DNA of 37,966 nucleotides from the IMG/VR virus record IMGVR_UViG_3300025655_000109, positions 1 to 37,966 of that record; one strand, written 5' to 3'. The position numbers were made by a program, and so were the translations under genes. The notes below the pieces were generated by a model. That model searched no databases and was not told the origin of the DNA. It worked only from the letters and a program-made list of their open reading frames with translations. How positions within the stretch are numbered: the first letter of the stretch is position 1; every line of letters starts with the position of its first letter. Source of the DNA: a virus. Shown piece by piece: positions 1 through 37,966 of the stretch.

Positions 1-77
1 ATTCGTGCTGGCGATTGCAAGCGCTGCAACCGAATTGCCTTCATCCGTTGAGCATGGACGGCTCCGGTGATGGCAAC
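1..77 (+). repeat. Copy 1 of early-region repeat, shared with 36062-36138
   Basis: The first 77 bases are identical to 36062-36138. Beyond this point the copies diverge in the stem of a hairpin and then carry different genes: ERF here, an SSB-like protein plus Gp157 at the other end. Homology resumes at about 906 (matching about 37063). The two ends of the window are therefore alternative versions of one locus rather than a simple terminal repeat. Confidence 0.9.
2..70 (+). CDS. C-terminal part of a 38-residue membrane protein (partial)
   Basis: This is the last 22 codons and stop of a tiny membrane protein whose complete copy lies at 36015-36131. The visible residues start inside the hydrophobic segment (FVLAIASAATEL) and end in a short polar tail. 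The start codon is cut off by the window edge. The function is unknown. It precedes the ERF gene here and the SSB-like gene in the other copy. Confidence 0.6.
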   Translation, partial: FVLAIASAATELPSSVEHGRLR

Positions 78-108
78 GCCGGCGGAGCTTGCGGGGGGCT
101 CCGCCGGC
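78..108 (+). promoter_or_regulatory. Leader hairpin upstream of ERF gene
   Basis: A perfect 11-bp stem (78-88 with 98-108) closes a 9-base loop TTGCGGGGG, 23 bases before the ERF start. The matching position in the other copy (36140-36169) has the same loop core but a different, still perfectly paired stem, with compensatory changes. No U-run follows, so it is not an ordinary intrinsic terminator. It is more likely an mRNA processing, stability or translation-control element in the early transcript (inference). Confidence 0.6.
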
Positions 109-131
109 ACACCAATCAATAGGAGAACAGC

Positions 132-875
132 ATGACGGATCAATACGACGCGGAAACCGGCGAAGTCGTCCAGAACGGGAAAATCTCGTCTGCTGCTATG
201 TCGTCAAGCGCGCAAGCACGCGTTCAAATGCAACGCGACATGCAAGGGTACGGGGCCACCGGCCTACACTTCGCGGTGTGGACGGCAATGCAGAAAATCA
301 ACGTTTGGGTTCAGACCGACAAGTCAGGAGCGCGCGAGATCAAATACGCAACGCTCAAGGCGATACTGGAGGCAGTCCGCCCGGCCCTTTCCGAACACGG
401 CATACGCATAAGGCAGGGCGCAGACCGCTCGTGGTCCGCCGATGAAGGTGGCGGCGTCAAGGGCAGACTGGTCCCTGTCTACACAGACCTAATCCATGTC
501 CCCACGGGCCAAATGGAAAGGACGCAAATCGAGATCCCCATTTCGCGCCTCGACGCGCAATCAATGGGGTCGGCAATCACCTACGGTCGGCGCTACACGC
601 TGCTTGCGGCTTTGGGCTTGACGACGGACGAAGCCGACGATGACGGCTCTGCCGCAATGCCGGTCAACATTGACCAGCGCGCTGCCGATAGTCCGGACCT
701 GACGGCGTTGAAACTCAGCATTGACAAGGTGAAGGACCTCACAGGTCTCCACGAGTGGAAAGTTGACAGAAAGAACGTCCACCGCTGGAACCAGCTTGCC
801 GACCATGAAAGAGACCGACTTGCGAAGCATTTCAAGGACAAGGCAGATAGCCTCATGACGGAAGAACCTGCATAG
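132..875 (+). CDS. erf: ERF-family single-strand annealing recombinase
   Basis: The 247-residue product has the ERF signature: an N-terminal core with a helix around KYATLKAILEAVRPAL (residues 71-86), then GSAITYGRRYTLLAALGL (146-163) followed by an acidic DEADDDG. ERF proteins of phage P22 and relatives bind single-stranded DNA and anneal strands during recombination and genome circularisation. The C-terminal part (about 180-247) is charged and less conserved. The start follows AGGAG with good spacing (123-127). In the alternative allele at 36.2-37.1 kb this slot is filled by an SSB-like gene and Gp157, and the 3' flank here keeps a fragment of Gp157, so ERF seems to have been swapped in. 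Confidence 0.9.
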   Translation: MTDQYDAETGEVVQNGKISSAAMSSSAQARVQMQRDMQGYGATGLHFAVWTAMQKINVWVQTDKSGAREIKYATLKAILEAVRPALSEHGIRIRQGADRSWSADEGGGVKGRLVPVYTDLIHVPTGQMERTQIEIPISRLDAQSMGSAITYGRRYTLLAALGLTTDEADDDGSAAMPVNIDQRAADSPDLTALKLSIDKVKDLTGLHEWKVDRKNVHRWNQLADHERDRLAKHFKDKADSLMTEEPA

Positions 876-905
876 AGCCATCGCTGATACGAGGACCAAG
901 GAAGC

Positions 906-974
906 GATGGCGAACGTGTCCCCGGTGCTGAGTTGTCCAACAAGATGTTGTCAGTACGGATTAAGGCAAGATGA
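906..974 (+). pseudogene. Remnant of Gp157 gene C-terminus (recombination scar)
   Basis: Read in the frame ending at the TGA at 972-974, this stretch encodes DGERVPGAELSNKMLSVRIKAR-like sequence, matching the last residues of the complete Gp157 gene at 36627-37130 (DGERVQGAELSNRMM...). Nothing upstream in this frame matches. The similarity starts abruptly about 30 bases after the ERF stop. It has no credible start signal of its own. It marks the right junction of the ERF replacement. The terminal ATGA still serves as the start of the next small gene. Confidence 0.7.
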
Positions 975-1111
975 TAAGCCAACAGAAATGGCGGCTGATT
1001 ATGGCATACACACGTCGCGGCCTCGGCTGGGAAGATTGCTACGTGTACTGCAAGGTAGATAAGGAAGATCGAGACGCCGTGCGGCGATACGTGATACGAG
1101 GTGAGAAATGA
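971..1111 (+). CDS. Small conserved protein, 46 residues (copy 1)
   Basis: The ATG overlaps the stop of the Gp157 remnant (ATGA), and the TGA overlaps the next start in the same way. The product begins MISQQKWRL and contains RRGLGWEDCYVYCKVDKEDRDAVRRYV, a short basic and acidic protein with two cysteines. A near-identical 46-residue version lies at 37127-37267, and the conserved reading frame between diverged copies is good evidence that it is translated. The function is unknown. Confidence 0.6.
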   Translation: MISQQKWRLIMAYTRRGLGWEDCYVYCKVDKEDRDAVRRYVIRGEK

Positions 1112-1434
1112 TAGCCAGCGACGAAGATGTTGAGCGTGCACTGTCATTTTTGCGCGATAGCGCCGGAGAGCTTGGCGAAGCACGTGCGCGCGCCATCAAG
1201 GCGGGGCACTGGCTCAAACACGTCGAAGCTTTGGAATACAAGGCTTCAGATGCCCGCAACGAGGCCGGACGCAAAGCAGACGCGCGCACGTCGGAACGCT
1301 ATATCGAGGCGATATACGAGGATGCCGATGCTGCCGGTGAGCTGGCCAAGCTGTATGCATTGAGGGAAGCGGCAGCGGCAAAAATTGAAGCCTGGCGCAG
1401 TCAGTCAGCCAACTACAGAGCCATGAAGCTATGA
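1108..1434 (+). CDS. Conserved phage protein, 108 residues, helical (copy 1)
   Basis: The product is almost entirely helical and rich in Ala, Glu, Arg and Lys, with a central RKADARTSERYIEAIYEDADAAGEL-type segment and a C-terminal AAAKIEAWRSQSANYRAMKL. It is about 93 percent identical to the protein at 37452-37778. The start overlaps the previous stop as ATGA and the stop overlaps the HNH start, which implies translational coupling. I do not recognise a function. Its constant position before an HNH gene suggests a DNA-metabolism or packaging accessory (inference). Confidence 0.8.
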   Translation: MIASDEDVERALSFLRDSAGELGEARARAIKAGHWLKHVEALEYKASDARNEAGRKADARTSERYIEAIYEDADAAGELAKLYALREAAAAKIEAWRSQSANYRAMKL

Positions 1435-1778
1435 CCGGCCGGCAAGAGTTCTCGCAAAAAACCAAGCTGGCCGCATGGGAGCGCAGCGGCGGTAGGTGCG
1501 AGCAATGCGGCAACGTGATCCGGCCGGGCAATGGCCCTGAATATCATCATCGATTAGAGGCGTATTTTGACGGCTCAGCAGAACTGGAAAACTGCCAAGT
1601 GCTCTGCATTCGGCCATGCCACCAAACACTGACAGCTAAAGCACAGCCTGCGTTTCGAAAGGCCCGCCGCATCCGCAAGAAAGTCGCCAACGCCAAGCCA
1701 AAGAGGTCACGGCCTATGCCTGGCACAAAGCGGTCAGGCTTACGCAAGCGCATGGATGGAACGGTAGAGCGGCGGTAG
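1431..1778 (+). CDS. HNH endonuclease-like protein
   Basis: The 115-residue protein carries CEQCG (C23, C26), an HH pair at 39-40, N54 and a C-terminal zinc pair (LCIRPCH, C59 and C63). This order is typical of small zinc-bound HNH nucleases of phages. The last 45 residues are strongly basic and could contact DNA. HNH proteins of this kind often assist terminase or nick DNA, but here the gene sits in the early region. The other copy (37775 to the window edge) is truncated by the window end. It converges on the leftward gene at 1781. Confidence 0.8.
   Translation: MTGRQEFSQKTKLAAWERSGGRCEQCGNVIRPGNGPEYHHRLEAYFDGSAELENCQVLCIRPCHQTLTAKAQPAFRKARRIRKKVANAKPKRSRPMPGTKRSGLRKRMDGTVERR
1496..1622 (+). 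repeat. 127-bp exact repeat inside HNH gene, shared with window end
   Basis: The bases are identical to 37840-37966, the last 127 bases of the window. The coordinates are read directly from the sequence. Immediately upstream the two copies differ at several sites. An exact 127-base overlap at a contig end is what a de Bruijn assembly with that k-mer size leaves at a branch, so this is probably an assembly-graph overlap between two strain variants. Confidence 0.85.
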
Positions 1779-1780
1779 GG

Positions 1781-1954
1781 CTACCTTTCTGCTTTGTTGT
1801 CTGATGGCTTGCACCCGGCCGATTGCAGTCGCCGAATGGCCTCGGACAAGTCGTCAAGATCGCCGATGTTCCCTGGCGCAATATCGAGCAGCACCGATGC
1901 AATCGCCATGAGCGCGTCTGCTAGCGCTTCCCGTTCGGCTTCCGTCATCTTCAT
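1781..1954 (-). CDS. Small protein, 57 residues, unknown
   Basis: A leftward frame opens with ATG at 1954, preceded by a strong AGGAGGA site (1955-1961 read on the minus strand), and ends at TAG 1781. The product starts MKMTEAEREALAD, is mildly hydrophobic in the middle (ALMAIASVLLDIAPG) and acidic after it. It has no recognisable domain. The good ribosome-binding site and tight fit between the HNH stop and the next gene support it. Confidence 0.55.
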   Translation of the reverse strand: MKMTEAEREALADALMAIASVLLDIAPGNIGDLDDLSEAIRRLQSAGCKPSDNKAER

Positions 1955-1959
1955 TCCTC

Positions 1960-2178
1960 CTACGATGTTATATCGTCTGAATTAACCCAGTCCGTGAGAC
2001 ACCTCATCCCACAAAAATGATGGTCCCTGCCTATCGGCTGGGAGATGTGCATCAGCGTAACGACATCCGAATGTGCGGGCAGTCTCTCTGTCGTCAGTGC
2101 CAGCCTAAAATCGACACAATTTGTTGTCGTGGAGATGTCGCGGCCGCAAGCGTCGCAGGTTACGGTTGTTTCCCTCAT
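1960..2178 (-). CDS. Zinc-ribbon-like small protein, 72 residues
   Basis: The product begins MRETTVTCDACGRDI and has a second pair, FCGMRCLTDW, near the C-terminus, giving a four-cysteine metal site. The central part is a beta-rich stretch with several histidines. It has a GGAAAGG site upstream of the ATG at 2178. Small phage zinc-binding proteins like this have diverse or unknown roles. It is probably co-transcribed with the recombinase behind it. Confidence 0.65.
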   Translation of the reverse strand: MRETTVTCDACGRDISTTTNCVDFRLALTTERLPAHSDVVTLMHISQPIGRDHHFCGMRCLTDWVNSDDITS

Positions 2179-2207
2179 CGTCTGCCTTTCCCCTCCTTTA
2201 TCGATCT

Positions 2208-2894
2208 CTATAGTGCAAATGGGTCCGGGGCTTTGCCGTCCCGCGCCGCCATCAGCACCTCACCCTTCCAGTACTTTCTGATCGTGCTCTCCGCCAGCTT
2301 CAGTCGCTTCGCTATCACGGGCACATGCTCGCCAGCGGCAAGAGCTGTGTTCACCTTGTCGATCACATCGTCCGTAATCTTTGTTGGCTGCCCGAACTTC
2401 ACGCCATTGGCCTGGGCACGTCGAATGCCGGTCGTGGTCCGCTCAATCCCGCTGTCGCTCTCGAACTGGGCGAACGCCGACAGGATGTGGATCATCAACT
2501 TGCCCATGGCGCCGCGCGTGTCGAGGTATTCCGTCAGGCTGCGCAGGCCAATGCCGGCTTCCTCCATCGAACGCAGCAGCGTCAGCATGTCGATCATGGA
2601 TCTGGACACGCGGTCTAGCCTCCACACGACAAGCGTGTCGCCCGCGCGTAGCTGACGAAGCGCAAGCTCCCGCTCCGGTTTGTACTTGGCGCGCCCGCTA
2701 ATGCCCTTGTCGATGTAGATATTGCCAGGATCGACACCGGATTGAATAAGCGCGTGAATTTGCATCTCTTCGTTCTGTTCGCGAGTGCTCACGCGCACGT
2801 ACCCAACGAGGCTGGGGTCGTAGCTCGGCCCCTTCCCGCTGCTGTGACCGACCTTGGCCTTGGAGTTTGTCATTCGCTCGTTTTTGTTTCTCAT
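2208..2894 (-). CDS. Serine recombinase, resolvase/invertase family
   Basis: The 228-residue protein has the catalytic serine in GYVRVST (S36), GISGR (64-68), the arginine motif WRLDRVSRS (91-99), and an E-helix ending in ERTTTGIRRA. A C-terminal helix-turn-helix follows at about 181-212. The length fits resolvases and invertases rather than large serine integrases. It could resolve multimers, invert a segment or act in integration; no recombination sites are evident. The first ATG (2894) lacks a ribosome site and lies only a few bases after a predicted start of transcription; the second ATG (2874) is an alternative. It is transcribed divergently from the cassette at 3014. Confidence 0.9.
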   Translation of the reverse strand: MRNKNERMTNSKAKVGHSSGKGPSYDPSLVGYVRVSTREQNEEMQIHALIQSGVDPGNIYIDKGISGRAKYKPERELALRQLRAGDTLVVWRLDRVSRSMIDMLTLLRSMEEAGIGLRSLTEYLDTRGAMGKLMIHILSAFAQFESDSGIERTTTGIRRAQANGVKFGQPTKITDDVIDKVNTALAAGEHVPVIAKRLKLAESTIRKYWKGEVLMAARDGKAPDPFAL

Positions 2895-2903
2895 GCAAAC
2901 TAC

Positions 2904-2951
2904 TATTTAGTGGAATACTTACTTGACGTCAAGCGCGAACTGTCTTATATT
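2904..2951. promoter_or_regulatory. Divergent promoter pair sharing a palindromic -35 box
   Basis: The 12-bp perfect palindrome CTTGACGTCAAG (2922-2933) supplies a -35 TTGACG to both strands. Rightward, TTGACG (2923-2928) is followed after 17 bases by TATATT (2946-2951), a strong sigma-70-type promoter for the genes at 3014-4581. Leftward, TTGACG (2932-2927) is followed after 17 bases by a weaker TAAATA (2909-2904), suited to the recombinase. A dimeric regulator binding the palindrome would control both directions (inference). Confidence 0.6.
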
Positions 2952-3013
2952 CACAGTATCAGACACGAGACACCAGCCGGCACCGACCGGCGCCAGCAAC
3001 AGAGGCCAGGACG

Positions 3014-3229
3014 ATGTACGAGAACTACGGACAAAACCACATCCGCGCTCAAGCTCGGGCCAACATTCTCGGTGGATTGTCAGCGGGCTGGATCGTGGAT
3101 CGCGTCGATGGCTGCTACGTGGTGCGCCACGATGGCAAGGCGCGACAGATAGAACCAGATCGCCGCGCGGCCGTGTGCGTCGAGCCGGTCAGTCGCTATC
3201 GCAACCGCCTTGTCGTTAAGGCTATCTGA
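3014..3229 (+). CDS. Small protein, 71 residues, unknown
   Basis: This is the first gene after the promoter at 2923-2951, with GGCCAGGA upstream of the ATG. The product is basic, with a compact beta-like middle (AGWIVDRVDGCYVVRHDGKARQ) and no signal peptide or known motif. It may be a small DNA- or protein-binding factor. It is followed closely by a zinc-ribbon gene. Confidence 0.55.
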   Translation: MYENYGQNHIRAQARANILGGLSAGWIVDRVDGCYVVRHDGKARQIEPDRRAAVCVEPVSRYRNRLVVKAI

Positions 3230-3244
3230 AAGGCCCACTTGACG

Positions 3245-3448
3245 ATGCTTGTGCATGTGCCGCTTCGACGCGACGAATGCCGCTGCTGCATAGGCCTGGG
3301 AGAGCTTGGCGACGAAACTCGCTGCCCCGTATGCGGCGGCAGCGGCAAGAGACAGCCCGCGAGAGCGGCGACCGTGGTGAATCCAGCCCGTGACGGACGG
3401 GAAGTGCCGAGACCACGGCGGGGCGGTAGGCGGCCCGCTGAAGGATAA
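3245..3448 (+). CDS. Small zinc-ribbon protein (DnaJ-like CxxCxGxG motifs)
   Basis: The product contains CRCCIGLGELGDETRCPVCGGSG, a four-cysteine zinc ribbon similar to one DnaJ zinc-finger repeat. A TTG at 3239 gives better spacing to the GAAAGG at 3228-3233 and is an alternative start. The residues after about position 40 are Arg- and Pro-rich and may be poorly conserved, because the DNA there overlaps a run of strong inverted repeats. The function is unknown. Confidence 0.5.
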   Translation: MLVHVPLRRDECRCCIGLGELGDETRCPVCGGSGKRQPARAATVVNPARDGREVPRPRRGGRRPAEG

Positions 3449-3655
3449 GCGAGAAAGGCCAGTTTCGGAATCCGCCCATGCAGGACACCTGCGATTGCCT
3501 GAGAGGTGCGGAGTGGCTGTCTTAGACTTCGGTCGCCTGACAGCGCGCCTACGCAGGAGGCAACCAGTCGGTGGACACCGACCGTGAACGCCGCGACCCG
3601 AAAGGTGGGCGTGACAGGCCGGAGAGACGGCCACCTACTTCAGCGAGAAAGACCA
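3362..3655 (+). ncRNA. Candidate structured RNA region before the Ala-rich gene
   Basis: About 290 bases between the zinc ribbon and the start at 3661 contain a string of short perfect hairpins: CCCGT/ACGGG, GCAGG-ACA-CCTGC, GCTGTC/GACAGC enclosing a GAC-UUCG-GUC tetraloop, GTCGGT-GGAC-ACCGAC, and GGCCG/CGGCC. Most of the stretch has no convincing protein reading. It could be a 5' leader, a trans-acting RNA, or GC-rich chance pairing. I match it to no known RNA family. Confidence 0.3.
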
Positions 3656-3660
3656 CTCAG

Positions 3661-4581
3661 ATGCTCATTGCCTACCACGGCCGACAGGCCGACAAAGATG
3701 CGATATTGGCTCAATTGGCAGGCCATCGCGCGGCTGACGAACTGGTCCAGGGATACGGGTATTGGAAAGACGGCAAGGGATGCGCTGTCGGATGCACGAT
3801 CCACTCCGGCGACCACATGAAATATGAGAGCCAATTCGGAATCCCTGTCGCCATCGCACGGCTTGAAGACCGTATTTTCGAGGAGCTACCAGTAGAGCTC
3901 GCGCGGCAGTGGCCTGAACGGCTGATGTCCACGATCCAGCCAGGACAGGATCTTAGTCGGGTCCATTGGGCGCTACTTCGCTGGCTGCTCACGACGCCAG
4001 ACGTGAACCCAGGAATTGAGAACCCTATAGCTCGTGACGAAGTCCGGCAGTGTGCCGAGCTGATGGCCGACATCGCCGTGGGTAGGGCGGTAACGGCGAG
4101 CGCGGCGTGGAACGCGGCGGCGAGCGCGGCGTGGAGCGCGGCGGAGAGCGCGGCGGAGAGCGAGGCGTGGAGCGCGGCGGAGAGCGCGGCGGAGAGCGTG
4201 GCGGCGAGCGCGGCGTGGAGCGCGGCGGAGAGCGTGGCGGAGAACGTGGCGAGCGTGGCGAGAATCGCGGCGAGAATCGCGGCGAGCGCGGCGAAGAGCG
4301 CGGAGAGCGCGTCGAGCGCGGCTGAGAGTGCGTTGAGCCCGTCGAGCGCGTTGAGCGCGGCGAGAATCGCCGCGAGCGCGGCGAACGCGGCGTCGAGCGC
4401 GGCGTCGAGCGCGGCGTGGTGGAGCGCGGCGTCGAGCGCGTCGAGCTCGTCGAGCGCGTCGAGCGCGTCGAGAATCGCGGCGAGAATCGCGGCGAGAACC
4501 GCGTCGAGCGCGGCGTGGATAAAAATTAGCGACAAGCTGATCGACATGATCGCAGAGGCACCAATGCACAAAGAGGACTAA
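3661..4581 (+). CDS. Phage protein with conserved N-domain and Ala-rich tetrapeptide repeats
   Basis: The 306-residue protein starts MLIAYHGRQADK. An N-terminal domain of about 140 residues has GYGYWKDGKGCAVGCTIHSG and LARLEDRIFEELP-like features, a family I recall from alphaproteobacterial phages and prophages. Residues from about 145 to 285 are runs of S-A-A-[W/E/S/R], a four-residue period expected to form a long Ala-rich helix, followed by a closing KISDKLIDMIAEA helix. An upstream in-frame start at 3571 lies in the structured region and lacks the family's N-terminus, so 3661 is preferred. The repeat DNA is very GC-rich and leaves long shadow frames on both strands. The function is unknown. 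Confidence 0.75.
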   Translation: MLIAYHGRQADKDAILAQLAGHRAADELVQGYGYWKDGKGCAVGCTIHSGDHMKYESQFGIPVAIARLEDRIFEELPVELARQWPERLMSTIQPGQDLSRVHWALLRWLLTTPDVNPGIENPIARDEVRQCAELMADIAVGRAVTASAAWNAAASAAWSAAESAAESEAWSAAESAAESVAASAAWSAAESVAENVASVARIAARIAASAAKSAESASSAAESALSPSSALSAARIAASAANAASSAASSAAWWSAASSASSSSSASSASRIAARIAARTASSAAWIKISDKLIDMIAEAPMHKED

Positions 4582-4587
4582 AAACTA

Positions 4588-4707
4588 CGAAAGGCCCCTC
4601 GGCCGTGGAGAGGTGAAATGCCACGGGTAGCTATAGGCGTGGCCGGGTAGCGACCGGCTTTGTCGAGGTGAGCGGGGTAGCTCGATGAGGAAAATAAAAG
4701 CCCCGCA
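4588..4707 (+). other. Hairpin-rich intergenic element with three GGGTAGC motifs
   Basis: After the Ala-rich gene come three copies of GGGTAGC (4625, 4645 and 4675), each in the loop side of a short stem: CCACG/CGTGG, GCCGG/CCGGC and TCGAG/CTCGA. The CCACG arm can also pair with an upstream CCGTGG, so two mutually exclusive folds exist. It ends at CCCCGC, which can pair with GCGGGG at 4673-4678. It separates convergent transcription units and could act as a terminator or a small RNA. Confidence 0.35.
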
Positions 4708-4715
4708 CAAAACAT

Positions 4716-4808
4716 CTAATGCAACGCATCCACCACTTCCAGCGTTAATGTCGCTGTCAACACCGAGACCGTCAGCAGAGCCGTGAGCCAGAAAACCGCA
4801 TCTCTCAT
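4716..4808 (-). CDS. Tiny membrane protein, 30 residues, end of lysis operon
   Basis: The ATG overlaps the stop of the 87-residue membrane gene (ATGA at 4808-4805). The product, MRDAVFWLTALLTVSVLTAT and ten more residues, is a single hydrophobic helix with a short acidic end. Its coupling to the lysis genes suggests a holin, antiholin or pinholin-like helper, but the sequence alone does not decide this. Confidence 0.5.
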   Translation of the reverse strand: MRDAVFWLTALLTVSVLTATLTLEVVDALH

Positions 4809-5068
4809 CTCAATAGCACCGCCATAATTTTTGCGGCGGGTTCTGTTAGCAGCCACCCGATCACCGCTGACAGACCGAGCAGGCACCAGCGGGCGATCTC
4901 GCGAACCGTCTGGATTTCCGACTTGAACGCCTCCAACTGCTTGATCCTGACTTCGTGATCTTTGCTGGTTCCCGTCAGCCCGTTCTGTCCGTTTGCACCC
5001 CAGATCGCCATTGAGACCATGGTTTGCCAGTCGTAGCCGGGAGACGGCCTCCGTGATTGATTGCTCAT
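4805..5068 (-). CDS. Lysis-cassette membrane protein with one C-terminal TM (XhlA-like topology)
   Basis: The 87-residue protein has a polar N-terminus, a charged amphipathic helix (DHEVRIKQLEAFKSEIQTVREIARW, about 37-61) and one C-terminal membrane helix (LLGLSAVIGWLL) before a short TEPAAK tail. This arrangement is like XhlA-type holin-associated proteins. It lies downstream of endolysin and spanins, so a holin-related role is likely (inference). Confidence 0.65.
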   Translation of the reverse strand: MSNQSRRPSPGYDWQTMVSMAIWGANGQNGLTGTSKDHEVRIKQLEAFKSEIQTVREIARWCLLGLSAVIGWLLTEPAAKIMAVLLR

Positions 5069-5082
5069 CTATCGCCATAGCC

Positions 5083-5487
5083 TCACCGCCCGAGCCATGT
5101 AGATAACGCGCCGACGATCAGCAAACAGCAAACCGCTCCACCAACCACATGCCCGCTCCGCTTGCCAAAAAACGGCCTGCTTGCAATCCCCAGCACAACG
5201 GCGCCCGCAAACAAACCGATCAGATTGGCCGCTATCGGTATCAGCAGACCATATTCCTGAATCGAATCCGCGATGCCTTCCGAGCCCATGGCGAGCAAGT
5301 GCCATCGGATCGACCACCACTGCTGTTTGACCGCGAGGCACACGAAATAAACGCCCAGCAAGTATTGGCTCATTCGGCTCATGCGTTCGACAGGAAAGGC
5401 ACGCGCCCGTGCGACCCACATAGCGGCCATCATCCACAGCATGACGGTCAGCGGTGTTTGTATCGTCGCATGCAGATCAACGAGCAT
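5083..5487 (-). CDS. Multi-span membrane protein, holin candidate
   Basis: The 134-residue protein has three or four hydrophobic segments (TVMLWMMAAMWVA, YLLGVYFVCLAV, LLIPIAANLIGLFAGAVVLGIA, GGAVCCLLIVGAL). The start at 5487 is chosen because AGGAGG lies nine bases upstream; a longer frame would run into the Rz1-like gene. Its position between Rz1 and the XhlA-like gene makes it the best holin candidate. Confidence 0.65.
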   Translation of the reverse strand: MLVDLHATIQTPLTVMLWMMAAMWVARARAFPVERMSRMSQYLLGVYFVCLAVKQQWWSIRWHLLAMGSEGIADSIQEYGLLIPIAANLIGLFAGAVVLGIASRPFFGKRSGHVVGGAVCCLLIVGALSTWLGR

Positions 5488-5716
5488 TGGCCGCGATCCT
5501 CCTGGGCGGCGGCGGGCGTTTGCCGCAGATGGATTCATTGGCAGCGTTGTTGCCGGCGATCTGTTCGGCGGTGCCGTCAGTGAGCACGTCCCGACGGCTG
5601 GGATAGATAGGCTTCCAGCTGTCGCAAATCAGGCGCGGATCAATCGCGGTAGTATTTGTTGAGCACCCGCTTAGGATTAGTCCGAGCACGATCAGAAGCG
5701 CGCTTCGCCTTCGCAT
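5477..5716 (-). CDS. Rz1: Rz1-like outer-membrane spanin lipoprotein
   Basis: The protein starts MRRRSALLIVLGLILSGC, a lipoprotein signal with lipobox LSGC (C18). A 61-residue mature part follows, containing CDSWKPI and RDVLTDGTAEQIAGNN, a pattern common in alphaproteobacterial phage lysis cassettes. The ATG at 5716 has AAGGA five bases upstream; a GTG at 5749 is less likely. The start lies inside the Rz gene in another frame, the classic overlapping Rz/Rz1 layout. It should be anchored in the outer membrane and join the Rz partner to fuse membranes at lysis. Confidence 0.75.
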   Translation of the reverse strand: MRRRSALLIVLGLILSGCSTNTTAIDPRLICDSWKPIYPSRRDVLTDGTAEQIAGNNAANESICGKRPPPPRRIAANAR

Positions 5717-5864
5717 TGAGATCCTTCGCTTTCTTCTCAACGCGTGCACGTTCTTTCACTACGCCCTGGCGCTGCTGGCTGTAACCCCAGCCCCATAGGG
5801 CCAGCAGCGCGGCGGTAATCACGCCGATGATGGATAAACCACGGCCGGCCAGTAGCGAGATCAT
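5640..5864 (-). CDS. Rz: Rz-like inner-membrane spanin
   Basis: The 74-residue protein has an N-terminal membrane helix (SIIGVITAALLALWGWGY, about 11-28) followed by a charged coiled-coil segment (KERARVEKKAKDLNAKAKRASDRAR). This is the topology of i-spanins, though short for the class. The ATG overlaps the endolysin stop (ATGA), and the Rz1 gene starts within it in a shifted frame. Confidence 0.75.
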   Translation of the reverse strand: MISLLAGRGLSIIGVITAALLALWGWGYSQQRQGVVKERARVEKKAKDLNAKAKRASDRARTNPKRVLNKYYRD

Positions 5865-6697
5865 GACCGCCTCCGCATCAGCAGCGCCACGGCGATGGCA
5901 GCGCCGGCCAGAACCAGCGCGGGCCAGGCATAGCTATCCCAAGACGGCATCACCTTCTTGGCCTCTTGCAGGACAGCAACGCCCTCTTTGGTCTGTGCAA
6001 TCACAGCACTGGTTCCGACCACGCCCCCGGCTCCGACCCCGACTTTGGTTGCCGTGCTCACCGGCGGCGTGACCGGCTCTGCTGGCGGTCTGTCGTCATC
6101 CTCATCGTCATCGTCCTGCTTGTGCTCCAGCACAGCAGCGCGAACCGCGTCCCATGGGAACAGCGGCGTTGGGTCAATCTTGCGGCCGGGACTGATCTGC
6201 CAATGCCCGACGATTTCGTTGCATGCGGGGTATTCGTCGACAATAGCCCGGCACACCTTCACCAGCGCGTCAATCTGAGCTTGCGGGTATGGCATCCAAT
6301 GGCCAGCCCCGTGCTCCGGCGTTGCGCATGCTTCTATGTCATTGGCACCGCATGCCCCGAACCACGCCTTGCCGCGCGCATCAAGCTTGCCGGGGTTTAC
6401 CAACTCGATGCCGATGCTGAACGAATTGCAGCCGACACGGCCGTTCCATCGGCTTTTGCCGGCATGCCAGGCCTTGCGCGCGAACGGCACCATTTGCGTG
6501 ATCGTGCCGTCCAGCTCAATCACGACATGCGCGCTTACCCTGCATTTAGATGAGCGGAACCAATTGACCGCGTTGCCCTTCTCGATCCGGCCAGCCGTAT
6601 CGTGCACAACAATCAACTCGGGCGACATCGCGCCGCCCGATGAATACGCTGCTTTGAAGCTGACACCGGACAATCTGCCGGCTGCTGAGATGTGCAT
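5861..6697 (-). CDS. Endolysin, Amidase_2 family, with C-terminal membrane segment
   Basis: The 278-residue protein has an N-acetylmuramoyl-L-alanine amidase domain: zinc ligands appear as H32 (IVVHDTAG), H165 (GHWQISP) and D175 (GRKIDP), with AWHAG at 77-80. It would cut the amide between muramic acid and peptide. After the domain come an acidic run (QDDDDEDDD, about 194-202), a Pro/Gly-rich linker and a C-terminal hydrophobic helix (WPALVLAGAAIAVALLM, 258-274) with basic residues after it. A C-terminal membrane helix is unusual in a phage amidase and resembles anchoring. It is the first gene of the lysis operon. Confidence 0.9.
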   Translation of the reverse strand: MHISAAGRLSGVSFKAAYSSGGAMSPELIVVHDTAGRIEKGNAVNWFRSSKCRVSAHVVIELDGTITQMVPFARKAWHAGKSRWNGRVGCNSFSIGIELVNPGKLDARGKAWFGACGANDIEACATPEHGAGHWMPYPQAQIDALVKVCRAIVDEYPACNEIVGHWQISPGRKIDPTPLFPWDAVRAAVLEHKQDDDDEDDDRPPAEPVTPPVSTATKVGVGAGGVVGTSAVIAQTKEGVAVLQEAKKVMPSWDSYAWPALVLAGAAIAVALLMRRRS

Positions 6698-6710
6698 TTA
6701 GCGGCTCGTG

Positions 6711-6773
6711 TTGCAACGCCAGCACAACGCGAACTGATAATACGTTGCAATATTAACCAAATCACTCTATAAA
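6711..6773 (+). promoter_or_regulatory. Rightward promoter with 8-bp inverted repeat overlapping -35
   Basis: TTGCAA (6745-6750), a 17-base spacer and TATAAA (6768-6773) form a good sigma-70-type promoter for the gene at 6844. TTGCAACG at 6711-6718 and CGTTGCAA at 6743-6750 form an inverted repeat whose right arm covers the -35 box, so a regulator could block it. A leftward promoter for the lysis genes should also lie in this 146-base gap, but I see no clear one. Confidence 0.55.
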
Positions 6774-6778
6774 CGACA

Positions 6779-6810
6779 CATCGGCCCAGCGCTGGAACGC
6801 TGAACCGATG
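6779..6810 (+). promoter_or_regulatory. 5'-leader hairpin before membrane/HTH gene
   Basis: CATCGG (6779-6784) pairs with CCGATG (6805-6810), and inside it CAGCG (6787-6791) pairs with CGCTG (6798-6802), with a small internal loop. The element begins a few bases after the expected transcription start and ends about 34 bases before the ATG. It could stabilise the message or control translation. Confidence 0.4.
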
Positions 6811-6843
6811 CTAGATCACCCCTGATTCACCCAGGAGCAAATC

Positions 6844-7782
6844 ATGTCTATACATACCACACGGCCCCAATGGGTCGCAAGGATCTCGACCATCGCCCTT
6901 TGGGCAGTTGGCAGTGCTTACCTCATCAAAGCCGAGCTCGTCAGCCCAACGCCAGATTGGGTGTTGTTGTGCTCCACGCCCGTTGTCTGGGCCGTCATCA
7001 TCAGCCTGCCCATCCTCGCCACCTACGCCCGCCGTGACGGTCAATGGGTGGCCATGGCCCTGATCTGGTGCGCGGCCATCGCCGGTAGCGCCTACACGCT
7101 CCAGGCAACACTTGGACGACAAGCCGAGACCCGTGATGTACGCATCGAGCAGGTTGAGCGGACCAAAGCCCAGCGCCAGCGCATCCTTGCCGATCTCACA
7201 GCGTCAAAAGCGATGTTGGCCGAAGCTATCCGGAAGTGCGGCACCGGCAAGCAATGTCGCGCGTCTACTCAGGCCACAATCACCGTCTACAAAGGTGCCG
7301 TGGCGGGGCATGAACACCGCCTGGCTCAGCTCCCAGTGGCCACCCCGGCCGCTGGCGAGCGTCGGATTGCAGCGCTGATTGCCGCCATCAACGGCCGCCC
7401 CGTCGAGGATGTGGCCTATGCTGTCGGTTTAGCGCTGCCGGCGCTGTTCGGTATCGTTGTCGAGTTGGCTGCGTTCTCGCTTGCAATGTATGGCTGGCAC
7501 CCAGGTAAACCCGTTCACGGTTCGGTAACGGTTCGCACGGTTTACACCGAACCCACCCCGGAGCCGACTAAACCCCGCAGGGTTTACCGCAAGGACGAGG
7601 CCCGCGCCGATGTCGTGCGGTTCACCCGCCCCGTTGCCCAGCACGATTTAGCCGCTCGTTGGAATGTCACCAAAGGGATGGTTTCAGTCTGGCTGCAAGA
7701 GTGGGCCGATGAGGGTTTAATCCAGCGGGACCGCGACGGCAGAACCAAAACCGTCCGTGCTAAACTACGCCTCGCCAGCTAA
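6844..7782 (+). CDS. Membrane protein with coiled coil and C-terminal helix-turn-helix
   Basis: The 312-residue protein has three N-terminal membrane helices (about 12-28, 40-60, 67-88), a charged coiled-coil hairpin with a cysteine pair (KCGTGKQC, 131-138), another membrane helix (192-216), a Pro-rich linker and a C-terminal winged-helix-like HTH (VAQHDLAARWNVTKGMVSVWL, about 264-284). A tail that could bind DNA behind a membrane segment suggests a membrane-tethered regulator or DNA anchor (inference). It has AGGAG before the ATG, its own promoter and a terminator, and it runs against both neighbours, like a moron. The gene at 26478 shares the TM, coiled-coil and Cys-turn plan but lacks the HTH. 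Confidence 0.75.
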   Translation: MSIHTTRPQWVARISTIALWAVGSAYLIKAELVSPTPDWVLLCSTPVVWAVIISLPILATYARRDGQWVAMALIWCAAIAGSAYTLQATLGRQAETRDVRIEQVERTKAQRQRILADLTASKAMLAEAIRKCGTGKQCRASTQATITVYKGAVAGHEHRLAQLPVATPAAGERRIAALIAAINGRPVEDVAYAVGLALPALFGIVVELAAFSLAMYGWHPGKPVHGSVTVRTVYTEPTPEPTKPRRVYRKDEARADVVRFTRPVAQHDLAARWNVTKGMVSVWLQEWADEGLIQRDRDGRTKTVRAKLRLAS

Positions 7783-7788
7783 ACTAAA

Positions 7789-7815
7789 CGGGGCGGCTAT
7801 ACTCTAGCCGCCCCG
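7789..7815. terminator. Bidirectional terminator between convergent genes
   Basis: A perfect 11-bp stem CGGGGCGGCTA/TAGCCGCCCCG (7789-7799 with 7805-7815) encloses a 5-base loop. On the minus strand it is followed by TTTAGTTT, so it should stop the leftward structural operon. On the plus strand the U-tract is weak. It overlaps the stop of the leftward gene at 7804 and lies just after the stop at 7782. Confidence 0.75.
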
Positions 7816-8232
7816 CCTTGGCAGTGCCGGCATGCCCTGCATATAGTCCGGTACAGGCGGCATCTGGTGTTCAAGCGGCGGTTGGGCGCCATACTGAGGC
7901 ATCGGCGGCATATTGGCTTTCATGCGTTCTTGCGCTTCAGCAGATAACATCACCTTTGTCCCAAGAGCAGCCCCTGCTCCCAGGCCCAACAAACCCCCAA
8001 CTCCAGCACCTAACGCGGCACCTGGAGCACCTGCACCCAATGCCCCGCCTGCTGCTCCTACACTTCCTCCATAAAGAGCCCCCGGTAACCCGCCCGCCGT
8101 TATTCCGACTCCGTATTTCAACCATGCCGGAATTTGCTCATACTCTTGCGCGCTGAGCGTATCCGGTGATGCCGGCTGCCCCGGCAGATACTGCAGGGGC
8201 ATAAGCTCCATAAGTCGATTTTGATCAGCCAT
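7804..8232 (-). CDS. Gly/Ala-rich virion protein, possible ejection protein
   Basis: The 142-residue protein has a polar N-terminus, a long Gly/Ala-rich hydrophobic middle (about 41-95) suited to inserting in or crossing a membrane, and a Met/Pro/Gln-rich C-terminus. It is the last gene of the leftward structural operon, directly after three large ejection-protein candidates. It could be a small component of the DNA-injection apparatus. Confidence 0.5.
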   Translation of the reverse strand: MADQNRLMELMPLQYLPGQPASPDTLSAQEYEQIPAWLKYGVGITAGGLPGALYGGSVGAAGGALGAGAPGAALGAGVGGLLGLGAGAALGTKVMLSAEAQERMKANMPPMPQYGAQPPLEHQMPPVPDYMQGMPALPRRGG

Positions 8233-8244
8233 TTCCTGTTGCTC

Positions 8245-10224
8245 CTATTGAGATTGCCCCGCTGCGTTCAACGCCGCAGCCGCACGAATAAAACGCTGTG
8301 TTAGTTGTTCACGATAAGCTGGTTCACGCGCGGCCTTGGCAAGTGCCCGCTGTAGCTGTTGCTGTGTGCCAATCGCGCCGTTTGACATCAACGTTTCGAT
8401 GACGTCGTTTGCTACCGCCGGCGTCATCCCGTGGAACGCCTGCACACTGCGGCCAATAAAGTCCATAACCGGCGCTACGCGTCCCATCATGGCGTTGCCG
8501 ACCGCAGATACCATACGAACGGGTTGACCAGCCTCCTGTCCTTGAGCCAGTTGCCGCGCAGAAGTGGAATTGCCCTGCACCGCCTTGCGCGTGTCTGCCA
8601 TCTTGGCCTCAAGCACGAGGCGTCTGCGAAGCTCATTAAACCGTCGCGAATCCGGGAACAATGCTCTTAACTTCTTCTGTATCTCGGGCGATGAAAACAG
8701 GCTTTCCGTTCGATCCCGCATGACGTTGCCCTTTTCGATCTGGTCGAACAATGAGCGTGCCGCCCCCATGCGGAACATCGACTTTTCTGGTTGCGTCATG
8801 CCGCGTAGTGTCGATACCAGCTCACCAGGAGACATTGCCTTGAAGTCGTCAGCGCCACTCTCTAACGCTGTCCGCAATGATGCTTCGTCGCCATAAACAG
8901 TTAACGCCTTGCGAAACTGCGGATTGTGAGAAGACAGCAAGCCAACAAACTGCCTCTTCAACTCAACCAGATCCCGCAGCGTCCAATTCGCCTTGGCGTC
9001 CTGCTGGCCTCGCTTCAGCCGGCCTATCTCACGATCAAGCTCCATCTTCATCCGGTGCATGATCTCATAGGGCCGCATCTGCTGCAGCGGCGTGCCCGTC
9101 ATGCCTTGCACACTCTCAGCCGTCTTCTCCGCAATTCGTCCCATGTAGCCACGCGCGCCGAGGAATTGCTCAACGTCGGAAAATGCGCGCGTGCTCATCG
9201 GCACGTTGTAGGCAGCATCGAACTCCCGCGCGCCGGTCCGTTTCAGCTGCCCCGTGATTTGATCCATAACCCGGCCAAACTCATTGCCATCGGCCAGCGT
9301 TTGGCTTACATCTCTTTCAATTCTTGACCACTGAAACGACTGGCGCCGATCCAATGTCTTTTGCAAACGACTTGCAGCCGTACTCGGGAGATTCGTTGCA
9401 GACCGAAGCAGATCGCGCGTGTTCTGCCCGCCAAGATCAGCGAGCATCGCATCAGGCTTCGTTGCTCGTGCAGCTTGGAGTTTTCGATCCAACGTCGGCA
9501 GCACTTGGCCAAGATTCTCTCTATCGCCAAAGTCCCGCAGCAACGCCTCTCCGACCTTCTGCTGCGCCGTGGCTTGCGGCCGAAGTGCCGCCCGTAGTGG
9601 GTTGGTCACTCCCTTTACGATATTGGACGCGGCATCTATGGCAAATGGTGCAACAGCTCCTACAGCGGCGCCCGTTATCGCATTCGGGAGTGCCTGTGTC
9701 ACACGTTGTGCCGCCTGTTCCGGCAGCGAGCCATCGCCGCCGCTTGCCGTCCCCAGACCATATAGACCACCATAAGCTGCGCCAGCTTTCGCCCCCTGCG
9801 CCGCGCGACTTGCTAAACTGACAGCGCGTCCTGCTTGTGCGGCGCCCCTAGCAGCGGTTCCGGCAGCACCGAACGGCAGCGCAATGCCACCAACGACCTC
9901 GCCGCCGATGTAGGCTATTGGGTTTGCCTGCCTAGCCGCCCGGTTGGCCTGGCGAACATCCTCCACCTCGCGGTTGTAAGTGTCGCGAAACGACCCGCCA
10001 GAAACCGACGCACCGAGCCCCTTGGCCCCTGCGTAAAGCTCATCACCAAATCCGAACGTGACGCCTTGCACTGCGCCGCGGCCGAACGATTCCAGCGACG
10101 ACACCGGAGCCGCGCTGGCCTGTTGCCCTGCGGCTTGCGTCATAACTTTATTGATGGTGTCGGAATCCGTGCCGTCCGGGAAATTGATGGTAATGCCGTT
10201 CGGGCCTTTGACCGTAATGCCCAT
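8245..10224 (-). CDS. Large internal virion/DNA-ejection protein candidate
   Basis: The 659-residue protein begins MGITVKGPNG and has a short N-terminal domain. An Ala/Gly-rich hydrophobic region (about 90-200, with IGGEVVGGIALPFGAAG) precedes long helical segments rich in Arg, Gln and Glu to the end. Size, composition and place after the tail genes match the internal proteins of P22-like phages (gp16 or gp20 class), which leave the capsid with the DNA and form a conduit. Its stop is close to a small Gly-rich gene, and its start overlaps the previous stop by one base. Confidence 0.65.
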   Translation of the reverse strand: MGITVKGPNGITINFPDGTDSDTINKVMTQAAGQQASAAPVSSLESFGRGAVQGVTFGFGDELYAGAKGLGASVSGGSFRDTYNREVEDVRQANRAARQANPIAYIGGEVVGGIALPFGAAGTAARGAAQAGRAVSLASRAAQGAKAGAAYGGLYGLGTASGGDGSLPEQAAQRVTQALPNAITGAAVGAVAPFAIDAASNIVKGVTNPLRAALRPQATAQQKVGEALLRDFGDRENLGQVLPTLDRKLQAARATKPDAMLADLGGQNTRDLLRSATNLPSTAASRLQKTLDRRQSFQWSRIERDVSQTLADGNEFGRVMDQITGQLKRTGAREFDAAYNVPMSTRAFSDVEQFLGARGYMGRIAEKTAESVQGMTGTPLQQMRPYEIMHRMKMELDREIGRLKRGQQDAKANWTLRDLVELKRQFVGLLSSHNPQFRKALTVYGDEASLRTALESGADDFKAMSPGELVSTLRGMTQPEKSMFRMGAARSLFDQIEKGNVMRDRTESLFSSPEIQKKLRALFPDSRRFNELRRRLVLEAKMADTRKAVQGNSTSARQLAQGQEAGQPVRMVSAVGNAMMGRVAPVMDFIGRSVQAFHGMTPAVANDVIETLMSNGAIGTQQQLQRALAKAAREPAYREQLTQRFIRAAAALNAAGQSQ

Positions 10225-11477
10225 TAACGCGCCCTCTGCAAGCCGCCATCAGGCGTCCAATTGTAGGTGCCCGCCAGGGGGGCCGGCTGCTGGACTTGTG
10301 GCGATTGCCGTTGCTGGCCTCTGTTGCCGTAGGTTTGCCGAAACGCATCTCCAGTTATTTTGCGAACCTCGCGCAAATTGGCGTCAATTTCGTTAAGGTT
10401 CTGCAACAACGTCGGGCCGTCCAAGCCCTGCTGCAGCGACCCTTGTACGGCCTGCAACAGCCTGTTCTCGAACTCCGACACCTGCCCAAGAGCGCCGCCC
10501 GTCGGGCTCGCCTCTCGCATTGCCTGCAACTCAGAAAACCCGATGTTTGATTTAATCGTCTCCAGATACTGACCAAGGCGATACGCCGCCGTGCCCGGCA
10601 CACGTGCAGCAGCCGAGCCGAGCAACCCGACAACTGTTGGATTCGACCGGATCAACTGTCGCGCTCGTTCAATTGATGGCTGGACGCGCGCCCATTTCTG
10701 TTCCGCCATGTTAAATTGTGCTTGCGCCTTCGGGTAATTGGCCTCGACCTTTCCCGCTTCACGCCCCATCACTTTCTGCTGTTCTGCGCCAGCAATGTTC
10801 TGGCCAACGTTCTCGATTACGCGCCCCGTCGCCTTGTCTCTGAGCGTGTCCCCGACAACCTCCGTACCCCTTGACGGCTGCAGCGGCGTCTGCCCCATCT
10901 GCAACGGCTCAACCTTGCGCGTGCCATTCGCTGCAAATTGCACGCTATAGAAATTGCCGTTTCTGTCCTGAATGATCGTGCCCGCCTTGCCATAGGCCGC
11001 GCTGTCTGTCCGGGACCGCGCCATATTTGCCGCTGCCGACGCATTCAAATTGTTGATCTGCGCTTCCTTCATACGATCCCCAAGCGGATCGTATTGACCG
11101 GCCTCCGCAATAATCATGCGCGGCCCGGCAACGTGGTCATTTGGGTCTACACCGTTCTCTTGCAATGCCGTTGCCAGCTGGGGCGATGCTTGCACCATGC
11201 GCTGCCACGCCGCTTGCCGTTGGCCTTCAGGCAGCCCGCTAATCACGCTTGCCCGGTTGGCCAGCGTCTTGACCTGCTGCGCCTTTTGCTGTGCCTCAAA
11301 CTGCTGCTTTCGCATGCCTTGCTGTTCGCGCTGCATACCAAGCTGCTCGTCGGCGCGCTCGTTCTGAATGTCCGCTTGCTGCCGCTGCTGTATCGAGGCA
11401 AGGCCCTGATTGATCGGGCTCAGATCGATCAGCTGGTTGCCGGCGTTGTATTGCGGCAGGCGCATCAGTGCGACCAT
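10224..11477 (-). CDS. Helical ejection protein candidate, Gln-rich
   Basis: The 417-residue protein has a Gln-rich coiled-coil N-terminus (about 24-70, repeated QQRQQ and QREQQGMRKQQ), a middle with beta-like segments (GTIIQDRNGNFYSVQF) and a helical C-terminal half (QAMREASPTGGALGQVSEFENRLLQAV). The last motif is typical of podovirus internal proteins, where it recurs near the C-terminus. It lies between two other ejection candidates. GAGGG lies eight bases before the ATG. Confidence 0.6.
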   Translation of the reverse strand: MVALMRLPQYNAGNQLIDLSPINQGLASIQQRQQADIQNERADEQLGMQREQQGMRKQQFEAQQKAQQVKTLANRASVISGLPEGQRQAAWQRMVQASPQLATALQENGVDPNDHVAGPRMIIAEAGQYDPLGDRMKEAQINNLNASAAANMARSRTDSAAYGKAGTIIQDRNGNFYSVQFAANGTRKVEPLQMGQTPLQPSRGTEVVGDTLRDKATGRVIENVGQNIAGAEQQKVMGREAGKVEANYPKAQAQFNMAEQKWARVQPSIERARQLIRSNPTVVGLLGSAAARVPGTAAYRLGQYLETIKSNIGFSELQAMREASPTGGALGQVSEFENRLLQAVQGSLQQGLDGPTLLQNLNEIDANLREVRKITGDAFRQTYGNRGQQRQSPQVQQPAPLAGTYNWTPDGGLQRAR

Positions 11478-11480
11478 GGT

Positions 11481-12518
11481 CTAGGCCCTCGGATAAGAGG
11501 TGGTTGCAGGCCATGACGGCAACGCAGCAACGTTCTGCTGTCTGGTCTGTGTTGGGGCAAACGTGCTGTAGCCCTTCATCGCCGTGCCGGCCAGCTGCAT
11601 CAGGTTGTTAAGGCCGGTGTTGCGCGTCCCCGCCATCGCGTTGCCGAAGCTGATCCTATTGGACGCTAGCTGCTGGCCCTGTCCAGCGGCAAGGTTGGCA
11701 AGGTTGTTCGCCGTGCCAAGCCCAAAGTTCGCAAGCGTCGTGCCGCGTCCCTGTGCGTTGCTGGCAAGCGCCTGATTGCCCTGCGTTTGGATGTTGCCGA
11801 GCGCCGTTCCTCTGCCCACGTCAAGCCCACTCAGCCCTTGTCCTAAGCCCTGCTGGATGTTGGCGAGGCTCTGCCCCGTCTGCATGCCGTAGCCGGACAG
11901 CTGACTGGCAAGGCTGGCCCCGCGTCCCGCCTGCCCAGACAGCCGGTCAAGATATGAGTTCAAGTCTTGCGTGCCGCGCTCCAATGACGCCCGCGACAGC
12001 GCCAGCGATTCACGGCCTGACCCGCCGAGACCACGCGCGTTGTAAAGTGACATCAACTGCTGATTGGCCAGACTGTCGCGGAACTGCCGGAATGGATCGT
12101 TGTTCGCATACGTTGAATAGAAGTCCTGCGCCGCCGGCTGGCCGTCGAGCCCCAACGCCGTGTCATACAGACCTTGTGCGCGCGTGCCAGACTGAATAAA
12201 CGGATCAAGCGTTGCCGCCGCCCGATCATAGCCGGACTGAACGGATTGCTCGGCGCGGCCGTACTGATCACGCAAGTTACCGCCGGCCGCATCATAGCCC
12301 TGATTGATAGCGCCTGTGGCGCCCGTCATGCCGGCGTTGATGTAGTTTCCTGCCGCATCAAAGCCACTGGCAATGTCCTGCCGGCCGGTGCCTGTTGCCC
12401 CCTCTAGTGCGGCCCTGGCCTGTCCGAAGCCGTCATTAAGCAGTCGTGTTGCATCGGCGTTTGCTGCCGAGATATCACGTCGCTGCGACTTCCCAAAAAA
12501 GCTGTCGAACAGCCCCAT
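11481..12518 (-). CDS. Internal virion protein candidate with Gly/Gln-rich repeats
   Basis: The 345-residue protein starts MGLFDSFFGKSQ, an amphipathic N-terminus, and continues with short irregular repeats (AAGNYINAG, ATGAINQGYDAAGG). A later series of N-[IQF]-Q-x-G-type repeats (SLANIQQGLGQ, TALGNIQTQGN, TLANFGLGTANNLANLAAG) follows. Such proteins sit in front of the ejection genes in many podoviruses. It is likely packaged in the virion and extruded with DNA. Confidence 0.6.
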   Translation of the reverse strand: MGLFDSFFGKSQRRDISAANADATRLLNDGFGQARAALEGATGTGRQDIASGFDAAGNYINAGMTGATGAINQGYDAAGGNLRDQYGRAEQSVQSGYDRAAATLDPFIQSGTRAQGLYDTALGLDGQPAAQDFYSTYANNDPFRQFRDSLANQQLMSLYNARGLGGSGRESLALSRASLERGTQDLNSYLDRLSGQAGRGASLASQLSGYGMQTGQSLANIQQGLGQGLSGLDVGRGTALGNIQTQGNQALASNAQGRGTTLANFGLGTANNLANLAAGQGQQLASNRISFGNAMAGTRNTGLNNLMQLAGTAMKGYSTFAPTQTRQQNVAALPSWPATTSYPRA

Positions 12519-12527
12519 TTTCAGACC

Positions 12528-13031
12528 TCACACGAATTTGCCAACAAACAGCTTATACTGAAACGTTGGCGCTGTGATTGTGATGGAACGCACAAGCGAC
12601 GGATCATCACCGAAGATGAACGGCGGGCCGATCATCGCAACACGTTCCTGAAGGTAGACCCCACCGCCAGACACATAGAACGTATATCCAGCGTAAAGCG
12701 AAATCGCCGGCTGTGTATTGGCGAACAGGTGGACGTATGTCCCGCCCGCGTTAAACCACCCGATGTTATGAACACCCCGGCCATCCGACGTTGTGACCAG
12801 AAACGCGCCGCGAACCTGTGTAGCATCAGACGAGCACGAGCCAAGCAAGTGGTTCACCGTGTAGTCAACGCTATTGTAGACGCCGTTCTGCTGCGTTGCT
12901 GTGTGTGCGGATAATGTCTTGGACCCTGATAACGTGTTGCCAGCAACGAAGTACCCGAAATCAGTGTCAAGCTTTGTCGTTCCTGAGCCATCCGTCAGAA
13001 TCATGCGGCCGGCTGATGCAAAGAACCCCAT
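12528..13031 (-). CDS. Tail-associated structural protein, beta-rich
   Basis: The 167-residue protein starts MGFFASAGRMILTDGSGTT at an ATG overlapping the previous stop by one base (TGATG). It is beta-rich with aromatic and Gly residues, as in virion tail or surface proteins. A longer frame upstream is an artefact, because its extra N-terminus lies over the neighbouring gene. There is no recognisable domain. Confidence 0.65.
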   Translation of the reverse strand: MGFFASAGRMILTDGSGTTKLDTDFGYFVAGNTLSGSKTLSAHTATQQNGVYNSVDYTVNHLLGSCSSDATQVRGAFLVTTSDGRGVHNIGWFNAGGTYVHLFANTQPAISLYAGYTFYVSGGGVYLQERVAMIGPPFIFGDDPSLVRSITITAPTFQYKLFVGKFV

Positions 13032-13279
13032 CAGGTTGTCACGCGAACATAGCTTGGCGTCCCAGACGCACCCGACCCCGATGCCGTGTACGCTTTTGCG
13101 TCCAGCCCCGTTGACCAGCGCCAATTGACCGACGTGCTGCCATTTAGCACAACGTACCACGTGGGGCCTTCTGCCATCGCAACACCGCTGGCACTTGTCC
13201 GCACGTAGTTCTTGTTCGTGTCGAACTTGCCAGCCGAGAAAATAACCCTGGTCGGGGAAATCGAAACTGTCGTTGTCAT
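13031..13279 (-). CDS. Small tail-region protein, 82 residues
   Basis: The product starts MTTTVSISPTRVIFSAG and is beta-rich (GPTWYVVLNGSTSVNWRW). The ATG at 13279 overlaps the upstream stop as ATGA, and its own stop overlaps the next start, so the tail genes are coupled. A slightly longer start is possible but would overlap the previous gene further. The function is unknown. Confidence 0.6.
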   Translation of the reverse strand: MTTTVSISPTRVIFSAGKFDTNKNYVRTSASGVAMAEGPTWYVVLNGSTSVNWRWSTGLDAKAYTASGSGASGTPSYVRVTT

Positions 13280-13767
13280 AGCGTTTGATCCGTAATCCAC
13301 AGCTCATAGCTAACAGACACAGCAGGCCAGGAACCGCGCGCTCGCGAAATCTCGTTGATGATGACGTAGCTCGAGTTGGCCCCCAGATGCAAAATGCGTT
13401 GAAAACCAGGATGCAACGTATCGCCCCCGGTGGCTGGCGTGCCGTCAACTACCGGAACGCTGCCCAGAAACGCCAGATTGACACCTGCCCCACCGATATT
13501 CGTTATCCGGCCCTCTACATACGGGATAACGCCAAGCCCGTGAGCGTAGACGTTCGTCGCTGCTGACCGAAACGCACCCGCAGACATCGCCGGCAGAACA
13601 ATTGCTCCCGTGACGATTGTATTGACGCCAACAACGTCAAGATCACTATGAAACTTCAGCCGCGTGATGTTGTTGGTCGGGTCTGTGAACGGATTATCAT
13701 TGCCGGCTGTGTAGTCATAGATCGCCACTTTGCCGGTTGCGCCGTCTGCCTTGAGCCTGAATGTCAT
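13276..13767 (-). CDS. Tail-region structural protein, 163 residues
   Basis: The product starts MTFRLKADGATGKVAIYDY and is composed of beta segments with Gly turns (GRITNIGGAGVNLAFLGS, RGSWPAVSVSYELWITD). The composition and place suggest a virion surface or tail part. It overlaps both neighbours by four bases. Confidence 0.6.
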   Translation of the reverse strand: MTFRLKADGATGKVAIYDYTAGNDNPFTDPTNNITRLKFHSDLDVVGVNTIVTGAIVLPAMSAGAFRSAATNVYAHGLGVIPYVEGRITNIGGAGVNLAFLGSVPVVDGTPATGGDTLHPGFQRILHLGANSSYVIINEISRARGSWPAVSVSYELWITDQTL

Positions 13768-14285
13768 GTCGTGATCGTGATCGTTTTGTTGTTCAGGTCG
13801 ATTACGAAATTGCCATCAGACGATTGCAGCACTCCAGCCGTGACCGTCCCCACGTCGGCTGTCAGCGCAGACAAGCTGTCAACGTCAATGTGCCTGGCAA
13901 GGATCGAACCATCAACCACAAGGTTGCCGTTGATGCCAACTGTGTTGACGCCATCCACCTGCCCGACCACAAACGCTTGCACCGTGTCGGCATCGTCAGT
14001 CGGATGAACGATGATAAACTTGGTTGCAAGAACAGCGAAGCTCGATTCCGTCGCGCTGCCATCCAGCTTGATCGCTGCTGTGACGCGGTTATTGATGTTG
14101 ACATCAACGCCCCACTTGCCGCCAACCTCATCCACTGTAGTTGTGATGGTCGAAATCGCATCCTCAGAGGCGCGTACTGTCTCAAGCAGCGGTTTGATAA
14201 ACCGATACCATAGCGGGTTCCACCGTCTGTTACGGTCAACCACCGGCTCGATAACACTAGGAAGTGCATTTGTCGTGTCAGCCAC
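13764..14285 (-). CDS. Tail protein similar to the C-terminal module of fiber J (DUF1983-like)
   Basis: The 173-residue protein has an N-terminal helix region (NRRWNPLWYRFIKPLLETVRASEDAIS) and then a segment with AVLATKFIIVHP, GQVDGVNTVGINGNLVVDG and LQSSDGNFVIDLNNKTITI. That order matches the end of lambda J-like central fibers, where a DUF1983-type module carries fiber elements. Here it stands alone in a short-tailed phage, probably as a fiber or fiber-attachment protein. Confidence 0.65.
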   Translation of the reverse strand: MADTTNALPSVIEPVVDRNRRWNPLWYRFIKPLLETVRASEDAISTITTTVDEVGGKWGVDVNINNRVTAAIKLDGSATESSFAVLATKFIIVHPTDDADTVQAFVVGQVDGVNTVGINGNLVVDGSILARHIDVDSLSALTADVGTVTAGVLQSSDGNFVIDLNNKTITITT

Positions 14286-15723
14286 GCAGCACCTCCATGT
14301 CCGTTGCTAGTCCGATTGCCCCCTTGCTTTCGTCCGTCAGGCTCGCCCCGGCCGTCACATCCACATACAGCGCATGAAACCTCACATCATTCGGGTACGC
14401 ATGAACGGCCGGTGTGACGATGGTCATGGAATTAGCCGTGCCAGCCTCAAGAACAGCGTTGGAGATCGTCAACTCCATTACCTTGCCATCCTCTTTGGAC
14501 TGGCCTAGTCGGTTGTACTTGACGCGCGTGCTGCGCTCTCCAGCCCCACCGATTGCCTTGGTGCGAGCACTGGTCCAGCTGTAGCCACGGTCATTAGAAT
14601 GGCGCAAGCTGATTGTCGATGCACTGCCGGGCGTTACGCTGGTTGATACTTGGTAGAGTGATGCCGCCACATTCGAGCCAAGGATTGTCTTGCCGCCAAA
14701 CTCTGCCGCTGCCGCGATCTGCCAGCGATCCAATCCCGAGCTCGTCCTCTCATGCCAAAACCCACGTGTCGCGTTATATTCCCACGTCCAGGCTGTTCCC
14801 GACACGGTATAGAACACGTGCCCGTTGCTGGTGTAGGTGGTGCCCCGAATTGACGCTGGCGAGGCTTCGGCGCGTATCAGCCGATCAAGGGCAGGCGGGC
14901 TGATCTTTCTGGCCTGGTAGCCGTCAAGCAGCATCACGCCAACCGGGGCACCATCCGAATTTGAGCCAACGAAGCACACCGTTTCGACAAGCACGTTGTC
15001 GACGGCAGCAACCATGTTCACCATACTGCCGCCGGCATAGCAGCCGAATGGCGCGCTGGTGACGCGCTCAAAAGGAAAGTCCGCCGCTCCGGTATTTTGC
15101 CAGAACTGCATGCCCGTCGTCCCGGCCAGCACCACATCCCGGCCGCGCACGATGCCGCGCACCAGCTCAAGATAGGTCTGGGCAAAATCAACCGGATCAA
15201 ACGCCGTCCAGTCGTCAATCGACGACACGTAGAACTCACCGTTGCTGGCCGTGATGATCGCGTAGCCATCCAACGTGCACAGCGAGTTGAACAGACTGGA
15301 TGAGATCGCAGCATCAAGCGATGGTGTCACGTCGGAGTTGTTACGGTAGACGGCAAACAGCGCATCCGATGTCACATAGGCGACATCAGCATCAGGCTCG
15401 CGCCGGTTCCTCGCAAAATACGCCACCCCGCTCGTGGCAACCGCGCCCATGTCCGTTGCTGTGCCGGATGTATTGACACGGTTAAGCCTGCCGCCGGTCA
15501 TGACGTACAGTGTCGTATCATCGACGTTCAGCATGCCGCGCACAAGTCCGGCGCCAGAACCCGTGAGCGTAGAGAACGCCGTAAAGCTATCGCAAGCGTA
15601 GACCTGCCACCGGCTCTGGGCTTCCTCGCCGGCATCTTCGGCATAGCAATTGATTAGCCGTGCAGACAGATCGCTGCGGCCTGAATTGGATCTGACGCCT
15701 AGGCTGATCGGTGTGACGGGCAT
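14278..15723 (-). CDS. P22 gp10-like tail hub / packaged-DNA stabilization protein
   Basis: The 481-residue protein starts PVTPISLGVRSNSGRSDLSARLINCYAE, the pattern of P22 gp10-type hub proteins, with later beta-propeller-like repeats (DGYAIITASNGEFYVSS, DVVLAGTTGMQFW, GGKTILGSNVAASLYQ). Gp10 binds under gp4 at the tail vertex and helps keep packaged DNA in place. Its start overlaps the stop of the gp4-like gene by one base, as in P22-type layouts. Confidence 0.85.
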   Translation of the reverse strand: MPVTPISLGVRSNSGRSDLSARLINCYAEDAGEEAQSRWQVYACDSFTAFSTLTGSGAGLVRGMLNVDDTTLYVMTGGRLNRVNTSGTATDMGAVATSGVAYFARNRREPDADVAYVTSDALFAVYRNNSDVTPSLDAAISSSLFNSLCTLDGYAIITASNGEFYVSSIDDWTAFDPVDFAQTYLELVRGIVRGRDVVLAGTTGMQFWQNTGAADFPFERVTSAPFGCYAGGSMVNMVAAVDNVLVETVCFVGSNSDGAPVGVMLLDGYQARKISPPALDRLIRAEASPASIRGTTYTSNGHVFYTVSGTAWTWEYNATRGFWHERTSSGLDRWQIAAAAEFGGKTILGSNVAASLYQVSTSVTPGSASTISLRHSNDRGYSWTSARTKAIGGAGERSTRVKYNRLGQSKEDGKVMELTISNAVLEAGTANSMTIVTPAVHAYPNDVRFHALYVDVTAGASLTDESKGAIGLATDMEVLRG

Positions 15724-16073
15724 CAGAAGTAAAGCGCCTCTGCCGCTAGCCGGGATGTCGGCTTCTGCACATGCCTGCGAAGCCGCGTGAGAATAATACG
15801 CTCCTCCGCTTCCTTCTGCGATGGCGCAATAGACTGACCAAACGCGCCAACCACTTCCATCTTGACCAGATCCCGCACGATCAAGAACACCTGATCTGGT
15901 ATCTCAGCAATCGGCCAGTACGTATATTCAAGCCCGTGTGCAGACAGTTCCGCCCATTTCAGTTCGTAGGCTTCGATCACATAGTTTCGATCCACCGTGT
16001 CTGGCGTTTCCTCGGCATCGACAACGCCAATATCCCGCAACACGGCGTCGGCAAGCTCCGTTGTCGTTTTCAT
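15723..16073 (-). CDS. P22 gp4-like head-to-tail adaptor
   Basis: The 116-residue helical protein (TELADAVLRDIGVVDAEETPD, YVIEAYELKWAELSAHGLEY, KEAEERIILTRLRR) matches the size and pattern of P22 gp4, the first tail accessory factor bound to the portal. Placement right before the gp10-like gene supports this. There are no signal or membrane segments. Confidence 0.75.
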   Translation of the reverse strand: MKTTTELADAVLRDIGVVDAEETPDTVDRNYVIEAYELKWAELSAHGLEYTYWPIAEIPDQVFLIVRDLVKMEVVGAFGQSIAPSQKEAEERIILTRLRRHVQKPTSRLAAEALYF

Positions 16074-16399
16074 GCGTAGCTTGTCCTTATACGGTCAAAG
16101 AACACCGAATCTTGCACGACAAAATCCCCTTCGACTGCAACCGCAGAGCCAGACCCAGTCGATTCCCATCTGTATGACCACCGGCCAGCCCGGTTCGGCA
16201 CGTAGTCAACGTGGTAGTCACCAATGCTCGTTTTTTCCATTTCGTCATCTGTGCCATAAACATACGTTGTCAGCCCGCCAATAGGCGACATGATCTTGAG
16301 CGTTACCGTTGTCGGGTCAATGTCCGTATAGTCATCGTCCGTAAACGTGACCGACAGACGGATTGTCGTGTTAACGGCGTGGCGTCCTGGCGAAAGCAT
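16070..16399 (-). CDS. Small virion protein, Ig-like or beta-sandwich
   Basis: The 109-residue product (TIRLSVTFTDDDYTDIDPTTV, GDYHVDYVPNRAGRWSYRWES, AVAVEGDFVV) has the strand spacing of an Ig-like fold. It sits between the tail hub genes and the repeat protein, and is likely a decoration or tail accessory protein. It overlaps the gp4-like start by four bases. Confidence 0.55.
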   Translation of the reverse strand: MLSPGRHAVNTTIRLSVTFTDDDYTDIDPTTVTLKIMSPIGGLTTYVYGTDDEMEKTSIGDYHVDYVPNRAGRWSYRWESTGSGSAVAVEGDFVVQDSVFFDRIRTSYA

Positions 16400-16400
16400 G

Positions 16401-17123
16401 TTATCCCCAATTCACCTTGGCTTGTGTTGTTGGCCGTCCCGCCGATACCCTGGCTTGTGCCGATCCTCGTCCAGCACGCGGGAACGCAAGCACCTTGCGC
16501 CGCCTCACAGCTAGATCCGTCACGACACCGGACACAGAGAACGCGCCAGCATCCGGTTGAATAACACGCTGGGCGATAAGCGCCGCAGCTATGCCGCTAA
16601 GCGTAAACGCCCCGGCTTCCACCGTGACAACCCGATCAGCCGTAATCTCAACTGATTGACCGGTAAGAACAAACGACCCGGATTCAGCCGTAATAGACAG
16701 GCCAATGCGAAGCGCCACATCACGACCAGCAACAGAAAACGTGATATTGCTAATGGATACATCAGAATTAACTTCGCCGAACGCAGCACCACCCAACGGG
16801 GCAAACAGGAAATGGCTATAACGAGTAATGACATATTGATGTGACGCAACCAGAACACGAGACGCGACAACCGAAACTGCTTGGCCGGTGAGAGTGAACG
16901 CCCCGGCTTCCATGCTGATTGTGCGCGCAACAGTAAGGCCAGCAGCTACGCCTGTTAACGAGAATGAGCCCGCACCAGCATTGACAACATGGCCATACTG
17001 CAGACCAACATCGACACCAGAAAGGATAAACGTCCCGGTGTCTGCCGCAATATCATACGCGGCCACACCAACCGCAGCAACTTGGCCAAGTGCAAACTCG
17101 CCTAGCGCTGCATGACCAAGCAT
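16401..17123 (-). CDS. Repeat-containing virion protein, about 22-residue beta repeats
   Basis: The 240-residue protein consists of six or seven copies of a unit like EAGAFTLTGQAVSVVASRVLV (examples at MEAGAFTLTGQ, AESGSFVLTGQ, VEAGAFTLSGI, PDAGAFSVSGV), interrupted by one different segment (HQYVITRYSHFLFAPLGG). The C-terminus is basic. This is a stacked beta-repeat design, probably a fiber or decoration protein. Repeat number could vary between strains. Confidence 0.6.
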   Translation of the reverse strand: MLGHAALGEFALGQVAAVGVAAYDIAADTGTFILSGVDVGLQYGHVVNAGAGSFSLTGVAAGLTVARTISMEAGAFTLTGQAVSVVASRVLVASHQYVITRYSHFLFAPLGGAAFGEVNSDVSISNITFSVAGRDVALRIGLSITAESGSFVLTGQSVEITADRVVTVEAGAFTLSGIAAALIAQRVIQPDAGAFSVSGVVTDLAVRRRKVLAFPRAGRGSAQARVSAGRPTTQAKVNWG

Positions 17124-17332
17124 CAGCTTTTATCCGTCAAATGCTTGATCTGTATATCAGCAACCGCGTGATCTTCTAAGAACTTCACCCGCTGCTGTAG
17201 CTCGTGCACTGCGCTGGCAAACAAAACCAGGTTGTCCACAACATCATCCGGCAACTTTTCTTCCCGAACGGTTGTTTCGTGCCTGACCTCGTGCCGATTG
17301 CGTCTGCGCCAGTCTCTTAGGGGCTCGGCCAC
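17123..17332 (-). CDS. Small coiled-coil protein, 69 residues
   Basis: The protein starts MAEPLRDWRRRNRHEV and has a helical C-terminal half (DDVVDNLVLFASAVHELQQRVKFLEDHAV) that could form a short coiled coil. The N-terminus is basic. It lies between the repeat protein and a tail-fiber-region gene, overlapping both. Its role is unknown, perhaps assembly or a fiber chaperone. Confidence 0.55.
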   Translation of the reverse strand: MAEPLRDWRRRNRHEVRHETTVREEKLPDDVVDNLVLFASAVHELQQRVKFLEDHAVADIQIKHLTDKS

Positions 17333-17889
17333 GTGATTGCCTCGTAGGCGGTCTGTGCAGCTGCCGCGTCAGACGCATTACTGATTGCCAACTTGCCGCT
17401 GATTCGTGCCGTCTCGATAACAGCTGACAGTGCGGCGAACGCCTCATAGCGAGCAATGACCATCTGGGCGCAATCCCATAGGGTATTCGCCTCCAGCCCG
17501 ACGCTGGCTGAGAGCGTGGGATACTGCGCCGCGCGCTCTTCTGGCGTCAAAGCGTTGGCAGCAGCTTGCCCCAACGCATCCACCGCCTGCGCCTGGCTAA
17601 ACTTTTCCTGATACGTCATGGCCATACCTGCGCCCGGCGTGATGTACTGCAGGCGACAGGTTTCAGCGTCGCTGTCAACCCTGGCCTTTAGCCCAGTTTT
17701 GACAGCATCCAGGGGTGGACCTTGGTAGGCGGCAATCGCATTGCCCGCCGCTATCCACGCCGCAACCTTGCGCGGCAGATCCCCGTCATTGGCCGCAATG
17801 CGATCCGCTGGGATGGTCCAAGACGCGCCGTCAATGACCGCAGCGACCAGCGTATTGTCTGGAGTCGTGTATTGTGCCGATGTAATCAT
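17317..17889 (-). CDS. Fiber-associated or assembly protein, 190 residues
   Basis: The N-terminus (TPDNTLVAAVIDGASWTIPAD) resembles tail-fiber assembly and DUF4376-type proteins. The remainder is helical with Ala-rich segments (AQAVDALGQAAANALTPEERAAQYP). It lies just downstream of the fiber gene, the usual place for a fiber chaperone. The call rests on context and a weak pattern match. Confidence 0.5.
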   Translation of the reverse strand: MITSAQYTTPDNTLVAAVIDGASWTIPADRIAANDGDLPRKVAAWIAAGNAIAAYQGPPLDAVKTGLKARVDSDAETCRLQYITPGAGMAMTYQEKFSQAQAVDALGQAAANALTPEERAAQYPTLSASVGLEANTLWDCAQMVIARYEAFAALSAVIETARISGKLAISNASDAAAAQTAYEAITWPSP

Positions 17890-17892
17890 TGG

Positions 17893-19164
17893 TTACATCC
17901 TTGAGTTTGCTATCCACGATGTTACATATACCGTCGACGTAGTGTCACCGATATTGATGTAACCGTAAAAATTTTCTTTATTGGAAGACGTAGTAACCCA
18001 AGACCCGCCTGAAACCGTTACAGATAAACTTGCCGTATCTCTTTTTTCAGATTTGTACGTAAACCCAATACCACGGACAGTGTTATTAATATCAATCGTA
18101 GCGGCATAAGCCGCGAGTGAAGTTGTTTTTTCGTAATAATCCATACACTCTCGCACATCGTGATCATTATGAGGTAATTCAAACTCTGGCGCTATTCCTG
18201 TTGAGTCAGGGTCCGCGTACATGCCGACATCGAACAGCTCGAACACATTAGAAATCGTACCAATGCCATTCGACGTTGATGACGTGCCGTAATATTCACT
18301 TGCCTGCCATGCGTTAGCCGTCGTCTGAAACGTTGAGCCCGTGGCCAGTGTCCACCGCAGTTGCATCGATAGCGTATTGTCGCTGTCCCATGTTCCGCTT
18401 GTGTCGCCAGGGAATGTTACTGTCTGCACCGTGTCCGCGTTAGCATCACCGCCGGAAATCGTGAACTCCCGCACATAGGTTCTGTTGTCGTCCTGATTTG
18501 ACAGGCAAACCGCATATGTTCCGGCCGGAGACTTCCACCCGAACCGAACAACAACATCCTTTGCACTTGAACCGCCAAACCGAAGATCAGCAACACGTCG
18601 ACCCTCTATCGGATGATATATAAGCGCGTATTGGCTTGCGGATAGACTGGCATCTGCTGTCGTTACAGTAACGCGGGTTCTGTGTGTTGAGCCTCCTGGT
18701 GTAGCGGATGCGACTTGTGCAGATGTTAGCGTCCCGTCCTGCGAATGCACTACGCTAAATTGATCAACAGGATAATATCCGCTTGCCGTCCCGCTTGAGG
18801 CACCGTTTTCTTGGCTTACGCGCATCCCAGGATTGACGATGTAGTTCTTCCTGCCGTCACGCTCGTAGAAGTCGTTTGCCGAGCCTGTGATAATAACCTG
18901 CGCAGTTCCCGACAGCGAAATAGCAGATCCAGAGTTGGTCGATGCTAGTATCGTATCGCGGCTCAGTGTTGTTCCGCTTGATGTGTACGTCCCGCGCCCG
19001 ATCTCACTAGAAGACCCGTCCGAAATAGCATACGTCACAACATCAGCATTCGACACGCCAGCATCAGCGAACGACAGGAACCCGCTGATAGCACTGCCGA
19101 GCGTTATTGCACCCGTCCCCGTTGTCGCCGTAGACATGCGCGCCAGGTTGAACAGCTTTGCCAT
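17893..19164 (-). CDS. Tail fiber / receptor-binding protein candidate
   Basis: The 423-residue protein starts MAKLFNLARMSTATTGTGAITLGSAISGF, an N-terminal domain frequent in alphaproteobacterial phage fibers (about 1-100, ending in an FYERDGRKNY linker). A beta-rich body (GDANADTVQTVTFPGDTSGTW) follows, with a C-terminal domain (AAYAATIDINNTVRG, SLSVTVSGGSWVTTSS) that could bind the receptor. It is the largest fiber-like protein in the window. Confidence 0.7.
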   Translation of the reverse strand: MAKLFNLARMSTATTGTGAITLGSAISGFLSFADAGVSNADVVTYAISDGSSSEIGRGTYTSSGTTLSRDTILASTNSGSAISLSGTAQVIITGSANDFYERDGRKNYIVNPGMRVSQENGASSGTASGYYPVDQFSVVHSQDGTLTSAQVASATPGGSTHRTRVTVTTADASLSASQYALIYHPIEGRRVADLRFGGSSAKDVVVRFGWKSPAGTYAVCLSNQDDNRTYVREFTISGGDANADTVQTVTFPGDTSGTWDSDNTLSMQLRWTLATGSTFQTTANAWQASEYYGTSSTSNGIGTISNVFELFDVGMYADPDSTGIAPEFELPHNDHDVRECMDYYEKTTSLAAYAATIDINNTVRGIGFTYKSEKRDTASLSVTVSGGSWVTTSSNKENFYGYINIGDTTSTVYVTSWIANSRM

Positions 19165-19409
19165 TAGCTAGCAGTCCCCGTCTTGCCGTTCAGAGCCCGC
19201 GCCAACGCCCCGCGCTCCATGTCAATATCATACAAGCCTGCACTCTCTGCCTTTATCTTGGCGTGCATGGTCCGCAGCTGAGCGTCGAACGCATCACGCT
19301 GCGCCCGCACCTTGTCGCGTTCGTCCTGAAACGGCTTGACCTTGACCATGATCGCTTCACGCTGCTTCCCAAGATCATGAAACCGATTGCGCATCTCATC
19401 AGGCGTCAT
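19164..19409 (-). CDS. Small coiled-coil protein, 81 residues
   Basis: The protein starts MTPDEMRNRFHDLGKQREAI and is one long charged helix (VKPFQDERDKVRAQRDAFDAQLRTMHAKIKAES). AGGG lies seven bases before the ATG at 19409; a GTG at 19418 is an alternative. It could be a structural or assembly factor between fiber and head genes. Confidence 0.6.
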   Translation of the reverse strand: MTPDEMRNRFHDLGKQREAIMVKVKPFQDERDKVRAQRDAFDAQLRTMHAKIKAESAGLYDIDMERGALARALNGKTGTAS

Positions 19410-19419
19410 TGGTATCACC

Positions 19420-19845
19420 CTATGCTAGCGTTAAAACGCCATTTGTGCCGTCGAAATCAACAGTAAACGTCTCCGTGTCCTGCAGCGTGATCGACGACCC
19501 ATAATCCCAATAGCCGATCAAAGGATCAGCCGGACTGGATGGCGTGTCGCTGTAAAGCGTTGCGTACCGAAAAGGTCCAATCGTGCCACCTGACGCGGTA
19601 AACACGCTATCGGCCAGAACCAACTTATAGGTGCCCGACGTTTGCGCGCTGGTCGATGTCGTGATGGTGTTGCCGCCGGCAGTGTACCCATTGCCGGCGG
19701 ATATTTCTGTGAGATCGGCAAAAACGGTATTCGTTGCCGTTGGCGCCGTGTCGGTAAGGCAAACCTTCAGCGTGTCCGCGCCAAGATCAAACACCCCTTC
19801 AGCGAGGTATTCGACGAACTGTTGAAATTTATTGAAGGTTGCCAT
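19420..19845 (-). CDS. Virion structural protein, 141 residues
   Basis: The protein starts MATFNKFQQFVEYLAEGVFDLGADTLKVCLTDTAPT, a well-known opening of a family of small phage virion proteins in capsid regions. Beta-rich segments follow (SGTYKLVLADSVFTASGGT). It is likely a head decoration or head-tail protein. Confidence 0.65.
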   Translation of the reverse strand: MATFNKFQQFVEYLAEGVFDLGADTLKVCLTDTAPTATNTVFADLTEISAGNGYTAGGNTITTSTSAQTSGTYKLVLADSVFTASGGTIGPFRYATLYSDTPSSPADPLIGYWDYGSSITLQDTETFTVDFDGTNGVLTLA

Positions 19846-19853
19846 CCCGAACC

Positions 19854-20369
19854 TCAGGTCAAGTAGTAGTCGATGTAGACAGAGAACCGGCCAGCCGTGA
19901 ACGTCCCGGCCGCAGCGTTCGCCTCCAGCTGCACTTTCGTCTTGTGCGAGAAGTACAGCGGTGTGACGAACACGAATTGCCGGTAGTTGACACCAGCCTG
20001 ATAGATCTCCGCGCTACCGTCACCAGTCAGTACGCCAGTATTGCAGAAGCCGTCCGGGTCGGCAGTAGCGCCGCTGTTAGCAAGCGTCACCTGCGTTTGC
20101 GGATCAATCCACGTATCAGTTGATGCCCCGGAGTTAGCAGCCCAGCCGACGTCAATGTCGATGGCCTCCGTTCCAGTGTCGATGTCTGCCGCTGCGACGT
20201 GACCACCGGTCACGACACAGTTTGCCGGCAGATAGCCAAGCTCGAAGATATCGCCATCTTCAACATCGGCAGCGATGTCGTAGTAGAACCACTGCCGTTT
20301 CACGTTGCCCGCGTAGCCGTGCGTATGCGCCACGGGCAACGGGCTTTGGGTGAGAGTTTCTGCAGCCAT
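19854..20369 (-). CDS. Virion structural protein, 171 residues
   Basis: The protein starts MAAETLTQSPLPVAHTHGY and is beta-rich with acidic residues (DIFELGYLPANCVVTGGHVAAADIDTGT). It lies just after the capsid gene in transcription order, so it is likely a head fiber or decoration protein. There are no membrane or signal segments. Confidence 0.6.
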   Translation of the reverse strand: MAAETLTQSPLPVAHTHGYAGNVKRQWFYYDIAADVEDGDIFELGYLPANCVVTGGHVAAADIDTGTEAIDIDVGWAANSGASTDTWIDPQTQVTLANSGATADPDGFCNTGVLTGDGSAEIYQAGVNYRQFVFVTPLYFSHKTKVQLEANAAAGTFTAGRFSVYIDYYLT

Positions 20370-20398
20370 TGTTTCAAGACCTTTCTAAGCGCGTTTGA

Positions 20399-21490
20399 TC
20401 AGGCGTCGGCGGCGGCGGCGAAATAGCCGGTCACAACGCCGTGGTCTTTGGTGTCGTCGGTATCGTCCTCGCCGGAACCGAACCGCATTTTGTCGACCTC
20501 GTACCACTGCTTGACGCCGATGCCGACGCGCCGTCCGTAGTCAAACGATTCCTCTACCGTCTTTGGACGCATCGCCCAAGCCATGCCGATAGCCTGCGCT
20601 CCGCACAGATAGCAGGGGCGAACCACAGCCGACGAGGCACCTACAGCGCCGAGCGAAGGAATATCCTCGATCTCGTAGATGTAGACATTCTCATAGATGT
20701 AGTCCGCACCCGTGAAGAGCGGGTTATTCATGCCGCGCTGGCGGGCCTCACGATTGGCCTGCTGGAATGCAGAGTCCGCCGCGAGATCGCGAACCATCTC
20801 AGTCGGAGCGAACAGCACATAGCCGTCCGAACCGCCGATCCTGTTCTTCGGCTTGATTGGCCGAATCCTAGGGTTGGCCTGTTTGGCCATGCGCTTCATA
20901 AGGCTGACCGCCGACGACGTCAGCTTGTCGTTAGTCGTGTCAACATTGGCCAGCGATGCTGAATGATCGTTGGCGGAGTTGTTCGACTTCGCCGCGCCGA
21001 ACAACACACGATCAGCATTGTCAACGAGCCACGCGTCCTTCTGCGCTTCCGTTGCCGATGCATACGCCACGCCGTTGATGGAACCCAGAGCGCGGATGAT
21101 GTTGTCGCGGTCAAGCTCCATATTCCAATCCATCAGGATGTCTTTATGAGCCTGACGAAGATCGATGGCGGTTTTCTGCGCTTCGAACTTCTTGAACGTG
21201 ACGGGCTTGAAGTATTCCCGCACACGAACAGTAAACGAACGCAGGTCCGCCTCTTCCTCGTTGCCTTCGCCCACGTCGTTCTCGCTAAGCGCTTCGCCGG
21301 TCAGGCGATTGATCAGCGTAAACGTCACGGTGTCGCCGGGCTTCGTCGTGAGGCTTTCCTTGACCTGAATCATCTTGCTGGCGCCGGTCCCCATGAAGGG
21401 CTTGAACCAGTTGGAGTTCAAGTATTCACGATAATAGTTCGAGTCCCACTGCTGGACAGTCAAGCCAGCAGGAACAGTCGTTTCGGCCAT
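20399..21490 (-). CDS. Major capsid protein (DUF4043/N4-gp56 type)
   Basis: The 363-residue protein has a typical N-terminus (TVQQWDSNYYREYLNSNWFKPFMG) and the middle GDTVTFTLINRLTG. The family's long helix follows (KFEAQKTAIDLRQAHKDILMDWNMELDRD). The C-terminal segment has YLCGAQAIGMAWAMRP and SFDYGRRVGIGVKQWYEVDKMRFGS. It follows the scaffold gene and precedes head-completion genes, the standard capsid position. Confidence 0.9.
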   Translation of the reverse strand: MAETTVPAGLTVQQWDSNYYREYLNSNWFKPFMGTGASKMIQVKESLTTKPGDTVTFTLINRLTGEALSENDVGEGNEEEADLRSFTVRVREYFKPVTFKKFEAQKTAIDLRQAHKDILMDWNMELDRDNIIRALGSINGVAYASATEAQKDAWLVDNADRVLFGAAKSNNSANDHSASLANVDTTNDKLTSSAVSLMKRMAKQANPRIRPIKPKNRIGGSDGYVLFAPTEMVRDLAADSAFQQANREARQRGMNNPLFTGADYIYENVYIYEIEDIPSLGAVGASSAVVRPCYLCGAQAIGMAWAMRPKTVEESFDYGRRVGIGVKQWYEVDKMRFGSGEDDTDDTKDHGVVTGYFAAAADA

Positions 21491-21501
21491 TGCCGTTGCT
21501 C

Positions 21502-22314
21502 CTAGTCGTCGAGGATATCTTCAAGCGAAACCTCGGAAAACCGCCCGGCATGATCGCGAGGCTGTTTTGATCCGTGGCCCGCCAACGAACGAGGAACAGG
21601 CGCTTTCAACTTCGCAGGTTGTGCCGCTCCGTTCGGCTGGATGCCGTACTTCGCCAGCACTTCGGCCTCAACCTTGGCCCTGTAGGATGTCGGATCACCG
21701 ATTTCCTGCATGGCCTTGAGCTTCTGGCCTGCTTGATATGCTGCAACCCCAGGCAGCGGATGCGACGTGATCAGGTGCGCAAGCTGAGGGTCCTGCTTCG
21801 CAACCTCAACCGCCACATTGACCAGCTCGTCATAGTCATCATGCTGGGCACGCATTTGCATGTCCGACATAATGACACCGCGCTGATATTCCCTGGCCTG
21901 CGTTTCCCGCTGCATGCGTTCGACGTAGGTTTCTACCTGCTGATGCTGCCAATGCCTGAAGGCGTCCGGCTCGAGAATCGGATCCGGTATGGCTTCAGGC
22001 TGTTGCGGCATCTGCTGGTAGGGCTGCATTGCCGGCTGCTGCATCGGTTGCGGCGTAAACCGTTCCTGATACTCAGCCAGCTTGCGTTCAAGCTCCTGTC
22101 GCTTTCTGCGCTCGTCCTCAAGGGCGCGCCGTGGCACTGCCGGGCCTGGCTCTGGCTCGCTCTCAACGTCGGCGGCAGCGGTCGGCGGCACCGTGCCCTC
22201 GTTGTTATCGCCCGTTAGCTCTGGCTCTACATGGATCGGCTCGTGAGCCTCGCCAGTGGCCGTCGCATCATCGTCAAGCAGCGTGTCCAGTGTATCCAGA
22301 TCTTCGTCAGCCAT
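21502..22314 (-). CDS. Capsid scaffolding protein
   Basis: The 270-residue protein is highly charged and helical, with a disordered acidic N-terminus (DLDTLDTLLDDDA, PELTGDNNEG), a coiled coil (PRRALEDERRKRQELERKLAEYQERF) and a Gln/Pro/Met-rich linker. A C-terminal basic-acidic segment (RDHAGRFSEVSLEDILDD) is probably the capsid-binding tail. Composition and place between portal and capsid are diagnostic. Confidence 0.8.
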   Translation of the reverse strand: MADEDLDTLDTLLDDDATATGEAHEPIHVEPELTGDNNEGTVPPTAAADVESEPEPGPAVPRRALEDERRKRQELERKLAEYQERFTPQPMQQPAMQPYQQMPQQPEAIPDPILEPDAFRHWQHQQVETYVERMQRETQAREYQRGVIMSDMQMRAQHDDYDELVNVAVEVAKQDPQLAHLITSHPLPGVAAYQAGQKLKAMQEIGDPTSYRAKVEAEVLAKYGIQPNGAAQPAKLKAPVPRSLAGHGSKQPRDHAGRFSEVSLEDILDD

Positions 22315-22325
22315 GCGTACCCCTC

Positions 22326-24320
22326 CTAAACGCCCGAAAACCCGGCGGCGGTGTTGTCAATAACGCCCGTCTCACCCGGCGGCGGTGACGCATCACTCGT
22401 TAAGACGCGGGGCTCTTGTATGAGCCCTATCGCGTTAGCTTGTGCCATATCCGCATCGACGCTGGTTTTCAGCGCATCAGCTGTCAACTTGCGGATTTCG
22501 GCATTGATCTTGGCGACTTGTGCGCGGCGCTCTTCCAGCGCCAGCGCTTCAAGCTCTGCCTGCATTTGCTGCTGCTCGGGCGACATCTGTTGCCCTTCAA
22601 GCTCCTGGATCAGCTCTTCCTTGTTCCGCAGGCTGCTGGCTTTCAGGTAGACCTTTGGCGGGAACGTCACGGCCGGCGCAAGCTGGACAAGCGCCTGGAA
22701 TTGCTCCTCAGCAACGTTGGCCATATCCGGCACGTGTTCAACTGTGATATCCATGCCCATTTCAGTGGGCTGGTTCTCAACGCGCACCACCATTTGCAGC
22801 TGTTGCGCCATCATCGGGTCAGACGCGGCCTGCTGTAGCTGCTGCTGCACAATCTGCGGATCATTGCCCTCTTCCGTGAGCCGCTTTTCAAGCTCTTCCG
22901 CAAACGTCACTTGCCGGTTGAACCCGACAAACTGGGCCTTCTTTTCATCGTCAGTAACGCGAATCCACCATTCTTCGGTCTTGTACTGCCGAATGAGCGA
23001 CCAGACGCCGTTATAGACCCGCTTCTTAAAGCTGGCGTAGCGGTCATAGATGACACCAATCTCGGTCTGCCCGCCCTGCTGGTTGGCGAGAATCGCCTTG
23101 CCGCTCGGGGCATCGCTGTCCTTGCCCTGCAACGCTGCATTCGGGCCGAAAAGCTCTATTTCGTTCTTGGCTTCCTGCAACATCGCAAGCTCTGCATTCA
23201 GCTGGTCCCCGTTGGGCAGGATTTCAAACGCAAAACCCGGATTCGTTTCTACCCAGCCATCAGGCTTCGCGACTTCCTTGCGCGCCAGATCAACATCGTC
23301 AACCGCGCCTTTTTCCGAACGAACCTGCCGCATGGTGACGCGGTGCAACGCCTTGGCCCGGCGCTTGTTGATCTCATCCTGTACCGAGATCATCTGCCTA
23401 ACGATGCCATAGCGCTCGTTCTTGCGGTTCACGAATGCGCTTTGCAGGTACAGCGGGCAATAGGATTGACCGTCCTGGTCAACGAACGGCACAGGCAGGC
23501 TTTCCAGCTTGCCGCCCTTAGTAAATACGCAGTACCACCACTGATTGCCTTCTAAGTGGTACATTTGGACGATGCGAACACGCTTGCGAGACCCGCCGCT
23601 ACTCCATTTCTTCCACGTCGGGCGATCATCATACGTTCGGCTAAGCTCAGCCTCGTTACCGATTGTCTGGTCAATCAGTTCTGCTTGGTCCGGCCATTTC
23701 GCTTTTGCCTCTTCCGCATCCATCCAGATAACGCCGCCAAGATAGCGCGCGTCCGAAAAATCAAGCTTACGTGAATGCGGATCATAAAACAGACGATCCC
23801 AATCCCAGCCCACGGCTTTGATCTGATCGCCATTCTGGCCTGGCTCGATCACAAGCTCAAGACCGCCGAACCCCTCAATCAGCATGTTCTCCCACGTCGC
23901 GGAAAACAGCTCCTTTAGCTCGGCATCGTCCTCGACGTATCGAATGGCGTCTGTAGCTGCTTCGGATGCTTGCTCATCTTGCGGCGTGCGTGGGAATGCC
24001 CTCGGATCAGTCCGGTTCGTCGCCTCATAGCCGATCAGGTAGTTAATCTTAGGCTGTATGCGGTTGATGATGATGTCAGGCTGTCCGCGTTCACGAAGGA
24101 CCTGCAGCTCCTTATCCGTGAACTGAATATGATCATAGTAGTCACGGTCACGCTCCGAACGCTTGCGCGCGTCCTCTGTTGTCTCTTCCGCATCTTCGAA
24201 CCATTCGACAAGCGTGCTAACAGCCGTCTGGCTGCTGTAGCCCTGCTCATCGTCTGCCTTGTCTAAGCCGTTTTCCACGAGCTCTGATCGCCTTCGCGTC
24301 GTTGATATGCCTGTGCCCAC
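22326..24320 (-). CDS. Portal protein, P22 gp1-like
   Basis: The 664-residue protein is close in size to the P22 portal (about 725 residues) and shows typical segments (RDYYDHIQFTDKELQVLRERGQPDIIINRIQPKINYLIGYE, ENMLIEGFGGLELVIE, YGIVRQMISVQDEINKRRAKAL). The start is GTG at 24320, with no good ATG upstream in frame. The C-terminal part is helical and Gln-rich (the barrel or tail region). It overlaps the terminase gene by 58 bases. Confidence 0.9.
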   Translation of the reverse strand: MGTGISTTRRRSELVENGLDKADDEQGYSSQTAVSTLVEWFEDAEETTEDARKRSERDRDYYDHIQFTDKELQVLRERGQPDIIINRIQPKINYLIGYEATNRTDPRAFPRTPQDEQASEAATDAIRYVEDDAELKELFSATWENMLIEGFGGLELVIEPGQNGDQIKAVGWDWDRLFYDPHSRKLDFSDARYLGGVIWMDAEEAKAKWPDQAELIDQTIGNEAELSRTYDDRPTWKKWSSGGSRKRVRIVQMYHLEGNQWWYCVFTKGGKLESLPVPFVDQDGQSYCPLYLQSAFVNRKNERYGIVRQMISVQDEINKRRAKALHRVTMRQVRSEKGAVDDVDLARKEVAKPDGWVETNPGFAFEILPNGDQLNAELAMLQEAKNEIELFGPNAALQGKDSDAPSGKAILANQQGGQTEIGVIYDRYASFKKRVYNGVWSLIRQYKTEEWWIRVTDDEKKAQFVGFNRQVTFAEELEKRLTEEGNDPQIVQQQLQQAASDPMMAQQLQMVVRVENQPTEMGMDITVEHVPDMANVAEEQFQALVQLAPAVTFPPKVYLKASSLRNKEELIQELEGQQMSPEQQQMQAELEALALEERRAQVAKINAEIRKLTADALKTSVDADMAQANAIGLIQEPRVLTSDASPPPGETGVIDNTAAGFSGV

Positions 24321-25744
24321 TTATCATTGGGCCGTGGTGCAGGTGGCGGGATGCGTCCCGCAACCATCGTATCCAGCATGCGGCCAATCAGGCTCAGCAT
24401 GTCCACCTGATCATCGTGCTTGCCAGCCGGGAAGGACAGCAGCTCAGCCGTCAGATCCGCCACCCACGGCGCGTTATGCGGCAGGTGCACCATGCCCATT
24501 GCGGCGCGTGCCTGGAATGCGCGTCCCCTGGTCGGCTTGTCTGCCACCGATGTCATCTGGTCACGATGACAGTAGATACGCCGTTCCCTCATCCGTTTGT
24601 CGATGAACGGGCCGAGCGACTTGATAATCTGCCCTTGCTCTTCTGCCCATTTCAGTGGCTTGTACTTGCCAACCATGTCGATGAACGTCTCGACCCAGAC
24701 ACTCGACGCCGCTTGAGCCCGCCAGATATCGACGACATAAAGGTTGTCTTTCGGATCCACGCCGACGATGCCGTGCACGGTGTAGTCACCGCCCTTCGCC
24801 GTGACGGCGTAATCCGATGCGCCGTAGTACCGCAGGTTCGGCGGTAGGCGGTCATAGTACCGGAACCATTCCCGCTTGAAATAGTCACCCTCATCTGGCG
24901 TTGGCGTCTGCTGATACAACGCCGACCAGTCCCGCGCCGGAAGTACGCTACGGTATCGCTCGAGCACAGGCAGCGGGTAGAACTCCGGCCACAGCGGTTC
25001 GCCATGCTGATTGATGGCGGCAAGCTGCAGCACGTCCCACTTATCGCCGCCCCGCTCCTGCTCAGTCAGCAACCGGCCTGATAAATCATCCTCATGCCAA
25101 CGCGTCTGAATGACGATGATGCGACCGCCCGGCGCTAGTCGTGTGTAAGCTGTCGACGTGTACCAGTCCCACACTTTGCCTCGCTGCAACTCGCTATCGG
25201 CTTCCTCACGATCTTTCAGCGGATCATCTATAAGCAAGATGTCTGCGCCGCGTCCGGTGATGGCCGTGCCGACACCTGCTGCCACGTAATGACCGCCAGC
25301 CGTTGTGCTCCACCTATTTGCGGCCCGGTTGTCATCTGCAAGCTGGGCACCGAACAGCGCCGCATGCTCCTGGCTATCGAGGATGTTTCTGACCTGCCTG
25401 CCGAAATCGGTTGCCAAGTCGCTGTTATAGCTGGCCGCGATGATCGACTTGCCGGGCTGCTGCCCTAGATACCAAGCCGGGAACCGCCGTGACGCCAACT
25501 CACTCTTGCCGTGGCGAGGCGGCATGTTGATCATGAGGCGGTCTATTTCGCCCCTGGCTACAGCCTCCAGCTTATGTGCAATCAGCTCATGATGTGTGGC
25601 AGCGACGTACTGCGGAAACGTATATTCAGTGTAGCCTATCAGGCTCGCTTTCGCTGTCCTGCGTCTCAGAAGCTCCGTCGCGGCTTGCTGAGGCGATACG
25701 TTCGAGCTCGGCTGTGGTGAGTTCGGGAGCGCTTCGTTTGTCAT
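24263..25744 (-). CDS. Terminase large subunit
   Basis: The 493-residue protein has a Walker A-like PPRHGKS (75-81), a Walker B LLIDDP (170-175), QTRWHEDD (213-220) as coupling motif, and a C-terminal nuclease with acidic residues (GASDYAVTAKGGDYT at about 310-324, GKHDDQVDML near the end). It pumps DNA into the procapsid with ATP and cuts the concatemer. The gene overlaps the small-subunit gene by 119 bases, more than usual. Confidence 0.92.
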   Translation of the reverse strand: MTNEALPNSPQPSSNVSPQQAATELLRRRTAKASLIGYTEYTFPQYVAATHHELIAHKLEAVARGEIDRLMINMPPRHGKSELASRRFPAWYLGQQPGKSIIAASYNSDLATDFGRQVRNILDSQEHAALFGAQLADDNRAANRWSTTAGGHYVAAGVGTAITGRGADILLIDDPLKDREEADSELQRGKVWDWYTSTAYTRLAPGGRIIVIQTRWHEDDLSGRLLTEQERGGDKWDVLQLAAINQHGEPLWPEFYPLPVLERYRSVLPARDWSALYQQTPTPDEGDYFKREWFRYYDRLPPNLRYYGASDYAVTAKGGDYTVHGIVGVDPKDNLYVVDIWRAQAASSVWVETFIDMVGKYKPLKWAEEQGQIIKSLGPFIDKRMRERRIYCHRDQMTSVADKPTRGRAFQARAAMGMVHLPHNAPWVADLTAELLSFPAGKHDDQVDMLSLIGRMLDTMVAGRIPPPAPRPNDKWAQAYQRREGDQSSWKTA

Positions 25745-25988
25745 CTAGGGTTGTGTTTGTGTTGGCTAGCCGTGGGTGCACATAGGGCGCGGCGGCGATG
25801 GCGCATTTGACGGCATCGTCCGTTTCGCCTGCGCTCCAAGCTTTGCGCATGTGCGTGATGAGTACGTCTAGCGGGGATACACCATCGAGCCCCAAGCACT
25901 GCTTTTGCCGGATCATTCGACGGCGCGGCGTGTTGTCCTTAGAGCCTTTTTTTCGTCCGGCCCCTGGCCTAGCGCCTCCACTTGGCAT
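25626..25988 (-). CDS. Terminase small subunit-like protein
   Basis: The 120-residue protein starts PSGGARPGAGRKKGSKD, a basic N-terminal motif common in phage small terminase-like proteins. A helical middle (SPLDVLITHMRKAWSAGETDDAVKCAIAAAPYVHPRL) and an acidic tail follow. It lies immediately before the large subunit. GGAG lies eight bases upstream of the ATG. The large overlap with the next gene means the tail residues are constrained by two frames. Confidence 0.75.
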   Translation of the reverse strand: MPSGGARPGAGRKKGSKDNTPRRRMIRQKQCLGLDGVSPLDVLITHMRKAWSAGETDDAVKCAIAAAPYVHPRLANTNTTLDDKRSAPELTTAELERIASASRDGASETQDSESEPDRLH

Positions 25989-26030
25989 GCTTCTTGCTCC
26001 ACGATTACTGTTTCAGAAATCAAACGGAAA

Positions 26031-26297
26031 TCAATCCTGTTTGATTGTTATGCTGCTTTCATGACCATCGAACGGAAAAGCCGGCTCAATCACGCTGTCC
26101 CACCAATCAGTTAGCTGCAGTTTGATTGCTGTGAGTTGTTCACTGCTCGGGTTGTCCTGGCATGAGACTGTATGTGAGTACCATTGCCCGCCATTGTGGC
26201 GCCCCAGAGTAATGAGGTAGTAGGCATCATTGGCGCTCTTGGTGACCACAACATCAGGAATGCCGATTGCTGCTGCTATCTCATCGGGGGTTAACAT
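26031..26297 (-). CDS. Small protein, 88 residues, unknown
   Basis: The protein starts MLTPDEIAAAIGIPDVVV and contains NDAYYLITLGRHNGGQWYSH, EQLTAIKLQLTDWWD and EPAFPF, a compact alpha/beta protein with no known domain. AGGA is five bases upstream of the ATG at 26297. Its start codon overlaps that of the rightward gene at 26296 (CATG read from both strands). A longer N-terminal reading is antisense to that gene and is rejected. Confidence 0.65.
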   Translation of the reverse strand: MLTPDEIAAAIGIPDVVVTKSANDAYYLITLGRHNGGQWYSHTVSCQDNPSSEQLTAIKLQLTDWWDSVIEPAFPFDGHESSITIKQD

Positions 26298-26481
26298 GAA
26301 GGTCCTGGCTTTGATTGCTGCGCTGTCTGCGACGGCACCTACACCACAGGCATCATATCCGGTTATGAAGGTCAACATGCTGTGCGGGATACCGCCCATT
26401 CCACCTATTGGCTGTCGAGTTGGCGCCTGTGTGTGTGACCCGTCGGGCCGGTTTTGCCAGTGGCAGATGATCTGCAACTAG
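26296..26481 (+). CDS. Secreted Cys-rich small protein, antisense in a leftward region
   Basis: The 61-residue protein has a signal peptide-like start (MKVLALIAALSATAPTP) followed by a Cys-rich part: CGIPPIPPIGCRVGACVCDP and FCQWQMIC. This Cys pattern matches a small secreted phage family I recall, so the frame is likely real. It runs opposite to its neighbours and exactly fills the gap: its ATG shares CATG with the leftward gene at 26297, and its TAG shares CTAG with the leftward stop at 26478. A GGGGG run is five bases upstream. It is probably periplasmic and disulfide-bonded. Confidence 0.7.
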   Translation: MKVLALIAALSATAPTPQASYPVMKVNMLCGIPPIPPIGCRVGACVCDPSGRFCQWQMICN

Positions 26482-27494
26482 GCTGCTCTTGCTGTCTGCA
26501 TATTGTCCCGAATGAGATCGGCAATCGTTGTGATGCTGACGGTTGCCTGATTAGGCACGGGGCGCGGGGGGGTTGTTTCACGTGCAACCGCTGGTGCCGT
26601 GATAGCGTGCGTGGTGGTCCCGCCGATGATCTCATCAAGGCCACGGCCGGACAGGAAGCCGATGGTCGTAAACAGCATGCCGAAGCCCGTGATGAGCAGG
26701 CCCACGAAGATCGAGACAATGTTGTCAACGACGAACATCACGATAGCACTGGGCTTCTCTTGAGCCGTAAAGATCGAGGCAAGGCGCCGGTTCTGCTCGT
26801 TTGCGCTCGATACCTTGGGCGGGGTTGCCTTGCGCTCGGCAAGCAGGTTGGCGAGCTTACGTTCAGCTGCAGCGATGCGAGTCGTATAGTCTTTTTTGCT
26901 CTCAAGCGCCGGCAGCTTGGCGCGTTCCGCAGCGGCTTGGGCCTCATACTGCCGGCACAATCGGCCACACCCACCACGGCCTTTCGAGCCTTCAGCTTGT
27001 GCGAGTTGTTCAAGGCGCTCCACTTCAACCCGCTTGGCGTCGTAAGTGGCAGACGCTGCCCAACTGTGTTTCGTTTTCAGATCGGCAACGTTTGCCTTCC
27101 AGGTCTCAATGTCCTTCCGCGTGGCCACAATCTGCTTCTCGACGTTGCTGAACGACGCCGTTTGGAAGGTGGCCTGCGATAGGTCACGGGTCCGGTCAAC
27201 AGCGGAGGTGGATGCGTTGGTGATAACATCGAACGGCACGCCGATAGACAGAAGTGCGATGCCTGCGTTACGGGTCCATTTGATCAGGTTTGACTGCTGG
27301 GCGTATGGATTGATCGACAGCAGGATGGCCGGGCTGATGCCGACCAGAAACGACACGATGCCGACAGCCAAGGCCGTGTTGGTGGAGATCGACGCGCCGA
27401 ACGTCGCCGTCAGGCTGACGCTGATTGCCGTGAGTGCCAGGCCACAGAGGCCACAGGCCCAGCGCAAGAATCGGGATTCGATGATCGGGGGCAT
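26478..27494 (-). CDS. Membrane protein with coiled coil and Cys-pair turn
   Basis: The 338-residue protein has three N-terminal membrane segments (about 11-33, 39-60, 75-92), a long charged coiled coil (about 112-245) interrupted by a turn with C176 and C180 (GRGGCGRLC), and a further membrane helix (about 249-282). The plan resembles the gene at 6844, without the HTH. The function is unknown; it may span the inner membrane with a periplasmic or cytoplasmic coiled coil. Confidence 0.65.
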   Translation of the reverse strand: MPPIIESRFLRWACGLCGLALTAISVSLTATFGASISTNTALAVGIVSFLVGISPAILLSINPYAQQSNLIKWTRNAGIALLSIGVPFDVITNASTSAVDRTRDLSQATFQTASFSNVEKQIVATRKDIETWKANVADLKTKHSWAASATYDAKRVEVERLEQLAQAEGSKGRGGCGRLCRQYEAQAAAERAKLPALESKKDYTTRIAAAERKLANLLAERKATPPKVSSANEQNRRLASIFTAQEKPSAIVMFVVDNIVSIFVGLLITGFGMLFTTIGFLSGRGLDEIIGGTTTHAITAPAVARETTPPRPVPNQATVSITTIADLIRDNMQTARAA

Positions 27495-27497
27495 GGT

Positions 27498-27641
27498 CTA
27501 GCTCCTACTGCTAGGACGCTGTGCACTGACATGACAGGGTGGCGTCTGGCTGGCGTCATCCAGACTGCATCGGGGCGGGCTCGAGCTACACGATGTGAGC
27601 GACAGCGCTGCAATGAGAGTGAGGCAGAGCGTGCGAGGCAC
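27498..27641 (-). CDS. Tiny lipoprotein candidate, 47 residues
   Basis: A leftward frame from GTG 27641 gives VPRTLCLTLIAALSLTSC, a lipoprotein signal with lipobox LTSC, followed by a 29-residue Ser/Pro-rich tail with two more cysteines. It starts six bases after the stop of the shifted small membrane gene, so translation could be coupled. There is no clear ribosome-binding site and the start is GTG, so this is a candidate. Tiny phage lipoproteins often block superinfection (established for Llp and Cor). Confidence 0.45.
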   Translation of the reverse strand: MPRTLCLTLIAALSLTSCSSSPPRCSLDDASQTPPCHVSAQRPSSRS

Positions 27642-27647
27642 CGTGGC

Positions 27648-27861
27648 TTAGCGGCCAAGGTAATAGGCGAGCGCCGCGATGGCGATACCATGACCTTGAT
27701 CCAGCGGAAGGCGTGGCAAGTAGGGGGATGGCATGGCCGGCAGCCGCAGCGAGTGAGCCGAGCACAATAAGAGCGAGCGCTAGCCCGCCGATCAGCTTGG
27801 CCCATGTGATGATGAGGCCGATCAGCTGTTTGATGGCCTGCTCGATTTGATTGGCGGTCAT
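27648..27861 (-). pseudogene. Small membrane protein interrupted by +1 frameshift at a C-run
   Basis: The frame from ATG 27861 gives MTANQIEQAIKQLIGLIITW and a hydrophobic helix (LIGGLALALIVLGSLAAAAG). It then leaves the natural pattern at a run of five C on the minus strand (27723-27727), after which the expected YLPRLPLDQGHGIAIAALAYYLGR appears in the next frame, ending at TAA 27648. Restoring the frame gives a 70-residue, two-helix membrane protein of a known small phage type. The cause may be a real mutation, programmed slippage or a sequencing error in the homopolymer. Confidence 0.6.
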
Positions 27862-27944
27862 AGCTGCCCCATCCTGCTGTCCGCTGCGAGATTGCCAAGC
27901 AGCACGCCGATGACAATGCCGAGGACCACGGCGCCGGAGATCAT
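27858..27944 (-). CDS. Tiny membrane protein, 28 residues
   Basis: The product MISGAVVLGIVIGVLLGNLA and eight more residues is a single hydrophobic helix with a short charged tail. The stop overlaps the start of the 70-residue gene (ATGA). AGG lies eight bases upstream of the ATG at 27944. It is probably a small membrane partner of the adjacent gene. Confidence 0.5.
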   Translation of the reverse strand: MISGAVVLGIVIGVLLGNLAADSRMGQL

Positions 27945-27946
27945 GG

Positions 27947-28510
27947 CTAGAACCTATGCCGGAGCAGGCCACGGACGGCGATGTCGTCGTTTGTCATGCC
28001 AGTGCCAGCTTTGCTGACGGCTGTGCTGACCTCGACACCGAAGCTGGTCTTGCTGTCCAGGAGCGATGTCTCCGCCCCCAGGCCAACGTACAGCTGGCCC
28101 ACGTCGAAGGCCTTCCAGTCCGTCCAGCGCCATTCGCCGAATGGATAGATTTTGAGGCCGGAGTTGACGTCGAAGCCGAGCCGAAGCTGAGCAGATCCGC
28201 TTTTGATCTCGCCGGAGTCCGCTCGGAACCCCATGCCCCAGCTGAGTGCCTTGGCTAGCCGCATGTCGCAGCCAGCGCCGATGCCGGCCGTCGCCTTGCG
28301 ATCACCGACGATGAGAAAATTACCGGCCGCGTTGATCTCGACAAAACAGCCCGTGAGCCCATCAGCCGGCGGCAATCCAGCAATCAGCTGGTCAAGCGTA
28401 GCGTCTGGAGCAGGCCCGCCCTTGTCGGCAGCAATGGCGCCGATGGTGACCGCGCCGACAAATGCAAACGCCGCAGCAGCAGTGGCGGCAGCAACCATGA
28501 ACTTGCGCAT
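27947..28510 (-). CDS. Outer-membrane beta-barrel-like protein with signal peptide
   Basis: The 187-residue protein starts MRKFMVAAATAAAAFAFVGA, a signal peptide with likely cleavage near AIAA-DKG. Alternating beta segments follow (GCFVEINAAGNFLIVG, SWGMGFRADSGEIKSGSAQLRLGFDV, LYVGLGAETSLLDSKTSFGVEV), and it ends with a terminal aromatic residue (LLRHRF). This fits a small outer-membrane barrel. GAGGA upstream of ATG 28510 supports the start; a much longer frame is not needed. Phage-encoded outer-membrane proteins can change the host surface, for example blocking superinfection (inference). Confidence 0.65.
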   Translation of the reverse strand: MRKFMVAAATAAAAFAFVGAVTIGAIAADKGGPAPDATLDQLIAGLPPADGLTGCFVEINAAGNFLIVGDRKATAGIGAGCDMRLAKALSWGMGFRADSGEIKSGSAQLRLGFDVNSGLKIYPFGEWRWTDWKAFDVGQLYVGLGAETSLLDSKTSFGVEVSTAVSKAGTGMTNDDIAVRGLLRHRF

Positions 28511-28521
28511 TGCGTTGGTCC

Positions 28522-29229
28522 TCAGATGGCGAGCGCTATTTGCTCGGGCTGTGGAGTTGGCGGAGACGCAATGAACAGATCCGGTACGCTTGGCTTTGGA
28601 TATGGCAAATTCAACAAGCCCATTGCTTGGGCTTGCGCTTTTCCTGCCCTGTTTAGCCACTTCCAATACAGGTATTTTCCAGCGTCCATGTGGGGCACAA
28701 CACGTTCGGCGCCCAATCGTTCACCAAGCTTCGTTGGGGAACTCGTTCCCCAACGAGAATTGCACGACCGCCCTGGTATAAACACACCATCCACCAATAA
28801 CCCATCTTGTCGCGGTTCCCGATAATTTGAGAACGCCCAAGATGCTGCTTGATAGATCCCGCCATGGTGGTCTTGTGTGGCGTCAGCAAACGACACGACC
28901 AACGATTGATTGTTTTTCTTCAACATGCGACACGCTAACGACAAAAATGATGTCAGTGGCGCGGTTACGTGCGGCGCCCGAACCAATCGAGACAATTCTA
29001 AAACCGGGTAAGCCCATCGCGTTCCTGGAATCGAAAATGTGCACGCCGCAACCGCTTCCCCGCGATCCCCGAACAACCCGCCGGATTCATGCCATGTGCA
29101 GACGAATTGCACGTTTCCGGCCATCCGCCTTGAATAGTGGTAAGTTTTAATTAGGCGCTCCGCGTCATCCATGTGGCCGACACGAAAATGCAACTTATTG
29201 TCGCCAATCTGATCAACGCGCTGATGCAA
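28522..29229 (-). CDS. mom: Mom-like DNA modification protein (GNAT-related)
   Basis: The 235-residue protein has the Mom pattern: an early TYHYSRRMAGNVQFVCTWHESGGLFGD region, AVAACTFSIPGTRW, ELSRLVRAPH and SLVVSFADATQDHHGGIYQAASWAF. This matches the Mom family related to GNAT acetyltransferases, which in phage Mu converts adenine to a carbamoylmethyl-adenine and protects DNA from restriction. The start is chosen as TTG at 29229 because AAGGA lies eight bases upstream; GTG 29268 (no ribosome site) and ATG 29172 are alternatives. The leader has two hairpins (29325-29368). No intact Com gene is visible. Confidence 0.75.
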   Translation of the reverse strand: MHQRVDQIGDNKLHFRVGHMDDAERLIKTYHYSRRMAGNVQFVCTWHESGGLFGDRGEAVAACTFSIPGTRWAYPVLELSRLVRAPHVTAPLTSFLSLACRMLKKNNQSLVVSFADATQDHHGGIYQAASWAFSNYREPRQDGLLVDGVFIPGRSCNSRWGTSSPTKLGERLGAERVVPHMDAGKYLYWKWLNRAGKAQAQAMGLLNLPYPKPSVPDLFIASPPTPQPEQIALAI

Positions 29230-29324
29230 GATTCCGGTTCCTTCCGGTGCTTGCCGCGACGCGAACACGATTTGCGGTTATGTTGATGTTGCTCAGGTAT
29301 GGCGTAGCGCGTGAGTGATTCGGC

Positions 29325-29368
29325 GTCTCTTAACGAGACCGGGCCAGCAAGTTCCCCCTGCTGGCCCG
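29325..29368 (-). promoter_or_regulatory. Two adjacent hairpins in the mom leader
   Basis: GTCTC/GAGAC (29325-29329 with 29335-29339) and CGGGCCAGC/GCTGGCCCG (29340-29348 with 29360-29368, 11-base loop) lie in the leader about 100 bases before the mom start. Neither has a U-run on the minus strand, so they do not look like terminators. The second stem recurs as the core of the structure at 35197-35264. Phage Mu mom is under translational control by Com at an RNA hairpin; a similar logic is possible here (inference). Confidence 0.5.
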
Positions 29369-29449
29369 ATATTCCTTGCGCAATTTCGCACGGTGCCAAA
29401 TCGCTAGCCTATTCGCGTTACGCGCGCTAGTGCATATCTGCCACACCCG

Positions 29450-29962
29450 TTATGGATCGCCGCGAGGACGGCAGACATGTCCGTAATGTATGGCCAACTG
29501 CCGGCACCCCATCGCAATCCGCTCCTGTGCCGCTGCTCGAGCTTGTGGAGAGTTTGATCGCCCGAGCACCGTCCTGCCGATGGCTTCCACGTCCAGGCCC
29601 GCCACAAGCGCCAGCAGCACGTCCGCCGTCGTGGGGTCGCCAATATCAGCCAACGCCCGCTTGACCGCCCTGTCCGCCTCAATACGAGCGTCCGCAATGC
29701 GAGCTGCTTTGCCGTGCACGTCGTCGCCGGACGGCATCCGCTCGCCATAGCCGCCGATACTGGCCGGCTCGCGTTGTGATACCAGCCAATCGCGCTCGAA
29801 GTCGTCCCAGCCATTTTGCAACTCTTTATCGAGCCCCATACGTTCGGGAACGGACACATCCCGCCATGCCCGCACATCGCGATTGCGACTGACGTCTGGC
29901 TTTGCGAATGACCCTTTTCGCTGACGTTCAATGGTCGGAGCAATGATGTCTGTCAGGCTCAT
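29450..29962 (-). CDS. DUF6456-like protein, possible transcription regulator
   Basis: The 170-residue protein starts MSLTDIIAPTIERQRKGSF. Its C-terminal half (GGYGERMPSGDDVHGKAARIADARIEADRAV, ALVAGLDVEAIGRTVLG, ERIAMGCRQLAIHYG) resembles the C-terminal HTH domain of DUF6456 proteins found in alphaproteobacteria and their phages. It may regulate late transcription (inference). GAGG is seven bases before ATG 29962; longer starts lie over other signals. Confidence 0.55.
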   Translation of the reverse strand: MSLTDIIAPTIERQRKGSFAKPDVSRNRDVRAWRDVSVPERMGLDKELQNGWDDFERDWLVSQREPASIGGYGERMPSGDDVHGKAARIADARIEADRAVKRALADIGDPTTADVLLALVAGLDVEAIGRTVLGRSNSPQARAAAQERIAMGCRQLAIHYGHVCRPRGDP

Positions 29963-29998
29963 AGTGCACCTCGTTGGAGGTACGCATGCACAACGCAT

Positions 29999-30244
29999 TC
30001 ACTTCGATTTGCAGTAGTCTGACCAGCTCCCAGTGCCAGGCAACGGTACCCAGTGCGTTGGCCTTATCGGTCGCGGTGGGCGATAGCCGACATATGACGT
30101 AAACCCGTCTTTTATCCTGATCCTGCACGGCCACCAGCCATGTTGCGGTTCCCACGCCGCTGGGAAATACGTCCCATCCTCACCCTCTGAGATCAGGACA
30201 ACAGCGCAATCGTCCGGCTTCGACGCTATCGGCAGCGGCTTCAT
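29999..30244 (-). CDS. Small protein, 81 residues, DUF551-like tail
   Basis: The protein starts MKPLPIASKPDDCAVVLIS. It ends with PIRPTHWVPLPGTGSWSDY, similar to the end of DUF551 phage proteins (HWMPLP). The role of that family is unknown. The ATG overlaps the upstream stop (ATGA), part of a chain of overlapping genes from 30.2 to 32.5 kb. Confidence 0.6.
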   Translation of the reverse strand: MKPLPIASKPDDCAVVLISEGEDGTYFPAAWEPQHGWWPCRIRIKDGFTSYVGYRPPRPIRPTHWVPLPGTGSWSDYCKSK

Positions 30245-30387
30245 TTAGATTTGGTCCGCCATGCCTTTTCCTCCCTGGTTGCCTTGGCGTGCTTGCCCTT
30301 GCGCAACGGCGCCGGCGTCTTGTCAGACTTGGACAGCGCGCCGTCCTTCAGCTTGTAGCCGTCAATCCGTATGCCCTTGAGTTTCAT
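30241..30387 (-). CDS. Small basic protein, 48 residues
   Basis: The protein starts MKLKGIRIDGYKLKDGALSK and is Lys/Arg-rich throughout (KGKHAKATREEKAWRTKSK). Its stop overlaps the start at 30244, and its ATG (30387) overlaps the stop of the 27-residue gene. It may bind nucleic acid. No domain is recognised. Confidence 0.55.
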   Translation of the reverse strand: MKLKGIRIDGYKLKDGALSKSDKTPAPLRKGKHAKATREEKAWRTKSK

Positions 30388-30467
30388 TGCGTCGACGCCT
30401 TCTTGGCTTGAGCCTCTGCAATCTTCCGGTCAACCGCCTTTGCGATGGCTAGCAATGTCGAGGTCAT
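30384..30467 (-). CDS. Tiny protein, 27 residues
   Basis: The product is MTSTLLAIAKAVDRKIAEAQ plus seven residues, a single amphipathic helix. The ATG at 30467 overlaps the stop of the zinc gene (ATGA), and AAGGG lies directly upstream. Coupled overlaps on both sides make it likely to be translated, though it is below usual size cut-offs. A longer frame starting at 30611 is a shadow. Confidence 0.45.
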   Translation of the reverse strand: MTSTLLAIAKAVDRKIAEAQAKKASTQ

Positions 30468-30760
30468 CCCTTCGGTTCCCACTTTTTGCAGGCCGGGCTT
30501 CGTGCGTAAACGTCTGTTTTGCTGCCACCCGTCCAGTTCGCCCGCATCAGCCCGCACTTTAGATATACTTTCGCCAATTGATTCCGCACCAGATGTCGGC
30601 ACGTCCGGCACGTTTCACCATCCGGCCCAGTTCCTGGCGTCCAAGCGTATCCCTGCCGATTCTTTGACTGCGCGCGGCGCTGCAACCGCTTGCGATCTGC
30701 GTCGGAAAGCGCGCTTGCATTGGGGTCAAGTATCTGGCCGAAAAGACCCGTTTCTGTCAT
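30464..30760 (-). CDS. Small zinc-binding protein, 98 residues
   Basis: The protein starts MTETGLFGQILDPNASA and has a four-cysteine site: CRTC (ETCRTCRHLV), KCGL and ACKKWE. It has the character of small zinc proteins that follow phage replication genes. GGAGG is upstream of ATG 30760, which overlaps the preceding stop. Confidence 0.65.
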   Translation of the reverse strand: MTETGLFGQILDPNASALSDADRKRLQRRAQSKNRQGYAWTPGTGPDGETCRTCRHLVRNQLAKVYLKCGLMRANWTGGSKTDVYARSPACKKWEPKG

Positions 30761-30960
30761 CCTGCGGCCTCCTTCATCCACCGGGGACACTCGTCGCCTT
30801 CCAATCTGACTGACTGGTCAGAGCGTGGGCTTTTTGGATTACGGCACTTCAGCTCTGTACCGTGCGATCTTGCCCACGCGCAATTCCCGCATGCCTTCCC
30901 TGTAACCACTTTGCGCCGATAACAGATTATGTCAGCCTTGATGCGTGCAAGAGCGCTCAT
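30757..30960 (-). CDS. Small zinc-binding protein, 67 residues
   Basis: The protein starts MSALARIKADIICYRRKVV and has CGNCAWARSHG, LKCRNP and DECPRWM, a four-cysteine zinc ribbon. The ATG at 30960 overlaps the stop of the 43-residue gene (ATGA). It is similar in plan to the next zinc gene, so the two may be distant duplicates. Confidence 0.6.
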   Translation of the reverse strand: MSALARIKADIICYRRKVVTGKACGNCAWARSHGTELKCRNPKSPRSDQSVRLEGDECPRWMKEAAG

Positions 30961-31088
30961 TCCGGCACCCCCTCTTTGGGCCACACGAGCACAACCGTCC
31001 GACCCTCTTGCGTTTGCACCCGCCAGCCTTTGGCCGTGTACTCACTGACCATCGAGGCGGGAACACGCTTTGTCCATCGCCAATTCAT
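30957..31088 (-). CDS. Small protein, 43 residues
   Basis: The protein starts MNWRWTKRVPASMVSEYTAK and ends in VVLVWPKEGVPE. It is beta-rich and basic in its first half. The ATG at 31088 overlaps the helicase stop (ATGA), and its stop overlaps the following gene. It is probably a small replication or regulatory accessory of unknown role. Confidence 0.5.
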   Translation of the reverse strand: MNWRWTKRVPASMVSEYTAKGWRVQTQEGRTVVLVWPKEGVPE

Positions 31089-32485
31089 CGTGCCAGATCC
31101 CTGATTGCGTTCGAGCCCATGTCACACCACACCGTTACCGTGCGCGGTTCGCCGTTCCTGTTCTTCGCTATGACCAGTTCAAGCATGTTCTGGTACGCCT
31201 GCAACTTTGCTTCGCGGTCGCACTCTGCCTGTGATCCAGGCTCATGCCTCAACCGCTCCAGATAATATGCTTCGCGGTAGCAGAACAACACAACATCAGC
31301 ATCTTGCTCCAGAGATCCACTGTCGCGAAGGTCCGATAGCGTGGGCCTCTTGTTCTCGCGTCCTTCCGTACCGCGATTAAGCTGGCACAGCAGCATGACG
31401 GCCAGATCCTGTTCCTTCGCGACCTGCTTGATTGCGGCACTGATCTCCGTCACCTCGTTGACACGGCTGCCGCGATAACGATCCGGCGGCTTCACGAAGC
31501 CCAGGTGGTCGATCACAACCAACCCGAGCTTCACGCCGTCCCGTGCCATCTGTTCCTTGACCGCTCGCACCCGCGCTCCGATCTCGGCAACCGACAGCCC
31601 TTGCCTGTCCTCGATCAACAGCGGCAATTGTCTGTATGCCTGCGAAGCGTCATGCAGATAGCTGACGTGACGTGCGTCCACCTTGCGGCCGATGATCTCG
31701 TTGTAGGCAATCCGCCTGTCACCAGCATACGCGATATCAGCAAGCGCCCTGGCAACGACATGCTTGGCCGGCATCTCCAGCGACAGGAACAGCACGCCAT
31801 GCCCCGCCTTGGCCGTGCGCAGCATCATCGATAGCGCGGCAGTGGTTTTGCCCATCGAGGGGCGACCAGCGAGGATGATGTACTGCTGCCGCTGCCAACC
31901 GCCGACTAGCGCAGCATCCATTGACTTCAACCCGGTCGGGATTGAGTCGTCGCAATGCTCCGATGACAAATCGCTCAGCACGTCGACAAGTCCCTGGCCG
32001 ATAGACACCGACACGCCCGGGTCTATTCTGGCAACGGACAAAATTTCATCCAACGCCGCCACGGCCTCGTCAGCCATGCCCGCTACGGTTGCTTCCGGCA
32101 ACCCAGCCCACCGGACGAGATCCGTCCCGAGCCCGAACAACTTTCGACGAATCGCCATTTCCCGCACAGTCAACGCATACGCTGGCGCATCGCGAAGGCT
32201 CGGCACCGCCTCAACCAACCGGGCCACATAATCCGCAAACGTCAGCTTAGGGTTGATCGGCTCCCAATCGGACACATAACGGCGCAGCGTGAGCGGTGAG
32301 GCTATCTGCCCTTCGCCGTACATCGTCCGCATAATGCCAAACAACCGGGCATGCGCATCGTCGCTGAAGTCTGCCGGCTCGATTGGCGGGATGCGGTCAA
32401 GCGTGCTGTTGTCGAGCAGGATTGCTCCGAGCAACGCCTGCTCAACGTCAACGCAATCGGGGATCTGAGGGTATCCGTCCAGCAT
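31085..32485 (-). CDS. dnaB: Replicative DNA helicase, DnaB family
   Basis: The 466-residue protein has a DnaB N-domain (VEQALLGAILLDNSTLDRIPP), a linker and a RecA-like core with Walker A GRPSMGKT (207-214), VLFLSLEMP, a Walker B LGLVVIDHLG, VAKEQDLAVMLLCQLNR and the C-terminal DLRDSGSLEQDADVV. It unwinds DNA ahead of the replication fork as a hexamer. The neighbouring initiator-like gene at 32489 with repeats suggests they act together at an origin. Confidence 0.93.
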   Translation of the reverse strand: MLDGYPQIPDCVDVEQALLGAILLDNSTLDRIPPIEPADFSDDAHARLFGIMRTMYGEGQIASPLTLRRYVSDWEPINPKLTFADYVARLVEAVPSLRDAPAYALTVREMAIRRKLFGLGTDLVRWAGLPEATVAGMADEAVAALDEILSVARIDPGVSVSIGQGLVDVLSDLSSEHCDDSIPTGLKSMDAALVGGWQRQQYIILAGRPSMGKTTAALSMMLRTAKAGHGVLFLSLEMPAKHVVARALADIAYAGDRRIAYNEIIGRKVDARHVSYLHDASQAYRQLPLLIEDRQGLSVAEIGARVRAVKEQMARDGVKLGLVVIDHLGFVKPPDRYRGSRVNEVTEISAAIKQVAKEQDLAVMLLCQLNRGTEGRENKRPTLSDLRDSGSLEQDADVVLFCYREAYYLERLRHEPGSQAECDREAKLQAYQNMLELVIAKNRNGEPRTVTVWCDMGSNAIRDLAR

Positions 32486-32488
32486 GGA

Positions 32489-33193
32489 TCACCTCCACTC
32501 GTCGAGAACGGGGACGAGCGGCTTGTCGGGTAGCGGGGCGGTGTAGTGGCCTTCGAGGGTATCCGGCGGCGGCTTGTTGCGCGGGTTGGATTTCACGGCT
32601 GCCGAATACCTGGCATCCTGGTCACGGCGTTGACTGGCTTGGCGAGCGAGTTGACTTTCGACCTGGGCCCGGATCGGGCGGCGGCTGTTCGGCTGGACGG
32701 AGACCTGCAACAAGGCAAGGCTCAGGCGTTCAACGTCCCCTCCGAATTGTTCAAGCCAGAATTGCCGAACGCCGTTGACGAGGGTAACACGGCCGTTCGC
32801 GTCGAGCTCGACACCTTCCGAGTTGTGCGGATCGTCAAAGCCCCCTTGGGGGGTTAGGGGGGAATCTTTCTTAGTAATAACTATCTCCGAAGGAGATTCC
32901 TTATACGCGCGCGCGAGGGGCGCATTCAGTTGCGCGCATTCAGTTGCGTTTGGCGCAACCTGCTGCGCTTTAGGCGCATTGTATTGCGCATGCGCATTCA
33001 GTTGCGCGCATTCAGTTGCGCGTCTGGCGCATTGTATTGCGCGAACCTTGACCCCGATGATGTCCGCTAGTGTTTTGTTGTCGGTGATACCAGAGGCAAT
33101 GAGAACCGCAATAAGCTTCGCCGTAGGCGTGCCTTGTGTATTTCTCGCGAGTTCAACAAGATTTGCCTTGCAGTTGTCACAGTTGTTTGGCAT
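32489..33193 (-). CDS. Replication initiator-like protein with HTH and Cys pair
   Basis: The 234-residue protein starts MPNNCDNCKANLVELAR and has an N-terminal HTH-like region (SGITDNKTLADIIGVKVRAI). A C-terminal segment typical of initiator proteins that precede phage DnaB genes contains VRQFWLEQFGGDVERLSLAL and SVQPNSRRPIRAQVESQL. The middle (about residues 51-92) consists of Ala/Asn/Gln/Cys repeats because the DNA there is a cluster of dyad repeats. This parallels the lambda O gene, whose coding region carries the origin. GAGG lies upstream of ATG 33193. Confidence 0.7.
   Translation of the reverse strand: MPNNCDNCKANLVELARNTQGTPTAKLIAVLIASGITDNKTLADIIGVKVRAIQCARRATECAQLNAHAQYNAPKAQQVAPNATECAQLNAPLARAYKESPSEIVITKKDSPLTPQGGFDDPHNSEGVELDANGRVTLVNGVRQFWLEQFGGDVERLSLALLQVSVQPNSRRPIRAQVESQLARQASQRRDQDARYSAAVKSNPRNKPPPDTLEGHYTAPLPDKPLVPVLDEWR
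32861..33042. other. Predicted replication origin inside initiator gene
   Basis: The dyad cluster (32920-33042) has an AT-richer stretch on its left side (32861-32905: GGAATCT...TTAGTAATAA...AGATTCC), which is bounded by a 7-base inverted repeat (32861-32867 with 32894-32900) and contains ATCTCC-GAA-GGAGAT. In lambda the iterons in gene O are followed by an AT-rich unwinding region in the same way. The assignment rests on this parallel and position. Confidence 0.6.
32920..33042. repeat. Cluster of seven GCGCA-N6-TGCG(C/T) dyads
   Basis: Dyads begin at 32920, 32934, 32953, 32974, 32992, 33006 and 33027. Four share the core TTCAGT, two share TTGTAT and one has ACCTGC; the copy at 32934 ends TGCGT. 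Starts are 14, 19, 21, 18, 14 and 21 bases apart. The set forms two similar halves. Each is a good binding site for a dimeric protein, presumably the initiator encoded by the same gene (inference). Confidence 0.8.
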
Positions 33194-33215
33194 ATTCTAC
33201 CTCGTTTATCTATTG

Positions 33216-33257
33216 AAGCCCCGCTAATGACTTCCCGGTCAGCGGGGCTTTTCTTTT
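33216..33257 (+). terminator. Terminator-like hairpin with U-tract on plus strand
   Basis: AAGCCCCGCT (33216-33225) pairs perfectly with AGCGGGGCTT (33241-33250), followed by TTCTTTT. It has the form of a rho-independent terminator for rightward transcription, but no rightward gene is visible just upstream. On the minus strand it would lie in the leader of the initiator gene, with a weak U-tract. It may stop antisense transcription or shape the leader. Confidence 0.55.
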
Positions 33258-33259
33258 GC

Positions 33260-33499
33260 CTACTCGCTCATTAGTTGACGCATCTTGTCGACCTCACCCC
33301 ACGCCAGCTCGGCTCGGACCTCATCAATCGTGGGATAGTCCATAGACCTGTTTGCCCCCATACTGACCTGAGTCGGACCTAACTTGTCCCGGCACGTCGT
33401 GCATATTTTGCGGAGCGGGCCAGCAGCCCAGAACTGCGCCGAGCAGATCTTGCAGCTGACGTGGTAGGGGCCTTGCGGGATTTTCTTCCTGCGTTTCAT
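33260..33499 (-). CDS. Small zinc-ribbon protein, 79 residues
   Basis: The protein starts MKRRKKIPQGPYHVSC and has two cysteine pairs, SCKICSAQFW and KICTTCRDKLG, a typical zinc ribbon, followed by a helical tail (IDEVRAELAWGEVDKMRQL). It overlaps the upstream gene by four bases. It is probably a DNA- or RNA-binding accessory in the early leftward operon. Confidence 0.65.
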   Translation of the reverse strand: MKRRKKIPQGPYHVSCKICSAQFWAAGPLRKICTTCRDKLGPTQVSMGANRSMDYPTIDEVRAELAWGEVDKMRQLMSE

Positions 33500-33690
33500 G
33501 CCGAGCCCTCCCAGACATCAGCGTAGTGAGCCTGGACGCCGGCTGCCGTGCGGATCAGAAACCATCCCTGCAAGGCCAGCGTGTGCAGCGTCGAAACGTC
33601 TGCTTTCATTCGATGCGGACCACGGATAATCCACACCGTTTCGGCTTGACCGTTGTTGCCAGAGACACACTGATTTGCTATACTGTCCAT
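33496..33690 (-). CDS. Small protein, 64 residues
   Basis: The protein starts MDSIANQCVSGNNGQAETVW, with IIRGPHRMKADVSTLHTL and GWFLIRTAAGVQAHYADVW. GGAGG lies ten bases upstream of ATG 33690. A longer frame into the region beyond is likely not coding, because several hairpins lie there. It has a compact alpha/beta appearance and no known domain. Confidence 0.6.
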   Translation of the reverse strand: MDSIANQCVSGNNGQAETVWIIRGPHRMKADVSTLHTLALQGWFLIRTAAGVQAHYADVWEGSA

Positions 33691-33718
33691 CGTAAGCGGC
33701 CTCCTACGCCGCGCGTCG

Positions 33719-33831
33719 GTGGCAGCATGCTGCACCATACAGCACCCACCAAACGGCCTGGCTCTCTCCCGAGCTGGGCCGTTATTTTGTCTGCCCTCGA
33801 AAGGATTGGCGGGACGCCAACAGCCCGCCAA
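33719..33831. other. Gene-free stretch with three strong inverted repeats
   Basis: No gene is supported between 33691 and 33975. It holds a near-palindrome around GCAGCATGCTGC (33722-33733), AACGGCC/GGCCGTT with an inner GCTC/GAGC (33752-33783, followed by ATTTTGT on the plus strand) and TTGGCGGG/CCCGCCAA (33806-33831). They may be leftward-leader structures, an attenuator or regulator sites. I see no strong promoter here. Confidence 0.4.
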
Positions 33832-33975
33832 GGTGCTACAGGAGGAAATGCTGCAGGAGGGCACCAGCAGCGGAGCGGGGACGGCCTAGGATCGAGGCCA
33901 CGACCTTGCGCAATGCGGCGCGCATGCCATCCCCACGCCGATGCCGGCGCGCTACTCAACGCTACTGACTTGATT

Positions 33976-34215
33976 TTACGCGGCGACGGCCGCGCGCACG
34001 TTTCCCCGTGCTGACCTCGGCGGCGGTCCGAAAATATCCGGCCGCATGTCGTGACGCGACACACCAGTCAATTCCTCGACGCGCAAGACATGATTGGCCG
34101 GCACGCGTCTCCATTTGCTGACCGCCGGCACAGACAAGCCGAGCTCATCAGCGAGCCAGGTCACGCTCGGGACCGCCTCAATAATACGTCTCATGGTGTC
34201 GTCGCGTTGGCTCAT
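33976..34215 (-). CDS. Cro/YdaS-type repressor, HTH protein
   Basis: The 79-residue protein starts MSQRDDTMRRIIEAVPSVTW and has an HTH (LADELGLSVPAVSKWRRVPANHVLRVEELTGV), close in size and pattern to YdaS/Cro-type proteins. AAGGTGA lies before ATG 34215. It is transcribed divergently from the early operon at 34385, with TTGACG-N5-TTAA operators between, so it probably autoregulates and represses early genes. Confidence 0.75.
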   Translation of the reverse strand: MSQRDDTMRRIIEAVPSVTWLADELGLSVPAVSKWRRVPANHVLRVEELTGVSRHDMRPDIFGPPPRSARGNVRAAVAA

Positions 34216-34236
34216 GCAAATCACCTTATAGCGTCT

Positions 34237-34251
34237 TTAACGCGCCGTCAA
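34237..34251 (-). promoter_or_regulatory. Operator / -35 region of repressor promoter
   Basis: On the minus strand this reads TTGACGGCGCGTTAA, the same TTGACG-N5-TTAA pattern as the two rightward operators. As a -35 box (34251-34246) it can pair with TATAAG after 15 bases or TAAGGT after 17. The latter would place the start of transcription almost on the ATG, giving a very short leader. Confidence 0.55.
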
Positions 34252-34273
34252 CGGCCATGTTGAGCGGGTCGGC

Positions 34274-34282
34274 TTATCCACA
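34274..34282 (+). promoter_or_regulatory. Consensus DnaA box
   Basis: TTATCCACA is an exact match to the strongest bacterial DnaA box and lies between the divergent early and repressor promoters. Host DnaA could influence the switch or provide a second replication site. It is a single box, so chance cannot be excluded. Confidence 0.55.
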
Positions 34283-34295
34283 GTATGAGCGCCGC

Positions 34296-34357
34296 GAACT
34301 ATTTTTTGACGACCAGTTAAAATAGTTCTTGACGGCAGCTTAACACCGGGTTAAGGT
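34296..34357 (+). promoter_or_regulatory. Early rightward promoter with operator pair
   Basis: Operators TTGACGACCAGTTAA (34306-34320) and TTGACGGCAGCTTAA (34329-34343) form a direct repeat 23 bases apart. The second TTGACG, a 17-base spacer and TAAGGT (34352-34357) make a promoter for the gene at 34385. GAACTATTTT (34296-34305) and AAAATAGTTC (34319-34328) form a perfect 10-bp inverted repeat around the first operator. Repressor binding would block early transcription (inference). Confidence 0.6.
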
Positions 34358-34384
34358 TCAACCATCAGCAGAGAGGAACACGAG

Positions 34385-34579
34385 ATGACCCGCATTGATG
34401 AAAACACATTTGCCGCCGCCTGCTACGACCAGAACAGCATCATAGACCTTGAAAAGGCGCTGGCCGATGGCCCGGACCAGACCGACATGCTGACGTGGGC
34501 TCTCACCGCCGATGAATGGCGCCAAGAGATCGAGTTGGCCATTGCCACGCTTCGCGAGGATGGGGCCAACGATGCCTGA
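34385..34579 (+). CDS. Small acidic early protein, 64 residues
   Basis: This is the first early gene. The product starts MTRIDENTFAAACYDQNSI and is acidic and helical (EKALADGPDQTDMLTWALTADEWRQEIELAIATL). GAGAGGA lies upstream of the ATG. No known domain is seen. It may be an early regulator or host takeover factor. Confidence 0.65.
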   Translation: MTRIDENTFAAACYDQNSIIDLEKALADGPDQTDMLTWALTADEWRQEIELAIATLREDGANDA

Positions 34580-34649
34580 ATGGTTCATCAATTTGATGAT
34601 AGCAGACGCAATCATTGGGCTGCTGTACCTGCTATGGCGCGACCGCTAA
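34572..34649 (+). CDS. Tiny membrane protein, 25 residues
   Basis: The product is MPEWFINLMIADAIIGLLYL plus five residues, a short hydrophobic helix with a basic end. The ATG lies inside the end of the previous gene, eight bases before its stop codon is complete, so the two may be coupled. It is small, and translation is uncertain. Confidence 0.4.
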   Translation: MPEWFINLMIADAIIGLLYLLWRDR

Positions 34650-34686
34650 ATCAACGCCACGCAGATACCTGATAGGAGGCCAACCA

Positions 34687-34944
34687 ATGTCCATCATGCG
34701 ATGCGAGCGCCATGCCCGCTCATACGATTCCGACTGGGACACAACATGCCCTGAATGTGCATCCGAGCCGCGCTACTACTGTGGCGATTGCGACCGCTAT
34801 GAAGATGATCCGATGTGGGTTGATCTAGAACAGTGCAGCTGTTGCGGCGAGTATATCACAGCAGAGGACGAGCCGAGCGACGGGCTGTCACCGCGCGAAC
34901 GCGCATGGCACAACTACGGTCTATCGCAGAAGGATTTTATCTAA
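34687..34944 (+). CDS. Zinc-finger protein, 85 residues, four Cys pairs
   Basis: The protein starts MSIMRCERHARSYDSDWDTT and shows CERH, CPEC, CGDC and CSCC, enough for two zinc sites (rubredoxin or ribbon type). A helical tail follows (SPRERAWHNYGL). AGGAGG lies upstream of ATG 34687. Its role is unknown; many early phage zinc proteins bind nucleic acids or host factors. Confidence 0.65.
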   Translation: MSIMRCERHARSYDSDWDTTCPECASEPRYYCGDCDRYEDDPMWVDLEQCSCCGEYITAEDEPSDGLSPRERAWHNYGLSQKDFI

Positions 34945-35156
34945 TGCAGATCACCGTTACGATTGACCGAGATGCCCACGTCACAGCCCACGACACGAGG
35001 CATGCTGCATACGTGACAGTCGAATGGGACGGCGTCGAGCTCCAGCTACTTGTCCGTGACCTTGATGCAGCACGTCAGCTTGCCGCATCGCTTGAATTGT
35101 GCAAACCGCGCGGCTGCTTCGTAGCCGATGTCGAAGCGGCCGAAGCGCGGTTCTGA
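34944..35156 (+). CDS. Small protein, 70 residues
   Basis: The protein starts MQITVTIDRDAHVTAHDTR, has a beta hairpin (AAYVTVEWDGVELQLLV) and a helix (DLDAARQLAASLEL). The ATG overlaps the previous stop (TAATG). No domain is recognised. It is followed by a structured RNA candidate. Confidence 0.6.
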   Translation: MQITVTIDRDAHVTAHDTRHAAYVTVEWDGVELQLLVRDLDAARQLAASLELCKPRGCFVADVEAAEARF

Positions 35157-35161
35157 AATTC

Positions 35162-35264
35162 CCGCCGACGTGATTTCTCCAGCGTCGGCGGCGGATACCG
35201 GGCCAGCTTTGGAGTGCTTAGCGTAACCGCTAGCACGCAATTGGCGGGGCAAGGCTGGCCCGGT
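35162..35264 (+). ncRNA. Strong structured RNA element between early genes
   Basis: Two stacked structures fill the gap. The first is CCGCCGACG/CGTCGGCGG (35162-35170 with 35183-35191, 12-base loop). The second is ACCGGGCCAGC/GCTGGCCCGGT (35197-35207 with 35254-35264), which encloses GTGCT(T)AGCG/CGCTAGCAC (35214-35223 with 35228-35236, 4-base loop, one bulge). No U-run follows, so it is not a terminator. It may be a 5' leader, a processing site or a small RNA. The outer core is shared with the mom leader hairpin. Confidence 0.55.
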
Positions 35265-35292
35265 TGTATCAATCAGTAAGCGGGGTAACACA

Positions 35293-35493
35293 ATGGCAAA
35301 GGCGGATCACAAACATCCACTCCCACGGTACGGTAACTTCAAAAAGCGGCACGATGATTACAACTGGGGCTACAGCGTTAAAAGGTGGGGCGGGAAAGAG
35401 CCCAAAACCAAGACATCATCATACATAGCCGGCTGGCTAGCTGCTGATGCTGAAGCGCGACGGCTCAAGAAAAGAGGCCGCGATCATGACTGA
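35293..35493 (+). CDS. Small basic protein, 66 residues
   Basis: The protein starts MAKADHKHPLPRYGNFKKRH and is Lys/Arg-rich with aromatic residues (DYNWGYSVKRWGGKEPKTK). It could bind nucleic acid. GGGG precedes the ATG. It follows the RNA element, so its translation may depend on that structure. Confidence 0.55.
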   Translation: MAKADHKHPLPRYGNFKKRHDDYNWGYSVKRWGGKEPKTKTSSYIAGWLAADAEARRLKKRGRDHD

Positions 35494-35662
35494 AACCGAG
35501 ATAGCCGGCTTGATCATGGCGACGATACTAGCGGCAATCTTTCTCGTCGGAATCGCGATAGACGCATGGGAGCGATGGCAGAGCCAGCAGAGATGGAGGC
35601 GCATACAGCGCTATCTCGACAATCGACGCGACCAACGCAGGTGGTGGGAAACTGGAGGCTAA
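35486..35662 (+). CDS. Small membrane protein, 58 residues, basic tail
   Basis: The protein starts MTETEIAGLIMATILAAIFL, one membrane helix, then a strongly basic Trp/Arg-rich tail (RWQSQQRWRRIQRYLDNRRDQRRWW). The start overlaps the previous gene. Its topology resembles small membrane-docking proteins. The function is unknown. Confidence 0.6.
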   Translation: MTETEIAGLIMATILAAIFLVGIAIDAWERWQSQQRWRRIQRYLDNRRDQRRWWETGG

Positions 35663-36013
35663 ATGAGCGCTCAACGATGGTGGCAGGCAGTGCCGCTAAC
35701 AGGCAAGCCCGAACAGGAAGCCGAAGTTGTAAGCATCCCCAATAGGGCAGTTAATGACGTATATCGGCGCATTCTCGACAAGCGTGGCAAAGCTGCCGCC
35801 ATCGATGGCCAGATTGGACACGCAATCGAAGCGTTCGAGGACCATCGCAAGCAGGTTGAAGAGCTCGTAGAGCGCCTGCACCGTGACAAGCAAAAGCTGC
35901 TCAAAGACATGCGAGACGATCAGGACATATGGCGCAGAATGTCTGTTGATTTAGGTGTGGATGTTGTTTGGCCAGTTGAGGAAACAGATGCACAGATTGA
36001 GCAGGAGGAATAG
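35663..36013 (+). CDS. Coiled-coil protein, 116 residues
   Basis: The protein starts MSAQRWWQAVPLTGKPEQEA and has a long helix (AFEDHRKQVEELVERLHRDKQKLLKDMRDDQDIWRRM) that could be a coiled coil, ending acidic (PVEETDAQIEQEE). It starts directly after the previous stop. No known domain is seen; it may be an assembly or replication accessory. Confidence 0.6.
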   Translation: MSAQRWWQAVPLTGKPEQEAEVVSIPNRAVNDVYRRILDKRGKAAAIDGQIGHAIEAFEDHRKQVEELVERLHRDKQKLLKDMRDDQDIWRRMSVDLGVDVVWPVEETDAQIEQEE

Positions 36014-36014
36014 T

Positions 36015-36131
36015 ATGCTAGCCATCATCGGCCTAGCGCTGATCGCTATAGGTGTTGCTTTATTCGTGCTGGCGATTGCAAGCGCTGCAACCGAATTGCC
36101 TTCATCCGTTGAGCATGGACGGCTCCGGTGA
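36015..36131 (+). CDS. Tiny membrane protein, 38 residues (complete copy)
   Basis: The product starts MLAIIGLALIAIGVALFVLA and has a short C-terminal tail, a single hydrophobic helix. AGGAGGA lies upstream of the ATG. Its end is repeated at 2-70 in the first copy, showing a shared sequence up to the variable hairpin. Nothing more about its role can be read. Confidence 0.6.
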   Translation: MLAIIGLALIAIGVALFVLAIASAATELPSSVEHGRLR

Positions 36132-36138
36132 TGGCAAC
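36062..36138 (+). repeat. Copy 2 of early-region repeat, shared with 1-77
   Basis: These 77 bases are identical to the start of the window. The two copies differ from the next base onward, in the stem of the hairpin and then in gene content. Both include the end of the tiny membrane gene. Confidence 0.9.
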
Positions 36139-36139
36139 C

Positions 36140-36169
36140 GCTGGCGGGCTTTGCGGGGGGCCCGCCAGC
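36140..36169 (+). promoter_or_regulatory. Leader hairpin upstream of SSB-like gene
   Basis: A perfect 10-bp stem GCTGGCGGGC/GCCCGCCAGC (36140-36149 with 36160-36169) has loop TTTGCGGGGG. The equivalent at 78-108 has a different but fully paired stem and the same loop core. Compensatory changes between copies show that the fold is selected. It sits 29 bases before the next ATG. Confidence 0.6.
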
Positions 36170-36198
36170 ACACCAATCAACAAACGAAAGGAACTCAC

Positions 36199-36627
36199 AT
36201 GAACATCGGCGCAGCATTCCCAGGCAGCTACATCAAAGCGGCAGACCTGCAAGGACGATCAGTAACCGTCATGATATCTCACGTCGCGATGGAAGAGATC
36301 GGCGGCGATCACAAGCCTGTACTTTACATGCACGGCAAGGAGCGTGGCCTGGTCCTGAACAAAACCAACGCTTCCATCATAGCCGAGATGCACGGATGGG
36401 AGACGGACGACTGGCAAGCTAAACCGATCACGCTCTATCCGGCACGTGTCGAGTTTCAAGGCAGGATCGTCGACGCCGTGCGTGTCAAGCTAGAACCGCA
36501 GAACGCGCAGCGCGCGGCCGTCAATGCACCCGCAGCCAACGGTTCACATCCGCGCCCGGCACAGCCGCCGCCGCAAGCTGCGCAGCCTGTCCCGACTGTA
36601 ACCGTTGACGATGATATCCCGTTCTGA
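36199..36627 (+). CDS. SSB-like single-strand DNA-binding protein
   Basis: The 142-residue protein starts MNIGAAFPGSYIKAADLQGR, has an OB-like beta pattern (SVTVMISHVAMEEIGG, KPVLYMHGKERGLVLNKTNAS) and a Pro/Gln-rich linker. It ends in DDDIPF, the acidic tail that SSB proteins use to bind partners. AAAGGA is upstream of the ATG. The family is common before Gp157 in phage recombination operons. In the other allele this gene is missing and ERF stands here. Confidence 0.7.
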   Translation: MNIGAAFPGSYIKAADLQGRSVTVMISHVAMEEIGGDHKPVLYMHGKERGLVLNKTNASIIAEMHGWETDDWQAKPITLYPARVEFQGRIVDAVRVKLEPQNAQRAAVNAPAANGSHPRPAQPPPQAAQPVPTVTVDDDIPF

Positions 36628-37130
36628 TGTACGTTCACAAAGTCAAGGCTGAAGCAGCTGCCGCACAGCATATCCTGCGGCAGCTGCAGGCCACTCACGA
36701 CGTTGATGAGGACACCCGTCAAATCGTGACCGAATCCGAGACTGATCTGGTCCCGGCAATCGAGGCAGCTATAGACAGGCGCGCTGAAGTCAAAGAAATG
36801 ATGTCCGCGATTCAGCAGCGCATATCTGATCTGGACGCACGGTTGCATCGTCTACAGCAATCGTTGAAGTCTATCGACTCCGCTTTGCAATTGGCCCTAG
36901 AAGCAACGGGACAGGCGCGCATCGAAACAGCTGTAGCCACCATCTATCTGCAGGCCAATCCTGTCAGTGTCGTGATCACTGATCCGGCCAGAATACCAGC
37001 TGAATTAATGCGTATACCAGAGCCCCAACCGGACAAGGCAGCAATCAAGAAAAAGCTTCAGGATGGAGAACGTGTGCAAGGCGCGGAATTGTCTAATCGT
37101 ATGATGTCGGTACGGATCAAGACAAGATGA
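36627..37130 (+). CDS. Gp157-family phage recombination-associated protein
   Basis: The 167-residue protein is helical and highly charged, with an N-terminal AEAAAAQHILRQLQATHDVDE, a coiled-coil middle (AIQQRISDLDARLHRLQQSLKSIDSAL) and a conserved C-terminal half (DPARIPAELMRIPEPQPDKAAIKKKLQDGERVQGAEL). It matches Siphovirus Gp157 proteins. The start overlaps the SSB-like stop (TGATG). Its C-terminus survives as a scar at 906-974. Confidence 0.8.
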   Translation: MYVHKVKAEAAAAQHILRQLQATHDVDEDTRQIVTESETDLVPAIEAAIDRRAEVKEMMSAIQQRISDLDARLHRLQQSLKSIDSALQLALEATGQARIETAVATIYLQANPVSVVITDPARIPAELMRIPEPQPDKAAIKKKLQDGERVQGAELSNRMMSVRIKTR

Positions 37131-37267
37131 TTACTCAGCGACAATGGAGATTGATAAAGATGTACGCAACGCGCGGCCTCGGTTGGGAAGATTGCTGCGT
37201 GTATTGCAAGGTAGATAAGGAAGATCGCGACGCCGTACGGCGATACGTGATAAGGAGTGAGAAATGA
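37127..37267 (+). CDS. Small conserved protein, 46 residues (copy 2)
   Basis: The protein starts MITQRQWRLIKMYATRGLGW and is almost identical to the 971-1111 product, with CCVYC in the middle and KVDKEDRDAVRRYV at the end. It overlaps both neighbours by four bases. The conserved frame between diverged copies supports real coding. Confidence 0.6.
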   Translation: MITQRQWRLIKMYATRGLGWEDCCVYCKVDKEDRDAVRRYVIRSEK

Positions 37268-37455
37268 TATACCGGGCCATGGCCGCAGTATGCTGTCTCA
37301 CTCTGACTGCAATCTACGCCGTTGGAATATTTGTCTTTGCGCTGCTCTTGCTGCCATTTTGGATCACAGCCAAAGCGTGGGACTTCCTGCGCCTGCACGG
37401 CTGCTATAATGGAGACCGTGTTGCGATGGATAAAGACGATTGGAAAGCAACATGA
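37264..37455 (+). CDS. Small membrane protein, 63 residues (only in copy 2)
   Basis: The protein starts MIYRAMAAVCCLTLTAIYAV, with a long hydrophobic stretch (GIFVFALLLLPFWITAKAW), then HGCYNGDRVAMDKDDWK. It is inserted between the 46-residue and 108-residue genes and has no counterpart in the first copy, where these two genes overlap directly. The insertion contains a perfect TATAAT at about 37404-37409, possibly an internal promoter for the following genes, but no good -35. Confidence 0.6.
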   Translation: MIYRAMAAVCCLTLTAIYAVGIFVFALLLLPFWITAKAWDFLRLHGCYNGDRVAMDKDDWKAT

Positions 37456-37778
37456 TCGCCAGCGAGGAAGATGTTGAACGTGCACTGTCCTTTTTGCGCG
37501 ACAGTGCTGCAGAGCTGGGGGAAGCGCGTTCGCGTGCCATCAAGGCCGGACACTGGCTCAAGCACGTCGAATCCCTCGAATACAAAGCATCCGACTCCCG
37601 CACTGAGGCCGGGCGTAAAGCAGACGCGCGCACATCAGAACGCTATATTGAGGCGATTTATGAGGATGCCGATGCTGCCGGCGAGCTGGCTAAGCTGTAT
37701 GCACTCAGAGAAGCGGCAGCCGCCAAGATTGAAGCCTGGCGGTCTCAGTCAGCCAATTATCGAGCGATGAAGATATGA
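37452..37778 (+). CDS. Conserved phage protein, 108 residues (copy 2)
   Basis: The protein starts MIASEEDVERALSFLRDSAA and is about 93 percent identical to the product of 1108-1434. The start overlaps the membrane gene's stop (ATGA), matching the first copy; a start at 37440 adds four residues and is less likely. It is helical with no known function. Confidence 0.8.
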   Translation: MIASEEDVERALSFLRDSAAELGEARSRAIKAGHWLKHVESLEYKASDSRTEAGRKADARTSERYIEAIYEDADAAGELAKLYALREAAAAKIEAWRSQSANYRAMKI

Positions 37779-37966
37779 CCAACCGGCAGGAGTTTACGCA
37801 AAAAACAAAGCTGGCCGCTTGGAATCGCAGCGGCGGCAAGTGCGAGCAATGCGGCAACGTGATCCGGCCGGGCAATGGCCCTGAATATCATCATCGATTA
37901 GAGGCGTATTTTGACGGCTCAGCAGAACTGGAAAACTGCCAAGTGCTCTGCATTCGGCCATGCCAC
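37775..37966 (+). CDS. HNH endonuclease-like protein, truncated by window end
   Basis: The first 64 residues match the HNH gene at 1431-1778, including CEQCG, the HH pair and C/H ligands up to LCIRPCH. The gene continues beyond the window. Its last 127 bases are identical to 1496-1622, while earlier bases show several substitutions. Confidence 0.8.
   Translation, partial: MTNRQEFTQKTKLAAWNRSGGKCEQCGNVIRPGNGPEYHHRLEAYFDGSAELENCQVLCIRPCH
37840..37966 (+). repeat. Copy of 127-bp exact repeat at window end
   Basis: It is identical to 1496-1622 and ends exactly at the window border. This suggests an assembly-graph overlap where two variants rejoin. It is not a natural terminal repeat, because the bases upstream differ and the other window end shares only 77 bases with its partner. 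Confidence 0.85.

Follow-up and report, generated by a model that had tools for sequence, protein, structure and literature searches.

The window analysed here is the whole of IMG/VR virus record IMGVR_UViG_3300025655_000109 (37,966 bp), which comes from an uncultivated phage. From its sequence, and with a probability of roughly 85%, we consider it to contain a phage replication origin which lies inside the initiator gene and is fired via dyads, an AT-rich tract and DnaB. A lambda-like origin within an initiator gene had been proposed in a preliminary description and the proposal is now supported by dyads that are conserved at the DNA level with fixed spacing, by the AT-rich tract, by the neighbouring dnaB gene and by the contig L001, in which the N-terminal domain and the repeats have been exchanged as a pair. 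Multiple palindromic iterons lie within the putative initiator coding sequence, an AT-rich tract lies next to them in the window and in two relatives, L038 and L058, and a helicase gene is found directly downstream in the window and in L038. This layout appears, convincingly, to be of the classical lambda/P22 kind, and neither the initiator family nor the iteron sequence had a match in the collections searched.

The dyad array and the gene that carries it

The features of the locus are collected in Table 1. The gene directly downstream of the putative initiator gene encodes the DnaB helicase, so that the order initiator then DnaB was borne out. The earlier count of seven 16-base dyads in 123 bp within the gene was also correct, six being perfect copies of GCGCA-N6-TGCGC and the other, dyad 2, having a mismatch at its end. 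The two core sequences named previously, TTCAGT and TTGTAT, were recovered four times and twice, respectively, but a third core, ACCTGC, which is present once, was missing from that description. The dyads had been said to be unlike known iterons and indeed no match to the iteron sequence was found in anything searched.

Table 1. Coordinates of the putative origin, the gene containing it and the adjacent helicase gene.
Feature	Position	Strand	Remarks
Putative replication initiator, 234 aa	32489–33193	-	No Pfam, PHROG or NCBIfam family
Layout of putative initiator			HTH-like N-terminal part, residues 1–58; dyad-encoded linker, ~51–97; C-terminal domain, ~104–200
DnaB-type replicative helicase, 466 aa	31085–32485	-	Pfam DnaB_C 1.8e-66; phrog_19 1.8e-87
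AT-rich tract, putative DNA-unwinding element	32861–32905		67% AT vs 42% for the window
Inverted repeat ATCTCC-TTC-GGAGAT (gene strand)	32883–32897		Inside AT-rich tract
Array of seven dyads RCGCA-N6-TGCGY (putative iterons)	32920–33042		123 bp, inside ORF 32489–33193(-)
Dyad 1 GCGCATTCAGTTGCGC	32920–32935		Adjoins AT-rich tract
Dyad 2 GCGCATTCAGTTGCGT	32934–32949		One mismatch, ends in T; 2-bp overlap with dyad 1
Dyad 3 GCGCAACCTGCTGCGC	32953–32968		
Dyad 4 GCGCATTGTATTGCGC	32974–32989		
Dyad 5 GCGCATTCAGTTGCGC	32992–33007		
Dyad 6 GCGCATTCAGTTGCGC	33006–33021		2-bp overlap with dyad 5
Dyad 7 GCGCATTGTATTGCGC	33027–33042		Window only, absent from L038 and L058

The six perfect dyads are the only ones in the 37,966-bp record, and positions 32920–32948 are repeated exactly over 29 nt at 32992–33020. 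Against the six observed, 5000 dinucleotide shuffles of the gene gave a mean of 0.005 perfect dyads and a maximum of 1, and in 5000 codon resamplings in which the protein was kept the mean was 0.35 and the highest count 4. The dyads are read in two codon phases, one yielding AQLNA or AQYNA and the other ATECA, and the repetition is therefore at the level of the DNA and not of the peptide.

The protein itself was difficult to classify. No Pfam, PHROG or NCBIfam match was obtained for the window protein, and neither it nor the L038 and L058 proteins matched HTH_36 or an O-like PHROG. Comparison with HTH_36 initiators using hhalign gave a probability of 45%, the closest solved structure was archaeal transcription factor E (E = 0.11), and an AlphaFold2 model made from the three-sequence alignment had a pLDDT of 38 and was unusable for fold searches. 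No relative of the initiator or of its parts was found in the phage collection, none of its N-terminal part in the plasmid collection and none in GTDB genomes. The gene had been called HTH initiator-like. Given the lack of a family match and the 45% hhalign probability, the assignment of an HTH to the N-terminal part is marginal, and the initiator role is itself inferred.

Several other elements were noted in the window and in related records. A perfect DnaA box, TTATCCACA, occurs at 34274–34282 upstream of the leftward early operon, and L001 also has one at 1890–1898. The gap from the upstream gene to the start of the initiator contains a GC-rich hairpin, AGCCCCGCT...AGCGGGGCT, at 33216–33256, and hairpins are visible by eye at the matching place in L001, L038 and L058. 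A Mom-like DNA modification gene is located at 28522–29268 (Pfam Mom 1.4e-18). A 5-kb IMG/VR contig, L002, encodes a DnaB 100% identical to that of the window over 457 aa; it begins near the start of the DnaB gene and may be a fragment of the window's phage, cut near the repeat array. The cumulative GC-skew minimum was at 34.8 kb, not 32.9 kb, on a curve that may mostly track gene orientation.

Conservation of the array and the AT-rich tract

A pattern scan of IMG/VR viral contigs followed by a cluster count identified L038 and L058, both of which are metagenomic, so that the comparison comprises three arrays only. Their genes align without gaps to the window gene over the first ~100 codons and are divergent beyond; identity to L038 over the first 100 codons was 69–72%. 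Six dyads are found in all three genes at identical gene offsets (172, 186, 204, 225, 244 and 258), the spacing of 14, 19, 21, 18 and 14 in the window being reproduced in both relatives. Over these six dyads in three genes the CGCA/TGCG arm columns were invariant in 48 of 48 cases and the core columns in 15 of 36. Codon identity at identical residues, taken pairwise, was 85, 67 and 83% in the array as opposed to 45, 42 and 58% in the N-terminal part, and in DnaB it was 46%, again below the 67–85% of the array. A search for pairs of 14-bp dyads that overlap returned 25 loci, and L038 and L058 were the only ones with the array.

The previously reported AT-rich tract with an inverted repeat beside the dyads was confirmed. 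No other stretch of the window's putative initiator gene is richer in AT, and in each of the three genes the most AT-rich 36–45 bp start right after the last dyad. The inverted repeat occupies the same position in the relatives, where it reads ATCCC-TAC-GGGAT (L038) and ACTTCC-TAC-GGAAGT (L058), the arms differing between the three genes while pairing is kept. Arms of 5–6 bp at a shared position in three diverged sequences had shuffle frequencies of 0.7–2% each, and the folding energy of the AT-tract hairpin was not significantly more stable than that of shuffles. With three sequences being few, a conserved hairpin in the tract is a lead only.

The neighbouring gene varies as well. The initiator gene is followed by that for DnaB in the window and L038 and by that for an unnamed protein of 183–193 aa in L001 and L058, so that among the four genes compared two have dnaB next to them. 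The unnamed proteins (L001:3202–3783 and L058:12996–13547) share 47% identity and stand in the place of DnaB; they are possibly helicase loaders.

Repeated dyads in the gene of a DNA-binding protein would also fit an autoregulatory or copy-control operator, at which the protein represses its own operon or titrates itself, with the origin located elsewhere. Iteron initiators often both regulate themselves and act in replication. However, the array is mid-gene, ~150 bp into the coding sequence, no promoter-like site was found at it, and it is coupled to the AT-rich tract in the window, L038 and L058. We regard an operator with a separate origin as improbable.

Dyads and domain exchange in other viral contigs

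Open reading frames with paired GCGCA dyads were collected from viral contigs. Twelve of the 81 matched phrog_270, an initiator family, and eight matched small-terminase PHROGs. The control CGCGA-N6-TCGCG, composed of the same letters, gave 53 open reading frames with no initiator or small-terminase family among the 25 commonest families listed. If the control count is taken as none, one-sided Fisher tests give p = 0.002 for the initiator family and p = 0.015 for the small terminases, values which overstate the evidence owing to near-duplicate loci, the listing of the 25 commonest families and the use of one longest open reading frame per locus.

HTH_36/O-like initiators (L016, L035, L075, L085, L090 and others) resemble the window protein in having an N-terminal DNA-binding domain and then GCGCA-N6-TGCGC in the linker, and in L090 the initiator is also followed by DnaB. 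They differ from it in their N-terminal family, in dyad spacing and cores, and in having only 2–6 perfect dyads. The small-terminase genes L018:7343–8398, L081:2801–3811 and L083:11197–12120, the last a small terminase by PHROG match, and their relatives also carry GCGCA-N6-TGCGC in a linker after the N-terminal part; in L018 and L081 the dyads come before the Terminase_2 domain. It may be that pac or cos recognition takes place at these dyads.

It could be argued from these genes that the window gene is itself a small terminase, whose HTH part binds the repeats in its own gene as a packaging (pac/cos) site. The window gene, however, matches no terminase family, neither Terminase_2 nor a small-terminase PHROG, the large terminase gene (24263–25744) is not adjacent but more than 6 kb away, and dnaB is the next gene in the window and L038. 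This gene content speaks against a small terminase with an internal pac site, which is very improbable. Scarcely credible is a flexible Ala/Gln/Asn linker grown by tandem duplication with no function in the DNA, for although the linker is low in complexity and internally duplicated (29 nt exactly), one DNA unit is read in two phases, synonymous conservation is raised in the array, and the palindromic arms are invariant and fixed in spacing while the cores vary.

Further evidence for an origin within the initiator gene comes from L001, a viral contig of 36.6 kb. The C-terminal domain of its initiator matches that of the window with 73% identity over 82 aa, but its N-terminus is a DUF1376 domain, unlike the window. 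The L001 linker has no such dyads and contains four GATACC-type repeats 12 bp apart plus an inverted copy, with an AT-rich tract adjacent after them. Comparison of the two sequences indicates that the N-terminal domain and the repeats were exchanged together and the C-terminal domain was retained. With the sites encoded in the linker that joins these two domains, the recognition domain and its sites would move as one cassette. No DnaB was found in the L001 record and the gene after the initiator is not dnaB. Since L001 shares the C-terminal domain yet has no DnaB in its record, a contact between this domain and DnaB is only a guess.

Proposed mechanism and relation to known origins

What the sequences show is the array, its conservation as DNA with fixed spacing, the AT-rich tract, the gene order and the joint exchange of N-terminal domain and repeats; that the initiator binds, that the tract melts, that helicase is loaded and that the locus acts as an origin is what we infer. 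Each RCGCA-N6-TGCGY dyad is probably recognised by the N-terminal part of the initiator, most likely in the form of a dimer. Once the six conserved sites were occupied, the resulting nucleoprotein complex would strain the AT-rich tract just beyond the array until it melted, and the C-terminal domain may then recruit to the melted strand the DnaB that the phage itself encodes in the next gene. It is possible, though we think it unlikely, that CGCA-N6-TGCG is a recurrent recognition syntax, unrelated phage initiators and small terminases writing their own sites into the linker, and that the AT-tract hairpin aids helicase loading here. The latter is proposed because the arms change in concert between relatives.

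In ori-lambda, the iterons are inverted repeats within the O gene, to which O binds as dimers, opening the AT-rich tract alongside (PMC5043065, PMC7466680), and iteron number varies among lambda relatives, with four in lambda and six in Stx phages (PMC7466680, PMC5043065). The window is similar in that its putative initiator gene has several inverted-repeat iterons at its centre, followed by an AT-rich tract, in matching order relative to transcription; placement in an early operon and a difference in iteron number between relatives are also shared. The iteron sequence and the initiator family are different. Lambda loads the host DnaB via P, whereas the window phage encodes its own DnaB. No lambda P homologue was seen in the window and P22 is therefore closer than lambda in gene order. 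In P22, gene 18 encodes the initiator and gene 12 a DnaB-type helicase, and the window likewise has an initiator gene and then a phage-encoded helicase of this type. The P22 18-12 replication module has been described (PMC3349717). Family searches gave no sequence relationship between P22 and the window.

These results add to phage replication a probable initiator family for which there is no Pfam, PHROG or NCBIfam model, together with its probable origin. The four genomes provide a clear case in which a DNA-recognition domain and its cognate repeats were exchanged jointly. For uncultivated phages, a rule that places dyads in the linker behind the N-terminal domain could serve to predict both origins and pac sites purely from the sequence.
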